Assembly: GCF_902726545.1 (NCBI RefSeq)
Contig: NZ_CACVAD010000033.1
Coordinates: 1-55,360, forward strand
Source: Yersinia artesiana
GTDB lineage: Bacteria; Pseudomonadota; Gammaproteobacteria; Enterobacterales; Enterobacteriaceae
Reading direction: 5' to 3'
DNA length: 55,360 nt
Shown here: positions 1-55,360 of the stretch, piece after piece
How positions within the stretch are numbered: the first letter of the stretch is position 1
How the letters are laid out: each line of letters starts with the position of its first letter
Notes under the pieces: generated by a model
Database searches by the model: none
Seen by the model: the letters and a program-made list of their open reading frames with translations, nothing else
Told to the model about the DNA's origin: nothing
Translations under genes and position numbers: made by a program

Positions 1-52
1 CTTAAAGGCAGAATAAAAATTATTATTTTAAGATAGGGGCATATAAACCATC

Positions 53-2428
53 GTGGCTAAGAGAAAATCTACTGGTACCATCTGGGTTGTCCTACTGATT
101 GTTGCTTTAGGGCTGATGACTGGGATCCCAAGAGAGGCGTGGATTGCACTGAGTGCGGCTATCTTATGCATGTACTTTGTCTGGCAGAATCTCAAAGGCA
201 CCAAGCGGCCCGCAATCCCGGCGATTAATACGGATATGCAAAAAACGGCAGCGGTTCCTGATTTGGGTGATTATCAAGTCGCCTCTTCGCAATTAGAATC
301 AGAACAAACCAGCGCCCCAGATGAAGTCAATAAGAAACCCACGGTTGATGAAGAGAAGAAAACCAAGGCAAAACAACCTGATGTATCGCGGGGTTCTTTG
401 GCTCGCGCATCCTGGCTCCGTCCGGGAGAGTTGGCGGTGGTTGCCGGAATAAACTTACCCGATGGTATGATTTATATTGGTAATAAATACAAAAGTAATC
501 GTACCGGTGCAGAGCCAGCATTTATTAACCCGTCAATGGATGTGGCGACAGAAGAAATAGATATATCATTGCCGCTTATTGATAGTGCCCCGGATTACTC
601 AACTTGTTCGCCTGAAGCAAGAAAAGGGTATTTACAGTGGTTAGCCGAAGGGCGTAAATCACCCACCGCAGATATTGGTTATGTTTTCTTATTTTTCTAT
701 GGCTTAGAGCATCGGGTACTGATTGATGCGGCCATCGACCCGATAGCTAAAAAAGAACTCCCTATCATTGAAGCTGAAATTAATCGCTTGCTAAATATTT
801 ATGGAAAAAATAACGCATTTAATCATTATGCGCAGAATTTATTAGTTTATATCTCCCGAGTGAATATAGATGAGAAGCTCTATCTCTCTGCTCCTCCTGC
901 TACGCGCGAATCTTCAACTGAACTGCCGTTAGCGTTATTGGTTGGATTGGGGCAATTAGCCCTTGATCAGAAACCACTACCGGCCCCATGGGCTCTCGCC
1001 TGGGGAGAGGCTGATCCGGCAATTAACCAAAATATCTCCATGGCGCATTGTGCGAATGTTTTTGCCACTCTGTTCTGTCGGCGCTACCAGGAGCGATATG
1101 GCGACGGATTTTTATTACCGGTTAATAAAACCAAGCTGCAAATATTCTATCGCCCAGCGTCAGCGGGTTTGATGGGACAAGAATTCTTCCAACAAATTGC
1201 CGACCTACCCAATGTTGCGGTGTGTAAAGCGCATCGCGATAAGCTGCGAGCACTATTTGAAGTATGCCAACAAGAGCTTGCTATTTATAACCGCTTTGCC
1301 AGTGTTAATCCGAAGAAAAAAATGTCACTGGAAGGGCAGTTATTAATGCCAGAGGCATTGTGGTCTGTGGCCTTAAAAACCGAATTAGAGAGTATCAAAG
1401 CCCGGGTCGGTTACGGGTTATTGATGGTCACATTGGGTGAGTTGTTTCTGCAACTCAGTGCCGCCTGTGGCACCAAGCCATTAGAGCGCTTATCGCGCAG
1501 CCATGTAATGGCATTAACTTATGCATTAGCTTCTTTGCAAGTGGGTATTGAGCCTGATGTTCGGGCCGATAACCGCACCCCGGTATTGCAAGATACTGTT
1601 GCACTATTTCCAATTGAATCGCTGGCTGCGGAGTCAGCAACCTTTGATACCTACCGTGTCACGATGCTGACGGTTGAACTTGCTTGCGCTGCGGTGATGT
1701 TTGATGGAAGTATCGGTGAACCTGAATCGCTAATATTGACCCGGCATATTGATGCCTGGGGCTTTTTGAGTCCCGGTCAACGGATGCGGCTAAAGGCCTA
1801 TTTGCAACCGGGTATTCGGAAGAGTAATACACTGCTGGCGCTGAAAAATAACTTAGAGCCGCTCTCACTGGAAAATCGCCGAATTATCGCGCGCTTCCTG
1901 GCTCACCTGATTCAGGTAGAAGGTACTATTACGCCACCCGAAGTGAAGTTCCTTGAGCGAGTATATAAACGTTTTGGTCTGGACAGTAAATGGGTTTATA
2001 CCGATCTTGATAGCCGCGCCACGCCAATGACATTGAGCCTACCGTCGGCGACTATTGATGTGGTGACGGATGTTGATCGCGTTAATCTGTTGAAAAAAGA
2101 AAGCCAGGAGTTAGTGACATTACTTGAGGGGCTGTTTGTTGCACCAACGGCTGCGGTGCAAACCACAGAAGAAATTAATCCGCGTTCGATGGCAGCAATT
2201 ACCGCTCATTTATCTGATGGTGTGGTGACATTCTTGAAATTACTGATTTCACGTGATGCTTGGGAACGTGAAAAATTGGTGGATATTGCTGCTGATATGG
2301 AAATTAAACTAGAGGATGCGCTGGTTGAAATTAACCGTAAGGTATTAGCTGTGTTTGATACTCCGTTAATTACCGGTGATGCCACTATTACCATAGATCG
2401 CGATATATCCGCTGCGCTGCTGCTATGA
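53..2428 (+). CDS. TerB N- and C-terminal domain protein
   Basis: A 791-residue protein starting at GTG. Residues about 8-45 hold one or two hydrophobic segments, so it is probably anchored in the inner membrane. A charged linker follows to about residue 115. A TerB_N-type region opens with a WLRPGELAVVAGI segment, and a TerB_C-type tail ends in an acidic DATITIDRD stretch. TerB-like modules are known from tellurite-resistance and phage-defence gene clusters, but no ter genes are nearby, so it stands alone here. Its biochemical role is unknown. The start is weakly supported: no good ribosome binding site precedes it and the next in-frame Met is at residue 22. The domain call is from pattern recognition, not a search. 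Confidence 0.7.
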   Translation: MAKRKSTGTIWVVLLIVALGLMTGIPREAWIALSAAILCMYFVWQNLKGTKRPAIPAINTDMQKTAAVPDLGDYQVASSQLESEQTSAPDEVNKKPTVDEEKKTKAKQPDVSRGSLARASWLRPGELAVVAGINLPDGMIYIGNKYKSNRTGAEPAFINPSMDVATEEIDISLPLIDSAPDYSTCSPEARKGYLQWLAEGRKSPTADIGYVFLFFYGLEHRVLIDAAIDPIAKKELPIIEAEINRLLNIYGKNNAFNHYAQNLLVYISRVNIDEKLYLSAPPATRESSTELPLALLVGLGQLALDQKPLPAPWALAWGEADPAINQNISMAHCANVFATLFCRRYQERYGDGFLLPVNKTKLQIFYRPASAGLMGQEFFQQIADLPNVAVCKAHRDKLRALFEVCQQELAIYNRFASVNPKKKMSLEGQLLMPEALWSVALKTELESIKARVGYGLLMVTLGELFLQLSAACGTKPLERLSRSHVMALTYALASLQVGIEPDVRADNRTPVLQDTVALFPIESLAAESATFDTYRVTMLTVELACAAVMFDGSIGEPESLILTRHIDAWGFLSPGQRMRLKAYLQPGIRKSNTLLALKNNLEPLSLENRRIIARFLAHLIQVEGTITPPEVKFLERVYKRFGLDSKWVYTDLDSRATPMTLSLPSATIDVVTDVDRVNLLKKESQELVTLLEGLFVAPTAAVQTTEEINPRSMAAITAHLSDGVVTFLKLLISRDAWEREKLVDIAADMEIKLEDALVEINRKVLAVFDTPLITGDATITIDRDISAALLL

Positions 2429-2504
2429 ACAGTATCTATACACCAACCGCAATACTCGCTACCATAGCGCGCCTAATAATGCCAAAAGTCAGAGAGACAA
2501 AGTA

Positions 2505-3179
2505 ATGAAATACCAATGGATACTGTTCGATGCGGATGAAACTCTATTTCACTTTGATGCTTATCAAGGGTTAAAGCTGATGTTCTCACGCTTTAATGTA
2601 GATTTCTCCGTACAAGATTTCGACCATTATCAGTTGGTTAACAAACCGCTCTGGGTTGATTATCAAGACGGTAAGATATCAGCAGCCGAATTGCAAAGTA
2701 CGCGTTTTGCAATGTGGGCTGAAAAGCTGGGTGTGACGGCAACTCGCCTCAACAGTGAGTTTTTAATTGCTATGGCTGATATCTGTTCACTGTTGCCTGG
2801 CGCGCGTGAGTTAGTTGATGCCTTGAGCGGTAAAGTGAATATGGGCATCATTACGAATGGTTTCACCGAATTGCAGACTATCCGATTAGAACGCACCGGG
2901 TTAAAAAATGTGTTTTCTCCGTTGATTATCTCGGAACAAGTCGGAGCGGCTAAACCCGATGTGGCGATATTTGAGCATGCATTTAATTTAATGAATAACC
3001 CTGCGAAAGAAAATATTTTGATGGTGGGAGATAACCTCCATTCGGATATTCAGGGGGGGATCAATGCGGGTATTGATACTTGCTGGCTTAATACCAGTGG
3101 CGCAGTGGCGGATGATAATATTGCACCGCGTTATCAAGTCAGTTCATTGGCCGAGTTACAAAAGTTATTACTGGCATAA
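2505..3179 (+). CDS. yjjG: HAD-family pyrimidine 5'-nucleotidase YjjG
   Basis: A 224-residue cytosolic HAD phosphatase. The catalytic DADET motif (Asp9, Asp11) is at the N-terminus, the Thr motif is in ITNGF, the Lys is in GAAKPD, and the metal-binding acidic pair is in MVGDNLHSD. Length and motifs match E. coli YjjG, which dephosphorylates dUMP, dTMP and modified pyrimidine nucleotides and so cleans the nucleotide pool. An AGAGAGACAAAGTA stretch before the ATG supplies the ribosome binding site. The gene ends just before a strong terminator hairpin and is probably transcribed on its own. Confidence 0.9.
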   Translation: MKYQWILFDADETLFHFDAYQGLKLMFSRFNVDFSVQDFDHYQLVNKPLWVDYQDGKISAAELQSTRFAMWAEKLGVTATRLNSEFLIAMADICSLLPGARELVDALSGKVNMGIITNGFTELQTIRLERTGLKNVFSPLIISEQVGAAKPDVAIFEHAFNLMNNPAKENILMVGDNLHSDIQGGINAGIDTCWLNTSGAVADDNIAPRYQVSSLAELQKLLLA

Positions 3180-3195
3180 TTCAGTTCATTCTATG

Positions 3196-3236
3196 AAAAG
3201 GCCGCTAGCGATATATTATCCATAGCGGCCTTTTTA
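3196..3236. terminator. Bidirectional intrinsic terminator
   Basis: A 12-bp perfect stem (AAAAGGCCGCTA / TAGCGGCCTTTT) has a 15-nt loop and is followed by T on the plus strand. The A-rich left side gives the same signal on the minus strand. It lies between the convergent yjjG and the small exported protein gene. Confidence 0.85.
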
Positions 3237-3270
3237 CTTTTAATTATTTTCAGTAAAGAACATCGGGTTA

Positions 3271-3564
3271 TTATCCCTGATGCGGCATTAATGAGGGCGT
3301 TCCGGCAAAAGCCGGCTTATTGCTTTGTAGGGCCTGCTCATCCTGACTGATACTTCCGCTATTGGCCGCCCAAACACCTTCTTGTGTTTTCGTCACGGCT
3401 TGGTGCTGAGTATTCAAGTCTTGCCCAACGGCGGCAATATGGGTGGTTTCAGTTCCGCCGCTATTGTCAGCCCACGGAATTTGCGGGTCAGCAGCGCGGG
3501 CGATATTCATGCTCGCTAAAGCAACGATGGCAATGGCGAATGCATATTTGATTTGAGTGTTCAT
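3271..3564 (-). CDS. Small exported protein of unknown function
   Basis: A 97-residue protein with a typical Sec signal peptide: a short basic start, a hydrophobic core about residues 7-23, and likely cleavage after ARA, before ADPQIPW. The mature part of about 72 residues is hydrophilic, rich in Gln, Ser and Thr, has no cysteine and no recognisable domain. It is probably periplasmic or secreted. It starts at ATG with only a weak ribosome binding site and converges on yjjG. I do not recognise the family. Confidence 0.6.
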   Translation of the reverse strand: MNTQIKYAFAIAIVALASMNIARAADPQIPWADNSGGTETTHIAAVGQDLNTQHQAVTKTQEGVWAANSGSISQDEQALQSNKPAFAGTPSLMPHQG

Positions 3565-3808
3565 AAGATACCGGCTTATTGAGTAGTAAATTCATGGTCT
3601 GCCCGCAGGCAGAATCTTCTCACTCAGGCGAATAACTGTCGGGGGAGATACCCTATAAGCGTATGCCTCTACCACGGCGTCTATTTAGCTACGGGTGCTA
3701 TATGTTGCATATTTGTATATTCAAATGTAATTGATATTGACGATGGGTAATGTAATGTGTGCGTGATAAATTTAATGAAGAATCTGGCATCTTATACTGA
3801 ATGACGTT

Positions 3809-3848
3809 TTTACCGACACGGCCATTTATTGACAGCAGTGTCGGTAAA
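3809..3848. repeat. Perfect 11-bp inverted repeat downstream of ilvN
   Basis: TTTACCGACAC pairs with GTGTCGGTAAA across an 18-nt spacer, just beyond the ilvN stop. Neither strand has a U-tract after the stem, so it is not a textbook intrinsic terminator. It may protect the mRNA 3' end or help termination. The rest of 3565-3880 appears to hold only the promoter of the small exported protein gene. Confidence 0.5.
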
Positions 3849-3880
3849 CTGTTGTGACAATATCGCCACTGCAAATAGTG

Positions 3881-4186
3881 TCACCGCTGATTGGCGACTA
3901 AATCTTCAACTTGATCAAAAATAGGCATTTCAGAGTCAAAGCGGCATACCTGAAGTACATCTTCGAGTTTTTCCAGTTGGCTTATCATTTGCTGCAAGCG
4001 CTGATCATCTAATACTTGCAACCAAATACGGCTCTCTTCACCACCGGCCAACGGCATACATAATATTCCTTCGACGTTAAAGGCGCGGCGGGCGAATAAA
4101 CCACAAATATGCGACATAACCCCAGGGTGGTTGCGCACTGTTAACAATAGGGTGACACGTGCAGAAGAGACGAGTTGACCAGTCAT
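3881..4186 (-). CDS. ilvN: Acetolactate synthase I small (regulatory) subunit
   Basis: A 101-residue ACT-domain subunit that activates IlvB and confers valine feedback inhibition. The [19 protein letters not shown] segment is nearly identical to E. coli IlvN as I remember it, and FNVEGIL follows. I place the start at the ATG at 4186 because GGAGGTG lies six bases before it. An upstream TTG start would overlap ilvB without a ribosome binding site. Only one base separates the ilvB stop from this start, which suggests translational coupling and a fixed subunit ratio. The C-terminus ([12 protein letters not shown]) differs from E. coli. Confidence 0.95.
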
Positions 4187-4187
4187 A

Positions 4188-5855
4188 TTATTCACCTCCA
4201 ATCATATCGATATTTGCCGCACCCGGCGGCACCATGGGATATACTTTTTCATCCACATCAATCAGAGCATGAATAAGTACCGGGCCAGGACGATTTAATG
4301 CCTCATGCAATGCGCTATAAGGATCACTGGCGGTATTGAGATCACAGGTTGAGAAACCAAATCCTTCCGCAATATGAATAAAATTAGTGCGATAAGGGTA
4401 GTCGGCGGCAAAAATTCGCTTACCGAAAAACAGGTCTTGCTGCTGATGAACTAACCCGAGTGACTGGTTATTCATCAAAATAATCTTAACGTTAAGTTGC
4501 TCTTCCGCAGCCGTTGCCATCTCTTGAATATTCATCATCAGGCTACCATCACCGGAAAAACACACCACTTTTGCTTGCGGTTTGGCCAGTGCGGCGCCAA
4601 TTGCCGCGGGCAGGCCAAACCCCATGGTGCCCAACCCACCGGAGGTTAACCATTGGCGCGGGCGATGCAGAGGATAGGCCTGAGCCACCCACATCTGGTG
4701 CTGGCCGACATCGGTGGTAATGATGGTTTCATCATCCAATGCAGCGGCGGCGGCACGAATCAAACCATAGTGACACAATGGATTTTCGCTGTTGGGCTGA
4801 TTGAATGGGAATTCGCGTTGTATGTCGCTAACTGTGCTACGCCATTCACTGCGCGCTTGTGTTTCGATCAAGGGCAGCAAGTGGGTTAATACCTGCTTGA
4901 TATCCGCATTCATCGCCACATGTGGCCGGCGAATTTTACCCAGTTCAGCCGGGTCGATATCAATATGAATGATACTGGCATCAGGGCAGAACTGTTCGGC
5001 TTTTCCGATAGCCCGATCATCAAATCGCGCCCCCAATACAATCAATAAATCCGCTTGCTGCATGATGAAATTGGTGGATCGCGCAGCATGCATACCCAAC
5101 ATGCCTAATGATAATGGGTGGTCAACCGGCATGGTGCCTAATGCCATTAGTGTCATGGTGGTGGGCAAACCGGCTTGTTCGGCCAGTTGTATCGCTTGCT
5201 CATGAGCCTCGGAACTGACGATTCCGCCGCCGAGATAGAGCACCGGTCGCGCAGCGCTGTTGATCATTTGCGCGACGGTTGCAATGGCAATCGGGTCAAG
5301 CGGGCAGGGCTTATCGGCGAAGCCTGGCTCCGGCAAGTTATCAAGTTCGATTTCCGCCGTTTGTACATCTTTGGGAATATCAATCCATACCGGGCCGGGG
5401 CGACCCGATTGTGCAATGCGAAATGCCGCCGGGATCACCCGTGTCAATTCGCTGATATCGCGCACCAGATAGTTGTGTTTGGTAATAGGGATCGATATGC
5501 CGTAGGTATCGACTTCCTGGAATGCGTCAGTACCAATCATGGAAGATGAGACTTGTCCGGTGATGCAAACCAGTGGAATCGAATCGAGTTTGGCATCGGC
5601 GATTGCGGTGACCAAATTGGTGGCACCAGGGCCACTGGATGCCAAACAGACCGCAGTTTGTCCCGTGGCTCGCGCCATGCCCTGAGCCATAAAGCCGGCA
5701 CCTTGCTCATGCCGCGCCAGCACATGGCGAATAATACGACTTTGCCCCAGAGCATCATACAGCGGAAGCGCGGCTCCACCGGGAATGCCCGCAACAGTGG
5801 TAATGCCTTGCTGTTCCAGCAAACGAACGATTAATTGGGCGCCTGTATAACGCAT
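4188..5855 (-). CDS. ilvB: Acetolactate synthase I large (catalytic) subunit
   Basis: A 555-residue ThDP-dependent enzyme. It condenses two pyruvates to acetolactate, or pyruvate and 2-oxobutyrate to acetohydroxybutyrate, the first common step of branched-chain amino-acid synthesis. The N-terminal pyrimidine-binding domain has [16 protein letters not shown], the FAD/central domain follows, and the ThDP motif GDGSLMMN with downstream MNNQ is near residues 430-460. The start at 5855 is chosen because AAGGAT lies six bases before it; an ATG fifteen bases upstream lacks a ribosome binding site. The E. coli protein has a longer N-terminus. It is first gene of ilvBN and is controlled by the attenuator and leader upstream. 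Confidence 0.96.
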
Positions 5856-5898
5856 GGTTATATCCTTCATCAGGGCCGGTAGCTAACAGAGTGGGGCT

Positions 5899-5935
5899 AA
5901 AAAGAAACCCCGCTCGGCTGGCGCCGGCGGGGTTT
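5899..5935 (-). terminator. ilvBN transcription attenuator
   Basis: Read on the minus strand, a 9-bp stem (AAACCCCGC / GCGGGGTTT) with a 13-nt loop is followed by CTTTTTAG. It lies between the ivbL leader stop and ilvB, where the E. coli ilvBN attenuator is found. Stalling at the valine codons of ivbL should prevent this hairpin and let transcription reach ilvB. Confidence 0.9.
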
Positions 5936-5961
5936 GGGAATCTTTCTGGATTCGGTACCCG

Positions 5962-6075
5962 TTACGGCGCGCTGCCGACCACTACCACCACCACGCGCAC
6001 GACGACTACCGCGTCAACATGCGCGGCGTTTAGTAGAGCGAAATGGGTAGTGGAATAGTTCACGGGGTATCTCAT
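5962..6075 (-). CDS. ivbL: ilvBN operon leader peptide
   Basis: A 37-codon ORF that senses charged valyl- and leucyl-tRNA by ribosome stalling. The C-terminal half reads AVVVVRVVVVVVGSAP: ten valines around one Arg, matching the E. coli IvbL tail closely. The LL pair at residues 14-15 also matches the leucine control codons. The N-terminal half (MRYPVNYSTTHF) differs from E. coli, as expected when only the codons near the attenuator are selected. The attenuator hairpin lies 26 bases after its stop. The ribosome binding site is weak; GTG at codon 5 is an alternative start. Confidence 0.88.
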   Translation of the reverse strand: MRYPVNYSTTHFALLNAAHVDAVVVVRVVVVVVGSAP

Positions 6076-6125
6076 CAATAAGTGTGGTTAGTGTAATAAG
6101 TAAAATAAGTGTTGTAAGCCTTAAG

Positions 6126-6154
6126 AGATAAACACGCTTTCATAAAAGGTACAA
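6126..6154 (-). promoter_or_regulatory. Probable ivbL-ilvBN promoter
   Basis: On the minus strand TTGTAC (-35) and TTATCT (-10) are separated by 17 bp, placing the start of transcription about 45 bases before the ivbL ATG. No other gene lies between 6076 and 6311. This is inferred from box spacing only. Confidence 0.45.
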
Positions 6155-6274
6155 GCGCGCCGAACAGCAAGAATGCAAAAATTGAAGATTGATCACAAAG
6201 TGATGCAAGATGATATCAAGTGAATGATTAGTTAATTAATTGAAAATTAAAGGGAATTTAACGCAGGAAAACAT

Positions 6275-6299
6275 CCTTCCCAGTATGGCACCGGGAAGG
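6275..6299 (-). terminator. Terminator of the srf operon
   Basis: CCTTCCC pairs with GGGAAGG around an 11-nt loop, thirteen bases beyond the srfC stop. On the minus strand the stem is followed by ATGTTTTCC, a modest U-tract. The right arm, extended by one G (6293-6300), is also a perfect FtsK-orienting octamer. Confidence 0.6.
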
Positions 6300-6311
6300 G
6301 TGAAAAAGAGG

Positions 6312-8738
6312 TTATGACACCGCTATCGGCTGGATGGGTTTTAATATGGCCGCTAATTGCGCTTGATGCTGCTCGCTGATTTCACTGCTGGCGGAATAAC
6401 CCTCATTGTGAATAATCATTTCACCTAAGCCAACTAACCAGTCATAAATATAAAAAGCCGTGTTATTGATCGGGGTGGGGGCCAATTTGGTCAGCCTTTG
6501 CGCTGCGCTTGGCGCTGATAATGATGTCGGAATGCGCGCAAAAATCTTATAACCCCGGTTAATGCGGCTATCTGGCCGCTGAGTTTCACTGATTTGCAGG
6601 AATCCCAGCCAGGCCACGAAATCACCCAACACCGTCAGGGCGCGTGAGACTTGACGATCAGCCTTAGCATCACGATGCAAACTAACGTGTTCATTGTCAG
6701 CCAGTATGTTAACCAATTGCCCGGTAACATCTAATCGGATGCTGGCGGTTATTAACTCAGCGACCAGCAGCTCAATAGTCGGTTTGGTGATCCCCAATAA
6801 CTCAATCAGCGGCCCATTATCAGGTAACTGCCGCAGGTGATTAACCCAGTAGCGTTGCACATTTGTGGCGTATTGCGCGTCATTATCCCCACCAGATAGC
6901 ATCGCCGTTGGCGTTGGCTGTTCAACTGATAAAGATGCGTCGCTGAACAAGTCGATATCAATGCCAATGCTGAACGGATCGTGATGACTGTCACCCGAAG
7001 TCATCAGCTCAGTAACCCGATTTTGTTGTTGCAAATACAGCGCTCGCAACTCATCCCGCGCAGGCAATAATCGCTCCAGCAACTCGCCATGCAGGCCGGT
7101 TCGCGTTTGCAGTGCTTTAAGCAATGTCTCTGCGATGCGCTGTTTTTGTTGTGATTCATGGGTAACAGGCTGACACCAACTGGCCAGCATGTTTTCGGTC
7201 AGTTCCCGTTGCAGTTCATTAAGCTGCTCGGTGATGCGTTCGGCCTTAATATCACGGTGAATTTCTTTGGTCAGATAGCTCACCATCCGCTCAATACCGC
7301 GAGTATCCAATGCTAGCAGAGTCCCCCAACTGCTATCACCGGGCTGACCAACATAGCGCTGTACCGCTTCATCATGGTTTTTCGTACCCTCTGCAGCAAT
7401 ACGCTGGTCAAACGGTGTTAACGCCCAGATAAGCCCCGGATTACGGCGTGAGCGCACTTGGGTATTTTCACCCTGAGACTGTTTAACCCAATAATCCAGT
7501 GACTTACCCACAGCTTTAACGTCACTACGGTGGCTCACTGCATTACAGACCAACAGCATATTGATCTGTTGCTTATCGGTATAACGCTCAAGGAGATAGG
7601 CGTTTTTTGCCCATGATAACGCCGCCGCCAGTGCATAGGGCGCATGCGATACCTGTGTTGGCGTATCGAATTCATCACCAAAATCGGGGAAATCTAATAA
7701 TTCTACCGATTCGAATACACTTTCAATGGCAGACATCCGTAATGGGATCTGTAGCTCTACCGCTAAAAACGTTAACTCAGCCAGTGACAACGTCACCGAT
7801 TGACCGATGATAGTGTCTTTCACTGGCAGCACTTGAATCTGAGTATCAGCAGGGGTGTTCAGGTCATTGAGTGTGGCGACATTCATGATGCCGTTGGCGG
7901 GCAACAACATGTCATCAACTAACACACTGAGCGGGGCCAGCAACTGTGGCGCGCTATCCAGATGCTGTAAGGTATAGGCAAAATGGCGATAAGCATCAGT
8001 CAATGGCTGTGATTCGGCCCACAGCAGCGAGAATAACATAGCCCGATCATCAATTCGTAAATAAGGTGCCAATTCAATGGCGACCGGCCAGAAATGCGCT
8101 TCTAATCTCTTTTGGCGTGGCGCGTCATGGCGAAGCAGATAATCCCACAGGCTAATGACATCATCAGCGGTTATCCCGGCAATCGCGCTCTGTTGCTTGC
8201 GCATCGTCAATTGCCGGAGATGATCGGTAATATGTTGCTCACTCAGTGAGTGCTGTACCACCTCTTGTTGACTATCGTGCAGATAGGCACCCAGCACTAT
8301 TTTTGCCAGCTCAATTTCATTCAGTAGCGAAAGTTGTACCGGATGAGTTTCATGATTGATCGCTACCTGATGACTAAAGCGCGTCACCAGACCACTGGCC
8401 TGATAGCCGGGTTTGATTTGCTGCCAAAAGTTAAGTGTCTTTCCTGCCAGAGTGGTTGCCAACTGACCGTTTTCATCGGCAATCAGCGCTGAAATCAAAT
8501 GCTGTTTTCCGGCAGGAGATTGCCCAAAAAAGCCAATACTCATTGGCGTTAATGACATTTCAGCCAGATGGCGGGCTTTATTACGCTGGCGACGCAGTTT
8601 GACGGTCAGTTGATCCGCTTCAATATCCAAACGAATGGCATGTTGGCGCGTCGTGTTAATCCAATCAATTGCCTGATCAATGCCTTGGGTAACCTGTTGC
8701 AACTGGCTATTGAGCTGTCGGCTGGTTAATGATTTCAT
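6312..8738 (-). CDS. srfC: SrfC-like virulence factor, dynamin-like P-loop protein
   Basis: An 808-residue protein of the SrfC (Virul_Fac) family, third gene of srfABC. A Walker-A-like GQSPAGKQ is at residues 72-79 after a predicted coiled coil. ELLDFPDFGDEF near residue 345 resembles the DxPG switch of dynamin-like GTPases. The Walker A ends in Gln where Ser/Thr is usual, so nucleotide hydrolysis is uncertain. The C-terminal half is mostly helical. The family is named after SsrB-regulated factors of Salmonella; its activity is not settled. Its ATG overlaps the srfB stop by four bases (ATGA), so translation is probably coupled. A matS site lies inside the gene. Confidence 0.85.
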   Translation of the reverse strand: MKSLTSRQLNSQLQQVTQGIDQAIDWINTTRQHAIRLDIEADQLTVKLRRQRNKARHLAEMSLTPMSIGFFGQSPAGKQHLISALIADENGQLATTLAGKTLNFWQQIKPGYQASGLVTRFSHQVAINHETHPVQLSLLNEIELAKIVLGAYLHDSQQEVVQHSLSEQHITDHLRQLTMRKQQSAIAGITADDVISLWDYLLRHDAPRQKRLEAHFWPVAIELAPYLRIDDRAMLFSLLWAESQPLTDAYRHFAYTLQHLDSAPQLLAPLSVLVDDMLLPANGIMNVATLNDLNTPADTQIQVLPVKDTIIGQSVTLSLAELTFLAVELQIPLRMSAIESVFESVELLDFPDFGDEFDTPTQVSHAPYALAAALSWAKNAYLLERYTDKQQINMLLVCNAVSHRSDVKAVGKSLDYWVKQSQGENTQVRSRRNPGLIWALTPFDQRIAAEGTKNHDEAVQRYVGQPGDSSWGTLLALDTRGIERMVSYLTKEIHRDIKAERITEQLNELQRELTENMLASWCQPVTHESQQKQRIAETLLKALQTRTGLHGELLERLLPARDELRALYLQQQNRVTELMTSGDSHHDPFSIGIDIDLFSDASLSVEQPTPTAMLSGGDNDAQYATNVQRYWVNHLRQLPDNGPLIELLGITKPTIELLVAELITASIRLDVTGQLVNILADNEHVSLHRDAKADRQVSRALTVLGDFVAWLGFLQISETQRPDSRINRGYKIFARIPTSLSAPSAAQRLTKLAPTPINNTAFYIYDWLVGLGEMIIHNEGYSASSEISEQHQAQLAAILKPIQPIAVS
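7784..7796. promoter_or_regulatory. matS site (MatP binding), within srfC
   Basis: GTGACAACGTCAC fits the E. coli matS consensus GTGACRNYGTCAC at every fixed position. MatP bound at such sites organises the Ter macrodomain. The window's position near dif and tus supports the call. Confidence 0.85.
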
Positions 8739-11700
8739 TTTTTAAATACGCTCCCACTATCAATCCAATAATGGGTTGATGCTGAACCATTGCTGGCGAG
8801 TGTGTTTAGCTTAAGACGCAGATGATGCGGTGGCACACGGCTGCCGTCTTGCAGTACCGCGTCGGCTATCTCAAAACGCTCCGGGCTGCTGTTTTTATCA
8901 ACGGCACCTTTAGCGAGTTTCAATCTAACGTACAAGGCACCGTCTCCGGCAACTTTACGCGCCAGTTCTTGATCGACAATCGACAAGGTATAGAGCGGGG
9001 ATGCTGGCCAGCGGTCATTATCAAGCTGGCGGAACCCCAGACACGACGTGCCTCTGACCTGAAAGCGCGCGTCAGATGGCAGGGTAAAATCCGTACTATC
9101 GAGATCGATATCGCGATAGTAGACATTTTCATCGGTCAGGGCATCGTTACTGCCCAGCATACCAAGATAGCGGATGGTCGAATAAGGCTGGAAGTCACCG
9201 GCTTTGAAGTAAAAACCGGCCAGCCGTAAATCAAGTGACAACAAACACAGCATCGCCCCCACCGCAGCAGTGGATTTAGGATTATCGATGCGGCCCTGTT
9301 TGTTAAATGGATACCAATCGTTGGTATGGTATCCATCCAGCGAAAGAATACGATTATTCGGCAACGGCTGTAAGTGACGGAATAGCGCCTGAATGCCGGG
9401 GAAGCGCGAAGGGCGTCCCGTCAATAACAACACATCGCAACTGTAGAGCGACACCACTTCGGACAGCGAACGCAGGTTTTGCGTAATACTCATCCGGTTA
9501 GATAAGAACTCGCCGTGCAGTTTGCTTAATTTCAATACCAGCGGCACCTGCAGGATATCAAATACCCCTGCATCGGCGGCCAGTTCGCGCTGAACTTCGC
9601 TGTTAATGTATTCCAACACTTTCGCTGTTGGTTGCTGCGATAATAGCTCACCAAAGCTGGCATCGATTTCTGCATTGGTATCCAGTGGGTCAAAGCTTTC
9701 ATAAGCTTCCAGAATAGCCCGGCCCACGGGCATAAATATCTGTAAGGTGGCTTGCTGACGTAACGCCGATTGCCCATCCATTCGGCCATCATTACCGAAC
9801 AGTTTATCCATCAGTGCATCAGTATTGGCGATGGCAACTTTCTTCAGCCGAGCCTGTAGCGCTGGCAAAATATAGAGTTGAATGACATCTAACAGAATAT
9901 CGTCACCGGCGACTTTAAACCCTTCACGGAACAATAAACGCGGGCTGATTTTGACATTATTGCCCATGCCATCATCCAGCCAGTATTGCGTAATGGCCAG
10001 ATCCGTGGTGCCGCCACCAATATCAATGGAGGCGATGCGTAGGGTTTTCCCTGCGGTTTCGCCCGACTCCAGTTGCTTGTCTGGCCGTGCCATACTGGCA
10101 AAAAAGGCGGCAGTACGGCCACCGAAGTTAACCTGAGTTTCGTTATACAGATAAACCATCTGACCACAGGTGGCTTCATCCCATTCCATCTGAACCGTTG
10201 GCACCAAGACCTGGCTTTTGGCGCGGTCTTGCTCAGGGACCTGTTTTTGTTCAAAGATAAAATCATCATCTGCCGGATGCCACCCCATGGATTTCCACAC
10301 CAGAGCAATAGCTTCATTCATCCGGCGGCGGAAAATCTCCCGTTCGGGTTTGGGCATGGCTGACGGCAGAGTAAGAATAATGGCCCGTAGCTGGCGCGGG
10401 GCGTTAGCATGCGTCATTTTCAAGCGCTGTGCTGCACTGTTGATTTGCATCAGCGCCTGCGCCAGTAACTCCGATAACATAAAGGTCATCAATGAGCTGC
10501 GGCTATAATGGGGCGAGAATACTGGCAGCCGCTCATCAACTGGCACGCTGTACAAGGGTTGGCCGTCATCATTCACCAGATGGGTCAGCGGCAATGCGGT
10601 GGCTAGGGGTTCATGTAGTTGCGCAGTTTGCGTTTCATTGAAGCGCCAGCCTGGGGTATAGGTTTCTTCATCCCACAGGTAGCGGCGTGGGCTGGAAATA
10701 CCGGTAGAACCTTCGGTACCCAATCGCTGTAGCGCCATACGGCTGGCTTCATTACCAACACGGGTAATCGACGGCCAGACAAAGGCATCATCACGGCCAC
10801 TTTCAACTGAAAAATTCTGCTTGCCGAATTTAGCTTGGGCAAACTCAACCCGGCTCTCAAACAACTCATTATAGAGGTGGTGTGGCTCACTCAAATCGCG
10901 GATTTGCAATTCATAGGTTTGTTTCAGACCATGACTTTCGTCGCTACTGTCTTCCACCAAAATACCGCAGGTGTGGGAGTTACCGACATCAAGAATAAGG
11001 TCAACATTCACCGCGGGTTCTTGCAGGGTGCTGGTATTGATTTTGATCTCTGGCACACCCATTTGACTGCCGAGTAATTCCAGCAAATTAAGGTAGTGGG
11101 CTTGATATTCAAACTCGCGCAATGATGCACTAATATGGCGAGCGGTGCGTTCTTCCTGCTCAGAGGCTTGCTGAATAAAGACTTCGCGCAACCAGCCATC
11201 CACCCAGGTCAAATCAAGAAATTCAGCTAATTCTTCATTATGGTACGCCAGCGCGAAACTTAAGCCGGTTTTGATATCGTTTTCATTGGGCGCGAGATAT
11301 TCGTTAGCATGGCCTTCAGCGTAAACCTTGGTATCAAAAGCCAGGGTAACCCGTAAGGTATTACCATCTTGATCCGGCTTATCCAGCACTAAAATTTGTA
11401 CTCTGGCCCAATTATCCGGCCCATTAACGAAGCTGCGCGGCGGATTAAAACGCAAGAACGGCAGGGGGAGCCAAATTTTATTCAGCAGCTTGAGTGACTG
11501 TTCCAGCGGGAAGCTAAATTCCGGTTTGACAATTTCAGGGGCCGCACCCGGCACCATCAGTGAATATTTGCCATTATGTTCATGGTAATTCAACCGTAAT
11601 AGCGGGCCATTGGCACTTTTGCGCACAAATTTATTCGGCAATTCGCTATCAAATTCAGGTTTTAATGCGAAGTCCAAAAACTGGATGCCACTATTCTGAA

Positions 11701-11743
11701 TCAGCGAAATTTTCTGTTTATAGTCAGTGATCGTTGCCAGCAT
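8735..11743 (-). CDS. srfB: SrfB-like virulence factor, Hsp70/actin-fold ATPase
   Basis: A 1002-residue protein of the SrfB family. Two ASKHA-type nucleotide-binding signatures are visible: VDLILDVGNSHTCGILVED near residue 250 (phosphate 1) and IASIDIGGGTTDLAIT near residue 570 (phosphate 2). It is therefore predicted to be an ATPase with the actin/Hsp70 fold, carrying a large N-terminal extension and a C-terminal region of its own. No signal peptide or membrane segment is seen, so it is probably cytosolic. It sits between srfA (4-bp gap) and srfC (4-bp overlap), so the three products are probably made in fixed ratio and act together. It starts at ATG with a poor ribosome binding site. Confidence 0.85.
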   Translation of the reverse strand: MLATITDYKQKISLIQNSGIQFLDFALKPEFDSELPNKFVRKSANGPLLRLNYHEHNGKYSLMVPGAAPEIVKPEFSFPLEQSLKLLNKIWLPLPFLRFNPPRSFVNGPDNWARVQILVLDKPDQDGNTLRVTLAFDTKVYAEGHANEYLAPNENDIKTGLSFALAYHNEELAEFLDLTWVDGWLREVFIQQASEQEERTARHISASLREFEYQAHYLNLLELLGSQMGVPEIKINTSTLQEPAVNVDLILDVGNSHTCGILVEDSSDESHGLKQTYELQIRDLSEPHHLYNELFESRVEFAQAKFGKQNFSVESGRDDAFVWPSITRVGNEASRMALQRLGTEGSTGISSPRRYLWDEETYTPGWRFNETQTAQLHEPLATALPLTHLVNDDGQPLYSVPVDERLPVFSPHYSRSSLMTFMLSELLAQALMQINSAAQRLKMTHANAPRQLRAIILTLPSAMPKPEREIFRRRMNEAIALVWKSMGWHPADDDFIFEQKQVPEQDRAKSQVLVPTVQMEWDEATCGQMVYLYNETQVNFGGRTAAFFASMARPDKQLESGETAGKTLRIASIDIGGGTTDLAITQYWLDDGMGNNVKISPRLLFREGFKVAGDDILLDVIQLYILPALQARLKKVAIANTDALMDKLFGNDGRMDGQSALRQQATLQIFMPVGRAILEAYESFDPLDTNAEIDASFGELLSQQPTAKVLEYINSEVQRELAADAGVFDILQVPLVLKLSKLHGEFLSNRMSITQNLRSLSEVVSLYSCDVLLLTGRPSRFPGIQALFRHLQPLPNNRILSLDGYHTNDWYPFNKQGRIDNPKSTAAVGAMLCLLSLDLRLAGFYFKAGDFQPYSTIRYLGMLGSNDALTDENVYYRDIDLDSTDFTLPSDARFQVRGTSCLGFRQLDNDRWPASPLYTLSIVDQELARKVAGDGALYVRLKLAKGAVDKNSSPERFEIADAVLQDGSRVPPHHLRLKLNTLASNGSASTHYWIDSGSVFKK

Positions 11744-11747
11744 AATA

Positions 11748-13064
11748 TTATTTAGTCTCGCGCTTCATCGTCATTGGAAGTGTGGTATTGGCGTCATAAC
11801 GGCCTTTGCAATCAGCAATACCGGTCAGACCTTGCTTACAGACGATCTCAGGCATTTGATATTTTGAACCATCACTACACTGCGCCCTATAGCGGCTGTT
11901 AATCACCAAATTCCCCGACTTCATCAGTCCGGCGGTTATATTGGCCTGGCAGGTGACGTTGTCACCGTGGGTAATTTTTACCGTGCCTTTACCATTTTTA
12001 ATCTGATATTTCAGGCTCGGTGCTCTACCGGTCTGGGCGGCTTTAATATCGGGACTGACGCGCCAGTTGCCATTAAGGAAGGCGGTCGAACCCACCTTGA
12101 CCGCATCGAACGGGAGTACCAGCGCATTTTTGCTCTGCGCAGCAGTTAATTCCGGCGCAGCAACCGGTGGTTCTACTACCACCGGTGCTGGCGGAACAAT
12201 GGTGGCATGTTCCAGCGGAAGTTTTGGCTCCAGCAGCGGCGCAGTCATCTTGATAACCGGTGCGCTGGCTTCAGGCTCGGCTTTATCTGTCACGACAACC
12301 GCTGGCTTAACCTCAGGCGCCGCCAAAGCCCTTTCCGGTATTCCGCCACTGAATTGCACGATTAAGGCGATAATTAATGCCACAACGGGCAATGCCCAGC
12401 TAAAGCGCAGCCAGCGAGGTGTTTTTTTCTCTGGCAGCGAGGGCGGGACAGGTTCTGGTGGTGGCTCGATGACTGGCGTAATGGCGGCTGGCGGCGCTGG
12501 TTCGCTTATCGCGGTAACCGGCGGCGTTACCGGTGTGAGTGGTGCAGCGCTCAGTGGTGAGAACGTCGGCTCAATAGCTTCAGCCGTTTGTCGTAAGCAA
12601 TCAAGTGGGTCAGTTCGTGTTTTCTGATCCTGACTGACAAATCCCCAAAAAGTCAGTACCGGTTTGCCTGCCACCAGATAAACATGATTCTGATCGGGAA
12701 ATTGCAGGGTTTTGGCCAGCAGTACCCCGAATAACCGTTGGGCGGCCTTATCTGATTTTTGCGCACGCTGACATAAATCATTGGCACTGGAGAGGCAGGC
12801 AGACAGTTGTTTTATCGCGGATTTTCGCTCTGTGGTGCTGGCCGCACCCCATGAGGTGACTTTACCGTCAATTGGCGCATACCAGTCAATACGGTCACCT
12901 TGCTCATTGAGCTGCGGGATCGCCAGACAATCGGCAATCGGCTGCTGTTTCTTGAGACGCAATGCCTCTCTAATCTGAAGTGCAGCAGCATAAACCGGTT
13001 GTCCGTTTTCGCCCAACGCCAGAATATCGTCCAAACTACCACTGCGTAAAAATGATTTCGCCAC
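11748..13064 (-). CDS. srfA: SrfA-like membrane protein
   Basis: A 438-residue protein starting at GTG, first gene of the srf operon. About 215 cytosolic residues come first, with a proline-rich stretch near 175-215. A single transmembrane helix (WALPVVALIIALIVQF) is near 222-238. A proline/alanine-rich periplasmic linker and a C-terminal domain with paired cysteines (TCQANI, AQCSD, IVCKQ, DCKGR) follow. The layout suggests an inner-membrane anchor or sensor for the SrfB/SrfC pair. The function is not known from sequence. A matS site lies within it. The SrfA name rests on operon position and recalled family size. Confidence 0.75.
   Translation of the reverse strand: MAKSFLRSGSLDDILALGENGQPVYAAALQIREALRLKKQQPIADCLAIPQLNEQGDRIDWYAPIDGKVTSWGAASTTERKSAIKQLSACLSSANDLCQRAQKSDKAAQRLFGVLLAKTLQFPDQNHVYLVAGKPVLTFWGFVSQDQKTRTDPLDCLRQTAEAIEPTFSPLSAAPLTPVTPPVTAISEPAPPAAITPVIEPPPEPVPPSLPEKKTPRWLRFSWALPVVALIIALIVQFSGGIPERALAAPEVKPAVVVTDKAEPEASAPVIKMTAPLLEPKLPLEHATIVPPAPVVVEPPVAAPELTAAQSKNALVLPFDAVKVGSTAFLNGNWRVSPDIKAAQTGRAPSLKYQIKNGKGTVKITHGDNVTCQANITAGLMKSGNLVINSRYRAQCSDGSKYQMPEIVCKQGLTGIADCKGRYDANTTLPMTMKRETK
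11953..11965. promoter_or_regulatory. matS site (MatP binding), within srfA
   Basis: GTGACGTTGTCAC fits GTGACRNYGTCAC at every fixed position. It is the middle of three matS matches in this window. Confidence 0.85.
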
Positions 13065-13385
13065 GCAAAAGAGACCTTTTCAAAGCAGAAAATAAAGTGT
13101 TATCTGCGACAGCGACTATTTTAAGGTCAGCGAAGGGGAATCAAACGTGAGAATAAGTGGCAAAATGGGGCGTTGTTTACCAGTAAAGTGGGTTCTCGGG
13201 ATTTACCCTGCAACGAAACTGGTTTTTCCGTTACAGGGTATTATTGACTGACCCAACGACAACCGACGTGACAACACCTGTTGCAATAGCAACATTTAAT
13301 CAATATCAGCACAGTAAAATAGATTGGAACGCCGCGTTAAGTCAGCTATTTTTTAAAATAAATAAGCTATTCTATCAATAAATTA
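13065..13385. other. Intergenic region upstream of srfA
   Basis: No credible gene in 321 bp. It must hold the srf operon promoter. An imperfect 12-bp inverted repeat, TACCCTGCAACG / CGTTACAGGGTA, is centred near 13223 with a 13-nt loop and could be a hairpin or operator. The segment next to the MFS gene is AT-rich (TTTTTTAAAATAAATAAGC) and probably ends its transcription. Confidence 0.5.
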
Positions 13386-14744
13386 TTATGTCAGACTCTC
13401 AACCTGTTTTGTTGTTTGTCTTCTGGCCACAATACCTGCGGTAATAAAAGTGAGCAGGGCAGAGAGCAATCCGGTGGCAATCCAAAATATGGATAAGGTA
13501 TGGAAATTATAAAGTGTTTTGCCTGCTTCTATCACCGAGGTTTTATCAATAATAACCCCGGTAATAAACTCACCTAACCCGGCACCGGCATAGCTGGCAA
13601 TGCCAATCGTGCCCAGTGCCGCGCCCGCGGCCTTCTTGGATGAGATATCAACGGCAATCAAGCCGCCCAGAAAACAGGTTAATGCGCCGATGGTGGCACC
13701 AAAAATAATCATCGCTAATATATCGGTATAATGATTTCGCGGCATAAATATCATTAAAGCAAAGCCCAAGGTATTTAATAAACCTATTATTCCGGCCATA
13801 ACACTGCGATTACGCGGAAAGAATTTGTCGGATAAAATACCGGCGATAATAGTGCCAAATATACCGGCAATCGCATTTACCCCGATGATGCCAGAGGCTT
13901 CCAGCGTGGTATATTGTTTCGCTTGTTGCAGGAAGAAAATACCCCAAGAATTCACCGCATAGCGGTCGATATACATAAATGCTGACGCTAATGCGAGTGT
14001 CCATAATGCCGGATTACGCAGTGACCACAGTTGGCTTTTTAATACCGAGGTTTTCTCTTCAGTGACACTTTCTGGTTCATTGCGAATCACACTGATAGGC
14101 GGGTAACTGGCACTTTGTGGTGAGTCAGTCATAAACAGTAAAATCAGGACAATCCCCACCACGCCCAGCATGGCGGTGGTGAAATAACCAAACTGCCAGC
14201 CAAAACCGGCAATCACCGCCGCAATCACCATATAGGTCACCGCCTCGCCGATATTGTGTGCCGTTGACCAAATGGAGTAAAAGGTTCCCCGTTCTTTATC
14301 GCCATACCAACGGGCCAATGAAACCACACAAGGGCCGACTCCCATTGATTGCGCCCAGCCATTAATCCCCCAAAAGAGTGTCAGCAGCAGGGCATTGGTG
14401 GTGGTGCCCATCATAAAGTTCATACCGGCACTGAGCAGCAGCCCCAAACTCATAAAGCGCACGACATTGGCATGGTCAGCAATAAAACCATTAACTAACT
14501 TACCGATGGCGTAACAGAAAAACAGCGCCGAACCAATCATGCCCAACTCGGTTGGGGTGATGCCAATTTCCACCAATGCACTTTTGGCGACGGTAAACGA
14601 GAGACGGCAAACATAAAACATCACATACGCCACCGTCATCGACAAAAACGTGCCCCAGCGCAGGGTGATAAACTGCTTCTCATTAAACACCCCTTGCGGG
14701 GCTATCGCCGGTGCAGCTTTAAAGAAAGCGAAAATACCAGACAT
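13386..14744 (-). CDS. MFS transporter, organophosphate:phosphate antiporter type
   Basis: A 452-residue inner-membrane protein with about 12 predicted helices. It resembles the UhpT/GlpT/UhpC family: RWGTFLSMTVAYVMFYVCR in helix 1 and WGINGWAQSMGVGPCVVSLARWY in the helix 4-5 region. It probably exchanges a sugar phosphate or polyol phosphate for phosphate. The start at 14744 is preferred because GGAG lies eight bases before it; the longer frame adds 16 residues without support. It lies 195 bp after an inositol-monophosphatase-family gene and is probably part of the same LacI-controlled unit, which would couple uptake of a phosphorylated substrate to its dephosphorylation. The substrate is unknown. 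Confidence 0.85.
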   Translation of the reverse strand: MSGIFAFFKAAPAIAPQGVFNEKQFITLRWGTFLSMTVAYVMFYVCRLSFTVAKSALVEIGITPTELGMIGSALFFCYAIGKLVNGFIADHANVVRFMSLGLLLSAGMNFMMGTTTNALLLTLFWGINGWAQSMGVGPCVVSLARWYGDKERGTFYSIWSTAHNIGEAVTYMVIAAVIAGFGWQFGYFTTAMLGVVGIVLILLFMTDSPQSASYPPISVIRNEPESVTEEKTSVLKSQLWSLRNPALWTLALASAFMYIDRYAVNSWGIFFLQQAKQYTTLEASGIIGVNAIAGIFGTIIAGILSDKFFPRNRSVMAGIIGLLNTLGFALMIFMPRNHYTDILAMIIFGATIGALTCFLGGLIAVDISSKKAAGAALGTIGIASYAGAGLGEFITGVIIDKTSVIEAGKTLYNFHTLSIFWIATGLLSALLTFITAGIVARRQTTKQVESLT

Positions 14745-14884
14745 AATTTCACTCCAGATAGCGGATAAGCAAAATGCACGCTGATTAAGCATTCTCCCGA
14801 GATTCCGTAAGGGGAGCGATTCGTCCTTAATCTTGTGGTGAGTGTGTAGGGTACATAATCAGAATGATGTTGCTGTTCCAGACA

Positions 14885-14917
14885 GTAAGTTAGTAGTAAG
14901 TAATAAGTAGTAGTAGG
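14885..14917. repeat. Low-complexity AGTA/TAAG repeat
   Basis: Irregular short repeats of AGTA and AGTAAG fill about 33 bp between the phosphatase and transporter genes. They are imperfect, so slippage is possible but not shown. The rest of 14745-14939 includes a CTCCC/GGGGAG hairpin just upstream of the transporter start. Confidence 0.5.
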
Positions 14918-14939
14918 CACCGCCCACGACTTCGATCAG

Positions 14940-15752
14940 CTATGACTTCAGTGGTTGCTTAACAAATTCAGTTAGTTGCTGATAAACCTGTGGGTTGGCC
15001 ATCAAGACCACATTGCCTTTTTGCAGCCCGCCATCAGCCAAAAAGTTATTGGTTATGCCGCCGGCTTCACGTACCAGCACGATCCCTGGCAGGCTGTCCC
15101 ACGCATTCATATGCGGCTCGTAGTAGCCAATCAGCCGCCCGGCAGCCACCTGCGCGGTCATCAATGCGCCGGATCCACTGCGCATAAACATGCCTCCGGC
15201 ATGCAGCAGGTGGTTGAGAAAGGGCAGGAAATCCGCTGGCGTGACACGGTGTGAGGTGCCAACCCCCATCACTCCATCGCGCACATCTTTGCCCGGATGA
15301 ACCTGGATAGATTTGCCATTGAGAAATGCACCGCCACCACGCTGAGCATGAAACAGTTCCTGATGATTGGGATCGTAAACCACACCAATAACCGGTTCGC
15401 CATCGACAATCACACCGACCGAAACGCACCAGGTATGCAGCCCGTTCAGGAAGCAGGCGGTACCATCTATCGGATCGACCACCCAGGTACAAGCAGCATT
15501 GGCATGGCCGCCGCCGGTTTCTTCCCCCAAGAAATCATCCATTGGGAAGCGCTGTGCAATCATATTGCGGGTCAATGCTTCGACTTCACGGTCAGCCATA
15601 CTGACCACATCCTGCAAATCATTGCCTTTGTGTTGTATCTCTAACTCTTGCCGTTGCTGGTAAAAACCGAATGCCATAAAGCCAGCCGCTTTCGCCACAT
15701 CACAGGCAAATTGATAGCGGGAATCAATGTCCGCCGCGCTTAATCGGGTCAT
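14940..15752 (-). CDS. Inositol monophosphatase family protein
   Basis: A 270-residue cytosolic Mg-dependent phosphatase of the IMPase/FIG superfamily. The metal-binding residues are in FLGEETGGG (Glu pair), VVDPIDGTACF (DPIDGT) and MNAWDSLPG (WD). Substrate could be an inositol phosphate, a histidinol-phosphate-like compound or a sugar phosphate; the family does not settle this. The start ATG has GGAG seven bases upstream. A LacI-type operator lies 22 bases before it, and an organophosphate-type transporter follows. The set suggests a small catabolic operon for a phosphorylated polyol or sugar. Confidence 0.85.
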   Translation of the reverse strand: MTRLSAADIDSRYQFACDVAKAAGFMAFGFYQQRQELEIQHKGNDLQDVVSMADREVEALTRNMIAQRFPMDDFLGEETGGGHANAACTWVVDPIDGTACFLNGLHTWCVSVGVIVDGEPVIGVVYDPNHQELFHAQRGGGAFLNGKSIQVHPGKDVRDGVMGVGTSHRVTPADFLPFLNHLLHAGGMFMRSGSGALMTAQVAAGRLIGYYEPHMNAWDSLPGIVLVREAGGITNNFLADGGLQKGNVVLMANPQVYQQLTEFVKQPLKS

Positions 15753-15773
15753 ATCAAATACTCCTTGTTAATT

Positions 15774-15791
15774 TTTGCACTCGTGTGCAAA
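15774..15791. promoter_or_regulatory. LacI-family operator
   Basis: TTTGCACTC/GTGTGCAAA is an 18-bp palindrome with one mismatched pair per half and the central CG typical of LacI/GalR operators. It lies between the regulator gene and the phosphatase start it presumably controls. Confidence 0.7.
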
Positions 15792-15891
15792 TCAAGAAAC
15801 TCAGATAGCCGGTAACAACTCTGCTACATGATAATGGCGATAATGAAAATATTATTCCGTGATCACTTGCACATAAAACAAATCATTCATT

Positions 15892-16887
15892 TTATGCGGA
15901 TTGTCGAACAACCAATTCCACTGGAATGGTCTTTTGTACCGAGGGTTGTTCAAAGCGACGAATGCGATTTACCAGTAAATTTACCGCAGTTTGCGCCAAA
16001 CAGTCGGTATCTTGCCGGATAGTCGTTAATTGGTAGGCGGCGTAGGTTGCCTGTGGGATATCATCGAAACCGATAACTCGCACCGGTTGCTGGGGCCGAT
16101 GGCGGTGTAAATAATCCATTGCACCCATTGCCAGCATATCGGTGGCGCAAAATAATCCGTCGAGGTGAGGGCATTGTGCCAGCAAAGTGGCCGCCGCATC
16201 CCATCCAGCCTGATAACCGCCGCTGCCACAGAAAACGGTGCTGAGTTGCCGCCCATGGGCGGTTAATGCTTGCTCAAACCCCTGATGGCGCTGGCGGGTA
16301 CTGAAGTTGTGGGCATTTTCACCAATAAACCCGACGGCCGTCACCCCCTGAGCTAACAGATGATGGGCCGCCAGGGTCGCACCTTGCGTATTATCACTGC
16401 AAACCTGGTCTGCTCCATCCAGTTCGGTCTGGCGATTGATCAAGGTGACAGGGATTTTTCTGGCAAGATACTCTTCGGCTAACGAGAGGGGTGGAGCGCC
16501 AGAGGTCAGGATCACCCCGGCCACATGGTAACTCAGTAACTCTCGTAGCTGAGGTTCCAATTGCCTGGGGTCATCGGCATTCATCAACAGCGGCATAAAC
16601 CCTTGAATCGCCAGATGATGGGCCAATGGCGCCAGCAATTTACTGCGGAATGGGTTATCAAAACCCGCCGTCACTAATCCGATAAAATTACTGCTGCCGG
16701 TTATCATTGAGCGCGCAATAATATTGACCTGATAGCCAAGTTCTGTTGCCGCCGCCTGAACCCGCTGGCGTGTTTTTTCTGAAACAGAGGCTCCGGGCGT
16801 AAAGGTGCGTGAAACCGCGGAACGAGACACACCCGCCAGCCTGGCAACATCACTGGCAGTAACCCAACTGTTTTTTGCTTCGCTCAT
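15892..16887 (-). CDS. LacI-family transcriptional regulator
   Basis: A 331-residue repressor. The N-terminal helix-turn-helix and hinge are clear: VTASDVARLAGVSRSAVSRTF, then ELGYQVNIIARSM. A periplasmic-binding-protein-like effector domain follows (residues about 60-331), with a VIGFDDIPQATY segment near the end. The start is the ATG at 16887, giving the usual family length; a TTG-started frame adds 14 residues. It precedes the phosphatase and transporter genes on the same strand, and the palindrome at 15774 is its likely binding site. The effector is probably the transported sugar or polyol. Confidence 0.88.
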   Translation of the reverse strand: MSEAKNSWVTASDVARLAGVSRSAVSRTFTPGASVSEKTRQRVQAAATELGYQVNIIARSMITGSSNFIGLVTAGFDNPFRSKLLAPLAHHLAIQGFMPLLMNADDPRQLEPQLRELLSYHVAGVILTSGAPPLSLAEEYLARKIPVTLINRQTELDGADQVCSDNTQGATLAAHHLLAQGVTAVGFIGENAHNFSTRQRHQGFEQALTAHGRQLSTVFCGSGGYQAGWDAAATLLAQCPHLDGLFCATDMLAMGAMDYLHRHRPQQPVRVIGFDDIPQATYAAYQLTTIRQDTDCLAQTAVNLLVNRIRRFEQPSVQKTIPVELVVRQSA

Positions 16888-17000
16888 CTTACTGGCTCGG
16901 TATTGTTTTGCGGTGGGCGCTTGCGGCAAGTATACGTTTCTGTCGATGTTGAATCATTAGTATTTTCACGCTAAGACATTTAGATTATCAAAACAGTAAA

Positions 17001-17028
17001 TCAGATTGCTGACACAGCCAACGGAAGG
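17001..17028. repeat. Sequence resembling the end of a miniature repeat
   Basis: TCAGATTGCTGACACAGCC and the following AACGGAAGG match the left end of the repeats at 20691 and 28629 at most positions. The GGAAGGA that serves as the amn ribosome binding site lies in it. It may be a decayed or partial copy. Confidence 0.5.
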
Positions 17029-17035
17029 AAATACC

Positions 17036-18496
17036 GTGAATCAATCACAAGCGACAACTCATCTCTCGGCCGTTGAGGCAATAGAGAGGCTGGAGACATT
17101 ATACGAAGCGGCGCTGAGCGCATTGCGTGATGCTATCAGCGCCTATATTCGCGATGGGGCTTTGCCTGATGTGGGTGACCGGGCGAAGGGCTTATTTTCA
17201 TATCCACAGTTGAGTGTCAGTTGGGATGGCCAATTCCGCGATCATCAACGCACCAGGGCTTATGGCCGTTTTTCGCGCACCGGTCAATACAGCACCACAA
17301 TCACCCGGCCAACACTATTCAAAGAATATCTGACTGAACAGCTAACATTACTCGAAAATGAGTACCATGCGGTGTTTGAAGTGACACCGTCACAACAAGA
17401 GATGCCGTATCCCTTTGTTATCGATGGCTCTGACCTGATTCTCGACCGCTCGATGACCGCAGGGCTGGCCCAGCATTTCCCGACCACCGATTTAGCTAAA
17501 ATCGGTGATGGCATCACTGACGGTATTGATATTGCTGGCGCAGATTTCCCGCTATCGCATTTTGATGCGCTACGGACAGACTTTTCCCTGGCACGACTCA
17601 AGCATTACACCGGTACACCGGCAGAACATATTCAGCCCTATATTCTATTTACCAATTACAGCCGTTATGTTGATGAGTTTGTCAGTTGGGCCTGTCAGCA
17701 GATCCTGGATCCCTCCAGCCCTTATAAGGCGCTATCTTGCGCCGGTGGCAGTTACATCACCGCTGAAACTGCCGAGCCAGAGAAGACAACATCCGATTTG
17801 GCATGGAAAAAATACCAAATGCCGGCCTATCATTTAATCGCAGAAAGCGGGCATGGCATCACGTTGGTGAATATTGGCGTCGGCCCCTCGAATGCCAAAA
17901 CCATTTGTGACCATCTGGCGGTAATGCGGCCACACGCATGGCTGATGATCGGGCATTGCGGCGGTTTACGTGAAAGCCAGGCGATTGGCGATTATGTATT
18001 GGCTCATGCTTATTTGCGTGATGACCATGTGCTGGATGCGGTGCTGCCACCGGATATTCCGATCCCCAGTATTGCTGAAGTTCAACGGGCATTATATGAC
18101 GCCACCAAAGCGGTGAGTGGTATGCCGGGAGTTGAAGTCAAACAACGGCTGCGTACCGGAACGGTGGTCACTTCCGACGATCGTAACTGGGAGCTGCGTT
18201 TCTCGGCCTCTGCACTGCGTTTTAGCTTAAGTCGTGCGGTGGCGGTTGATATGGAAAGTGCCACGATTGCGGCGCAAGGGTACCGATTCAGGGTGCCTTA
18301 CGGCACATTACTGTGTGTGTCAGATAAACCGTTGCATGGTGAGATCAAGCTGCCGGGGCAGGCGAATCATTTCTATGAAGGTGCTATTTCCGAGCACTTG
18401 CAGATTGGTATTCGGGCCATAGATTTGCTGCGCGCGGAGGGTGACCAACTGCATTCGCGCAAATTACGCACCTTTAACGAGCCACCGTTCCGTTAA
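17036..18496 (+). CDS. amn: AMP nucleosidase
   Basis: A 486-residue enzyme that hydrolyses AMP to adenine and ribose 5-phosphate and so adjusts adenylate pools. The N-terminal Amn domain includes KGLFSYPQLSVSWDGQF, as in E. coli. The C-terminal half has the nucleoside-phosphorylase fold (GHGITLVNIGVGPSNAKT, WLMIGHCGGLRESQ, VDMESATIAAQGYRF). The start is the GTG at 17036 because GGAAGGA lies six bases upstream; a TTG ten codons earlier lacks a ribosome binding site. A matS site lies inside the gene. It is monocistronic. Confidence 0.93.
   Translation: MNQSQATTHLSAVEAIERLETLYEAALSALRDAISAYIRDGALPDVGDRAKGLFSYPQLSVSWDGQFRDHQRTRAYGRFSRTGQYSTTITRPTLFKEYLTEQLTLLENEYHAVFEVTPSQQEMPYPFVIDGSDLILDRSMTAGLAQHFPTTDLAKIGDGITDGIDIAGADFPLSHFDALRTDFSLARLKHYTGTPAEHIQPYILFTNYSRYVDEFVSWACQQILDPSSPYKALSCAGGSYITAETAEPEKTTSDLAWKKYQMPAYHLIAESGHGITLVNIGVGPSNAKTICDHLAVMRPHAWLMIGHCGGLRESQAIGDYVLAHAYLRDDHVLDAVLPPDIPIPSIAEVQRALYDATKAVSGMPGVEVKQRLRTGTVVTSDDRNWELRFSASALRFSLSRAVAVDMESATIAAQGYRFRVPYGTLLCVSDKPLHGEIKLPGQANHFYEGAISEHLQIGIRAIDLLRAEGDQLHSRKLRTFNEPPFR
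17381..17393. promoter_or_regulatory. matS site (MatP binding), within amn
   Basis: GTGACACCGTCAC fits GTGACRNYGTCAC at every fixed position. It is the rightmost of the three matS sites seen, about 20 kb from dif. Confidence 0.85.
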
Positions 18497-18540
18497 TATC
18501 CCCTAAATCGCGGGCAAGATATCTTGCGATATTTTGCTCG

Positions 18541-19395
18541 TTATTCACTCGCCACCATCTTAATAAAGTTATCTCGCGCCAGATCCGCAATAGCACTATT
18601 CCAGGCGATGCCCACTTGCCAACTGAGATTATTGCCACTGAGTGACATGATATTCATGCCAGGCGGCGCAATATGCACCACACTTTGCGGTAATAATGCA
18701 ACGCCGATACCAGCAATCACCAGCGCCAGTATGGTCTGAATATCTTCAACTTCTTGCATCGTGGGCGCATACCATTGGTTTGATTGCAAAAATAGATCGG
18801 TTTGTGCATTGAGTCCATGCCCACGCTCCGTATATAAACGCAGCAGTGGCAGGTATTTTAGCCACTCATCGGGGGCGTGTGTTTTATTTTGTGGCGTCAC
18901 CAGCACCAGGCGGTCTTCAAATAAAGGATAAAAATCCAATACCGCGGTGGGGGGAGCACGCACAAAGCCTATTTGCAGTTCACCACGCGCTAATAACGCA
19001 TATTGTTGCGCCGAGGGAATATCTTCCAGAGTGATAGAAATAGCGGGGAATCGCTGGCGGAATTGGGCGATACACTGTGGCGCGGTATAGAAAGTTGATA
19101 AGCCAAACCCTATCGCAATAAACCCTTCAATACCCTGAGCAACGCGGGCGGCAGACTGCAAAAAGAACTCGGATTGACTGACCGTTTTCTCCGCCTGTGC
19201 GAGTAATTGTTGCCCACTGCGTGTCAACGCCGCGCCATGTCGCCCGCGGCTGAATAAGTGAATATTCAGCATTGATTCCAACAGGTTAATCTGCTTGGTC
19301 AGTGCCGGTTGCGTCACGCACAGGGCTTGGGCGGCATCGCCATAGTTGCCTTTTTGCGCGAGCATCACAAAGGCTTTCAGCAACTTTATATTCAC
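18541..19395 (-). CDS. LysR-family transcriptional regulator
   Basis: A 284-residue regulator with an N-terminal winged helix (LLKAFVMLAQKGNYGDAAQALCVTQPALTKQINLLE) and a type 2 periplasmic-binding-like effector domain. It starts at GTG with AGGA about ten bases upstream; the neighbouring ATG opens a three-codon frame only. It diverges from the nitrilase gene at 19509, so that gene is its likely target. The effector is unknown. Confidence 0.88.
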   Translation of the reverse strand: MNIKLLKAFVMLAQKGNYGDAAQALCVTQPALTKQINLLESMLNIHLFSRGRHGAALTRSGQQLLAQAEKTVSQSEFFLQSAARVAQGIEGFIAIGFGLSTFYTAPQCIAQFRQRFPAISITLEDIPSAQQYALLARGELQIGFVRAPPTAVLDFYPLFEDRLVLVTPQNKTHAPDEWLKYLPLLRLYTERGHGLNAQTDLFLQSNQWYAPTMQEVEDIQTILALVIAGIGVALLPQSVVHIAPPGMNIMSLSGNNLSWQVGIAWNSAIADLARDNFIKMVASE

Positions 19396-19508
19396 TTATT
19401 CATTCCTGTTGGTAATCAAAAAAGGAAAATCATTCATTATAAAGTTATCAATAGCGCTGCTGTAATACCAGTCATGAAAATCAGCAATAGATATCCTTGG
19501 AGGATAAT

Positions 19509-20498
19509 GTGACTGAATTACCATTAATCACCGCAGCAACGGTACAATTCCAGCATCAGGCCAACAATAAGCAATACAACCTATTGGTTATTGAACGATT
19601 TATTGAGCAGGCGGCGCTGAAAAACATCAAAATATTGGCTTTCCCAGAGATGTGCATTACGGGATATTGGCATGTGCCTAAATTGACGGCAGCGCAAGTG
19701 ACCGCTTTGGCTGAGCCGATTGAAAGCAGCCCATCGCTTGCCTTGGTGCGGGCTTTGGCGCTGAAACATCAGATGCTGATTGGTGTCGGCCTGATAGAGC
19801 AGGGGAACGACGGGCGACTCTATAATGCTTATGTTGCCTGCATGCCTGATGGGTCGCTGCACACGCACCGCAAACTGCATGCTTTTGAACACCCAGCTAT
19901 CAGCAGCGGTGATTCTTATACGGTTTTTGATACGCCATGGGGCGTCAAAGTCGGCATTCTTATCTGCTGGGATAACAATTTGGTGGAAAATGTGCGCGCA
20001 ACCACCTTGCTTGGCGCTGATATATTACTAGCACCGCATCAAACCGGTGGAACACATTCACGCAGCCCATATGGTATGAAGCCCATTCCACTCGATCTCT
20101 GGCAGCAACGCGCGGAAAGGACAGCGGAAATGACGGCGGCTATTCGCGGTGTAAATGGTCGGGAATGGTTAATGCGTTGGTTACCGGCCCGTGCACATGA
20201 TAATGGCCTGTTTATTCTATTCAGTAATGGGATTGGCGCGGATGATGATGAAGTTCGTACCGGTAATGCCATGATACTGGACCCCTATGGCCGTATCATC
20301 AATGAAACCTGGCAAGCCGCCGATGTGATGGTCAGTGCTGAATTAGATCTGTCGTTAATCCCACTTAGCACGGGGCGGCGCTGGATTTATGGCCGTCGGC
20401 CCGAAATGTATTCTATTTTAACTCAACGGCAAGGTTATGAGCGGGATGCCATTTCAGCCCGTTTTTCCACTGACATTCCTGACGTGAAAAAACCATAA
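19509..20498 (+). CDS. Nitrilase-superfamily carbon-nitrogen hydrolase
   Basis: A 329-residue cytosolic hydrolase. The catalytic triad is visible: Glu47 in LAFPEMCITGYW, Lys123 in HRKLHAFEH and Cys153 in ILICWDNN. The family cleaves amides, carbamoyl amines or nitriles; the sequence looks more like an amidase or carbamoylputrescine-type branch than a true nitrilase. The start is GTG at 19509, where GGAGG lies six bases upstream; the overlapping ATG is followed at once by TGA. It is divergent from a LysR regulator that probably controls it. The substrate cannot be named. Confidence 0.85.
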   Translation: MTELPLITAATVQFQHQANNKQYNLLVIERFIEQAALKNIKILAFPEMCITGYWHVPKLTAAQVTALAEPIESSPSLALVRALALKHQMLIGVGLIEQGNDGRLYNAYVACMPDGSLHTHRKLHAFEHPAISSGDSYTVFDTPWGVKVGILICWDNNLVENVRATTLLGADILLAPHQTGGTHSRSPYGMKPIPLDLWQQRAERTAEMTAAIRGVNGREWLMRWLPARAHDNGLFILFSNGIGADDDEVRTGNAMILDPYGRIINETWQAADVMVSAELDLSLIPLSTGRRWIYGRRPEMYSILTQRQGYERDAISARFSTDIPDVKKP

Positions 20499-20529
20499 AT
20501 TCGCCAACAGCAGGGGCAGGGAAACCAGC

Positions 20530-20658
20530 CTACCGGCGGACGCCAGTACCAATACTGATACTCGAGATGCCGCTTGAGCCGCCACTCACCCCAACATGGC
20601 CAGTATTGGCACAGGCGACCAGTAATAGCGTGAGCATCACGAGGGTTAATGTTTTCAT
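20530..20658 (-). CDS. Small predicted lipoprotein
   Basis: A 42-codon ORF. MKTLTLVMLTLLLVAC is a lipoprotein signal with the lipobox LVAC, giving a mature peptide of about 27 residues starting at Cys16. The mature part is rich in Gly, Ser and Ile (GVSGGSSGISSISIGTG) and ends in RR. AAGGG lies nine bases before the ATG. It should be a lipid-anchored envelope peptide. No function is known to me. It converges with the nitrilase gene 31 bp away. Confidence 0.6.
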   Translation of the reverse strand: MKTLTLVMLTLLLVACANTGHVGVSGGSSGISSISIGTGVRR

Positions 20659-20690
20659 TTGCAGCCCTTGGTTAGATAAATATTAGCAAT

Positions 20691-20820
20691 TCAGACTGCT
20701 GACAAAGCCAACTGAAGGGGAATCGTGCCGTTGGGGTCGTAGTGGCGTAAGCCACCGGAGTGCCCCTAGGTGCGGTAAACCCTTCACTCACCGAGCTATC
20801 AGCAACTCGTAACTATGTCA
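20691..20820. repeat. Miniature repeat element, copy A
   Basis: About 130 bp, sharing long stretches with 28629-28767: TGACAAAG near the left end, GAAGGGGAAT, GTGCCGTTGGGGTC, GGCGTAAGCCACCGGAGTGCCCC, GGTGCGGTAAACCCTTCA and TATGTCAT at the right end. The ends are imperfect inverted repeats. It encodes nothing convincing. The size and ends suggest a non-autonomous miniature insertion sequence, possibly of the Yersinia YPAL type. The flank up to 21027 holds only the promoter region of the next gene. Confidence 0.7.
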
Positions 20821-21027
20821 TTAATCTCAGCTTGCATCATATCATTCAGTATATAACTAAAGCGTATGGGAATCGGTGGTTTCATTTTGCTGACAGCGGA
20901 ATAGGTCGTGCGGGAAATTATAAACAGCGGAAATGTATAGTCGTAACGGGCTGATTCAACCTGATTGGTGACAGTATCTGTTTAATAATCAGATCAATAG
21001 TTTCGCTCCCAATCAAGAGAATCGCTT

Positions 21028-21786
21028 ATGCACTTTACTCAAGCCATTGCCAGACTTCCTGCTGACACCTGTGGTAGCGGTCAGACAACATCCCAATTGG
21101 GCGCGCCAGATATTGCCGCCACCGGGCAACAATTTCTGGCTTATGTCGATACTTTGCTGCGACTTGGCCTGAAAGTGACCATCTTACCGGCGGCTCCGGC
21201 CTTCCCGGATGCGCATTTTGTCGAAGATACGGCGGTGGTAATGCCGGAACTGGCAGTGATAACTCACCCCGGCGCGCCAAGTCGCCAGGGCGAAGTGGAC
21301 ACCATTGAGCCACTGTTTACCGATCGCCCGGTTTTTCGCATGAGTCATCAGGGGCATCTTGATGGCGGTGATGTGTTATTAGTCGATAAACAGTTCTTTA
21401 TCGGGCTGACGTCGCGCACCGATAAAGCGGGCATTAGCGAGTTCACTGCTGCGGTCGGGCGCTATGGTTATCAAGTGACCGCCATTGAAGTGAGCGCCGG
21501 TCTGCACCTGAAATCCATTGTGAACTACGTGGGCCGCAACACCTTGTTGCTAACCGAAGATTACCAACACCATCCGGCCTTTGCTGGCTTTAACACTATT
21601 GTGATTAGCGACGCGGAGTCTTACGCCGGTAATACCTTATGGATCAACGATACACTGATTACTCCGCAAGGTTATCCTGCTACCTTGGCGCAAATTGAAA
21701 AGCTGGGGATGCCTATTATCCAGCTTGATACCAGTGAATTTAAAAAAATGGATGGCGGCTTGACCTGCCTCTCACTTCGTTTCTGA
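21028..21786 (+). CDS. Dimethylargininase (DDAH)-like amidinohydrolase
   Basis: A 252-residue guanidine-modifying enzyme of the amidinotransferase fold. Catalytic residues are recognisable: FVEDTAVV, HLDGGDV, His in GLHLKSIVNYVG, and Cys247 in GGLTCLSLRF. DDAH enzymes hydrolyse N-methylated arginines to citrulline plus methylamine or dimethylamine; relatives act on arginine or agmatine. It is the first gene of a run with a binding protein and two permeases, so its substrate is probably imported by them. AGAGA precedes the ATG. Citrulline-forming activity is inferred, not shown. Confidence 0.85.
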   Translation: MHFTQAIARLPADTCGSGQTTSQLGAPDIAATGQQFLAYVDTLLRLGLKVTILPAAPAFPDAHFVEDTAVVMPELAVITHPGAPSRQGEVDTIEPLFTDRPVFRMSHQGHLDGGDVLLVDKQFFIGLTSRTDKAGISEFTAAVGRYGYQVTAIEVSAGLHLKSIVNYVGRNTLLLTEDYQHHPAFAGFNTIVISDAESYAGNTLWINDTLITPQGYPATLAQIEKLGMPIIQLDTSEFKKMDGGLTCLSLRF

Positions 21787-21812
21787 TCTTTGCCAACATC
21801 GGGATTTTAATA

Positions 21813-22586
21813 ATGAAAAAGACATTCGCTGCATTATTGACTGGCTTGATACTTTCCGCTCCCGTAGCGGCTCAGACGATAGAAACGATCAGCTTTGGTG
21901 TGGACGGCGGATACCCACCGTTTGATGTGCTGGCCCCCAGCGGCGAGATCACCGGCTTTGATATTGATATCGCCAATGCATTATGTGACAACCTGCATGC
22001 CAAATGTGTGTTCGTCAAACAACCTTTTGAAAGCATGATTGCGGCGCTGAATGCGCGCAAGTTCGACGCCATTATTGCCTCGCTGAGTATTACTGATGAG
22101 CGCAAAAAAGAAGTCGATTTCACCGATCGCTATTACCGCAGTGCGGCGCAATTAGTGGCACGTAAAGGCAGCCCATTGTCACCTGATGTTGCCAGCCTGA
22201 AAGGGAAAACAGTTGGGGTGCAGACCGGATCCATTCATGAAACTTACGCCAAAAAACATTGGGGTGGGCAAGGGGTCAAAATTGTCTCTTACGCCAATCA
22301 GGATAATGTCTATCTGGATCTGATGTCAGGGCGGATCAACGCCTCGTTGCAAGATAATATTCAGGCCGCCAGCAGCTTTATTGATACGCCACGCGGGCAG
22401 AAATTTGCTTTTGCCGGGCCGGTTATTCAAGACGAAACCATCTCATCTGATGTGGGTATCGCCGTCGGTAAAGATAACCCGGCGTTGCGCGATGCACTGA
22501 ATCGGGCCATAACAGCGATTCGTGCTGATGGCACTTACGACGCCATTCAGAAAAAGTATTTTAGTTTCGATATTTACGGCGAGTGA
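21813..22586 (+). CDS. Amino-acid ABC transporter periplasmic binding protein
   Basis: A 257-residue protein with a Sec signal peptide, cleaved after the PVAAQ region near residue 21. The mature protein is a type II binding protein like HisJ, ArgT and ArtJ: FGVDGGYPPFDV, GFDIDIANALC, DAIIASLSITDERKKEVDFTDRYY and a terminal DGTYDAIQKKYF. The Asp and aromatic residues suggest a cationic amino acid. It lies 26 bp after the DDAH-like gene, and a hairpin separates it from the permeases, consistent with high expression of the binding protein. Confidence 0.9.
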   Translation: MKKTFAALLTGLILSAPVAAQTIETISFGVDGGYPPFDVLAPSGEITGFDIDIANALCDNLHAKCVFVKQPFESMIAALNARKFDAIIASLSITDERKKEVDFTDRYYRSAAQLVARKGSPLSPDVASLKGKTVGVQTGSIHETYAKKHWGGQGVKIVSYANQDNVYLDLMSGRINASLQDNIQAASSFIDTPRGQKFAFAGPVIQDETISSDVGIAVGKDNPALRDALNRAITAIRADGTYDAIQKKYFSFDIYGE

Positions 22587-22604
22587 TTTTTTGCCGTGAC
22601 TTTT

Positions 22605-22627
22605 ACCACCACCGGCCCGGTGGTGGT
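22605..22627 (+). terminator. Intergenic hairpin between binding protein and permeases
   Basis: ACCACCACC pairs with GGTGGTGGT around a 5-nt GC-rich loop, followed by TTGTT. It probably acts as a partial terminator or a 3' stabiliser, so that binding protein is made in excess over permeases. Confidence 0.65.
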
Positions 22628-22650
22628 TTGTTAGCTTTGGGAGGTCGCTA

Positions 22651-23346
22651 ATGGTCGCAGACTATTTGCCGTTACTGGCACAGGGGGCGGGCTTATCACT
22701 GTGCGTGATGCTGTTGTCACTGGCCGTGGCACTGGCACTCGGCCTGATCAATGCGGTTATCAAGCTGTTTGGCCCGCGCTGGCTACGTTGGATCTCTACC
22801 GGTTACACCACATTAGTACGCGGTATTCCCGAACTGGTGATTATGCTGCTGCTGTTTTTTGGTGGCGAAATGCTGGTGAATGGTTTTCTTGGCCTGCTGG
22901 GATTGGGGCCGGTTCGCTTCAATACTTTTGTTTCCGGTGTGCTGGCAATCGGCATTGTATTTGGTGCGTATTATACCGAAACCTTCCGTGGTGCTTTTCA
23001 AACCGTGGATCGCGGTCAGTTGGAAGCCGCGGTGGCTTACGGCATGCGTCCCGGACAAGTGTTTCGGCGGATTATGCTGCCGCAAATGCTCAGCTTTGCT
23101 ATTCCCGGTATCAATAATAACTGGCTCGGTTTGATGAAAGCCTCGGCTTTGATCTCGATTTTGGGCCTGGAAGATATGGTATGGCTGGCCGAGCAGGCAG
23201 GGCGCGCAACACAAAAACCTTTCCTGTTCTACTTCCTGGTGGCGATGATTTATATGGTGATTACCGCGCTATCCAGTTGGGGCTTTAGCCTGTTGGCGCG
23301 GCGCTATGCACTGTCAACCTCAACGGCGGCGAGGGCGCGCTCATGA
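22651..23346 (+). CDS. Amino-acid ABC transporter permease (HisQ/ArtQ-like)
   Basis: A 231-residue inner-membrane permease with about five helices. The EAA-type loop is visible around residues 128-150 (QLEAAVAYGMRPGQVFRRIMLPQ), the site that contacts the ATPase. TTLVRGIPELVIMLLLFFGG matches the polar amino-acid permease family. GGGAGG precedes the ATG. Its stop overlaps the next permease start by four bases. No ATP-binding gene lies in the cluster. Confidence 0.9.
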   Translation: MVADYLPLLAQGAGLSLCVMLLSLAVALALGLINAVIKLFGPRWLRWISTGYTTLVRGIPELVIMLLLFFGGEMLVNGFLGLLGLGPVRFNTFVSGVLAIGIVFGAYYTETFRGAFQTVDRGQLEAAVAYGMRPGQVFRRIMLPQMLSFAIPGINNNWLGLMKASALISILGLEDMVWLAEQAGRATQKPFLFYFLVAMIYMVITALSSWGFSLLARRYALSTSTAARARS

Positions 23347-24065
23347 ATCTGCAAACCATCATGGAAGCAGTGCCGACATTCCTCTATAGCGACGGTTCGG
23401 ATATGACCGGTCTGGCGGTGACGGCCAAGTTATTTTTGCTGTCAGTCGTGCCCGGTTTACTGCTGGCGCTGCTGATGGCTGTCGGGCAAACATTCGGCCC
23501 ACGCCCGCTGGCCTGGTTGATTCGCAGTGTGACTTATTTCTTTCGTAGCACGCCACTCTATCTGCAACTCATGCTCATCTACTATGGCCTGTCGCAGTTT
23601 GACATGGTGCAGTTGGGCTGGCAGGACGACCAACCCTTTTGGCTGCTGTTCCGGGATGCCACTTTCTGCGCCACACTGGCGTTGGTGCTCAATACCAGCG
23701 CTTATGTTGCGGAGCTATTGGCGGGCATGATGGTGACTTTCCCGCGTCAGGAGTGGGTGGCTGGCGAAGCCTTTGGGATGAGTCAGTGGCAAATCATTCG
23801 CCGTTTGGTATTACCGGCGACATTACGCCGTGGTATTCCGGCGTTGAATAACGAAATGGTGTTCTTGCTGCATGCCACCTCTCTGGCCAGTACCGTCACA
23901 TTGCTTGATATCACCGGCGTGGCACGAGCTTTCTATGCCGCCACTTATTCGCCGTTTATTCCATTTCTGATGGCGGCTGCGCTGTATTTGCTGTGTACCT
24001 TTATGTTGATTTTCTTGTTTTCACGCGCGGAACGGCGCTGGTTGGCCTTTGCCCGCCACGATTAA
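23343..24065 (+). CDS. Amino-acid ABC transporter permease (HisM/ArtM-like)
   Basis: A 240-residue inner-membrane permease, partner of the preceding gene (ATGA overlap). RSVTYFFRSTPLYLQLMLIYYGL and the coupling loop WVAGEAFGMSQWQIIRRLVLPATLRRGIPALNNE are typical. Together the two form the transmembrane part of a type I importer for a polar amino acid. The expected GlnQ/HisP-type ATPase is absent after it; the next gene is an opposed AsnC regulator. Confidence 0.9.
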   Translation: MNLQTIMEAVPTFLYSDGSDMTGLAVTAKLFLLSVVPGLLLALLMAVGQTFGPRPLAWLIRSVTYFFRSTPLYLQLMLIYYGLSQFDMVQLGWQDDQPFWLLFRDATFCATLALVLNTSAYVAELLAGMMVTFPRQEWVAGEAFGMSQWQIIRRLVLPATLRRGIPALNNEMVFLLHATSLASTVTLLDITGVARAFYAATYSPFIPFLMAAALYLLCTFMLIFLFSRAERRWLAFARHD

Positions 24066-24104
24066 ATCCAGCGGGCAATCCAGCTTTAAGTATTTTTAAC
24101 AGCT

Positions 24105-24560
24105 TTAAGCACGTTTGATGGCTTGTAACTCGGTGATAGTGACGATTTTATCGACGCGGAATTTTTTGCTGGTGAGCCAGGTGTCGGCCAGGAGTCGGTA
24201 GTGTTCCATGTTGCGGCAACCAATGCGCACCAGAAAATCAAAACTGCCGCCGACCAGCCAGCAATCCAGCACTTCTGGCGTTTTACGCACTTCTTGCTCG
24301 AAGGCTGCTTGAGAGTGCCCATGGTCAGCTAAGGCGATTTGTGCCTGGATAACAAAAGCATGCTCAGGTTCCGGTAGCTCAATAATCGCACTGTAACCCC
24401 GGATAATACCGGCGCGCTCCAACAGCCGAACGCGCTCCAGACAGGGGCGGGCGGTCAAATTGACCTGCTCGGACAACTTCTGATAAGAGATGCGGCCATC
24501 CTGGCTCAGGATTTCAAGGATTTTTTTGTCAATTCGGTCAAGCCGGGGTTTCTTTTCCAC
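24105..24560 (-). CDS. Lrp/AsnC-family transcriptional regulator
   Basis: A regulator of about 151 residues with an N-terminal helix-turn-helix (LDRIDKKILEILSQDGRISYQKLSEQVNLTARPCLERVRLLERAGIIRGY) and a C-terminal RAM ligand-binding domain. The start is uncertain: GTG at 24560 is preceded by GGAC, and a TTG at 24575 would add five residues. It is divergent from the AstE-like gene with no room for separate promoters, so it probably regulates that gene and itself from overlapping sites. It probably senses an amino acid handled by the locus. Confidence 0.85.
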   Translation of the reverse strand: MEKKPRLDRIDKKILEILSQDGRISYQKLSEQVNLTARPCLERVRLLERAGIIRGYSAIIELPEPEHAFVIQAQIALADHGHSQAAFEQEVRKTPEVLDCWLVGGSFDFLVRIGCRNMEHYRLLADTWLTSKKFRVDKIVTITELQAIKRA

Positions 24561-24574
24561 AGATAGGACGTCCA

Positions 24575-25684
24575 ATGAAAATCAATAACCATAAGTTACC
24601 TGAACATGCCCTGAGTGGGCAGCGTCAATTAACCAGTTTTCATTTCGGCCAGCCGGGTGTGGGCGAGAAAATCTACCTACAGGCGGGCCTACATGCCGAT
24701 GAACTGCCCGGAATGCTGGTATTACATTATCTTAAAAGATTGCTGAGTCAGGCGGAACGGCGCGGAGAAATTCAGAGTGAAATAATTATTGTGCCAATAG
24801 CCAACCCGCCAGGTATGGCACAAGTGCTGTTAAACAGTGGAATAGGCCGTTTTGATTTGGTCAGTGGCCGCAATTTTAATCGTGATTTCCCTGATTTGGC
24901 TAAATTAGTACAGCAGCGGCTGGCGGCGGCGGCATTAAGCGAAAAAGAGACGACGCCGCAACAGATACGCCGCGCGATGGTTGATGCATTACAGGATTTG
25001 CCCGCGCTCAGTGAAGTGGATGCTTTGCGCCAACATTTGCTCATGCTGGCCTGTGACGCGGATTTGGTGCTGGATTTGCATTGCGATGACCGCGCTATTT
25101 TACATCTGTATGCCGATCCGGCCTGGCGAGCAGCAGTGGGTGTGCTCGCGCGGTTTTTGCATATCGACACCGTGCTACTGTCACAAGACAGCGGTGGCGG
25201 TTCGTTTGATGAAGCCTGTGGCTTGCCGTGGCATCGGCTAGCTGCACATTATCCTAACCTGGCCCCGGCCTGTATGGCCGTGACGGTGGAATTACGTGGG
25301 CAACAGGATGTCAGTCACCCGCTGGCCAGCGCGGATGCCGAGCGTATTTATCAATATTTACAACATCGTGGCGCGATTGCGGGGGTTGTTCCTGAAATTC
25401 CGCAGCGAGAGGTGGTGATGTTGCCTTTTTCCGCCGGGGAAATCGTCAATGCGCCCGCCAGTGGTTTGCTATTGCTATTGCGTCAGCCGGGCGAATGGGT
25501 GACAAAGGATGAAGTTGTCGCTGAAATAATTGATCCGATTACTGATACGGTTAAAGCGGTGCGAGCCAAAGCAGGCGGGATTATCTATGCCAGCAGGCGT
25601 GCTCCGTTTGTGACCTTGGGGGCTGAAGTGATGAAAATTGCCGGGAAAACCCCCTACGCAGGTGGCGGAGGGTTAGCGTCCTAA
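24575..25684 (+). CDS. Succinylglutamate desuccinylase/aspartoacylase-like hydrolase
   Basis: A 369-residue zinc hydrolase of the AstE/AspA family. Zinc ligands are in QAGLHADELPG (His, Glu) and LVLDLHCDDRA (His). The substrate-binding RNFNRDFPD segment is near residue 105. The C-terminal 90 residues form a lipoyl-like barrel (APASGLLLLLRQPGEWVTKDEVVAEIIDP). The family removes acyl groups from amino acids. AGGA precedes the ATG. With the DDAH-like enzyme and importer it suggests a pathway for a modified amino acid, though a separate promoter is needed because the AsnC gene lies between. Confidence 0.82.
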   Translation: MKINNHKLPEHALSGQRQLTSFHFGQPGVGEKIYLQAGLHADELPGMLVLHYLKRLLSQAERRGEIQSEIIIVPIANPPGMAQVLLNSGIGRFDLVSGRNFNRDFPDLAKLVQQRLAAAALSEKETTPQQIRRAMVDALQDLPALSEVDALRQHLLMLACDADLVLDLHCDDRAILHLYADPAWRAAVGVLARFLHIDTVLLSQDSGGGSFDEACGLPWHRLAAHYPNLAPACMAVTVELRGQQDVSHPLASADAERIYQYLQHRGAIAGVVPEIPQREVVMLPFSAGEIVNAPASGLLLLLRQPGEWVTKDEVVAEIIDPITDTVKAVRAKAGGIIYASRRAPFVTLGAEVMKIAGKTPYAGGGGLAS

Positions 25685-25687
25685 GTG

Positions 25688-25750
25688 TTACAGGCTTAAC
25701 TCGCGTAGCAGCGAAAATGCCTGTTGGGTATGTTCTTCACTGACCACAAA
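25688..25750 (-). pseudogene. Possible C-terminal remnant of a lost gene
   Basis: On the minus strand a frame reads FVVSEEHTQQAFSLLRELSL and stops at 25688. It looks like the end of a real protein, but it loses meaning exactly where the Rpn homology begins on the other strand. I do not recognise the parent gene. It may mark the junction at which foreign DNA replaced the rest. Confidence 0.3.
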
Positions 25751-26383
25751 TCTACTCGCTCAAAACGACTGCGGGGGACGGCTATGTTTATGCTCTCATT
25801 GAACATCAAAGTTCCCCTGACAAGCATATGGCTTTTCGCCTGATGCGCTACGCTATTGCCGCCATGCAGAGCCACTTGGAAGCGGGAAACGACCAGTTGC
25901 CGCTGGTCATTCCCATGTTGTTCTATCATGGCATGGTCACGCCGTATCCGTATCCCATGAGTTGGTTACAAGCGTTCAGCGTACCCACACTTGCCGGACA
26001 GCTATATGGCGGTAACTTTCCGTTGATTGATGTGACCGTTATCCCCGATAACGAAATCATGACCCATCGACGCATTGCTCTGCTGGAACTGTTGCAAAAA
26101 CATATTCGCCAGCGTGATTTGGCTGAATTATTGGATCAACTGGTCATGCTGATAGCAAGCGGTTACACTACAGAAGATCAGCTAAAAGCGGCGATAAATT
26201 ACATCATACAGGTTGGCGAAACAAAAAGGCGAAGCCAGAGGTGAAGCCAGAGGTGAAGCCAGGGGCGAGAAGAATGCCACTCTGAAAATTGCCCGAACTA
26301 TGTTAGCCAATGGTCTTGACCGTGCCACAGTAATGAAAATGACCGGTCTAAGCGATAAAGAACTGGCACAAATTTGCCATTAA
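25750..26383 (+). pseudogene. Rpn-family recombination-promoting nuclease, truncated and frameshifted
   Basis: Homology to RpnA/YhgA-like PD-(D/E)XK nucleases begins inside the protein at YSLKTTAGDGYVYALIEHQSS near 25753, so about 60 N-terminal residues and the start are missing. The frame runs through MAFRLMRYAIAAMQ and VIPMLFYHG to a stop at 26244. The true C-terminus (KNATLKIARTMLANGLDRATVMKMTGLSDKEL) continues in another frame to 26383, so an indel lies near 26220. Three 12-bp repeats of GAAGCCAGAGGT encode a GEAR linker at this point. It is not expected to be functional. Confidence 0.85.
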
Positions 26384-26553
26384 GTTGCTAGCTAAATCCC
26401 TACTTTTAACAGGCGATGTTGCCTTAAATGTCGTCTGTTTGCGCTGTTGATTACCCCTTTCCCTTTTTATTTCTTACTCTTTGTTACCTCATCCATCATT
26501 AACGCATCACTACGATAACCCTCTATTTTTACAGAAAAAATGTTTGTCCTAAA

Positions 26554-26823
26554 ATGATGCTGGTTGATTGCACAGCAGAACTTCGTTGGGCTATAGTCAC
26601 GCCGCAGCGGCAAAATCCGCTGTCGGGTTTGGAACCTCGGAAATTACCAAAGCGCACGACCGTAGACACGGCTATTATGTGCGGGCACAGTTACACCTGT
26701 AATATGCAAGAAACGGTGAACTGGGTGGGGGCATCGCAAGATGCGCTGGGTTCTTTGGTAACCGGTAGTTCCAACCTCGCTCAGTTCACCACCCATAAAG
26801 AGATTGGAACCTCAAGGTGGTGA
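26554..26823 (+). CDS. Possible satellite-phage Ash/Icd-like small ORF
   Basis: An 89-residue frame with the phrases LSGLEPRKLPK, YTCNMQETVNWVGASQDALGSLV and THKEIGTSRW, which resemble small ORFs annotated in P4-like satellite elements of enterobacteria. The underlying DNA is full of short complementary segments (CACCACC/GGTGGTG, AGTTCCAACC/GATTGGAACC), reminiscent of the P4 immunity region where an RNA rather than a protein is the product. It may therefore be non-coding. The assignment is from memory and weak. Confidence 0.35.
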   Translation: MMLVDCTAELRWAIVTPQRQNPLSGLEPRKLPKRTTVDTAIMCGHSYTCNMQETVNWVGASQDALGSLVTGSSNLAQFTTHKEIGTSRW

Positions 26824-26952
26824 TTAGTCCCCCTACCAAAGAGGTAGTCATCATGGATTCGACGACTAAGTGCCTTCCACTATCTATCTGTAATAACTTC
26901 ATTTTTTACCCACTAATATCACTACCAGCCCCTCTGCTGCCGGAGGTGCGCT

Positions 26953-27153
26953 ATGTACGATGACACCCCTGCGACGTAGAAGAACTTATTGACCACTGTC
27001 GTGCGCTGATTTACGCCATTGTCACCCTAGATCGCGCCGATGCTAAAGAGGTTCTTTCTCTTATTTTGTGTTTTGTGGCAACAAATTGAGGCATTACGCA
27101 GTACTTATCTGCGGGATAGTGAGGAGCCGCTCGAAGTGGCCTGGACCTCATAA
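26953..27153 (+). pseudogene. Small prophage-type protein gene with two frameshifts
   Basis: GGAGGTG precedes an ATG at 26953. The frame begins MYDDTPAT, shifts after a missing base near 26975 to EELIDHCRALIYAIVTLDRADAKEVLSL, and shifts again near 27070 to LWQQIEALRSTYLRDSEEPLEVAWTS before a stop at 27151. Joined, it gives a helical protein of about 65 residues like those found beside Ash-type ORFs in satellite phages. It is decayed. The rest of 26384-27230 shows no intact gene. Confidence 0.6.
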
Positions 27154-27230
27154 AACAACAATAGGTCACTACTGGAACGGATTTATTGACGGTGAACCTA
27201 TCTGTAATTTGATAAATCACAATGCTTGCC

Positions 27231-27253
27231 ATGATATCACTTTATGATATCAT
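27231..27253. promoter_or_regulatory. Probable hicAB operator
   Basis: Two copies of the palindrome TGATATCA, at 27232-27239 and 27245-27252, are spaced 13 bp centre to centre. They lie 47 bp before hicA. Such paired palindromes are the usual autoregulatory site of a HicB-type antitoxin with a ribbon-helix-helix domain. Confidence 0.7.
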
Positions 27254-27299
27254 GGCGGGGCTTTGGCGAGCAAAAAAGGCATAAATTAAGGACAATAAT

Positions 27300-27563
27300 G
27301 TGATTAAATTGAACGCTAAGCATTACAAAACGCTACGAACTATTTTTGCCACACCGACATCAACAAATTTAGAGTGGCGCAAAATTGAATCTCTATTCAT
27401 AGCGTTGGGCGCAATAGCTACAGAAGGGAGTGGTTCACGAGTTCGCTTTGAAATTAATAAGATAGTTGCTTCATTTCATCGGCCACATCCCGACAAGGAA
27501 GCGAAAGCCTACCAAGTGCGTGATGCCAAAACATTTCTTGAAGCTGTAGGAGTGGTACCATGA
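27300..27563 (+). CDS. hicA: HicA-family mRNA interferase toxin
   Basis: An 87-residue toxin with a double-stranded-RNA-binding fold. The family GSGSRVRF segment and catalytic His region SFHRPHPDKE (His60) are present, and VRDAKTFLEAVG closes the protein. HicA cleaves mRNA to slow growth until HicB neutralises it. It starts at GTG with AAGGA seven bases upstream; the overlapping ATG is followed at once by TGA. Its stop overlaps hicB by four bases. Tandem palindromes upstream suggest autoregulation. The module looks intact although it stands among decayed mobile DNA. Confidence 0.9.
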   Translation: MIKLNAKHYKTLRTIFATPTSTNLEWRKIESLFIALGAIATEGSGSRVRFEINKIVASFHRPHPDKEAKAYQVRDAKTFLEAVGVVP

Positions 27564-27892
27564 ATACAATGACATACAAAAATTATGCCGCAAAAATTGA
27601 ATACAGCGATGAAGATCAATGTTTGATTGGTCATATTGCTGGTATTCGCGACGTTATCGGTTTTCATGCAGATAATGTAGCTGATTTACGTATCGCCTTT
27701 GAAGAAGCTGTAGATGACTATCTGAGCTATTGCGCTGAGCAAGGCCGTGAACCGCAGCGCCCAGCCAGTGGCAAAATTAGCTTACGCATACCGCCAGAAA
27801 TTCATTCAGCAATCAATATTGCTGCGGAAGTTTCAGGGAAAAGTACCAATCAGTGGATCAGTGAGACACTTGCGAAAGCAGCACACTGTTAA
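27560..27892 (+). CDS. hicB: HicB-family antitoxin
   Basis: A 110-residue antitoxin. The N-terminal RNase-H-like HicB domain (YAAKIEYSDEDQCLIGHIAGI, ADLRIAFEEAVDDYLSYC) is followed by a C-terminal ribbon-helix-helix region (GKISLRIPPEIHSAINIAAEVSGKSTNQWISETL) that should bind the upstream operator. It neutralises HicA by complex formation. The ATG lies in the ATGA overlap with hicA. Confidence 0.92.
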   Translation: MNTMTYKNYAAKIEYSDEDQCLIGHIAGIRDVIGFHADNVADLRIAFEEAVDDYLSYCAEQGREPQRPASGKISLRIPPEIHSAINIAAEVSGKSTNQWISETLAKAAHC

Positions 27893-28040
27893 TTACCGTT
27901 CCTTATTGTCATTAATGCTTATAGCAACAATGAGGAAGATATTCATCCCGCTAAACGTTTATCAGCGATCTGCTGGCTAGGGCAGAAGAGAGGGTAAAAA
28001 TTGAATGAGCTGATGCCGAAATCGGAACATATTTTCTCGA

Positions 28041-28068
28041 TTGTATTTTTTGGCGGGTTCGTTATAAT
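28041..28068 (+). promoter_or_regulatory. Promoter of the MarR-type gene
   Basis: TTGTAT (28041-28046) and a consensus TATAAT (28063-28068) are 16 bp apart. The operator palindrome begins at the -10 box, so regulator binding there should block RNA polymerase. Confidence 0.7.
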
Positions 28069-28082
28069 TTAGCCGGCTAAAT
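28067..28082. promoter_or_regulatory. Operator palindrome, copy 1 (marR-type gene)
   Basis: ATTTAGCCGGCTAAAT is a perfect 16-bp palindrome covering the expected transcription start. It is itself flanked by an 8-bp inverted pair, CGGGTTCG / CGAACCCG. A near copy stands before the hlyD-like gene at 28812. MarR dimers bind sites of this size. Confidence 0.75.
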
Positions 28083-28099
28083 AAAATGATGCGAACCCG

Positions 28100-28603
28100 A
28101 TGAATTATAATGCAAGAGTCCTGCCGACCCGTGAAGCTATGGCCCGCGTGCAGCAGCAAGAGAACCTCGGAACCGATGTTTCTGGTGTAGATTTAGTCCT
28201 CAATCTGATCACCACAGCCGATTTAATACGTTCAAATATTTATGATCGGCTGGCGCAAGACTATGACATTTCTGAAGGTAAATTCATTTTATTGATGTCA
28301 CTTTATGGTGAAGGTGAGACTGCCGCCAGTGAACTGGCGTCGCGGATTGGGGTTGCTCCCGCCACCGTTTCGGTGATGGTCAAGCGGATGCTGTCAGCCG
28401 CCGAACCTTTAATCACCATGACGCGAACCCATGCCGATGGTCGCTCCCGCTTGATCGCCTTAAGCCCCGCTGGCCGCCGAGTAATTAAACAGGCGTTACC
28501 CGGTCACTTAAATGCTATTAACTCTTTTGCCGACGTTCTGAATGACCAGGAGCGCGAGTCTCTGATTCTTATGCTGCAAAAATTGTTACGTAAAAAACCA
28601 TAA
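28100..28603 (+). CDS. MarR-family transcriptional regulator
   Basis: A 167-residue winged-helix regulator: SEGKFILLMSLYGEGETAASELASRIGVAPATVSVMVKRML, then a wing with THADGRSRLIALSPAGRRVIKQALP. MarR proteins usually repress efflux or stress genes and release DNA on binding a small aromatic compound. Its likely targets are its own promoter and the HlyD/ABC pair downstream, since both carry the same palindrome. No clear Shine-Dalgarno sequence precedes the ATG. Residues 1-30 are longer than in many relatives. Confidence 0.88.
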   Translation: MNYNARVLPTREAMARVQQQENLGTDVSGVDLVLNLITTADLIRSNIYDRLAQDYDISEGKFILLMSLYGEGETAASELASRIGVAPATVSVMVKRMLSAAEPLITMTRTHADGRSRLIALSPAGRRVIKQALPGHLNAINSFADVLNDQERESLILMLQKLLRKKP

Positions 28604-28628
28604 CTATCCGGGCTTAAGATGTAAGCCT

Positions 28629-28767
28629 TCAGACTGATGACAAAGTTAACTGAAGGGGAATAGTGCCGTTGGGGTCTCTCTTTGTTTCAAATACAAGGGC
28701 GTAAGCCACCGGAGTGCCCCGAGGTGCGGTAAACCCTTCATTCACCGTGCTATCAACAGCTTTGTCA
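28629..28767. repeat. Miniature repeat element, copy B
   Basis: About 139 bp, closely related to 20691-20820, with TGACAAAG at the left and CTTTGTCA at the right. Compared with copy A, the segment after TTGGGGTC is longer and different (TCTCTTTGTTTCAAATACAAG). It has no convincing gene. It lies between the MarR gene and the operator of the hlyD-like gene. Confidence 0.7.
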
Positions 28768-28811
28768 TTGACCTTTAGGTTTATAGGCATAAACCTTTTT
28801 TTTAACCACAT

Positions 28812-28827
28812 ACTTAGTCGGCTAAAT
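28812..28827. promoter_or_regulatory. Operator palindrome, copy 2 (hlyD-like gene)
   Basis: ACTTAGTCGGCTAAAT matches 14 of 16 positions of the palindrome at 28067. It lies four bases before the proposed TTG start of the hlyD-like gene, so binding would block the 5' end of that transcript. Confidence 0.65.
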
Positions 28828-28830
28828 AAA

Positions 28831-29979
28831 TTGAATTCACCACAAAATAACGCATTCAAACCTATGGTAAAAACAGCAGTGATCTTTTTGGGACTACTGC
28901 TTGTGGGATCCAGTCTCATCTATTTCGGCTCAAGAAATGATGCCGTCTCGGTGGCGAAAAGTATCAAATCAGGGGTATTAACGGCTGATGAAATCAATAT
29001 TGCATTTGAAAATGTAGGCGGAAAACTCATCAGCCGTCAGGTTCAGGAATCTCAGCAGGTGAAAAAGGGGGACGTCCTGATGGTGCTGGATGGAGTCGAT
29101 ACCGACATTGCCATTGAGCGTCTTAAGGCAGTTATTCGTTCTCAGGAAGCATTGATTCGTCAGGAGGAGTCGGCTATTCGTATCGCCAGCAATGAAACCA
29201 CATTAACCGAGGTTTCATCCTGGCGTAAAATTGAAGAAATTCAGGCGACATTGAGCGCGGCCCGTGCCAGTGAAAATCTGGCGCGCACGGATTTTAATCG
29301 CATTGCCAAGTTGCATACTAGCGGCAGTGTTTCGCAATCGATGCTGGATAATGCTAACAGCAGTTTAACCACAACCCATGCTGCAGTGATACAAGCCGAG
29401 CGCCAATTGGCTTCAGCGATGATTGGCACGACACCAGCACAAATGAAAAATCTGTCAGAAAAAGAGAGTGCGCAGGGCATGACGCTACAGTCAATTGCCA
29501 ACTCACGCGAATCTATCAAAAACCGCCAAAACATTCTCGATCAGTTGCTGGCTCAATTAGATCAATCTCATGCAGAACTCAGGCAACTTGAAGTCAATCG
29601 TCAACGGCTGACACTGACGGCACCTGAGAGAGGTAAAGTTTTAAAACTCCTTTATCAATCCGGTGAAATGATCCCGGCAGGCGCACCGGCGGTGTTGTTA
29701 GAAACCGATCGCAAATACGTGGATATCTACGTTAATGAAAATATGGTTACCGCCTATCAGCCCGGAACCACCGTCACCGCACAGGTTCCGGCGCTTGATA
29801 GTCAGGTTAGTGGCGTGGTGCGATTTGCCAGCGCAGCACCCTCGTTCGCTGATCTGCGCATGACGCGGGAACGGGGCCAGGCGGATTTAACCTCTTATCA
29901 AGTACGTATCTATACCGAAGATAAACCACAGTTACTGAGCGGGATGACACTTGAGGTAGATGATGCAGAACATCGTTAA
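28831..29979 (+). CDS. HlyD-family membrane fusion protein
   Basis: A periplasmic adaptor of 382 residues if TTG 28831 is used, or 371 from ATG 28864. One N-terminal transmembrane helix (TAVIFLGLLLVGSSLIYF) precedes a lipoyl half-motif (ENVGGKLISRQVQESQQVKKGDVLMVL), a long coiled-coil hairpin (about residues 90-240), the second lipoyl half (LTAPERGKVLKLLYQSGEM) and a beta-barrel. Such proteins link an inner-membrane transporter to an outer-membrane channel. Neither start has a good ribosome binding site. It overlaps the ABC-2 permease gene by 20 bases. No outer-membrane factor or ATPase gene is adjacent. Confidence 0.85.
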   Translation: MNSPQNNAFKPMVKTAVIFLGLLLVGSSLIYFGSRNDAVSVAKSIKSGVLTADEINIAFENVGGKLISRQVQESQQVKKGDVLMVLDGVDTDIAIERLKAVIRSQEALIRQEESAIRIASNETTLTEVSSWRKIEEIQATLSAARASENLARTDFNRIAKLHTSGSVSQSMLDNANSSLTTTHAAVIQAERQLASAMIGTTPAQMKNLSEKESAQGMTLQSIANSRESIKNRQNILDQLLAQLDQSHAELRQLEVNRQRLTLTAPERGKVLKLLYQSGEMIPAGAPAVLLETDRKYVDIYVNENMVTAYQPGTTVTAQVPALDSQVSGVVRFASAAPSFADLRMTRERGQADLTSYQVRIYTEDKPQLLSGMTLEVDDAEHR

Positions 29980-31123
29980 GTCTATGCTGGATGAAGTCGG
30001 TGCCATGATGTCCGGTCATGTTATCCCTTACCACAAAGTCGCTATTGTGGTTGCGGCGGTTATTGCATTACTTTTCTCACTGGTGTTTTCTCACTCGACC
30101 GTATTTGAAGGCAAGATTGCGGTGATTGATCTGGATGCTTCTAATTATTCGACGGCGCTCATTCAAAAGATAAATACATCGCCCTATATTGAAGTCACAC
30201 AAGTATTACGCTCTCCGATGAATCCGGAAATATTGACTGCACATGATCGGAATATTGGGGTGCTCTATATTCCCAAAGGACTGGAAAAAAGTCTGAAAAC
30301 CGGTGACAGAACAGTACGCCTAGGCTACTTTGCCGATCATAGCAACTCGGCACAAAATGCGGAGGTACTGCAAAATCTGAATGAATATATTCCAGAACTG
30401 GGTGCGGAAATTGGCGCAGAGCACATCGCCGCGTTAGGATTGGGGCGCGCGGGAACAGAGGCGGTGTTAAGCCCGATGCAGCTTAAAAACCGCCATCTGT
30501 TTAACCCGACTAATACCGCCACTAACTCAACCAGTATCGCTTTTGTCTATTTTTTCTCGTCACTGTTTTATGGGCTGGCGACACTGATGGTGGTTGGTCG
30601 ATTGAAAGTGACCGGAGCCTGGGATCAAGCGGTGTTTAACCGGGGGCCGTTAGCGCTGATGTGCCGCATGGTGCCTTATGCCTTCTTTTATACCACCGGC
30701 ATTACTGTGGTGAGTGCGCTGCTGGTGACTTTTGGTCAACTCAGATTTGAGGGTAATTATTTTGCCTATCTGCCCACCATATTTATGACCGGATTAGCCT
30801 TTGGTTGGCTGGCATTGATTCTATCGTGGTCAACGCAAAATCCGGGAGAAGGGGCCAGTTTGATGACATTTCTGGTGCCGCCGGGTTTTATTCTCGGCGG
30901 AGCGACGATGGCGGTGGGTTTTTTGCCGCTCTGGGCTTACTACATCAGCTATGCTTTCCCGCTGGTGTGGCAATATCGATTTTATCGTGACTTTGCCATG
31001 CGCGGGCAAACGCTGGCGCAGATGCTGCCAACCTATGGTGCCTATCTGATCTTTTTGACCGCGATTGCGTCAGTGGTGACACTGCTCTATTACCGCACCA
31101 AAAAACAGATCGCAGTTGGATAA
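29960..31123 (+). CDS. ABC-2-type transport permease
   Basis: A 387-residue inner-membrane protein with the YhhJ/YbhR layout. One N-terminal helix (VAIVVAAVIALLFSLVFSH) comes first, then a large periplasmic domain of about 170 residues, then five helices in the C-terminal half (IAFVYFFSSLFYGLATLMV onward). It probably exports a drug, lipid or similar hydrophobic compound with the HlyD partner. GAGG lies before the ATG inside the hlyD gene. The partner ATPase is missing here, so it must be supplied in trans or the system works differently. Confidence 0.8.
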   Translation: MMQNIVKSMLDEVGAMMSGHVIPYHKVAIVVAAVIALLFSLVFSHSTVFEGKIAVIDLDASNYSTALIQKINTSPYIEVTQVLRSPMNPEILTAHDRNIGVLYIPKGLEKSLKTGDRTVRLGYFADHSNSAQNAEVLQNLNEYIPELGAEIGAEHIAALGLGRAGTEAVLSPMQLKNRHLFNPTNTATNSTSIAFVYFFSSLFYGLATLMVVGRLKVTGAWDQAVFNRGPLALMCRMVPYAFFYTTGITVVSALLVTFGQLRFEGNYFAYLPTIFMTGLAFGWLALILSWSTQNPGEGASLMTFLVPPGFILGGATMAVGFLPLWAYYISYAFPLVWQYRFYRDFAMRGQTLAQMLPTYGAYLIFLTAIASVVTLLYYRTKKQIAVG

Positions 31124-31128
31124 ATAAG

Positions 31129-31163
31129 CGCCCTCAATACTTGGGAGATCAGGCTTGAGGGCG
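31129..31163. terminator. Hairpin between convergent genes
   Basis: CGCCCTCAA pairs perfectly with TTGAGGGCG across 17 nt, between the stops of the permease and the yghU-like gene. It lacks a long U-tract, so it may be a weak bidirectional terminator. Confidence 0.6.
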
Positions 31164-31170
31164 ATGTATA

Positions 31171-32022
31171 TTACTTTATCAGTCGGTCAAAATCTGAAGC
31201 ATCATGGCGTTCAGCTAACTGCTCTTCTGGCGCTCCCCAGGTTTTATTGACGATACGGCCGCGCTGAACAGCAGGGCGCTGACCAATGGTTTCGGTCCAA
31301 CGTATCAGGTGAGTATAGGATTTCACATCCAGGAATTCACCCGCTTCATATTGCAAGCCCAGCACCAGATTGCCGTACCACGGCCAGATAGCAATATCCG
31401 CAATGGAATACTCATCACCGGCGATATATTCATGGGTTGCGAGCTGTGTATTGAGCAAATCGAGCTGGCGTTTGGCTTCCATGGTGAATCTGTCGATGGC
31501 GTATTCAATTTTCACTGGCGCATAGTGATAAAAATGGCCGAAACCGCCGCCCAAATAAGGGGCCGCACCTTGCAGCCAGAATAGCCAATTGAGCGCTTCG
31601 GTTCTGGCAGCAGGGGATTTTGGCAAGAAATGACCGAATTTATCCGCCAAATACAGCAGAATAGCACCAGACTCAAAAACCCTGATTGGCGGGGTGGTTG
31701 AATAGTCCATCAAGGCCGGAATTTTTGAATTTGGATTGACGGCAACAAAACCACTTGAGAACTGATCACCTTCACCGATACGAATCAGATGGGCATCATA
31801 TTCCGCACCTTTCTCACCTAAAGCCAACAACTCTTCCAACAAAATGGTGACCTTCTGACCATTCGGCGTGCCCATGGAATACAACTGCAATGGGTGTTTG
31901 CCCACCGGCAGGTCAGCTTCATATCGGGCACCGGCAGTCGGGCGATTGATTTTCGACCATACACCACCGCTGGCATTGTTTTCTGTCCAGACTTTGGGTG
32001 GTTGATATTCGTTATCTTTCAT
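31171..32022 (-). CDS. yghU: YghU-like glutathione S-transferase
   Basis: A 283-residue cytosolic protein of the nu-class GST group. The thioredoxin-like N-terminal domain includes YSMGTPNGQKVTILLEELLALG, and NPNSKIPAL with FESGAILLYLADKFG forms the glutathione site. The helical C-terminal domain follows. E. coli YghU shows disulfide-bond reductase activity with glutathione. Length and the N-terminal WTENNASGGVWSKINRPTAG match that protein. It diverges from the phytase-like gene. Confidence 0.88.
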   Translation of the reverse strand: MKDNEYQPPKVWTENNASGGVWSKINRPTAGARYEADLPVGKHPLQLYSMGTPNGQKVTILLEELLALGEKGAEYDAHLIRIGEGDQFSSGFVAVNPNSKIPALMDYSTTPPIRVFESGAILLYLADKFGHFLPKSPAARTEALNWLFWLQGAAPYLGGGFGHFYHYAPVKIEYAIDRFTMEAKRQLDLLNTQLATHEYIAGDEYSIADIAIWPWYGNLVLGLQYEAGEFLDVKSYTHLIRWTETIGQRPAVQRGRIVNKTWGAPEEQLAERHDASDFDRLIK

Positions 32023-32183
32023 CGTGAATGACCTTATTTGAGAATGAAGACGAACTTAATAATACTCATAATGATTATGCCTCAATCATAAAGAATAACA
32101 GGGATAATATTTCTGTCATTCCGGCTCCCTATAGTGAAGTTGCTTTTTACCTTTGGGCAATAAAAATAATTAGGGAACTTAAC

Positions 32184-33530
32184 ATGCAGATGAAAAAATT
32201 CAGATTGGCATTGCTGGCCAGTAGCATCGCGTTCAGTACCTCGTTGTGGGCACAGGCCGTTGAAGTGCCAGCAACACTGGCCGGGCATGCGGTTTTGCCA
32301 GTGAAATCAACGGTTGCAGCGCCTGCTGATGCGCCGACTGATTTACAACAAAGTGGCAAATACACCAGTAGTCAACGCGTAAGTACATTGGGCGCAGTCG
32401 CCGGTAAATCTGCCGATCGCCCAACAGGAATCGGTTTGCCAATCACCGGCCAGCCACTGCAAGGCCATTCTGGAATAAAACACATGCCCGATGGCACCTA
32501 TTGGGTGCTGACCGACAATGGATTTGGTAGCAAAGCTAACTCACCGGACGCCATGCTGTATCTCAATCACTATGATATTGATTTCAAAAATGGCAGTGTC
32601 ACGCCACTGCAAACCCTGTTCTTGCACGATCCTGATAAAAAAGTACCTTTCCATATCACCAATGAAAGTACTGATAAACGCTATCTGACCGGTAGTGATT
32701 TTGACCCCGAAAGCTTCCAGTTTGCCGATGATGCACTATGGATTGGTGATGAATTCGGTCCTTATCTGATTAAGGCCGATTTGAACGGAAAAGTGTTAGC
32801 GGTATTTGAAACTCAGGTTGATGGTAAAGTAGTAAAATCACCTGATAATCCAACAGTTACGTTGCCAGGCGCTCCGGATGGTAAACAGAATTTTCAAGTG
32901 GCGCGCTCAAAAGGATTTGAAGGGATGGCGGTGTCAGCGGATGGCAGCAAGCTGTATCCCATGTTAGAAGGTGCGCTGTGGAATGGTGAAAAATTTGAAG
33001 ATATTGATGGCAAACGCTACCTGCGCGTGTTGGAGTTTGATGTTAAAAATCAGGCGTGGACAGGGCGCAGTTGGCAATATGTGCTGGAAGATAACCAAAA
33101 TGCCATTGGTGATTTCAATATGATTGATGCGAAGCATGGATTAGTGATTGAACGCGACAACGGTGAAGGGACAGCGGATAAAGCCTGTGCAGCAGGGGCT
33201 GCGACCGATAAGTGTTTTAGCCAGATAGCCAAGTTCAAGCGTGTCTACAAAATCGCCTTTTCTGATGAAAACGTCGGCAAACCAGTAGAAAAAGTTTCAT
33301 ATATTGATCTGCTCAATATTAAAGATCCACAGAACCTGGCACGTAAACCGCTAAATAATGGTGTGCTGACATTCCCATTCTTTACCATTGAAAACGTTGA
33401 TGTGGTAGATGCGAACCATATCATTGTTGGTAACGATAATAATTTCCCATTCTCCTCCAGCCGTCAGCCTAATGAGGCGGATGATAATGAGTTTATCCTG
33501 TTGGATGTAAAAGAGTTATTGAGCCAGTAG
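32184..33530 (+). CDS. Exported phytase-like esterase domain protein
   Basis: A 448-residue protein with a Sec signal peptide (MKKFRLALLASSIAFSTSLWAQA), placing it in the periplasm. The mature part resembles the esterase-like activity of phytase family: GIKHMPDGTYWVLTDNGFGSKANS, FDPESFQFADDALWIGDEFGPYL, RSKGFEGMAVSADGSKLYPMLEGAL and a closing VGNDNNFPFSSSR. The acidic blades suggest a calcium-binding beta-propeller. The start at 32184 is chosen for AGGGA upstream and because it exposes the signal peptide; the longer frame adds 52 unrelated residues. The real substrate is unknown. Confidence 0.85.
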   Translation: MQMKKFRLALLASSIAFSTSLWAQAVEVPATLAGHAVLPVKSTVAAPADAPTDLQQSGKYTSSQRVSTLGAVAGKSADRPTGIGLPITGQPLQGHSGIKHMPDGTYWVLTDNGFGSKANSPDAMLYLNHYDIDFKNGSVTPLQTLFLHDPDKKVPFHITNESTDKRYLTGSDFDPESFQFADDALWIGDEFGPYLIKADLNGKVLAVFETQVDGKVVKSPDNPTVTLPGAPDGKQNFQVARSKGFEGMAVSADGSKLYPMLEGALWNGEKFEDIDGKRYLRVLEFDVKNQAWTGRSWQYVLEDNQNAIGDFNMIDAKHGLVIERDNGEGTADKACAAGAATDKCFSQIAKFKRVYKIAFSDENVGKPVEKVSYIDLLNIKDPQNLARKPLNNGVLTFPFFTIENVDVVDANHIIVGNDNNFPFSSSRQPNEADDNEFILLDVKELLSQ

Positions 33531-33551
33531 CTGACTCAATTCTTCCTGACA

Positions 33552-33574
33552 AGCCCGTATAGAGCGGGCTTTTA
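33552..33574 (+). terminator. Intrinsic terminator after phytase-like gene
   Basis: AAGCCCG pairs with CGGGCTT around a 7-nt loop and is followed by TTAC. The convergent coiled-coil gene ends just beyond it. Confidence 0.75.
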
Positions 33575-33584
33575 CTCTTGAGTA

Positions 33585-34760
33585 TCATGCTTCATACAGC
33601 ACTTTTGATGCTTCTTTGACTTGCCGTTCAAGGATATTAAGTGTCTTGGATAATACATTTTCTTGCTCTTTGAACCACTTATCTTTGTCAGGCAGAGAAG
33701 TGGCCAACCGCCATGACTCTTCACTTTCCAGTGTTTTCAGTTCATGTAATATCGCATCAATTTGTTTTCTAACTTCATCTATTTTACGCCGCAACCGCTC
33801 AAGATCATCAATAAGATCGCTGGCCATCAATGGCTCCAGCCCTTGTTTTAAACTCTCCAGCAGCGCATGAATAGCGGGGAAGTCACCGCGTTGGCGGGCT
33901 TGATTGAGCTGAACCATTAATTGATGAGCTTTTTCTTTTAACTCATCAGCCACCAAATCCGGGTGGCAGAGCCGGCTGGCTTGCCGCCACAAGCGGTTAA
34001 GTTCCTGCCGTTGCTCAGCAGAGTGTTTGCTATCATTATCAAGTCGCTGCTCGGCATCCGTTTGTTTTTCTTGATAACTTTCATATTTCTCTTTAGCGTC
34101 TTCGCGTGCCTTGCGCGTTGATTCGGTATTGCGGGTACAAAAGGTGTTTTCCAACTCTTTAATTTCAGCCAGTAATGCGCTAATTAATTCAGCCTGTTGC
34201 TGAATTCGGTTTCTTATCTCAATAGATTCGCTGGAAACAGAAGGGAGCGCCAGCCAACGTAGTTTTAATGCAGCAAGTTCATCTATCGCCTGAGATATGT
34301 ATTGCTGACAGTTGCGATAATCGCGTTCTCGGCGACGGGCTTCTGCCTCCGCTTTACGCAAGACGCTTTCCGCCAACTGCTTGCGCAGATTAAGGATTTG
34401 CTTGGTCAATGGGCCGAGACGCACCAGATAGAGATCGTTGAAATCATCCAGTAACTGAATACGCTCATTACGTTTATCAATTAACTCGCTTAGCTGCTCC
34501 TCCAGGGCTTTTAGTTCGAGTTTGCAAGCCGCCAATTCAACATCTTGCCACTGCGTCACCCCGTGCTTGCTACTCAACCATGCGGCAATAGCCTCCAGAG
34601 CTTGAGTGAATTTTCCCTGTTCCAGCGCGCTGACGATAAAAACCAGTACGGCATCCTGAGTCTCACCTTTTAGATAAGGGAGTTGGTTACGAATAATGTC
34701 GTCATCTTCAAGCTCAATAGCGCTTTTGATGATCTCCAGCCGTTTAATGAGTTTTTTCAT
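33585..34760 (-). CDS. Coiled-coil protein with J-domain-like segment
   Basis: A 391-residue, highly charged, almost all-helical protein without signal or membrane segment. Long coiled coils lie about residues 75-160 and 170-255, with another at 310-385. Near residue 262 the segment LNRLWRQASRLCHPDLVADELKEKAHQLMVQLNQARQRGD has the HPD tripeptide and flanking helices of a DnaJ J-domain. It could recruit DnaK to a partner. The family is one I cannot name. It is monocistronic as far as can be seen, with a weak ribosome binding site. Confidence 0.7.
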   Translation of the reverse strand: MKKLIKRLEIIKSAIELEDDDIIRNQLPYLKGETQDAVLVFIVSALEQGKFTQALEAIAAWLSSKHGVTQWQDVELAACKLELKALEEQLSELIDKRNERIQLLDDFNDLYLVRLGPLTKQILNLRKQLAESVLRKAEAEARRRERDYRNCQQYISQAIDELAALKLRWLALPSVSSESIEIRNRIQQQAELISALLAEIKELENTFCTRNTESTRKAREDAKEKYESYQEKQTDAEQRLDNDSKHSAEQRQELNRLWRQASRLCHPDLVADELKEKAHQLMVQLNQARQRGDFPAIHALLESLKQGLEPLMASDLIDDLERLRRKIDEVRKQIDAILHELKTLESEESWRLATSLPDKDKWFKEQENVLSKTLNILERQVKEASKVLYEA

Positions 34761-34802
34761 AAATATAGGATTTGCTGATCGCCTAGACAGAATAGCTACA
34801 TA

Positions 34803-34967
34803 CTAAACAACGGCTCCACATTGTTCCAGATGAATGAGGCGTGATTTGGTCTGGATGCTCAGATAGTTGAGTGGGCCTGTGCGATAAATCACATTCAATG
34901 GCGTGGTGACAAAGCCAGATTTGCGGAAATATTGAAATAGCGTTTTAAAAAAAGTAAGATCCAGCAT
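34803..34967 (-). CDS. Short ORF of doubtful status
   Basis: A 54-codon frame from the ATG at 34967 reads MLDLTFFKTLFQYFRKS and ends LIHLEQCGAVV. It lacks a ribosome binding site and could equally start at TTG 35006. It reads like a fragment of a larger protein rather than a complete one. No relative is recognised. It occupies the gap between the coiled-coil gene and the divergent MFS gene. Confidence 0.25.
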   Translation of the reverse strand: MLDLTFFKTLFQYFRKSGFVTTPLNVIYRTGPLNYLSIQTKSRLIHLEQCGAVV

Positions 34968-35007
34968 TGAGTTAACTAAAATTATACAATGGCTAAAAGT
35001 TGCCAAG

Positions 35008-36270
35008 ATGAATAATCGAAAAGAGTGTAGTAGCGCGGACCCATCTTCCCGACATCTGTTTCATTACGCCCCCTTTAGGAACTTATTTTTTGCCCGACTG
35101 CTCACGGTATTAGGTAATGGCATTGCCCCTATTGCATTGGCTTTTGCTGTCTTGGATATTGGCGGCTCCGCCACCGATTTAGGTTTAGTTGTTGCAGCGC
35201 GATCTATTTTCAATGTGGCTTTCTTATTGATTGGTGGAGTACTGGCGGATCGCTATTCCCGAAGTCTTGTGTTGTTATCTTCCTCTACCATTGCGGCCTT
35301 ATCTCAGGCGGTGGTTGCCTGGTTGGTACTGGATGGCAGCGCAACCATCATAGGATTAGCTGTACTGGGAACGATTAATGGCGCGGCGGCGGGCATCGCA
35401 TTACCCGCCTCTTCGGCTATGGTTCCACAAACGGTCCCTGCATTTCACCTCAGGGCGGCGAACGCTTTTATTCAAGTGGGTATCTATGCCGGCACGATAA
35501 TTGGCGCTTCATTGGGCGGCATTCTGACCAGCACTATCGGGCCGGGATGGGGCCTGGCGGTTGATGCTTTGGGATTTGCCGCCGCCGCACCGCTATATTT
35601 CTTCATTCGTGTTAATTCAACCTTGTCTCTGGCATCGAACACCAACATCTTGCAAGATCTGCGTGATGGTTGGAAAGAGTTCATTGCACGTTCATGGGTT
35701 TGGGCTATCGTCGCCCAGTTCACTATTATCAATGCGGCTTTCAGTGGTGTAGTGATGATCCTTGGCCCGATCATTGCCGATACTTCATTTGGCAGGGCAG
35801 GTTGGGGCGTTATCGTTGCCGCACAAAGCGTGGGTTTGATTGTAGGATCATTTATTGCTCTGCGCTGGCGTCCACGGCGCGACCTCTTTATTGGTGTCAT
35901 CTTGGTTTCACTTTGCGCTGTGCCAATCCTTCTTCTTAGTCTGGTTTCCTCGACATTCATCTTGATGGGGGGATTTTTTGTTGCAGGGCTGGGTTTTGGA
36001 CAATTCGGCGTAGTTTGGGCCAATTCGCTACAAACGCATATTCCCGCCGATAAACTCGCGCGCGTTTATGCCTATGATGCGATGGGGTCATTTGTGGCGA
36101 TCCCGGTGGGAGAACTGGCAGCAGGGCCGCTGGCTATGCATTACGGTAATTCAACGGTTTTGTTGGCCGCCGCTGTTGCTGTAGTAATAGCAACCATCGC
36201 AGCCAGTTTTACTCCAGCGATTAGGCAGCTTGATAATGTGTCCAAGGTAAAAGCCAGCATTGCAGGATAA
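35008..36270 (+). CDS. MFS exporter (EntS-like)
   Basis: A 420-residue inner-membrane protein with about 12 helices, of the MFS_3 group that contains enterobactin exporter EntS and macrolide-efflux proteins. The N-terminal LFHYAPFRNLFFARLLTVLGNGIAPIALAFAVLDI and the loop GGVLADRYSRSLVLL (motif A-like) are typical. It probably exports a drug or small metabolite. No siderophore genes lie nearby. The ribosome binding site is weak. A terminator follows. Confidence 0.82.
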   Translation: MNNRKECSSADPSSRHLFHYAPFRNLFFARLLTVLGNGIAPIALAFAVLDIGGSATDLGLVVAARSIFNVAFLLIGGVLADRYSRSLVLLSSSTIAALSQAVVAWLVLDGSATIIGLAVLGTINGAAAGIALPASSAMVPQTVPAFHLRAANAFIQVGIYAGTIIGASLGGILTSTIGPGWGLAVDALGFAAAAPLYFFIRVNSTLSLASNTNILQDLRDGWKEFIARSWVWAIVAQFTIINAAFSGVVMILGPIIADTSFGRAGWGVIVAAQSVGLIVGSFIALRWRPRRDLFIGVILVSLCAVPILLLSLVSSTFILMGGFFVAGLGFGQFGVVWANSLQTHIPADKLARVYAYDAMGSFVAIPVGELAAGPLAMHYGNSTVLLAAAVAVVIATIAASFTPAIRQLDNVSKVKASIAG

Positions 36271-36305
36271 AAAGTATCCGTGTATCACAATGCATAAATA
36301 TCAAC

Positions 36306-36328
36306 CCGCACGCAGCGGACTTTTTTTT
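36306..36328 (+). terminator. Terminator after the MFS gene
   Basis: A short CCGC/GCGG stem with a 5-nt loop is followed after two bases by eight T. Confidence 0.6.
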
Positions 36329-36360
36329 ACCTGTTGAGTATGGTACAACGTTACGAGATA

Positions 36361-36372
36361 TGTACATGTACA
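36361..36372. promoter_or_regulatory. phd-doc operator palindrome
   Basis: TGTACATGTACA is a perfect 12-bp palindrome, ten bases before the phd ATG. Phd proteins bind GTAC-centred palindromes and repress their own operon, with Doc as co-repressor or anti-repressor according to its amount. Confidence 0.7.
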
Positions 36373-36382
36373 GGTGGTTAAG

Positions 36383-36592
36383 ATGACTAGTATCAGTTAT
36401 ACAGCAGCTAGAAATAATTTAGCCAAGGTATTATTAGAAGCTCAGAAGCAGCCAGTAGAAGTCACGCGCCGTGGGCAGAGTGAGGTCTATATTATCAGCA
36501 AAGCTGATTATGAAGAGCTGATGAAAGCAAAGGTAAAGGCGCATATTCAATTTAAGCACGCTGAAACCATCAAAGCGCTTGCGGATAGATGA
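36383..36592 (+). CDS. phd: Phd-family antitoxin
   Basis: A 69-residue antitoxin: SISYTAARNNLAKVLLEAQKQPVEVTRRGQSEVYIISKADYEELM is the Phd/YefM DNA-binding domain, and the C-terminal helix (KHAETIKALADR) should wrap Doc. The ATG at 36383 has AGGTGG six bases upstream; a GTG three codons earlier overlaps that site. Its stop overlaps the doc start. Confidence 0.9.
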   Translation: MTSISYTAARNNLAKVLLEAQKQPVEVTRRGQSEVYIISKADYEELMKAKVKAHIQFKHAETIKALADR

Positions 36593-36945
36593 TATTTTTA
36601 ACGGCGAATGATATCGCAGAGTTTAACGCCGAGATTATCCCTAACGGCAGGCCAGATAATAGTAAGATTGAGGCTATAGCAAGTCGTGTATTAAACGCAC
36701 ATCATTATGATAGCGTGAATGATGTGTATCAGTTGGCGGCTATCTATTTAATTGCAATTGGTCGGGGTCACATTTTTCTTGATGGGAACAAGCGCACTGC
36801 ATTTCAAAGCATGGCGTTATTTCTTGGTATCAATGGCGTAGACTTACGTGCAAGTCATCAACTGGAAGAATTAACCGTCGAAGCCGCACAAGGGAAAATC
36901 GGTATTGAACAGATAGTGAAACAGTTACGAGAACTTACCGAATGA
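36589..36945 (+). CDS. doc: Doc-family Fic toxin
   Basis: A 118-residue toxin with the Fic-fold motif HIFLDGNKRTA at residues 61-71, matching the Doc form HxFxDxNKR. Doc phosphorylates and inactivates EF-Tu, halting translation, and Phd blocks the active site. The ATG overlaps the phd stop by four bases, so translation is coupled. A strong terminator follows four bases after its stop, and dif lies 180 bp downstream. All key residues are present, so the toxin should be active. Confidence 0.92.
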   Translation: MIFLTANDIAEFNAEIIPNGRPDNSKIEAIASRVLNAHHYDSVNDVYQLAAIYLIAIGRGHIFLDGNKRTAFQSMALFLGINGVDLRASHQLEELTVEAAQGKIGIEQIVKQLRELTE

Positions 36946-36948
36946 TAG

Positions 36949-36972
36949 GCCCGCATAAGTGCGGGCTTTTTT
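36949..36972 (+). terminator. phd-doc intrinsic terminator
   Basis: GCCCGCA pairs with TGCGGGC around a 4-nt loop, followed by six T. Confidence 0.9.
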
Positions 36973-37053
36973 GTGCCTGTCGTTTGGTGAAATCTGACGG
37001 ACAATCATACTGCCAGTGCTACAGATTTCACGTAGCGTCACCGGTTGAAATAA

Positions 37054-37061
37054 GGGGAGGG
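37054..37061 (+). promoter_or_regulatory. FtsK-orienting octamer (KOPS) next to dif
   Basis: GGGGAGGG fits GGGNAGGG and reads rightwards, towards dif 65 bp away. FtsK translocates in this direction. Confidence 0.65.
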
Positions 37062-37126
37062 ACTTTAATGGGCCGTTTTAACTATTGGTAGTGATGCGGG
37101 ATAGGGTTTGCTATATCATAAATGCA

Positions 37127-37154
37127 ATTTAACATAATATACATTATGCGCACC
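37127..37154 (-). other. dif: dif, chromosome dimer resolution site
   Basis: Read on the minus strand this 28-mer has the XerC arm GGTGCGCATAA, the central TGTATA, and the XerD arm TTATGTTAAAT. It agrees with the E. coli dif sequence as I remember it at every base. XerC/XerD, activated by FtsK at the septum, recombine two such sites to resolve chromosome dimers. It lies in a 403-bp gap between doc and a DUF1471 gene. The rest of that gap has no gene: the short frame that starts inside dif stops after 15 codons. Confidence 0.97.
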
Positions 37155-37348
37155 AAGATAAGAATAGGCAGAATCCAGGGAGTTGGTTGCTGAATTAGGT
37201 CTGGTTTATCTGGCTAACATCTGTCCCAAACACCATCAGGAATGTACAACTATTCGAAAGAATATCAGTTCGACTGGATAAAACAGGACATGAGAACAAT
37301 ACTTAGTATGGTTTCACATGTTGTTCATTATCTTTGCAGAGGAATATT

Positions 37349-37627
37349 ATGAAAATATTGAAAACAATGGCAATGTTGGTTGTTCTGGGTACATTCTCTT
37401 CCGCTGTTATATCCGCCGAACTGCTAACCAAGGAGGAGCTTAATAATAACCCGCAGCAGTATGAAAAAATTGGCAATATCGTGACTGCCAATGAGTTAGC
37501 CACCATGGATGCTAAAGCTGAGTTATCCAAAAAGGCTGATGAATTGGGCGGCGATTATTATGTCATTACCTCAGCAAACACAGATAATAAGATTCACGCC
37601 ACGGCTGATGTGTATAAGAAAAAGTAG
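37349..37627 (+). CDS. YhcN/BhsA-type DUF1471 periplasmic protein
   Basis: A 92-residue protein. A Sec signal peptide (MKILKTMAMLVVLGTFSSAVISA) is followed by a single DUF1471 domain: IGNIVTANELATMDAKAELSKKADELGGDYYVITSA and a closing ATADVYKKK. Relatives such as YhcN and BhsA (YcfR) are stress-induced, acid- or copper-responsive and affect biofilm. The ATG at 37349 has AGAGGA upstream; the longer frame adds five residues. A terminator follows. Confidence 0.88.
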   Translation: MKILKTMAMLVVLGTFSSAVISAELLTKEELNNNPQQYEKIGNIVTANELATMDAKAELSKKADELGGDYYVITSANTDNKIHATADVYKKK

Positions 37628-37652
37628 TCACGATGATTCAAATATTAACGTT

Positions 37653-37685
37653 AAAGCTGGCTGGTCTATTCACAGCCAGCTTTGT
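37653..37685 (+). terminator. Terminator after DUF1471 gene
   Basis: An 11-bp perfect stem AAAGCTGGCTG / CAGCCAGCTTT has a 9-nt loop, then GTCTT. Confidence 0.7.
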
Positions 37686-37866
37686 CTTCCAGTACCGCAA
37701 GCGCTACGTGACGTAATAAATCCCCCTTTTTAATCCTGTTTGAATCCGGTATGCTCGAAATATGTCAGTATATAGTCCGGATTTGAAACGTGATTTCATT
37801 GTTTAAATCAGCACGTCTGTTTTACGCCAGATCAGTGAGTTATCCATCGCTATTCCGGCTTGTGGC

Positions 37867-39294
37867 ATGAGCCAATCTAACGCTGTCACCCCGTCAAAAG
37901 TGCCTGGCCCTGCTCTGCCCTTATTGGTCGCCGGCGCTTTCTTTATGGAAAATCTGGATGGGACGGTGATTGTTACCGCCATGCCGCAGATGGCCTCGGC
38001 ATTTGCGGTGCATCCCATTGATATGAATATTGGTATTTCTGCTTATATTCTCACGCTGACGGTGTTTATCCCTGCCAGTGGCTGGATTGCCAATCGCTTT
38101 GGTGCGCGCAATGTTTTTACCGCCGCGATGGTTATTTTTACCTTGGCATCAGTGCTGTGCGCCTTAAGCTCTGATCTTGCAACATTCACCGCCGCCAGAA
38201 TTTTACAGGGATTTGGCGGCGCGATGATGGTGCCGGTGGGTCGATTAATTGTATTACGTAATACCGCAAAAGCGGATTTGATTAAAGCCATTGCCACCAT
38301 TACCTGGCCGGGATTGGTGGCCCCGATCCTCGGGCCGCCGGTAGGCGGTTTTCTGACCACTTATGCTTCCTGGCATTGGATTTTTATCCTAAATGTTCCG
38401 CTGGGTATCCTCGGATTATGGCTGGCATGGCGGCTTATCCCACAGGAACCACCACAAAAAGAGACGCCTTTCGATATGCTGGGTTTCTTGTTAACCGGCT
38501 CAGCGTGTTTTAGCCTGATGTTTGGGTTGGAACTGTTTAATCACCAAACTTTATCACGCTGGGTTCCGTTGCTGTGTATCAGCGTTAGCTTACTATTAGG
38601 TGTGTTGGCGGTTTATCACGCCAGACGGCAGATTTCGCCACTGGTTGATCTGTGGGCATTGCGCATAAAAAGTTACAGCGTCACCATTTGGAGCGGAAGT
38701 TTGTACCGCATCGCGATCGGTGCCGTGCCCTTCTTACTGCCGTTGCTGTTTCAGCTTGGGTTTGGCATGAGCGCATTTGATGCCGGTTTATTGGTCTTGG
38801 CCGTTTTTGCCGGTAACTTGATGATGAAGCCTTTTACTTCAGCCATCTTATATCGCTTCCGTTTCCGCTCTACCTTGCTGGTTAATGGTGTGCTTAATGC
38901 GGTCACTATTTTCGCTTGTGCGCTTATCACCCCAGAAACACCTCATATATTGATTATATTGCTGCTGTTTATCAGCGGATTAACGCGTTCAATGCAGTTT
39001 ACCGCACTCAATACCTTGGCATATTCTGAAATTCCAGCGCCCAAAATGGGGGGCGCTAATACCTTTTCCAATATGATTCAGCAGTTGGCGATGGGATTGG
39101 GTATTGCTATCGGCGCACTGGCGCTGCGTGTCGCTGAATGGTTCCACCCGTATCGTGCGGGCGTTATCCCGTTGGAAAACTTCCAGATAGCATTTGTGGT
39201 TATTGGTGTGGTCGCATTATTATCGATAGTGGATACATTAACACTGAGCCGTGATGCCGGTGATGAAGTGCGTAAGAAACCGTCAAGGCGTTGA
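37867..39294 (+). CDS. MFS drug exporter, DHA2 (EmrB/QacA, MdtD-like)
   Basis: A 475-residue inner-membrane protein with 13-14 predicted helices. MENLDGTVIVTAMPQMASAF is the DHA2 helix-1 signature with Asp for proton coupling. GWIANRFGARNVF is motif A, and GLVAPILGPPVGGFL is the antiporter motif C. It probably extrudes a hydrophobic or cationic drug by proton antiport. The ribosome binding site is poor and no regulator is adjacent. It resembles MdtD/YebQ without a membrane fusion partner. Confidence 0.85.
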   Translation: MSQSNAVTPSKVPGPALPLLVAGAFFMENLDGTVIVTAMPQMASAFAVHPIDMNIGISAYILTLTVFIPASGWIANRFGARNVFTAAMVIFTLASVLCALSSDLATFTAARILQGFGGAMMVPVGRLIVLRNTAKADLIKAIATITWPGLVAPILGPPVGGFLTTYASWHWIFILNVPLGILGLWLAWRLIPQEPPQKETPFDMLGFLLTGSACFSLMFGLELFNHQTLSRWVPLLCISVSLLLGVLAVYHARRQISPLVDLWALRIKSYSVTIWSGSLYRIAIGAVPFLLPLLFQLGFGMSAFDAGLLVLAVFAGNLMMKPFTSAILYRFRFRSTLLVNGVLNAVTIFACALITPETPHILIILLLFISGLTRSMQFTALNTLAYSEIPAPKMGGANTFSNMIQQLAMGLGIAIGALALRVAEWFHPYRAGVIPLENFQIAFVVIGVVALLSIVDTLTLSRDAGDEVRKKPSRR

Positions 39295-39356
39295 GCTGAA
39301 GCCGTGCTTAACAGTATGTTAATTATATTTTTGGCAACGAAAGATAAGGAATGAAT

Positions 39357-40106
39357 ATGATCGTTTTCGTCACAGGCGCGACTTCCGGGTTTGGTGAGGC
39401 TATCGCTCGCAAATTTATCAGCCACGGTCATCAGGTTATTGCCACTGGGCGTCGTCAGGAGCGGTTGGACGAATTGAAAACCGAGCTGGGTGAGCAACTG
39501 CATATTGTGCCATTAGATGTCCGTAATCGCGCGGCGATTCAACATGTTATTGACGAACTCCCCGCCGAGCTGAAAAACATCGATGTGCTGGTGAATAATG
39601 CCGGTTTAGCTTTAGGCTTGGAACCGGCTCATAAAGCCAATGTTGAAGATTGGGACACGATGATTGATACCAATACCAAAGGTTTGGTGAATATGACGCG
39701 TGCATTGCTTCCCGCCATGGTGGCACGCGATGTCGGCCATATTATTAATATTGGTTCTACTGCTGCTAACTGGCCTTACGCTGGCGGTAATGTATATGGT
39801 GCAACCAAAGCCTTTGTGAAGCAATTCAGTTTGGGTCTGCGCGCCGACTTGCATGGCACACATATTCGCGTCACGGATATTGAGCCGGGGATGGTGGGTG
39901 GCACGGAATTTTCAGCGGTGCGTTTTAAAGGTGACGGCGAGAAAGTGAATAAGACCTACGATGGCGCGAATCCATTAACACCAGAAGATGTTGCCGAAGC
40001 GGTGTATTGGGTGGCCACATTGCCTGCGCGCGTCAATATCAATACGCTGGAAATGATGCCGGTCAGCCAATCCTTTGCCGGCTTGAGCATTCACCGCGAA
40101 GGTTAA
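39357..40106 (+). CDS. ydfG: NADP-dependent 3-hydroxy acid dehydrogenase YdfG
   Basis: A 249-residue short-chain dehydrogenase. The dinucleotide motif VTGATSGFGEAI, the Arg pair of an NADP enzyme (ATGRRQERL), the NNAGLALG motif, the catalytic Ser (NIGSTAANW) and the YGATK active-site Tyr/Lys are all present. E. coli YdfG oxidises L-allo-threonine and L-serine and reduces malonic semialdehyde. The second ATG (39357) is chosen because AAGGA lies six bases upstream and E. coli starts at the same MIV. Confidence 0.93.
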   Translation: MIVFVTGATSGFGEAIARKFISHGHQVIATGRRQERLDELKTELGEQLHIVPLDVRNRAAIQHVIDELPAELKNIDVLVNNAGLALGLEPAHKANVEDWDTMIDTNTKGLVNMTRALLPAMVARDVGHIINIGSTAANWPYAGGNVYGATKAFVKQFSLGLRADLHGTHIRVTDIEPGMVGGTEFSAVRFKGDGEKVNKTYDGANPLTPEDVAEAVYWVATLPARVNINTLEMMPVSQSFAGLSIHREG

Positions 40107-40181
40107 TAGATAGCTTTTAGTCATAGATCAAGGTTTGGGGCGTTCACCGCCCCACCCTTAATTGTCCCCAGCCCGCGACAT

Positions 40182-41138
40182 TTAAAAGTCTTGCATAAGG
40201 TCGGCAACGATTTCTGCGGCCGGACGGACTGATTTAATGACTGAAATACCCGTACCGGTGGACACTATCCCTTGGTCAAAATTGCCAAGCCTCATGGCCT
40301 GCCATAAAGAGTGGTATCCGTTCATCGCCTTAAACATGGTTTCGCGATCAGTGTCCTGTGCCTCTAATTCTGCCAGCTTTGGACTCAGATCGGTGGGTAA
40401 CGTGCGGTAATACGCAGGCAGCGTACGGAAAAGTAGCAGATCTTCAGCGCTTGATTCTACAATCAGGCGTTTGACTTTTTCATCTGCGGGGTTTTCAAGA
40501 GCCGTCAAAAAGAGGCTGCCAGCAAATACCCCTTCCGCCCCCAACGCCATTGCGGCGCGCACGCCCCGCACATCACATATGCCGCCAGCGGCAATTATCG
40601 GGATTTTTACACTATCCACTATCATTGGCACGATACTGAACGTACCAATCACGCGGGACGGAACGGTGCCGCCTTCGTCAAAACCTGTAGCAATGATGAT
40701 GTCGGCCCCTAATTTCTCAGCTTCTTTCGAATTGGCGACAGTGGGAGTCAGGGCACGGTAAAGTATTTTTATGCGGTTGCTTTTAAAAAAAGCATATATT
40801 TCAGGGTCCAGCACTTCATTGATAAGTACCACTTCCACGCCTTCTTCTGCAAACATTTCTGCGGTTGGTCGCCAGAAGCTCAAATCAGGTCCGTTTATTA
40901 ACGTTACGGCAAAAGGATTATCCGTCAGTTTTTTTACTTTTCTAATCTCCTCTCGCATGCGATCCAGAGCCATAAAACGCGAGTCCGGCAGGCTGTCTTG
41001 CCCCGCGTGTGGCCCCAGAGTGCCCAGGCCGCCAGCGTTCGAAACGGCAGCGACAAGTTCAGCATTGGTAAGAAAATACAAGGGTGCCTGTATGAGTGGA
41101 TAACGAATATGTAAGAGCTCAGTGATGCGGTTATGCAT
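40182..41138 (-). CDS. Nitronate monooxygenase family flavoprotein
   Basis: A 318-residue TIM-barrel FMN enzyme of the 2-nitropropane dioxygenase family. RYPLIQAPLYFLTNAELVAAVSNAGGLGTLGP opens the protein, VTLING binds substrate, and VPMIVDSVKIPIIAAGGICDVRGVRAAMALGAEGVFAGSLFL forms the FMN phosphate site. It detoxifies nitronates with oxygen, or acts as an enoyl reductase in some relatives. It diverges from a LysR gene 103 bp away that probably controls it. Confidence 0.88.
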   Translation of the reverse strand: MHNRITELLHIRYPLIQAPLYFLTNAELVAAVSNAGGLGTLGPHAGQDSLPDSRFMALDRMREEIRKVKKLTDNPFAVTLINGPDLSFWRPTAEMFAEEGVEVVLINEVLDPEIYAFFKSNRIKILYRALTPTVANSKEAEKLGADIIIATGFDEGGTVPSRVIGTFSIVPMIVDSVKIPIIAAGGICDVRGVRAAMALGAEGVFAGSLFLTALENPADEKVKRLIVESSAEDLLLFRTLPAYYRTLPTDLSPKLAELEAQDTDRETMFKAMNGYHSLWQAMRLGNFDQGIVSTGTGISVIKSVRPAAEIVADLMQDF

Positions 41139-41241
41139 TTTTCAATCCTGGTAAAGTTCAGATAGGTAGGATTTTAACATTTGCAAAATGGAATTTAATA
41201 ACCAAAAATAAACATCTAATGCCCAAATATGGAAAGTAAAA

Positions 41242-42117
41242 ATGGATTTCAACGCAACGAAATTGTTCATCTCGGTGGTGAATGCCGGCAGTTTTTCTGC
41301 GGCCAGTGAAAAAATGGGTATGCCGATCTCAACGTTGAGTCGTAAGATTAATGAACTTGAGCAGGCGTTAAATGCACAGCTCTTGGTTCGATCAAGGCAT
41401 GGGGTTAAGCCAACCTATAAAGGACAACAGTTCTTTGAACAGGCTCGTCTCGGTGTCGAGCTGCTAGAGGATGCACAAAGATCGGTAACCTCAGTCCACA
41501 AATTACAGGGCAAATTACGTCTGTCTGTCCCGCCTAATTTCACCCTATGGTGGGATTTACTGCTCGAATTTCAGCAACGTTACCCTGATATAAGAGTATT
41601 TTGTCATTCAAGTGAAAGAGTCGTTGATTTGTTTGAGGATGGGATCGATGTTGCGCTCAGAATGGGCAACTTAAATACTGATGATGTGATTGCTAAACCC
41701 ATAATGACAGGGGAAGCCTTGTTTGTGGCAAGTCCCAAATTATTAGCGCGTTACGGCACACCACAGACTCTGGCTGAAATGGGGCGGCTTCCCATCGCTG
41801 CCTGGGAAAATCTGAATCATGGTTTTTTTGAATGGGAATCTGGCTCAGAAAAAGTTAAATACGAGCCATTCTTTTCCACCAATAATACACAGGTATTAAT
41901 TCATTATGCCCTGAATGGCATGGGCGCCTCACAGCTACTGGATTTTTCAGTCCGCCCCTGGCTGGAAAGTGGTGAGTTGATACAACTTATCCCCTGGACA
42001 ACCCAAAAAATTATTCCGTTACACCTTGTCTATGCCCGTCAGAAATATCCTTCAGCACTGGTACGGGCTTATCTGGACTTTTGTCTGGAATGGGTTGGAA
42101 AGATGAAATACAAATAA
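41242..42117 (+). CDS. LysR-family transcriptional regulator
   Basis: A 291-residue regulator. N-terminal winged helix: TKLFISVVNAGSFSAASEKMGMPISTLSRKINELEQAL; effector domain from about residue 90. It is divergent from the nitronate monooxygenase gene, the classic arrangement for a LysR protein and its target. The Pro-Ile-Ser motif in the recognition helix resembles the AaeR/DsdC-like branch. The inducer is not known. Confidence 0.88.
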   Translation: MDFNATKLFISVVNAGSFSAASEKMGMPISTLSRKINELEQALNAQLLVRSRHGVKPTYKGQQFFEQARLGVELLEDAQRSVTSVHKLQGKLRLSVPPNFTLWWDLLLEFQQRYPDIRVFCHSSERVVDLFEDGIDVALRMGNLNTDDVIAKPIMTGEALFVASPKLLARYGTPQTLAEMGRLPIAAWENLNHGFFEWESGSEKVKYEPFFSTNNTQVLIHYALNGMGASQLLDFSVRPWLESGELIQLIPWTTQKIIPLHLVYARQKYPSALVRAYLDFCLEWVGKMKYK

Positions 42118-42159
42118 TCACCTTAACGTACAATAATTTTCGATAGCCAAACTGCCCCC

Positions 42160-42486
42160 TTAATTAACGCGCCAGCCCGCGACAATAATCAACATCCCGA
42201 TCAGCGCCACTCCCGCACCCACCCAATCAAATAGCGAGAGTTTCACACCATCAACCACTCTCAGCCAAATTAACGCCGTTGCCACATAAACACCGCCGTA
42301 AGCCGCATAGACCCGGCCACTGGCGGCAGGATGCAAGGTTAGTAACCAGACAAACAGCGCCAGACTGGCGGCGGCGGGCAGTAATAACCAGATGCTTGCG
42401 CCTTTGCGCAGCCATAAGTAAGGCAAGAAACAGCCAATAATTTCAGCCAATGCAGTGACAAAAAACAGTAACGACGTCTTTAACAT
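42160..42486 (-). CDS. ynfA: YnfA-family small membrane protein
   Basis: A 108-residue inner-membrane protein with four helices (about 4-24, 31-51, 60-80, 87-106). The [21 protein letters not shown] and [15 protein letters not shown] segments are typical of YnfA (UPF0060), related in fold to small multidrug-resistance pumps. The start at 42486 is chosen because AAGGGATG precedes it and the longer frame adds a charged stretch that the family lacks. It opens the conserved ynf block, but an esterase gene separates it from ynfB. Confidence 0.92.
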
Positions 42487-42545
42487 GCACACATCCCTTT
42501 TGATTCTGTTTTTAAAAACAACCCACACATAGTGCGAGAGGTTAA

Positions 42546-42694
42546 TGACAAAGTGCTCGTATCGGTGAAAACAGGCAGATCGTAAAGACGCCGTAAACCC
42601 TTCCCTGGGGGCTCGAGCCGCGCCATCCCTGGCGCGGACGCTTTACTCTTCTCCCTGTCCTCACCTTGCAAGATCGAGTCGTTGGGTTTTGTCA
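42546..42694. repeat. Intergenic repeat with TGACAAA/TTTGTCA ends
   Basis: About 149 bp bounded by TGACAAAG and TTTGTCA. Inside, CCGCGCCA pairs with TGGCGCGG around a 4-nt loop. The ends match those of the miniature elements at 20691 and 28629, but the interior differs. An FtsK-orienting octamer on the minus strand (CCCTTCCC at 42598) lies in it. It encodes nothing and separates ynfA from the esterase gene. Confidence 0.6.
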
Positions 42695-42722
42695 GCAATT
42701 GGACACACCTGGTATGCCTGAT

Positions 42723-44093
42723 TTACTTGTGTTGTCTGAATATCCACTCGCGCACCGGTTCGATGTTGTAGGCAATACGCCAGGTATTTCGATGCCCGGA
42801 AGCCCCGGCCATCGATTCGTCTGCGGGTACCACGGTTCCTGTGCGAAAAGTAACATAGTTAATCGAGGCATTTTCAGCATCAATTTTTTCGAATGCACGA
42901 CGAAACTGTTCCGCATCCCAGGTTCCATCCCAGACGGCCTCGGCAACTTTTGCGCCCTCTTTTTTCAACACCTCAATAATGGCATTTTGACCCGGCCAGG
43001 CCTTGTCATCATCCTGGGAAACAATAATCCACAGTTTCTGGCCTGCCAGCGACTTGACCAGTGCGGGATCCCACTGCCCAGCCACCAACAATGATGCCGC
43101 AAAAAGGTCTGGGTACTTGATATTCATAGCAATTGACATCATGCAGCCGCCGGATTGCCCGGTCACATAAAGACGATTGCGATCAATATTATACTGCTGA
43201 CACAGGGCATTAATCAGATCGACGGTGGTATCCAGCATATCTGACGTCTGCGAATTATCGTCGGCAATGATTTCAGCATACTGCGGTGCCAGAATAAAAC
43301 AGGGGCGCTGGGCTTGATCTGCTGGCGATGCCCAAGAGATAGCCCCTAACCCCTGAAACAATGTGGTCTGGGTGACATCACTGGTTGCCCCGGCATCGTG
43401 CATAAACAGCACCAGTGGCCATGCGTGTTCTTTGTTGTAACCCTTTGGAATATATAAATTATATTTCAGTGTTTTCCCTGTTTTTGGATCGCGGTATTCC
43501 AGTTGTTTAAAATCATCTACAATCAGGTTTTTCACCTTATCAGTCGTCAGCGCTTTTTGTTCCGGCACAATAGCCTGACCGGAAACAGTATGAAGTTCAG
43601 ACTGTTGGCTAAATGATGCAGTCGCCGCCGGATAAATCGTGTCATAAACCGGTATGTCCCCTGCTTTACCTGGCCCACCTTGCCCACCTTGCCCAGGACT
43701 CGCACTTTTATCTTTTTTGGGTTGTGGCAATTTTTCAGCTAAAGCGGCGTTTTTATCTTCCGGCGATAGCGTGATGATGACATATTCTCCCGTTGGCGCT
43801 TTGTCTGCCGGATCTGCTGAATGGCTGGTAAATACAGCGGTAATAGTACGGCTTTCAACCGTGAAATCCGTTGGCTTAAGCGCTTTACCATCAACCGGCT
43901 GATTGTATTGCACCGCGACGCCGGTAAGCCGGACACCGTCACCATAAACCTGAGTAATCGCCGTCCCATCGACCACAGTTGGCGATTGTTTGGCGCTGGT
44001 TTTATTGGCACTTGCCGCAAAAGCCGGTGCACTGAATTTGAGTACCACTCCCAGCCCTGCCACCATAGTCAGAAACTCACGTCGTGTTTTCAT
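42723..44093 (-). CDS. Tat-exported esterase/peptidase-like alpha/beta hydrolase
   Basis: A 456-residue protein. The N-terminus MKTRREFLTMVAGLGVVLKF carries a twin-arginine motif, so it is probably exported folded to the periplasm. A beta-rich domain (residues about 40-140) is joined by a Gly/Lys linker (GQGGQGGPGKAG) to a catalytic domain resembling PHB depolymerase and acetyl-xylan esterase. The nucleophile is Ser in VTGQSGGCMMS, the acid is probably in IIVSQDDDKAW, and the His is in GASGHRNTW. The start at 44093 has AGAGAGG upstream. It interrupts the ynfA-ynfB order known in E. coli. The substrate is unknown. Confidence 0.85.
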   Translation of the reverse strand: MKTRREFLTMVAGLGVVLKFSAPAFAASANKTSAKQSPTVVDGTAITQVYGDGVRLTGVAVQYNQPVDGKALKPTDFTVESRTITAVFTSHSADPADKAPTGEYVIITLSPEDKNAALAEKLPQPKKDKSASPGQGGQGGPGKAGDIPVYDTIYPAATASFSQQSELHTVSGQAIVPEQKALTTDKVKNLIVDDFKQLEYRDPKTGKTLKYNLYIPKGYNKEHAWPLVLFMHDAGATSDVTQTTLFQGLGAISWASPADQAQRPCFILAPQYAEIIADDNSQTSDMLDTTVDLINALCQQYNIDRNRLYVTGQSGGCMMSIAMNIKYPDLFAASLLVAGQWDPALVKSLAGQKLWIIVSQDDDKAWPGQNAIIEVLKKEGAKVAEAVWDGTWDAEQFRRAFEKIDAENASINYVTFRTGTVVPADESMAGASGHRNTWRIAYNIEPVREWIFRQHK

Positions 44094-44254
44094 CTTAAAC
44101 CTCTCTTCTTGCTGGTCGATTTCGCCTGAAAGCGCGTCAGTTGTCGTTGACTGGTTTATATACCGTGACCAATGATATAATTCTCTCTCGCAGATACTGT
44201 GCCAGTAAATTATATGATGATTTCGCATCACCGACTCATAAAGGACTTAAGACG

Positions 44255-44626
44255 ATGACAATAACTAATCTGGCACGCTTGCTGCGCGCTGTTCTACCGC
44301 TCGCCGTGCTGGCTTTACCACTGGCATGGCAAGCCCCTGCGCTAGCGCAATCAGCAACTTGTACTCAGGGTAGCACTTGTGTTTCTGTTGGCGGGAATAA
44401 TGATCCCATGTCAAAAGAGCAAGCACGCCAAAGCCAGCAACAGTGGGATGATACCCACCGCCTGCGTAATAAAGTGAATAGCCGGGTCGAAAAGAATTTT
44501 GATAAATACGACCGCGCCGAAGACGCAAAAGACAATTGCGATCGTAGCGCAAACTTCAATGCCTATTGGGAACCAAACACTGAACGTTGCCTGGATCGTT
44601 TAACCGGTCGCCAGATTAATCCGTAA
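44255..44626 (+). CDS. ynfB: YnfB-like DUF1283 periplasmic protein
   Basis: A 123-residue protein with a Sec signal peptide cleaved after APALAQ. The mature part contains [54 protein letters not shown], matching E. coli YnfB (UPF0482). Two cysteines may form a disulfide. Function is unknown. AAGGA lies upstream of the ATG at 44255; the longer frame lacks support. It diverges from the esterase gene. Confidence 0.9.
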
Positions 44627-44714
44627 TTGACGGTAATGGCTCGGATTGACTTGAGGTTATGTCAACCAGAGCTATCCTTACGTTAGGCAAGCTATTCATC
44701 CACATAAGGATTTT

Positions 44715-44963
44715 ATGATGAAAAAAACGCTTATTATCAGCACATTGTTATTGTCTCTGGCGCCTTTAGCTGCGTTGGCATCTTGTGAAAGTGTCAAAGC
44801 AGAGATCACGCAAAAGATTATCAGTAATGGCGTGCCTGAATCTGGTTTTAAACTGGATATTGTCCCTAACGATCAGGTACAAAATGCGGGTGGACAAGTG
44901 GTTGGGCATTGTGAAAATGATACTCAGAAGATTGTTTATACGCGTATAACTGACAGCGAATAA
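44715..44963 (+). CDS. ynfD: YnfD-like DUF1161 exported protein
   Basis: An 82-residue protein with a signal peptide (MKKTLIISTLLLSLAPLAALA) and a mature DUF1161 domain: SCESVKAEITQKIISNGVPESGFKLDIVPNDQVQNAGGQVVGHC. The two cysteines probably pair. Function is unknown. AAGGA lies just upstream; Met2 is an equally good start. Together with ynfB it keeps the E. coli order, though ynfC and speG are absent between them. Confidence 0.82.
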   Translation: MMKKTLIISTLLLSLAPLAALASCESVKAEITQKIISNGVPESGFKLDIVPNDQVQNAGGQVVGHCENDTQKIVYTRITDSE

Positions 44964-44975
44964 TCTTTTGTTTTC

Positions 44976-45005
44976 TTTAGGGTGTACTTTCCAGTACACC
45001 CTAAA
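44976..45005. terminator. Bidirectional terminator hairpin
   Basis: A 13-bp perfect stem TTTAGGGTGTACT / AGTACACCCTAAA has a 4-nt loop. It lies between the convergent ynfD and the cysteine-rich exported protein gene. Confidence 0.8.
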
Positions 45006-45048
45006 ATTTATACACCTTCATCTGGCATAACCGTACTTGAGGGTTATT

Positions 45049-45348
45049 CTATGATTGATTTGTTAATCTATCACTCCAGAGATCCATCGTCTGCAACACT
45101 GGTTGTGTTTTGGTGAAGTTATCCACGACCTTTTCCATCTCATATCCCGTTAATTCTTTATGTTGCAGGTATGCTACTGAGTGCGGTAGCGGTGGTGTTC
45201 CACCTAAATCACAAAAAAACTCTCCGACCGGGTTATCAGGAAATGCTGCCCGACAGTTCTTATAACAAGCAGAGCCTTGGTGCATACAGGCAAATGCAGG
45301 AGCGGTAAGTGGTAAGAGAACGAATAACATTAACATTCTGTATTTCAT
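45049..45348 (-). CDS. Small cysteine-containing exported protein
   Basis: A 99-residue protein with a signal peptide (MKYRMLMLFVLLPLTAPAFA) followed by CMHQGSACYKNCRAAFPDNPVGEFFCDLGG. The four cysteines near the mature N-terminus suggest disulfides. The C-terminal part is helical (HKELTGYEMEKVVDNFTKTQ). GAGG lies four to five bases before the ATG at 45348; the longer frame adds 35 residues that would bury the signal. I do not recognise the family. It converges on ynfD. Confidence 0.65.
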   Translation of the reverse strand: MKYRMLMLFVLLPLTAPAFACMHQGSACYKNCRAAFPDNPVGEFFCDLGGTPPLPHSVAYLQHKELTGYEMEKVVDNFTKTQPVLQTMDLWSDRLTNQS

Positions 45349-45621
45349 ATGAACCTCGAGCCAATTATTTATATAAAGGAACGCCCTCAACTCAGTTTTA
45401 AATACTACGCTCTGTACCAAGCAGTTCTTATGAAATAAGCAACGATCTATCAATAAAGGTTTTTTATGCTCATTTGTGGATATTTAAATCATCATTCTGA
45501 ATAATCTTTAACAGCAACACCCCCGAGTTAGTGCCTTGATAAAATGAGTCAATATTTGCTAGCTATTCTCTTACTCACCATTAACAATGGTTTTCCCTAA
45601 ACTTGCCACTAGTTGCTTTAT

Positions 45622-46902
45622 ATGAAACGGCCTGCCCATTGGTATTACTATCGCGCCATGCTGCGCCGGTTGATGATTGCCATCATGCTGGGCATCATTT
45701 CTGCCCTCATTGTTTGGTTGTTCCATCAAGCGATGTTGGGGATTGAGTGGTTATTATTTGCGCGCACCGACGGCAGTCTGGTCGCGGCAGCCTCTTCTAT
45801 TAGTGGCTGGCGACGTGCCTTAACCCCCGCATTAGGAGGATTGGCAGCAGGCTCGCTATTGTGGGGATATCAGCGCTATCAACATCGAAAACCCAGCGCC
45901 CCTACCGATTATATGGAAGCCATTGAGACTGGCGATGGACGGCTAGATGTTTCCGCCAGTGTGATCAAATCTCTGGCTTCGTTGTTAGTGGTATCCAGCG
46001 GCAGTGCCATTGGCCGCGAAGGTGCCATGGTGCTATTGGCGGCACTGTTTGCTTCTGTATTTGCTCAGCGCTACGCAAAACCTAAGGAATGGAAACTTTG
46101 GGTCGCCTGTGGTGCCGCCGCCGGTATGGCCAGCGCCTATCATGCGCCATTAGCGGGTAGCCTGTTTATTGCAGAAATTCTGTTTGGCACATTGATGCTG
46201 GCTTCCCTCGGGCCGGTGGTGATTGCGGCTGTCAGCGCATTACTGACCACCAACCTGTTGCATGGCGGGCAAGAAACGCTGTATCAAGTACAGGTGCTGC
46301 CGTCCCCGTGGCCGATACAATATCTCCTGATGGCATTATTGGGCTTATTCGCTGGTTTTTGCGGGCCACTGTTCCTTAAAGGTATGACAGCCAGTGGGCA
46401 TGCTTTTCGTTCCCTGAATCTATCACCGCCGCTGCAATTGGCACTGGGGGGAATGATTGTTGGGCTGTTATCGCTTATTTTCCCTGAAGTCTGGGGCAAT
46501 GGTTACAGTGTGGTGCAATCATTATTGACCGCCCCGCCAGGAATTTTATTAATTGGCGGTATTTTAGTTTGTAAGCTGTTGGCGGTACTGGCCAGTAGTG
46601 GTTCGGGCGCACCCGGAGGGGTATTTACGCCAACACTGTTTGTTGGTGCGGCGTTAGGGATGTTATGCGGCCAGATATTTGCCTGGTGGCCCGTGTTGGG
46701 TGACAATATTGCGTTATTAATGGCATTGACGGGCATGGCGACATTGCTGGCAGCGACCACTCATGCCCCTATTATGGCGGCGCTAATGGTATGCGAAATG
46801 ACAGGAGCCTATACCCTGCTGCCAGGGCTACTATTATCTTGTGTTATTTCGACAACAATAGCCCGTTGGTTACGCCCTATTTCGGTATATCACTCGCGGT
46901 AA
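45622..46902 (+). CDS. clcB: Voltage-gated ClC-type chloride channel ClcB
   Basis: A 426-residue inner-membrane protein of the ClC family with about ten predicted helices. [18 protein letters not shown] and [17 protein letters not shown] are the chloride-selectivity motifs. It is close to E. coli ClcB, which supports extreme acid resistance by shunting charge. The start is uncertain: 45622 is the first ATG, while the ATG at 45658 corresponds to the E. coli start; neither has a clear ribosome binding site. clcB-ynfK-mlc-ynfL-ynfM follows the E. coli order. Confidence 0.93.
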
Positions 46903-46922
46903 ATTAAAGTTTTATGGATATA

Positions 46923-47591
46923 TTACTTGGCTATTGCGGTGAGATCTAAATATTGTGCTAACGGCTTTTGTTCCGGATGCGGCAGATAAGGCAGTTGCCC
47001 TAATTGCGGAGCCGGTAAACGCTCACGCAACATGGCAATTGTTTCCGCATAATGTGCCAGTCCCGGATTAATACGATTGGCAACCCAACCTAATAATGGC
47101 AACCCATCATTGATAATCGCCTGAGCGGTTAATAAGGCATGATTAATACAACCTAATTTAATCCCAACCACCATAATGACCGGTAATTGTTCTTGAATTA
47201 CCCACTCAGAATAAAAACGCTGGTCATTCATCATCACTTTCCAGCCGCCACATCCTTCAACGACCACGGTATCGGCTTTCGTTGATAATTGCTGCAATCC
47301 TTCCGTCATTTTATTGTAATTAATCAGGGTGTCGGAGCAGGCATGGATAACATCCCCAGCCAGTGGATATGGGTTAACTTCCTGATAATCCAATGCAATA
47401 GAGGATGAAGCCTGTAAAATCAGTGCATCTTGGTTGCGTAATCCATCGGGAGTTTCTTTACTCTCTGTCGCCACTGGCTTATAACCAACAGCTTTTCTGT
47501 CACCTTGGCTTAAGGCCTGAAGTAAGGCCCGTGACACAACAGTTTTACCGACCGCTGTGTCGGTACCCGTCACAAAAACACGCGTTAACAT
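46923..47591 (-). CDS. ynfK: Dethiobiotin synthetase paralogue
   Basis: A 222-residue P-loop enzyme: VFVTGTDTAVGKTVVSRALL is the ATP-binding loop, VGYKPVATE binds substrate, and TVVEGCGGWKVMMND is a further conserved segment. E. coli YnfK (BioD2) is the paralogue of BioD; whether it makes dethiobiotin in vivo is unsettled. The ATG at 47591 has GGAG seven bases upstream; the longer frame has no support. It lies downstream of mlc on the same strand. Confidence 0.92.
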   Translation of the reverse strand: MLTRVFVTGTDTAVGKTVVSRALLQALSQGDRKAVGYKPVATESKETPDGLRNQDALILQASSSIALDYQEVNPYPLAGDVIHACSDTLINYNKMTEGLQQLSTKADTVVVEGCGGWKVMMNDQRFYSEWVIQEQLPVIMVVGIKLGCINHALLTAQAIINDGLPLLGWVANRINPGLAHYAETIAMLRERLPAPQLGQLPYLPHPEQKPLAQYLDLTAIAK

Positions 47592-47658
47592 AACAATACT
47601 CCGCAATCTGGCCACTTCGACTCACGTCTTTCCGCCTAATATTAGCGAAATTGGTAAC

Positions 47659-47760
47659 ATGGATAAAAGTCTAGGCGATGCCGACCACAGACAGCTTGCG
47701 TTAGCGCAATGTTTTGCCGAACTGAGTGCATTTTTTAACGGATATCAGCCGATAATATAG
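47659..47760 (+). CDS. Short ORF between ynfK and mlc
   Basis: A 33-codon frame, MDKSLGDADHRQLALAQCFAELSAFFNGYQPII, is predicted to be mostly helical. No good ribosome binding site precedes it, and it is antisense to the mlc-ynfK intergenic transcript. It could be a small protein or chance. Confidence 0.2.
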   Translation: MDKSLGDADHRQLALAQCFAELSAFFNGYQPII

Positions 47761-47813
47761 GGAATACACCCAATATACCCACTAATAATTAACTCTTAAT
47801 TATTAGTTACGCC

Positions 47814-49031
47814 CTATCCTTGCAGTAATTTCACTAACAATGAGCCGTTATATAACGCTTCTTTTACCAGTGCAGCACCAGGCATTGTCCCCTGATTAAA
47901 AAATGCCGTTGGTTCAACCAGAATATTCTCGCTATAAGCGGGTAGTGCTTGTTGGCGAATACAGGATGCAATGGCGGGATGTAAAATAGAAGCCGCTTTA
48001 TTTAATGGCGACCCGACCAGAATTTTTTCTGGATTAAATAAATTGACCATAATGGCAATAATCCGCCCAACACTGTGACCCACGCCCAAAATAATATCTT
48101 TGGCTAATTGATCGCCGGCCAAAGCCGCATCACATAAAGATTCGACCGTCAGTGGTGAACCATGTAATAACGAACTCATTGAGCCATTTAATCGTTGTTG
48201 GGCAATTTCCAACATATTCTCAATACTGGCAACTGTCTCAAGGCAACCATGATTACCGCAATAACAGCGTTTGCCATAAGGATCAACTTGAGTATGACCA
48301 ATTTCAACCACACTACGACTGCCAGCATGTAATACTCTGCCCGCAGTAATGACCCCTGCTCCGACATTATGGTCAATCACCACTTGAATAACATTTTCAC
48401 AGCCACGCGAAGCGCCATACAAGGCCTCTGCCATCGTCCAGGCGCAAATATCATGTTGCAGATAAACCGGTAACCCCGTGCGCTGCTCCAACGCCGGGCC
48501 AAGTAGCATTTCATCTACTTTATAGAATGGCATTTTATGCACAATGCCCGCCGGTGCATCGATGATGCCGGGCATGGTAATGGCGATAGCCGTCAGTCTT
48601 TCAAGCTTTTCCTGATGGCGGATAAAGAATTGATCGACTTCACTAAGAATGCGATTGAGTAAGGGTTCTGAGTGGCTATCTGGTAAGGGAATTTGATCTT
48701 CAACCACCAGTTTACTGCTGAGATCGCGCAGCGCGAGAGTAATAGAACCTCGGCTAATCCGCCCAGAGACATAGTGCCAGGCCTCGGTATCCAGAACCAA
48801 ACCAATTGCTGGCCGCCCACGGCTCCCAACATCTTGATATTCGGTTTCTTTTACCAAATGAGCTTCAACTAATTCCCGCACAATCTTAGTGATACTGGCG
48901 GGGGCCAGTTGCGCCTTCTTAGACAGTTCAATGCGGGATATCGGGCCGAACAAATCAATCAGCCGATAAACGGCCCCTGCATTGGTCTGCTTGATTTGAT
49001 CAATATGTCCAGGCTGTCCATCCGTTATCAC
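47814..49031 (-). CDS. mlc: ROK-family repressor Mlc
   Basis: A 405-residue glucose-responsive repressor, the size of E. coli Mlc. The helix-turn-helix is in YRLIDLFGPISRIELSKKAQLAPASITKIVRELVEAHLV. The ROK domain carries the zinc motif GHTQVDPYGKRCYCGNHGC. Mlc represses ptsG, manXYZ and other sugar-transport genes and is sequestered by EIICB-Glc during glucose uptake. The start is GTG at 49031, where GAAGGGG lies upstream and the sequence lines up with E. coli (GQPGHIDQIKQTNAGAVYRLID); an ATG 30 codons earlier extends it with unrelated residues. Confidence 0.94.
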   Translation of the reverse strand: MITDGQPGHIDQIKQTNAGAVYRLIDLFGPISRIELSKKAQLAPASITKIVRELVEAHLVKETEYQDVGSRGRPAIGLVLDTEAWHYVSGRISRGSITLALRDLSSKLVVEDQIPLPDSHSEPLLNRILSEVDQFFIRHQEKLERLTAIAITMPGIIDAPAGIVHKMPFYKVDEMLLGPALEQRTGLPVYLQHDICAWTMAEALYGASRGCENVIQVVIDHNVGAGVITAGRVLHAGSRSVVEIGHTQVDPYGKRCYCGNHGCLETVASIENMLEIAQQRLNGSMSSLLHGSPLTVESLCDAALAGDQLAKDIILGVGHSVGRIIAIMVNLFNPEKILVGSPLNKAASILHPAIASCIRQQALPAYSENILVEPTAFFNQGTMPGAALVKEALYNGSLLVKLLQG

Positions 49032-49252
49032 TAAACCGGCCCCTTCTCTGTCACCGAGTATTTTTCGCGCTTCTAAATAAAGATTATCGGCTATGTTGGG
49101 GCTTTTGGCATATGGCGTCAACTATTTGATTAGTTATGTGATTTACTGCACATAATCACCGCTATCCTTTGACTCTGCGCTGATTATTTATACGAATTGA
49201 GAGCGAAAAATATCCACCAATGTCATTTAACCCTGGCACTCAAAAATGCCTC

Positions 49253-50164
49253 TTAGGGTTTACCTGTCGGGATATCCGCCACCATCAGGCGGATCAATGC
49301 TTCCGCTGGCGCCGTCACCGGGCGATGTTTGTGATTCACCAACCACACCTCAGTTGTTGCACTGTCTTCAGCTAACGGCAAGTATTTCACCCCATCCACT
49401 TTTATCCGAGTGAATGACGCCGGCAAGATAGAAACGCCTAAACCTGAGGATACCAGCCCGACAATGGTCATCGCCTCCCCGACTTCTTGCGTGATATAGG
49501 GCGTGATCCCGGCACGGGCCAGCAGCGTGAGGATCTCATCATAAAGCGCGGTACCCACCTCGCGCGCAAAGAAAACAAAAGGTTGCTCGGCCAGCGAACT
49601 AAATTTGACACTGCCCTGAGGTAAAGCGGCTAACGGACTTTCTTCATGGACGACGGCCACTAAAGGCTCACGCAACAACAAGCGATATTGCAGCGCATCC
49701 GGCAAGCGGGTATTACGCATTACGCCAATATCAAGTCGCCCATCCAGCAAGGGTTCAATTTGCTGCTTGGTATTCACTTCCTGCATTTTAATATGAACAT
49801 GTGGATGTAATTGGCGAAAAGCGCGCAAACTCTTAGATACGGTGCTGATAAAAGGAGCCGACGAGGTAAAGCCAATGGTTAACTCCCCCGATTCCCCACG
49901 ATGCAGGCGCGCGGCTTTCTCCGTTGCCGAGTTGACCTGTGCCAAAATTTGGTAAGCCTCTTTTAAGAATAGCGTACCCGCTTGGGTCAAACTGACATTG
50001 CGGTTATTGCGGGCCAATAGTCTGGCCCCGATTTGCTCTTCCAATATCTGAATTTGTTGGCTTAGCGGGGGTTGCGAAATACGCAAACGCTCTGCTGCTC
50101 GTCCGAAATGTAGCTCTTCTGCTACCGCGATGAAATAACGTAAGTGCCTGAGTTCAATACTCAT
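49253..50164 (-). CDS. ynfL: LysR-family regulator YnfL
   Basis: A 303-residue LysR protein with a standard winged helix (IELRHLRYFIAVAEELHFGRAAERLRISQPPLSQQIQILEEQIGARLL) and effector domain. Its divergent neighbour is ynfM, as in E. coli, so ynfM is the probable target. The 176-bp gap must hold both promoters. Confidence 0.92.
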   Translation of the reverse strand: MSIELRHLRYFIAVAEELHFGRAAERLRISQPPLSQQIQILEEQIGARLLARNNRNVSLTQAGTLFLKEAYQILAQVNSATEKAARLHRGESGELTIGFTSSAPFISTVSKSLRAFRQLHPHVHIKMQEVNTKQQIEPLLDGRLDIGVMRNTRLPDALQYRLLLREPLVAVVHEESPLAALPQGSVKFSSLAEQPFVFFAREVGTALYDEILTLLARAGITPYITQEVGEAMTIVGLVSSGLGVSILPASFTRIKVDGVKYLPLAEDSATTEVWLVNHKHRPVTAPAEALIRLMVADIPTGKP

Positions 50165-50340
50165 CCAACCCCATTAATACGTTTAAAGTCTTATTGTGAA
50201 TAATTAATATATTAGACAAAAAACTCTGCTATTTCTATGATCTTGTTATTACACCGAACAACGATTGAGCCTGCTCTGTTGCGGTGAACAAACTGTTTTG
50301 ATTGTGCTTGTTTTTATTGTGCTAATGATAAGGAAATACC

Positions 50341-51639
50341 GTGACCACCTCTTTGCGCACTACGGATACCGCAGTGTCGACCCTCGCCGCAAATGACGAT
50401 GCTACTGCTTTAATGGCAGCCCCCCAAGTCACTCGTTTAACTAAACGCCCTTATATTCAACGCGGTACACCGGAGTTTATTCGTGTCACTCTGGCTTTCT
50501 TTTCGGCCGGATTAGCCACCTTTGCTCTGCTTTATTGTGTGCAACCTATCCTACCGTTGTTATCGCAAGATTTTAATATTTCCCCTGCCGGCAGTAGCTT
50601 ATCGCTATCAGCCGCGACCGGAATGTTGGCGTTTGGTTTGATGTTTACCGGGCCATTATCGGATGCTATTGGCCGTAAATCCGTGATGGTGGTGGCCTTG
50701 ATGCTGGCCGCTATCTGCACCTTGATTTGTTCTTTTATGACCAGTTGGCATGGGATTTTGCTGATGAGGGCTTTGATTGGCTTATCCCTTAGCGGTGTGG
50801 CTGCCGTAGCAATGACCTACCTCAGTGAAGAGATCCATCCCAGCTTTGTTGCGCTTTCCATGGGGTTATATATCAGTGGCAACTCGATTGGTGGGATGAG
50901 TGGTCGCCTGGTCACTGGGGTGCTGAGTGATTTCTTCTCCTGGCGTGTTGCGTTAGCCGTGATTGGTTTATTCGCGTTGGCCGCAGCCTGCATGTTCTGG
51001 CGTATTCTTCCGGCCTCTAAACATTTCCGCCCTACATCATTGCGCCCCAGGACTCTGGTGATTAATTTCAAATTACACTGGCGCGATTCGGGTTTACCAC
51101 TGCTGTTCGCCGAAGGCTTTTTAATCATGGGCAGCTTTGTCACTTTGTTTAATTACATCGGTTATCGTTTGCTGGCACAGCCTTATTATCTCAGCCAGGC
51201 AGTGGTGGGTTTATTATCGATAGTCTATCTGACCGGTTCTTATAGTTCGCCCAAAGCTGGCGCGTTAACCAGCCGTTATGGTCGAGGGCCGATATTAATG
51301 GCATCGATAGGCATGATGCTAATGGGGGTCATTATTACCAGCTTCTCTCCTGTGATTACCATATTTATTGGCATGATGATATTTACTGCCGGTTTTTTTG
51401 CTGCACATTCGGTCGCCAGCAGTTGGATTGGTCGTCGAGCGCGCCGGGCTAAAGCACAGGCTTCGTCATTGTATCTATTTTGTTATTATGCCGGATCTAG
51501 TGTGGCGGGGACATTAGGCGGTATTTTCTGGCTAAATTTAGGTTGGACAGGTGTTGTGGTATTTATCGCCACCCTTTTGTTGCTGGCATTATACGTTGGG
51601 CAACAGTTACGTAAATTGCCTGAAGCGGCCAGAATCTAA
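50341..51639 (+). CDS. ynfM: MFS transporter YnfM
   Basis: A 432-residue inner-membrane protein with about 12 helices, very similar to E. coli YnfM: RGTPEFIRVTLAFFSAGLATFALLYCVQPILP, motif A GPLSDAIGRKSVMV and AHSVASSWIGRRARRAKAQASSLYLF. It is an arabinose-efflux-like exporter whose substrate is not settled. It starts at GTG, ten bases after AAGGAA. The N-terminal 35 residues are cytosolic and variable. Confidence 0.93.
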   Translation: MTTSLRTTDTAVSTLAANDDATALMAAPQVTRLTKRPYIQRGTPEFIRVTLAFFSAGLATFALLYCVQPILPLLSQDFNISPAGSSLSLSAATGMLAFGLMFTGPLSDAIGRKSVMVVALMLAAICTLICSFMTSWHGILLMRALIGLSLSGVAAVAMTYLSEEIHPSFVALSMGLYISGNSIGGMSGRLVTGVLSDFFSWRVALAVIGLFALAAACMFWRILPASKHFRPTSLRPRTLVINFKLHWRDSGLPLLFAEGFLIMGSFVTLFNYIGYRLLAQPYYLSQAVVGLLSIVYLTGSYSSPKAGALTSRYGRGPILMASIGMMLMGVIITSFSPVITIFIGMMIFTAGFFAAHSVASSWIGRRARRAKAQASSLYLFCYYAGSSVAGTLGGIFWLNLGWTGVVVFIATLLLLALYVGQQLRKLPEAARI

Positions 51640-51662
51640 TCTTAGATGAGGTAAAGCTGATC

Positions 51663-51688
51663 GGACGCCAAATTACAATTTGACGTCC
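51663..51688. terminator. Hairpin after ynfM
   Basis: GGACGCCAAATT pairs with AATTTGACGTCC (one mismatch) around a 2-nt centre, about 23 bases after the ynfM stop. The U-tract is weak (TCTCT). Confidence 0.5.
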
Positions 51689-51825
51689 TCTCTGCTATGT
51701 ACCTATTATTAAGGGGAGCTTAACGACCCTAAGTGATTGTTGCTTGAGATATAAATTAAGTATCTAGTGTATTAAGGGATTTATTACGGGATATTTCCTT
51801 AATTTATGTAAGGTCAGGAGAAAAT

Positions 51826-52215
51826 ATGACAAACCACTTCCTCACGCTTTGGGACATACTCGCGACAACATTTTCCATTTTCTTTTTTATCGCATACTTG
51901 CTGATTCTGTTTCAGGTCATTTCTGATCTTTTCAGAGACCATGAATTAAGTGGGTTTTATAAAGCGATTTGGATTCTGTTTTTACTCTTCATTCCACTGC
52001 TAACGTCTCTGGTATACCTCATCACGCGAGGTAAAGGTATGGCTCAGCGCTATCGAGCCTCGGTACAAAAATCAGTATCCGAAACCAATGAGTATATCCG
52101 CCACGTTGCGGGTAAATCGCCAGCAGAGCAGATTGCTGACGCGAAAAAATTATTAGATGAAGGGACTATTACAGAAAGTGAATATCAGCAATTAAAAGCG
52201 AAAGCACTGTCCTGA
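51826..52215 (+). CDS. Membrane protein with PLDc_N and SHOCT domains
   Basis: A 129-residue protein. Two helices (about 10-32 and 44-64; FFFIAYLLILFQVISDLFRDHELSGFYKAIWILFLLFIPLLTSLVYLI) form a PLDc_N module, and the C-terminus AEQIADAKKLLDEGTITESEYQQLKAKAL is a SHOCT domain. Both are common oligomerisation modules in small membrane proteins of unknown role. GGTCAGGAG lies upstream of the ATG. A terminator follows. Confidence 0.85.
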   Translation: MTNHFLTLWDILATTFSIFFFIAYLLILFQVISDLFRDHELSGFYKAIWILFLLFIPLLTSLVYLITRGKGMAQRYRASVQKSVSETNEYIRHVAGKSPAEQIADAKKLLDEGTITESEYQQLKAKALS

Positions 52216-52233
52216 TATTTTGATTTATCACTC

Positions 52234-52272
52234 AAGGCCAAATGTCACCTATCCTGCCATTTGGCCTTTTTA
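52234..52272 (+). terminator. Intrinsic terminator
   Basis: AAGGCCAAATG pairs perfectly with CATTTGGCCTT around a 13-nt loop, followed by TTTATTT. Confidence 0.9.
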
Positions 52273-52356
52273 TTTCTGCATTAAAACGATAAAAATAATA
52301 GGGTGTGGTGCTACGTCACCTCACCACTTATAATCCTCCCCTATGCTTATTATTAG

Positions 52357-53253
<897 letters not shown>

Positions 53254-53374
53254 TTTCCGGTGTGGGTAGTGTCACCCGCCTTTTAACCGCGATAGACGCT
53301 TTTGTCATTCTGGCAGATACTCCAATGGTTAATGGCACTTCGGGCTGTCATAGTGCTCTTTTAACTGATATAAC

Positions 53375-53397
53375 ATAGTGTATGTTGTAACTAAAAT
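53375..53397 (+). other. ter: Ter replication-fork arrest site (TerB-like)
   Basis: GTATGTTGTAACTAAA at 53380-53395 is identical to the core of E. coli TerB. The G at 53380 pairs with the C that locks into Tus at the non-permissive face. That face points left, so forks moving rightwards past dif should stop here. The site lies 20 bp before the tus start, so Tus should also repress its own gene. Confidence 0.95.
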
Positions 53398-53416
53398 AAG
53401 GTCAGCTAAAAATACG

Positions 53417-54346
53417 ATGACTAAATATGATTTGATCGAGCGTCTCAATAACCGCTTTACCGCGTTGGAAGTCGGATTGCAGGAACTCCACCAGCAACTT
53501 GAGGATTTACCGCTGCTCGCTGCACGCGTCTTTTCCTTGCCTGAAATAGAGAAAGGCACCGAACATCAGCCCATTATGCATATTCCTGTGAGTGCAACAG
53601 TGGGAGCAGAAGCACGAGATTTGGCGATACAGCACTATCAGCGGCTATTTATTCACCATCAGGGCCAGAATGTCAGCAGCAAAGCCGCCCTCCGCCTCCC
53701 TGGGGTTCTCTGTTTTTCGGTGACCGAGCACCAACTCGCCGCTTGCCAAAAGAGTATTCAACATATAAATCAATTGAAAACCGAGCTGGAACACATCATT
53801 ACCGTTGAATCTGGTTTGCCGAGTGAGCAACGTTTCGAGTTTGTTCACACCCACTTACATGGGTTGATCACGCTAAATACCTATCGCACCATTACGCCGT
53901 TGATAAACCCCAGTTCGGTTCGCTTTGGTTGGGCTAATAAACATATTATTAAGAACGTCACCCGCGAAGAGGTGCTGGCGCAGTTAAACAAAAGCCTAAA
54001 TGCCGGTCGTGCCATTCCCCCTTTTAGCCGTGAGCAGTGGGCGGAGTTAATTAGCCAGGAAATTAACGATGTTCAACAGTTGCCAGAACAGGCGCGCCTC
54101 AAGATCAAACGGCCAGTTAAAGTACAACCTATTGCACGAGTTTGGTATCAGGAGCAGCAGAAGCAAGTCCAACACCCCTGCCCTATGCCTTTGATTGCCT
54201 TTTGCCAGATCCAATCAGCCGTCGAATTACCTAAATTAGGCGAATTAACTGATTACGATGCCAATCAGATTAAACATAAATATAAGCCAGATGCCAAACC
54301 GTTACGGCTGTTGGTGCCCAGATTACATTTACATGTCGAGGTATAG
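53417..54346 (+). CDS. tus: Replication terminator protein Tus
   Basis: A 309-residue monomeric Ter-binding protein, the same length as E. coli Tus. Conserved segments include ARVFSLPEIEK, SSKAALRLPGVLCF, FVHTHLHGLITLNTYRT, RFGWANKHIIKNVTREEVLAQL and LKIKRPVKVQPIARVWY, plus the C-terminal YKPDAKPLRLLVPRLHLHV. Tus bound at Ter blocks DnaB helicase from one side. The ATG at 53417 matches the E. coli start (MTKYDLIERLN); the longer frame runs through the Ter site and is not used. Confidence 0.97.
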   Translation: MTKYDLIERLNNRFTALEVGLQELHQQLEDLPLLAARVFSLPEIEKGTEHQPIMHIPVSATVGAEARDLAIQHYQRLFIHHQGQNVSSKAALRLPGVLCFSVTEHQLAACQKSIQHINQLKTELEHIITVESGLPSEQRFEFVHTHLHGLITLNTYRTITPLINPSSVRFGWANKHIIKNVTREEVLAQLNKSLNAGRAIPPFSREQWAELISQEINDVQQLPEQARLKIKRPVKVQPIARVWYQEQQKQVQHPCPMPLIAFCQIQSAVELPKLGELTDYDANQIKHKYKPDAKPLRLLVPRLHLHVEV

Positions 54347-54391
54347 GCAAAAACCATTCCCTCCCGATAAGCCTATAATATTAGAGTTCTG

Positions 54392-54427
54392 CTGGTGATT
54401 TTTATGAATCAGCGGCTCAATCACCAG
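54392..54427. terminator. Convergent hairpin tus / PAS-LuxR
   Basis: CTGGTGATT pairs perfectly with AATCACCAG across an 18-nt loop. The right arm overlaps the stop region of the minus-strand regulator gene. Confidence 0.55.
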
Positions 54428-55140
54428 AAGAAATTAACCCCTTCACGTAGCACTTTTTTAGGTACATAGTTGCTCAAACCTGATGCATGGCAATATTCAA
54501 TTAAATCTTTTAAAGAGTGACACCCCACTTTGTTATAAATAAATCTAAGCCGATTTTCAATGGTTCTGTTTGATAAGAATAGTTTTTCTGCTATTTCTTT
54601 TGCTGTCATTTTTTGAATTGCATAAAATATGATATCAAGTTCTTTTTCTGAGAAGTCATCTACCGGCGGGGTGAGTGTAATAACGGAGGGTTTTAAACTT
54701 TTAAAAAAATCACACACGGAAATAAAATTAAATTTTTTACCAAAAAAAACTGTCCCTAACACATCCCCATCCGGGTTATAAATCGGGAATTTTGGGAAGT
54801 ACCACGGTGAAAGAAGCCTTTCACGCCCAAAAGGTGAGGTCACAATGATCTCCGCGCCATCTCTGCTTTGCTCCGCCTTTCTATCGTGAGCTTTGAAATC
54901 ATCACTATATTCAGACCATGAACATGGCATCTCCTCATCTAAGCGCCCTTCAAAATCAAAGCCGGGCTGAATATCAAACAAGTCAATACACGATTCATTT
55001 AAATAAACAAATTTGGATTTATTATCTTTTATCGCCCAAGGAATGCTGGCTTTTTCCATTATGGAAATGAGAGATATTTTACTGAGTGAATCAACCGTCA
55101 AACCAGGCTTATCTGTGGGACTACTTTTCTTATCTTCCAT
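54421..55140 (-). CDS. PAS-domain LuxR-type transcriptional regulator
   Basis: A 239-residue regulator. A PAS-like sensor domain spans about residues 20-140 (IPWAIKDNKSKFVYLNESCIDLFDI, FPIYNPDGDVLGTVFFGK). A LuxR/GerE helix-turn-helix follows at about 155-215: FSEKELDIIFYAIQKMTAKEIAEKLFLSNRTIENRLRFIYNKVGCHSLKDLIEYC. The ligand or signal is unknown. The ATG at 55140 has AGGAGG upstream; the longer frame adds 12 residues without support. The 220 bp upstream, to the window end, is very AT-rich and could bind H-NS; I see no gene in it. Confidence 0.85.
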   Translation of the reverse strand: MEDKKSSPTDKPGLTVDSLSKISLISIMEKASIPWAIKDNKSKFVYLNESCIDLFDIQPGFDFEGRLDEEMPCSWSEYSDDFKAHDRKAEQSRDGAEIIVTSPFGRERLLSPWYFPKFPIYNPDGDVLGTVFFGKKFNFISVCDFFKSLKPSVITLTPPVDDFSEKELDIIFYAIQKMTAKEIAEKLFLSNRTIENRLRFIYNKVGCHSLKDLIEYCHASGLSNYVPKKVLREGVNFFW

Positions 55141-55360
55141 AAAATAACCTCCTGTCGAGTCAAAAAAAAATAACACCTTAATAAATAAAAACCACCTTAT
55201 CTATCGCCACCAGATGGCTCATATGAAAAACAATGACAATCAATAAAACCATTCACAAAAATAAACAATCACCCAATTTAAGATACATTATAAATATATA
55301 TCACGAAAAAATAAGCAGATATTATTCTAAATCGAAATCGAAAAAAAACACTACCTAAAT

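Follow-up and report, generated by a model that had tools for sequence, protein, structure and literature searches.

An exact dif site in the terminus region of Yersinia artesiana and a 57-bp inverted repeat linked to dif

In a 55,360-nucleotide stretch of Yersinia artesiana DNA (contig NZ_CACVAD010000033.1, positions 1 to 55,360; "the window" hereafter, meaning this whole stretch), a 28-bp sequence identical to Escherichia coli dif lies 89 bp from one arm of a 57-bp inverted repeat, and copies of this repeat are linked to dif in genomes that were not selected for carrying dif. Judged from its sequence and setting, the 28-mer is almost certainly the chromosomal dif of this Yersinia species. 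That finding is ordinary and already known, since the same letters are in print for Y. pestis CO92; it gives the contig a firm terminus landmark, in line with Yersinia dif sites published earlier. The repeat we call undescribed on the strength of a literature search, in which a string search of PMC articles for its 16-mer arm returned a mouse paper as the sole match. If the repeat is functional, the natural dif would exceed 28 bp, and chromosomes and plasmids would share a resolution factor.

Results

Identity and conservation of the dif site

On the minus strand, the site reads GGTGCGCATAA TGTATA TTATGTTAAAT, i.e., an 11-bp XerC arm, a 6-bp spacer, and an 11-bp XerD arm, which is the exact 28-mer of E. 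coli K-12 dif with 0 mismatches; in MG1655, identical letters stand at position 1590750 of its record, also on the minus strand. A sequence-only reading of the window had proposed just such an intact site, and the letters bear it out. At up to 3 mismatches, the window gave one match (0 in 100 shuffles), with the second-best place at 10 mismatches, and the entire Y. artesiana genome (4,407,320 bases in 111 contigs, of which the window is C33:1-55360) likewise gave one, against 0 for the reversed pattern. No better dif elsewhere, which the same reading had named as its own possible undoing, was therefore found in this genome at that threshold.

The comparison with other Yersinia that had been suggested there supports the call as well: exactly one dif with 0 to 1 mismatch was found in 24 of the 25 genomes of the genus, the other one (G002, 94% complete) having none at up to 3 mismatches. 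In the family sample, 69 of 119 genomes, many of them small, contained a match. PMC2731167 tabulates this 28-mer as the dif of Y. pestis CO92, where it stands near the peak of the skew, and PMC2483231 makes use of the conserved Yersinia terminus region. Among the matches listed, the longest dif-anchored match of the window locus to a named record was that to Yersinia proxima (L097), with approximately 1.5 kb alignable at 89% on the XerC side of dif. The 142 dif loci compared below are also those among the matches listed, many of them related to each other.

As the sequence-only reading had it, dif lies between a toxin-antitoxin module, here Phd-type and Fic/Doc ORFs, and a stress-protein gene, here a YdgH/BhsA/McbA-like ORF (Table 1). 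No phage or transposase ORF adjoins the site in the window, whereas a filamentous phage integrated at dif is cited for Y. pestis in the excerpt of PMC2731167. The dif of MG1655 has other gene neighbors, and the 57-bp element has no clear counterpart there, the examined stretch of MG1655 holding just a strongly diverged copy. Given that collection searches found dif-like sites on plasmids and in phages, one might ask whether this 28-mer could be an Xer site of the plasmid type or one belonging to an integrated element. We consider this extremely improbable: a plasmid or phage origin was rejected on the grounds of the single copy and the switch in polarity of KOPS described below, and the presence of tus and matS on the same contig and the conservation in the genus also speak against it. 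The case for a chromosomal dif thus combines exact identity, single copy, the KOPS strand switch, a local skew maximum close by, conserved occurrence across the genus, and the Xer/FtsK genes.

KOPS, GC skew, and other terminus features

KOPS were scored by the consensus GGGNAGGG. All seven in the window, four on the plus strand and three on the minus strand (Table 1), aim at dif, and their polarity switches between positions 37,061 and 42,598, so that dif sits at the switch of strand bias. The cumulative GC skew of the window peaks at 41,865, i.e., 4.7 kb from dif rather than at it. Together with tus and matS, these features support a terminus inside the window, where the sequence-only reading had put it, and at the scale of the window the skew test that it had proposed came out in its favor. 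Polarity, with the XerD arm towards the replichore that carries plus-strand KOPS, is the same in the window and in MG1655. In a relative with a chromosome-sized contig (G005), dif lies at position 2,317,569 of 4,710,154; over 200 kb, 17 of 17 KOPS aim at it, and the skew reaches its local maximum at +5.3 kb. Ten 5-kb skew samples were noisy, with four of five to the right of dif negative and only two of five to the left positive. Over 100 kb of MG1655, 13 of 13 KOPS aim at dif, yet the local skew maximum is 38 kb away. Local skew is therefore only a rough guide to dif, and KOPS are the better marker here.

Extending the count to 134 de-duplicated dif loci, we found that all 104 KOPS within 3 kb aim at dif. 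However, control motifs in the same loci also skew towards dif (67 towards and 10 away for reversed KOPS; 40/9, 35/2, and 50/3 for three rearranged motifs), which means that strand composition alone accounts for some of the bias. Close to dif, KOPS were found within 250 bp on the XerD side in 22 cases, 12 of these 22 loci belonging to the genus and hence not being independent, and none within 500 bp on the XerC side. The near-dif KOPS on the XerD side lies at 65 bp in the window and at 115 bp in MG1655; an XerD-side KOPS at 124 bp from dif is given for E. coli in the excerpt of PMC2680272.

At up to 1 mismatch, the window contains four matS sites (0.15 expected), the three exact ones, matching the consensus GTGACRNYGTCAC, lying left of dif. 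The single tus gene of the genome, whose true start is likely at 53417 as far as can be inferred, has a Ter-like site at its beginning; a search for Ter at up to 3 mismatches gave two matches versus 1.52 expected, which is meaningful only jointly with tus. The two, 16 kb from dif, form part of a replication fork trap inside the window, and an ORF with beta-lactamase family domains (52369-53253; PF13354, PF00144) directly precedes tus. Other contigs of the genome encode XerC (above the model cutoff), a second protein taken as XerD on 312 bits to the XerC model rather than to an XerD model, and an FtsK_gamma domain (98 bits).

In E. coli, FtsK follows KOPS to dif at division, touches XerD, and starts XerCD strand exchange, and Tus on Ter sites traps replication forks in the terminus region. 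By analogy with E. coli, FtsK of Y. artesiana would track KOPS motifs to dif at cell division and contact XerD there, upon which XerCD strand exchange would begin and resolve a chromosome dimer into two monomers, with Tus bound to Ter presumably trapping replication forks in the same region.

Table 1. Coordinates of the features in and around the dif region of the window
Feature	Position	Strand	Details
KOPS GGGCAGGG	5302..5309	+	Aimed at dif; further plus-strand sites at 6293 and 20514
matS	7784..7796; 11953-11965; 17381-17393		Three exact consensus matches
Phd-type antitoxin ORF and Fic/Doc toxin ORF	36374..36945	+	Antitoxin 36374-36592 (PF02604), toxin 36589-36945 (PF02661); neighbors, outside dif
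57-bp inverted repeat	36981..37037	+	Left arm 36981-36996 (3 mismatches), 25-nt loop 36997-37021, right arm 37022-37037
KOPS GGGGAGGG	37054..37061	+	XerD side, 65 bp from dif, aimed at dif
dif	37127..37154	-	XerC arm 37144-37154, spacer 37138-37143, XerD arm 37127-37137; exact 28-mer
Conserved XerC-side flank of dif, class A, possible diverged half-site	37155..37202	-	Profile 32.1 bits, the profile being built from the loci it scores, window locus included
YdgH/BhsA/McbA-like ORF	37349..37627	+	PF07338; neighbor of dif
KOPS	42598..42605	-	Aimed at dif from the opposite side; further minus-strand sites at 52983 and 54176
tus (replication terminator protein)	53378..54346	+	PF05472, 446.6 bits; sole match in the Y. 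artesiana genome
Ter-like site	53379..53394	+	Differs from the consensus at 1 position; at the tus start

A 57-bp inverted repeat is linked to dif

The right arm of the 57-bp repeat is the exact 16-mer CAGATTTCACGTAGCG; it faces dif and is followed by the KOPS at 37054. When whole genomes unselected for dif were searched for the core CAGAWTTCACGTAGCG at up to 1 mismatch, 38 places turned up in 22 of the 25 genus genomes; at 30 of these places, in 19 genomes, dif is no more than 5 kb away. Elsewhere in the family, 65 places turned up in 35 genomes, and 25 of them (18 genomes) lie within the same distance of dif, although 5 of the 35 genomes lack any dif at the 3-mismatch threshold and could thus never count as near. 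Reversed-pattern controls gave 1 match in the 25 genus genomes and 5 in the 119 family genomes. These counts show that the inverted repeat is linked to dif.

Within 5 kb of dif, 41 cores point towards dif and 14 away, the latter often being the second arm of a pair, and the 16-bp arms are separated by a 25-nt loop in 36 of 44 distinct pairs from loci fetched by dif, or in 58 of 73 when all loci are counted, including those fetched via the right arm itself; a pair search over all loci found 0 pairs with one control 16-mer and 2 with another. On the XerD side, a copy with no more than 3 mismatches lies within 260 bp of dif in 15 of 24 genus loci. A KOPS follows the repeat by 8 to 17 bp in nine of the 24 (L001, L002, L004, L006, L012, and L017 to L020) and in two Citrobacter loci (L053 and L056); L010 likewise has a KOPS after the repeat, with a weaker arm.

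Two familiar explanations of the repeat were rejected. A REP-like repeat does not fit the copy number, the Y. artesiana genome holding a single copy of the 16-mer when 1 mismatch is allowed and four when 2 are (control, 1), and as for a known RNA, Rfam gave only Trp-leader, at 21 bits versus a gathering score of 41.

Flank classes on the XerC side

Alignments showed that DNA on the XerC side is conserved for approximately 40 to 50 bp in step with dif, past the 28 bp. Single-linkage clustering of the 140 loci with enough flank yielded class A with 76 loci, including the window and E. coli K-12, and a second group of 23; of the others, 15 fall into four small groups and 26 stand alone. The class A profile gave 46 further matches of at least 10 bits in the loci versus 6 in shuffled loci (one strand), so weak matches are partly due to chance. 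In the window, the profile also matches the XerD side of dif (16.1 bits), where it leads to the right arm of the 57-bp repeat. Class A may contain, going by sequence similarity, a diverged half-site at -23 from dif, adjoining the XerC arm; this putative half-site is exact in G091, has 1 mismatch in G044, and has 2 to 3 mismatches in eight loci from L011 to L142.

In the available parts of PMC11724359, cer (ColE1) and psi (pSC101) also have conserved DNA on the XerC side, as the window does, but their accessory sequences are approximately 200 bp long and bind ArgR or ArcA with PepA, whereas the window has a short conserved block.

We rejected the view that all flank classes form a single functional family, given that some are ends of transposase-bearing elements and one adjoins filamentous-phage-like genes. 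Transposase-type ORFs lie approximately 100 to 125 bp from dif in L007, L119, and L068 (incomplete). The excerpt of PMC10132070 describes insertion sequences of the IS1202 family that insert 5 bp from the XerC arm. The transposase-bearing flank elements, whose ORFs were assigned by eye rather than by profile search, are probably of this type, and such elements may account for some of the other XerC flank classes in related loci; none is present at the window's dif. In L080 (Klebsiella spallanzanii), filamentous-phage-like ORFs (coat-like and replication-like, assigned by eye) adjoin dif on the XerC side, and the flank has a stretch in common with class A.

The repeat away from dif: recombinase genes and plasmids

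Twelve loci with a copy away from dif were read for genes (L247 and L252 to L255 left out), and six of them overlap or adjoin a recombinase gene. The 16-mer lies inside the start of a tyrosine-recombinase gene in L240, L246, and L251; the repeat stands 24 bp ahead of such a gene in L245 and approximately 290 bp upstream of one in L244, and it is beside a serine resolvase in L243. One locus (L256) has a second Xer site beside the copy, and in the other five (L241, L242, L248, L249, and L250) neither a recombinase nor an Xer site stands beside it. L240 is a named Salmonella plasmid, and its type of tyrosine recombinase is one that we take to be ResD-like; the contigs from genomes without a named record may be plasmids as well.

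In seven genes selected by protein similarity to the L240 recombinase—hand-picked from 60 entries sampled across a set of at least 5,000 matches—the 16-mer occurs at +27 with 0 to 1 mismatch in four (L278 to L281, of which L279 and L280 are close relatives) and is absent from this position in L282, L283, and L284. Codon usage was compared in six motif-holding genes, with L279 dropped as a near-copy of L280 and with L282, L283, L284, and the L244 recombinase excluded: four of the seven single-codon columns are the codons of the motif, a result that is partly circular because the motif itself had led to L240, L246, and L251. When just the three holders picked by protein are compared, a single codon is kept in 22 of 87 conserved columns, including all four of the motif; once the three nonholders join the comparison, the figure is 3 of 58, with none from the motif.

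A probe with the whole element matched 196 of 5,426 E. coli genomes, with 193 of the 199 places on plasmids. At up to 3 mismatches, the 16-mer is absent from ColE1 (cer) and pSC101 (psi); ColE1 has one copy with 4 mismatches, 0.6 kb from cer.

Discussion

Two readings of the repeat appear about equally likely, with the remaining probability left to causes that we did not consider. On one of them, the 57-bp repeat and the XerC-side half-site would be binding sites for a host factor common to dimer-resolution loci, both dif on the chromosome and those of plasmids with a ResD-like tyrosine recombinase. We regard this as possible but more doubtful than probable. The linkage to dif in genomes not chosen for dif (genus, 30 of 38 places; other genera, 25 of 65) is consistent with it, as are the fixed 25-nt loop (36 of 44 and 58 of 73 distinct pairs), the right arm that usually faces dif (41 against 14), and the KOPS placed 8 to 17 bp behind the repeat in nine genus and two Citrobacter loci. 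Moreover, 15 of 24 genus loci keep a copy near dif on the XerD side, and the 16-mer recurs at +27 in four of the seven plasmid recombinase genes picked by protein. Yet the other three of these seven genes do not have it there, the codon test is partly circular, five of the 12 off-dif loci have neither a recombinase nor an Xer site beside the copy, no copy with 3 or fewer mismatches lies near cer or psi, and the one at E. coli K-12 dif is very diverged; nor do we know of a protein that binds the repeat. It is tempting to speculate further that an undescribed 57-bp Enterobacterales element marks dimer-resolution loci and that a common host protein couples chromosome and plasmid resolution. This rather unlikely proposal would bring together the better arm facing dif, the KOPS that follows it in some Yersinia and Citrobacter, the half-site ending 7 bp from the XerC arm, and the recurrence of the arm at plasmid recombinase genes.

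Alternatively, the repeat might be a recombination or capture site for plasmid tyrosine recombinases, and the copies near dif would be landing sites or scars of integrated plasmids or other Xer-using elements, which accumulate close to dif, a possibility that we hold to be real though still doubtful. Half of the 12 off-dif loci overlap or adjoin a recombinase gene, and insertion-type ORFs were seen beside dif in the loci studied here; in the excerpts of PMC7062461 and PMC2731167, dif is a known target of phages and other elements, as it is of IS1202-family insertion sequences in that of PMC10132070. Inside the copy on G047:C2, a 53-kb contig, there is a short inverted repeat that matches a tyrosine-recombinase core in size. 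However, the loops have no general core-like repeat (mean score, 0.96, versus 0.56 shuffled), and the 15 genus loci retain a copy at a similar place though the neighboring DNA changes, which suggests selection rather than a scar. A known system to compare is rfsF/ResD, the resolution system of F-type plasmids, in which rfsF is reported to be a 28-bp site of the kind with 10- to 14-bp arms and a 6- to 8-bp spacer (excerpts of PMC5587640, PMC9412624, PMC8004404, and PMC8299605). The 57-bp element is like rfsF/ResD in its place on G047:C2, approximately 290 bp upstream of a gene for a tyrosine recombinase, and unlike it in having 16-bp arms 25 nt apart and loops that hold no general core.

Other Xer-like sites

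A resident Xer-using element that would betray itself by an extra dif-like site was also considered and rejected: at up to 8 mismatches, the 142 listed loci, scanned with flanks of 1.5 kb a side for the genus, as loci of up to 8 kb otherwise, and over 20 kb for MG1655, contained 2 extra sites versus 1 for the reversed control. L141 holds an inverted second dif-like site with 5 mismatches, 165 bp from dif. Among the matches listed, phages of approximately 130 to 150 kb (e.g., MN850642.1 and DQ832317.1), V5 being one of this kind, have dif-like stretches of approximately 32 to 43 bp at 86 to 94% identity, and some large enterobacterial plasmids (e.g., NZ_CP132684.1 and NZ_CP088230.1) match dif together with 21 to 31 bp of the XerC-side flank.

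The second Xer site of L256 (positions 3199-3226; G007:C1, a 239-kb contig) has perfect XerC and XerD arms, but its spacer is tcatga; the inverted repeat and a KOPS stand next to it. Approximately 98 bp away on the XerC side is a transposase-type ORF, and the same ORF lies at that distance from the canonical dif of this genome, which is on contig C2.
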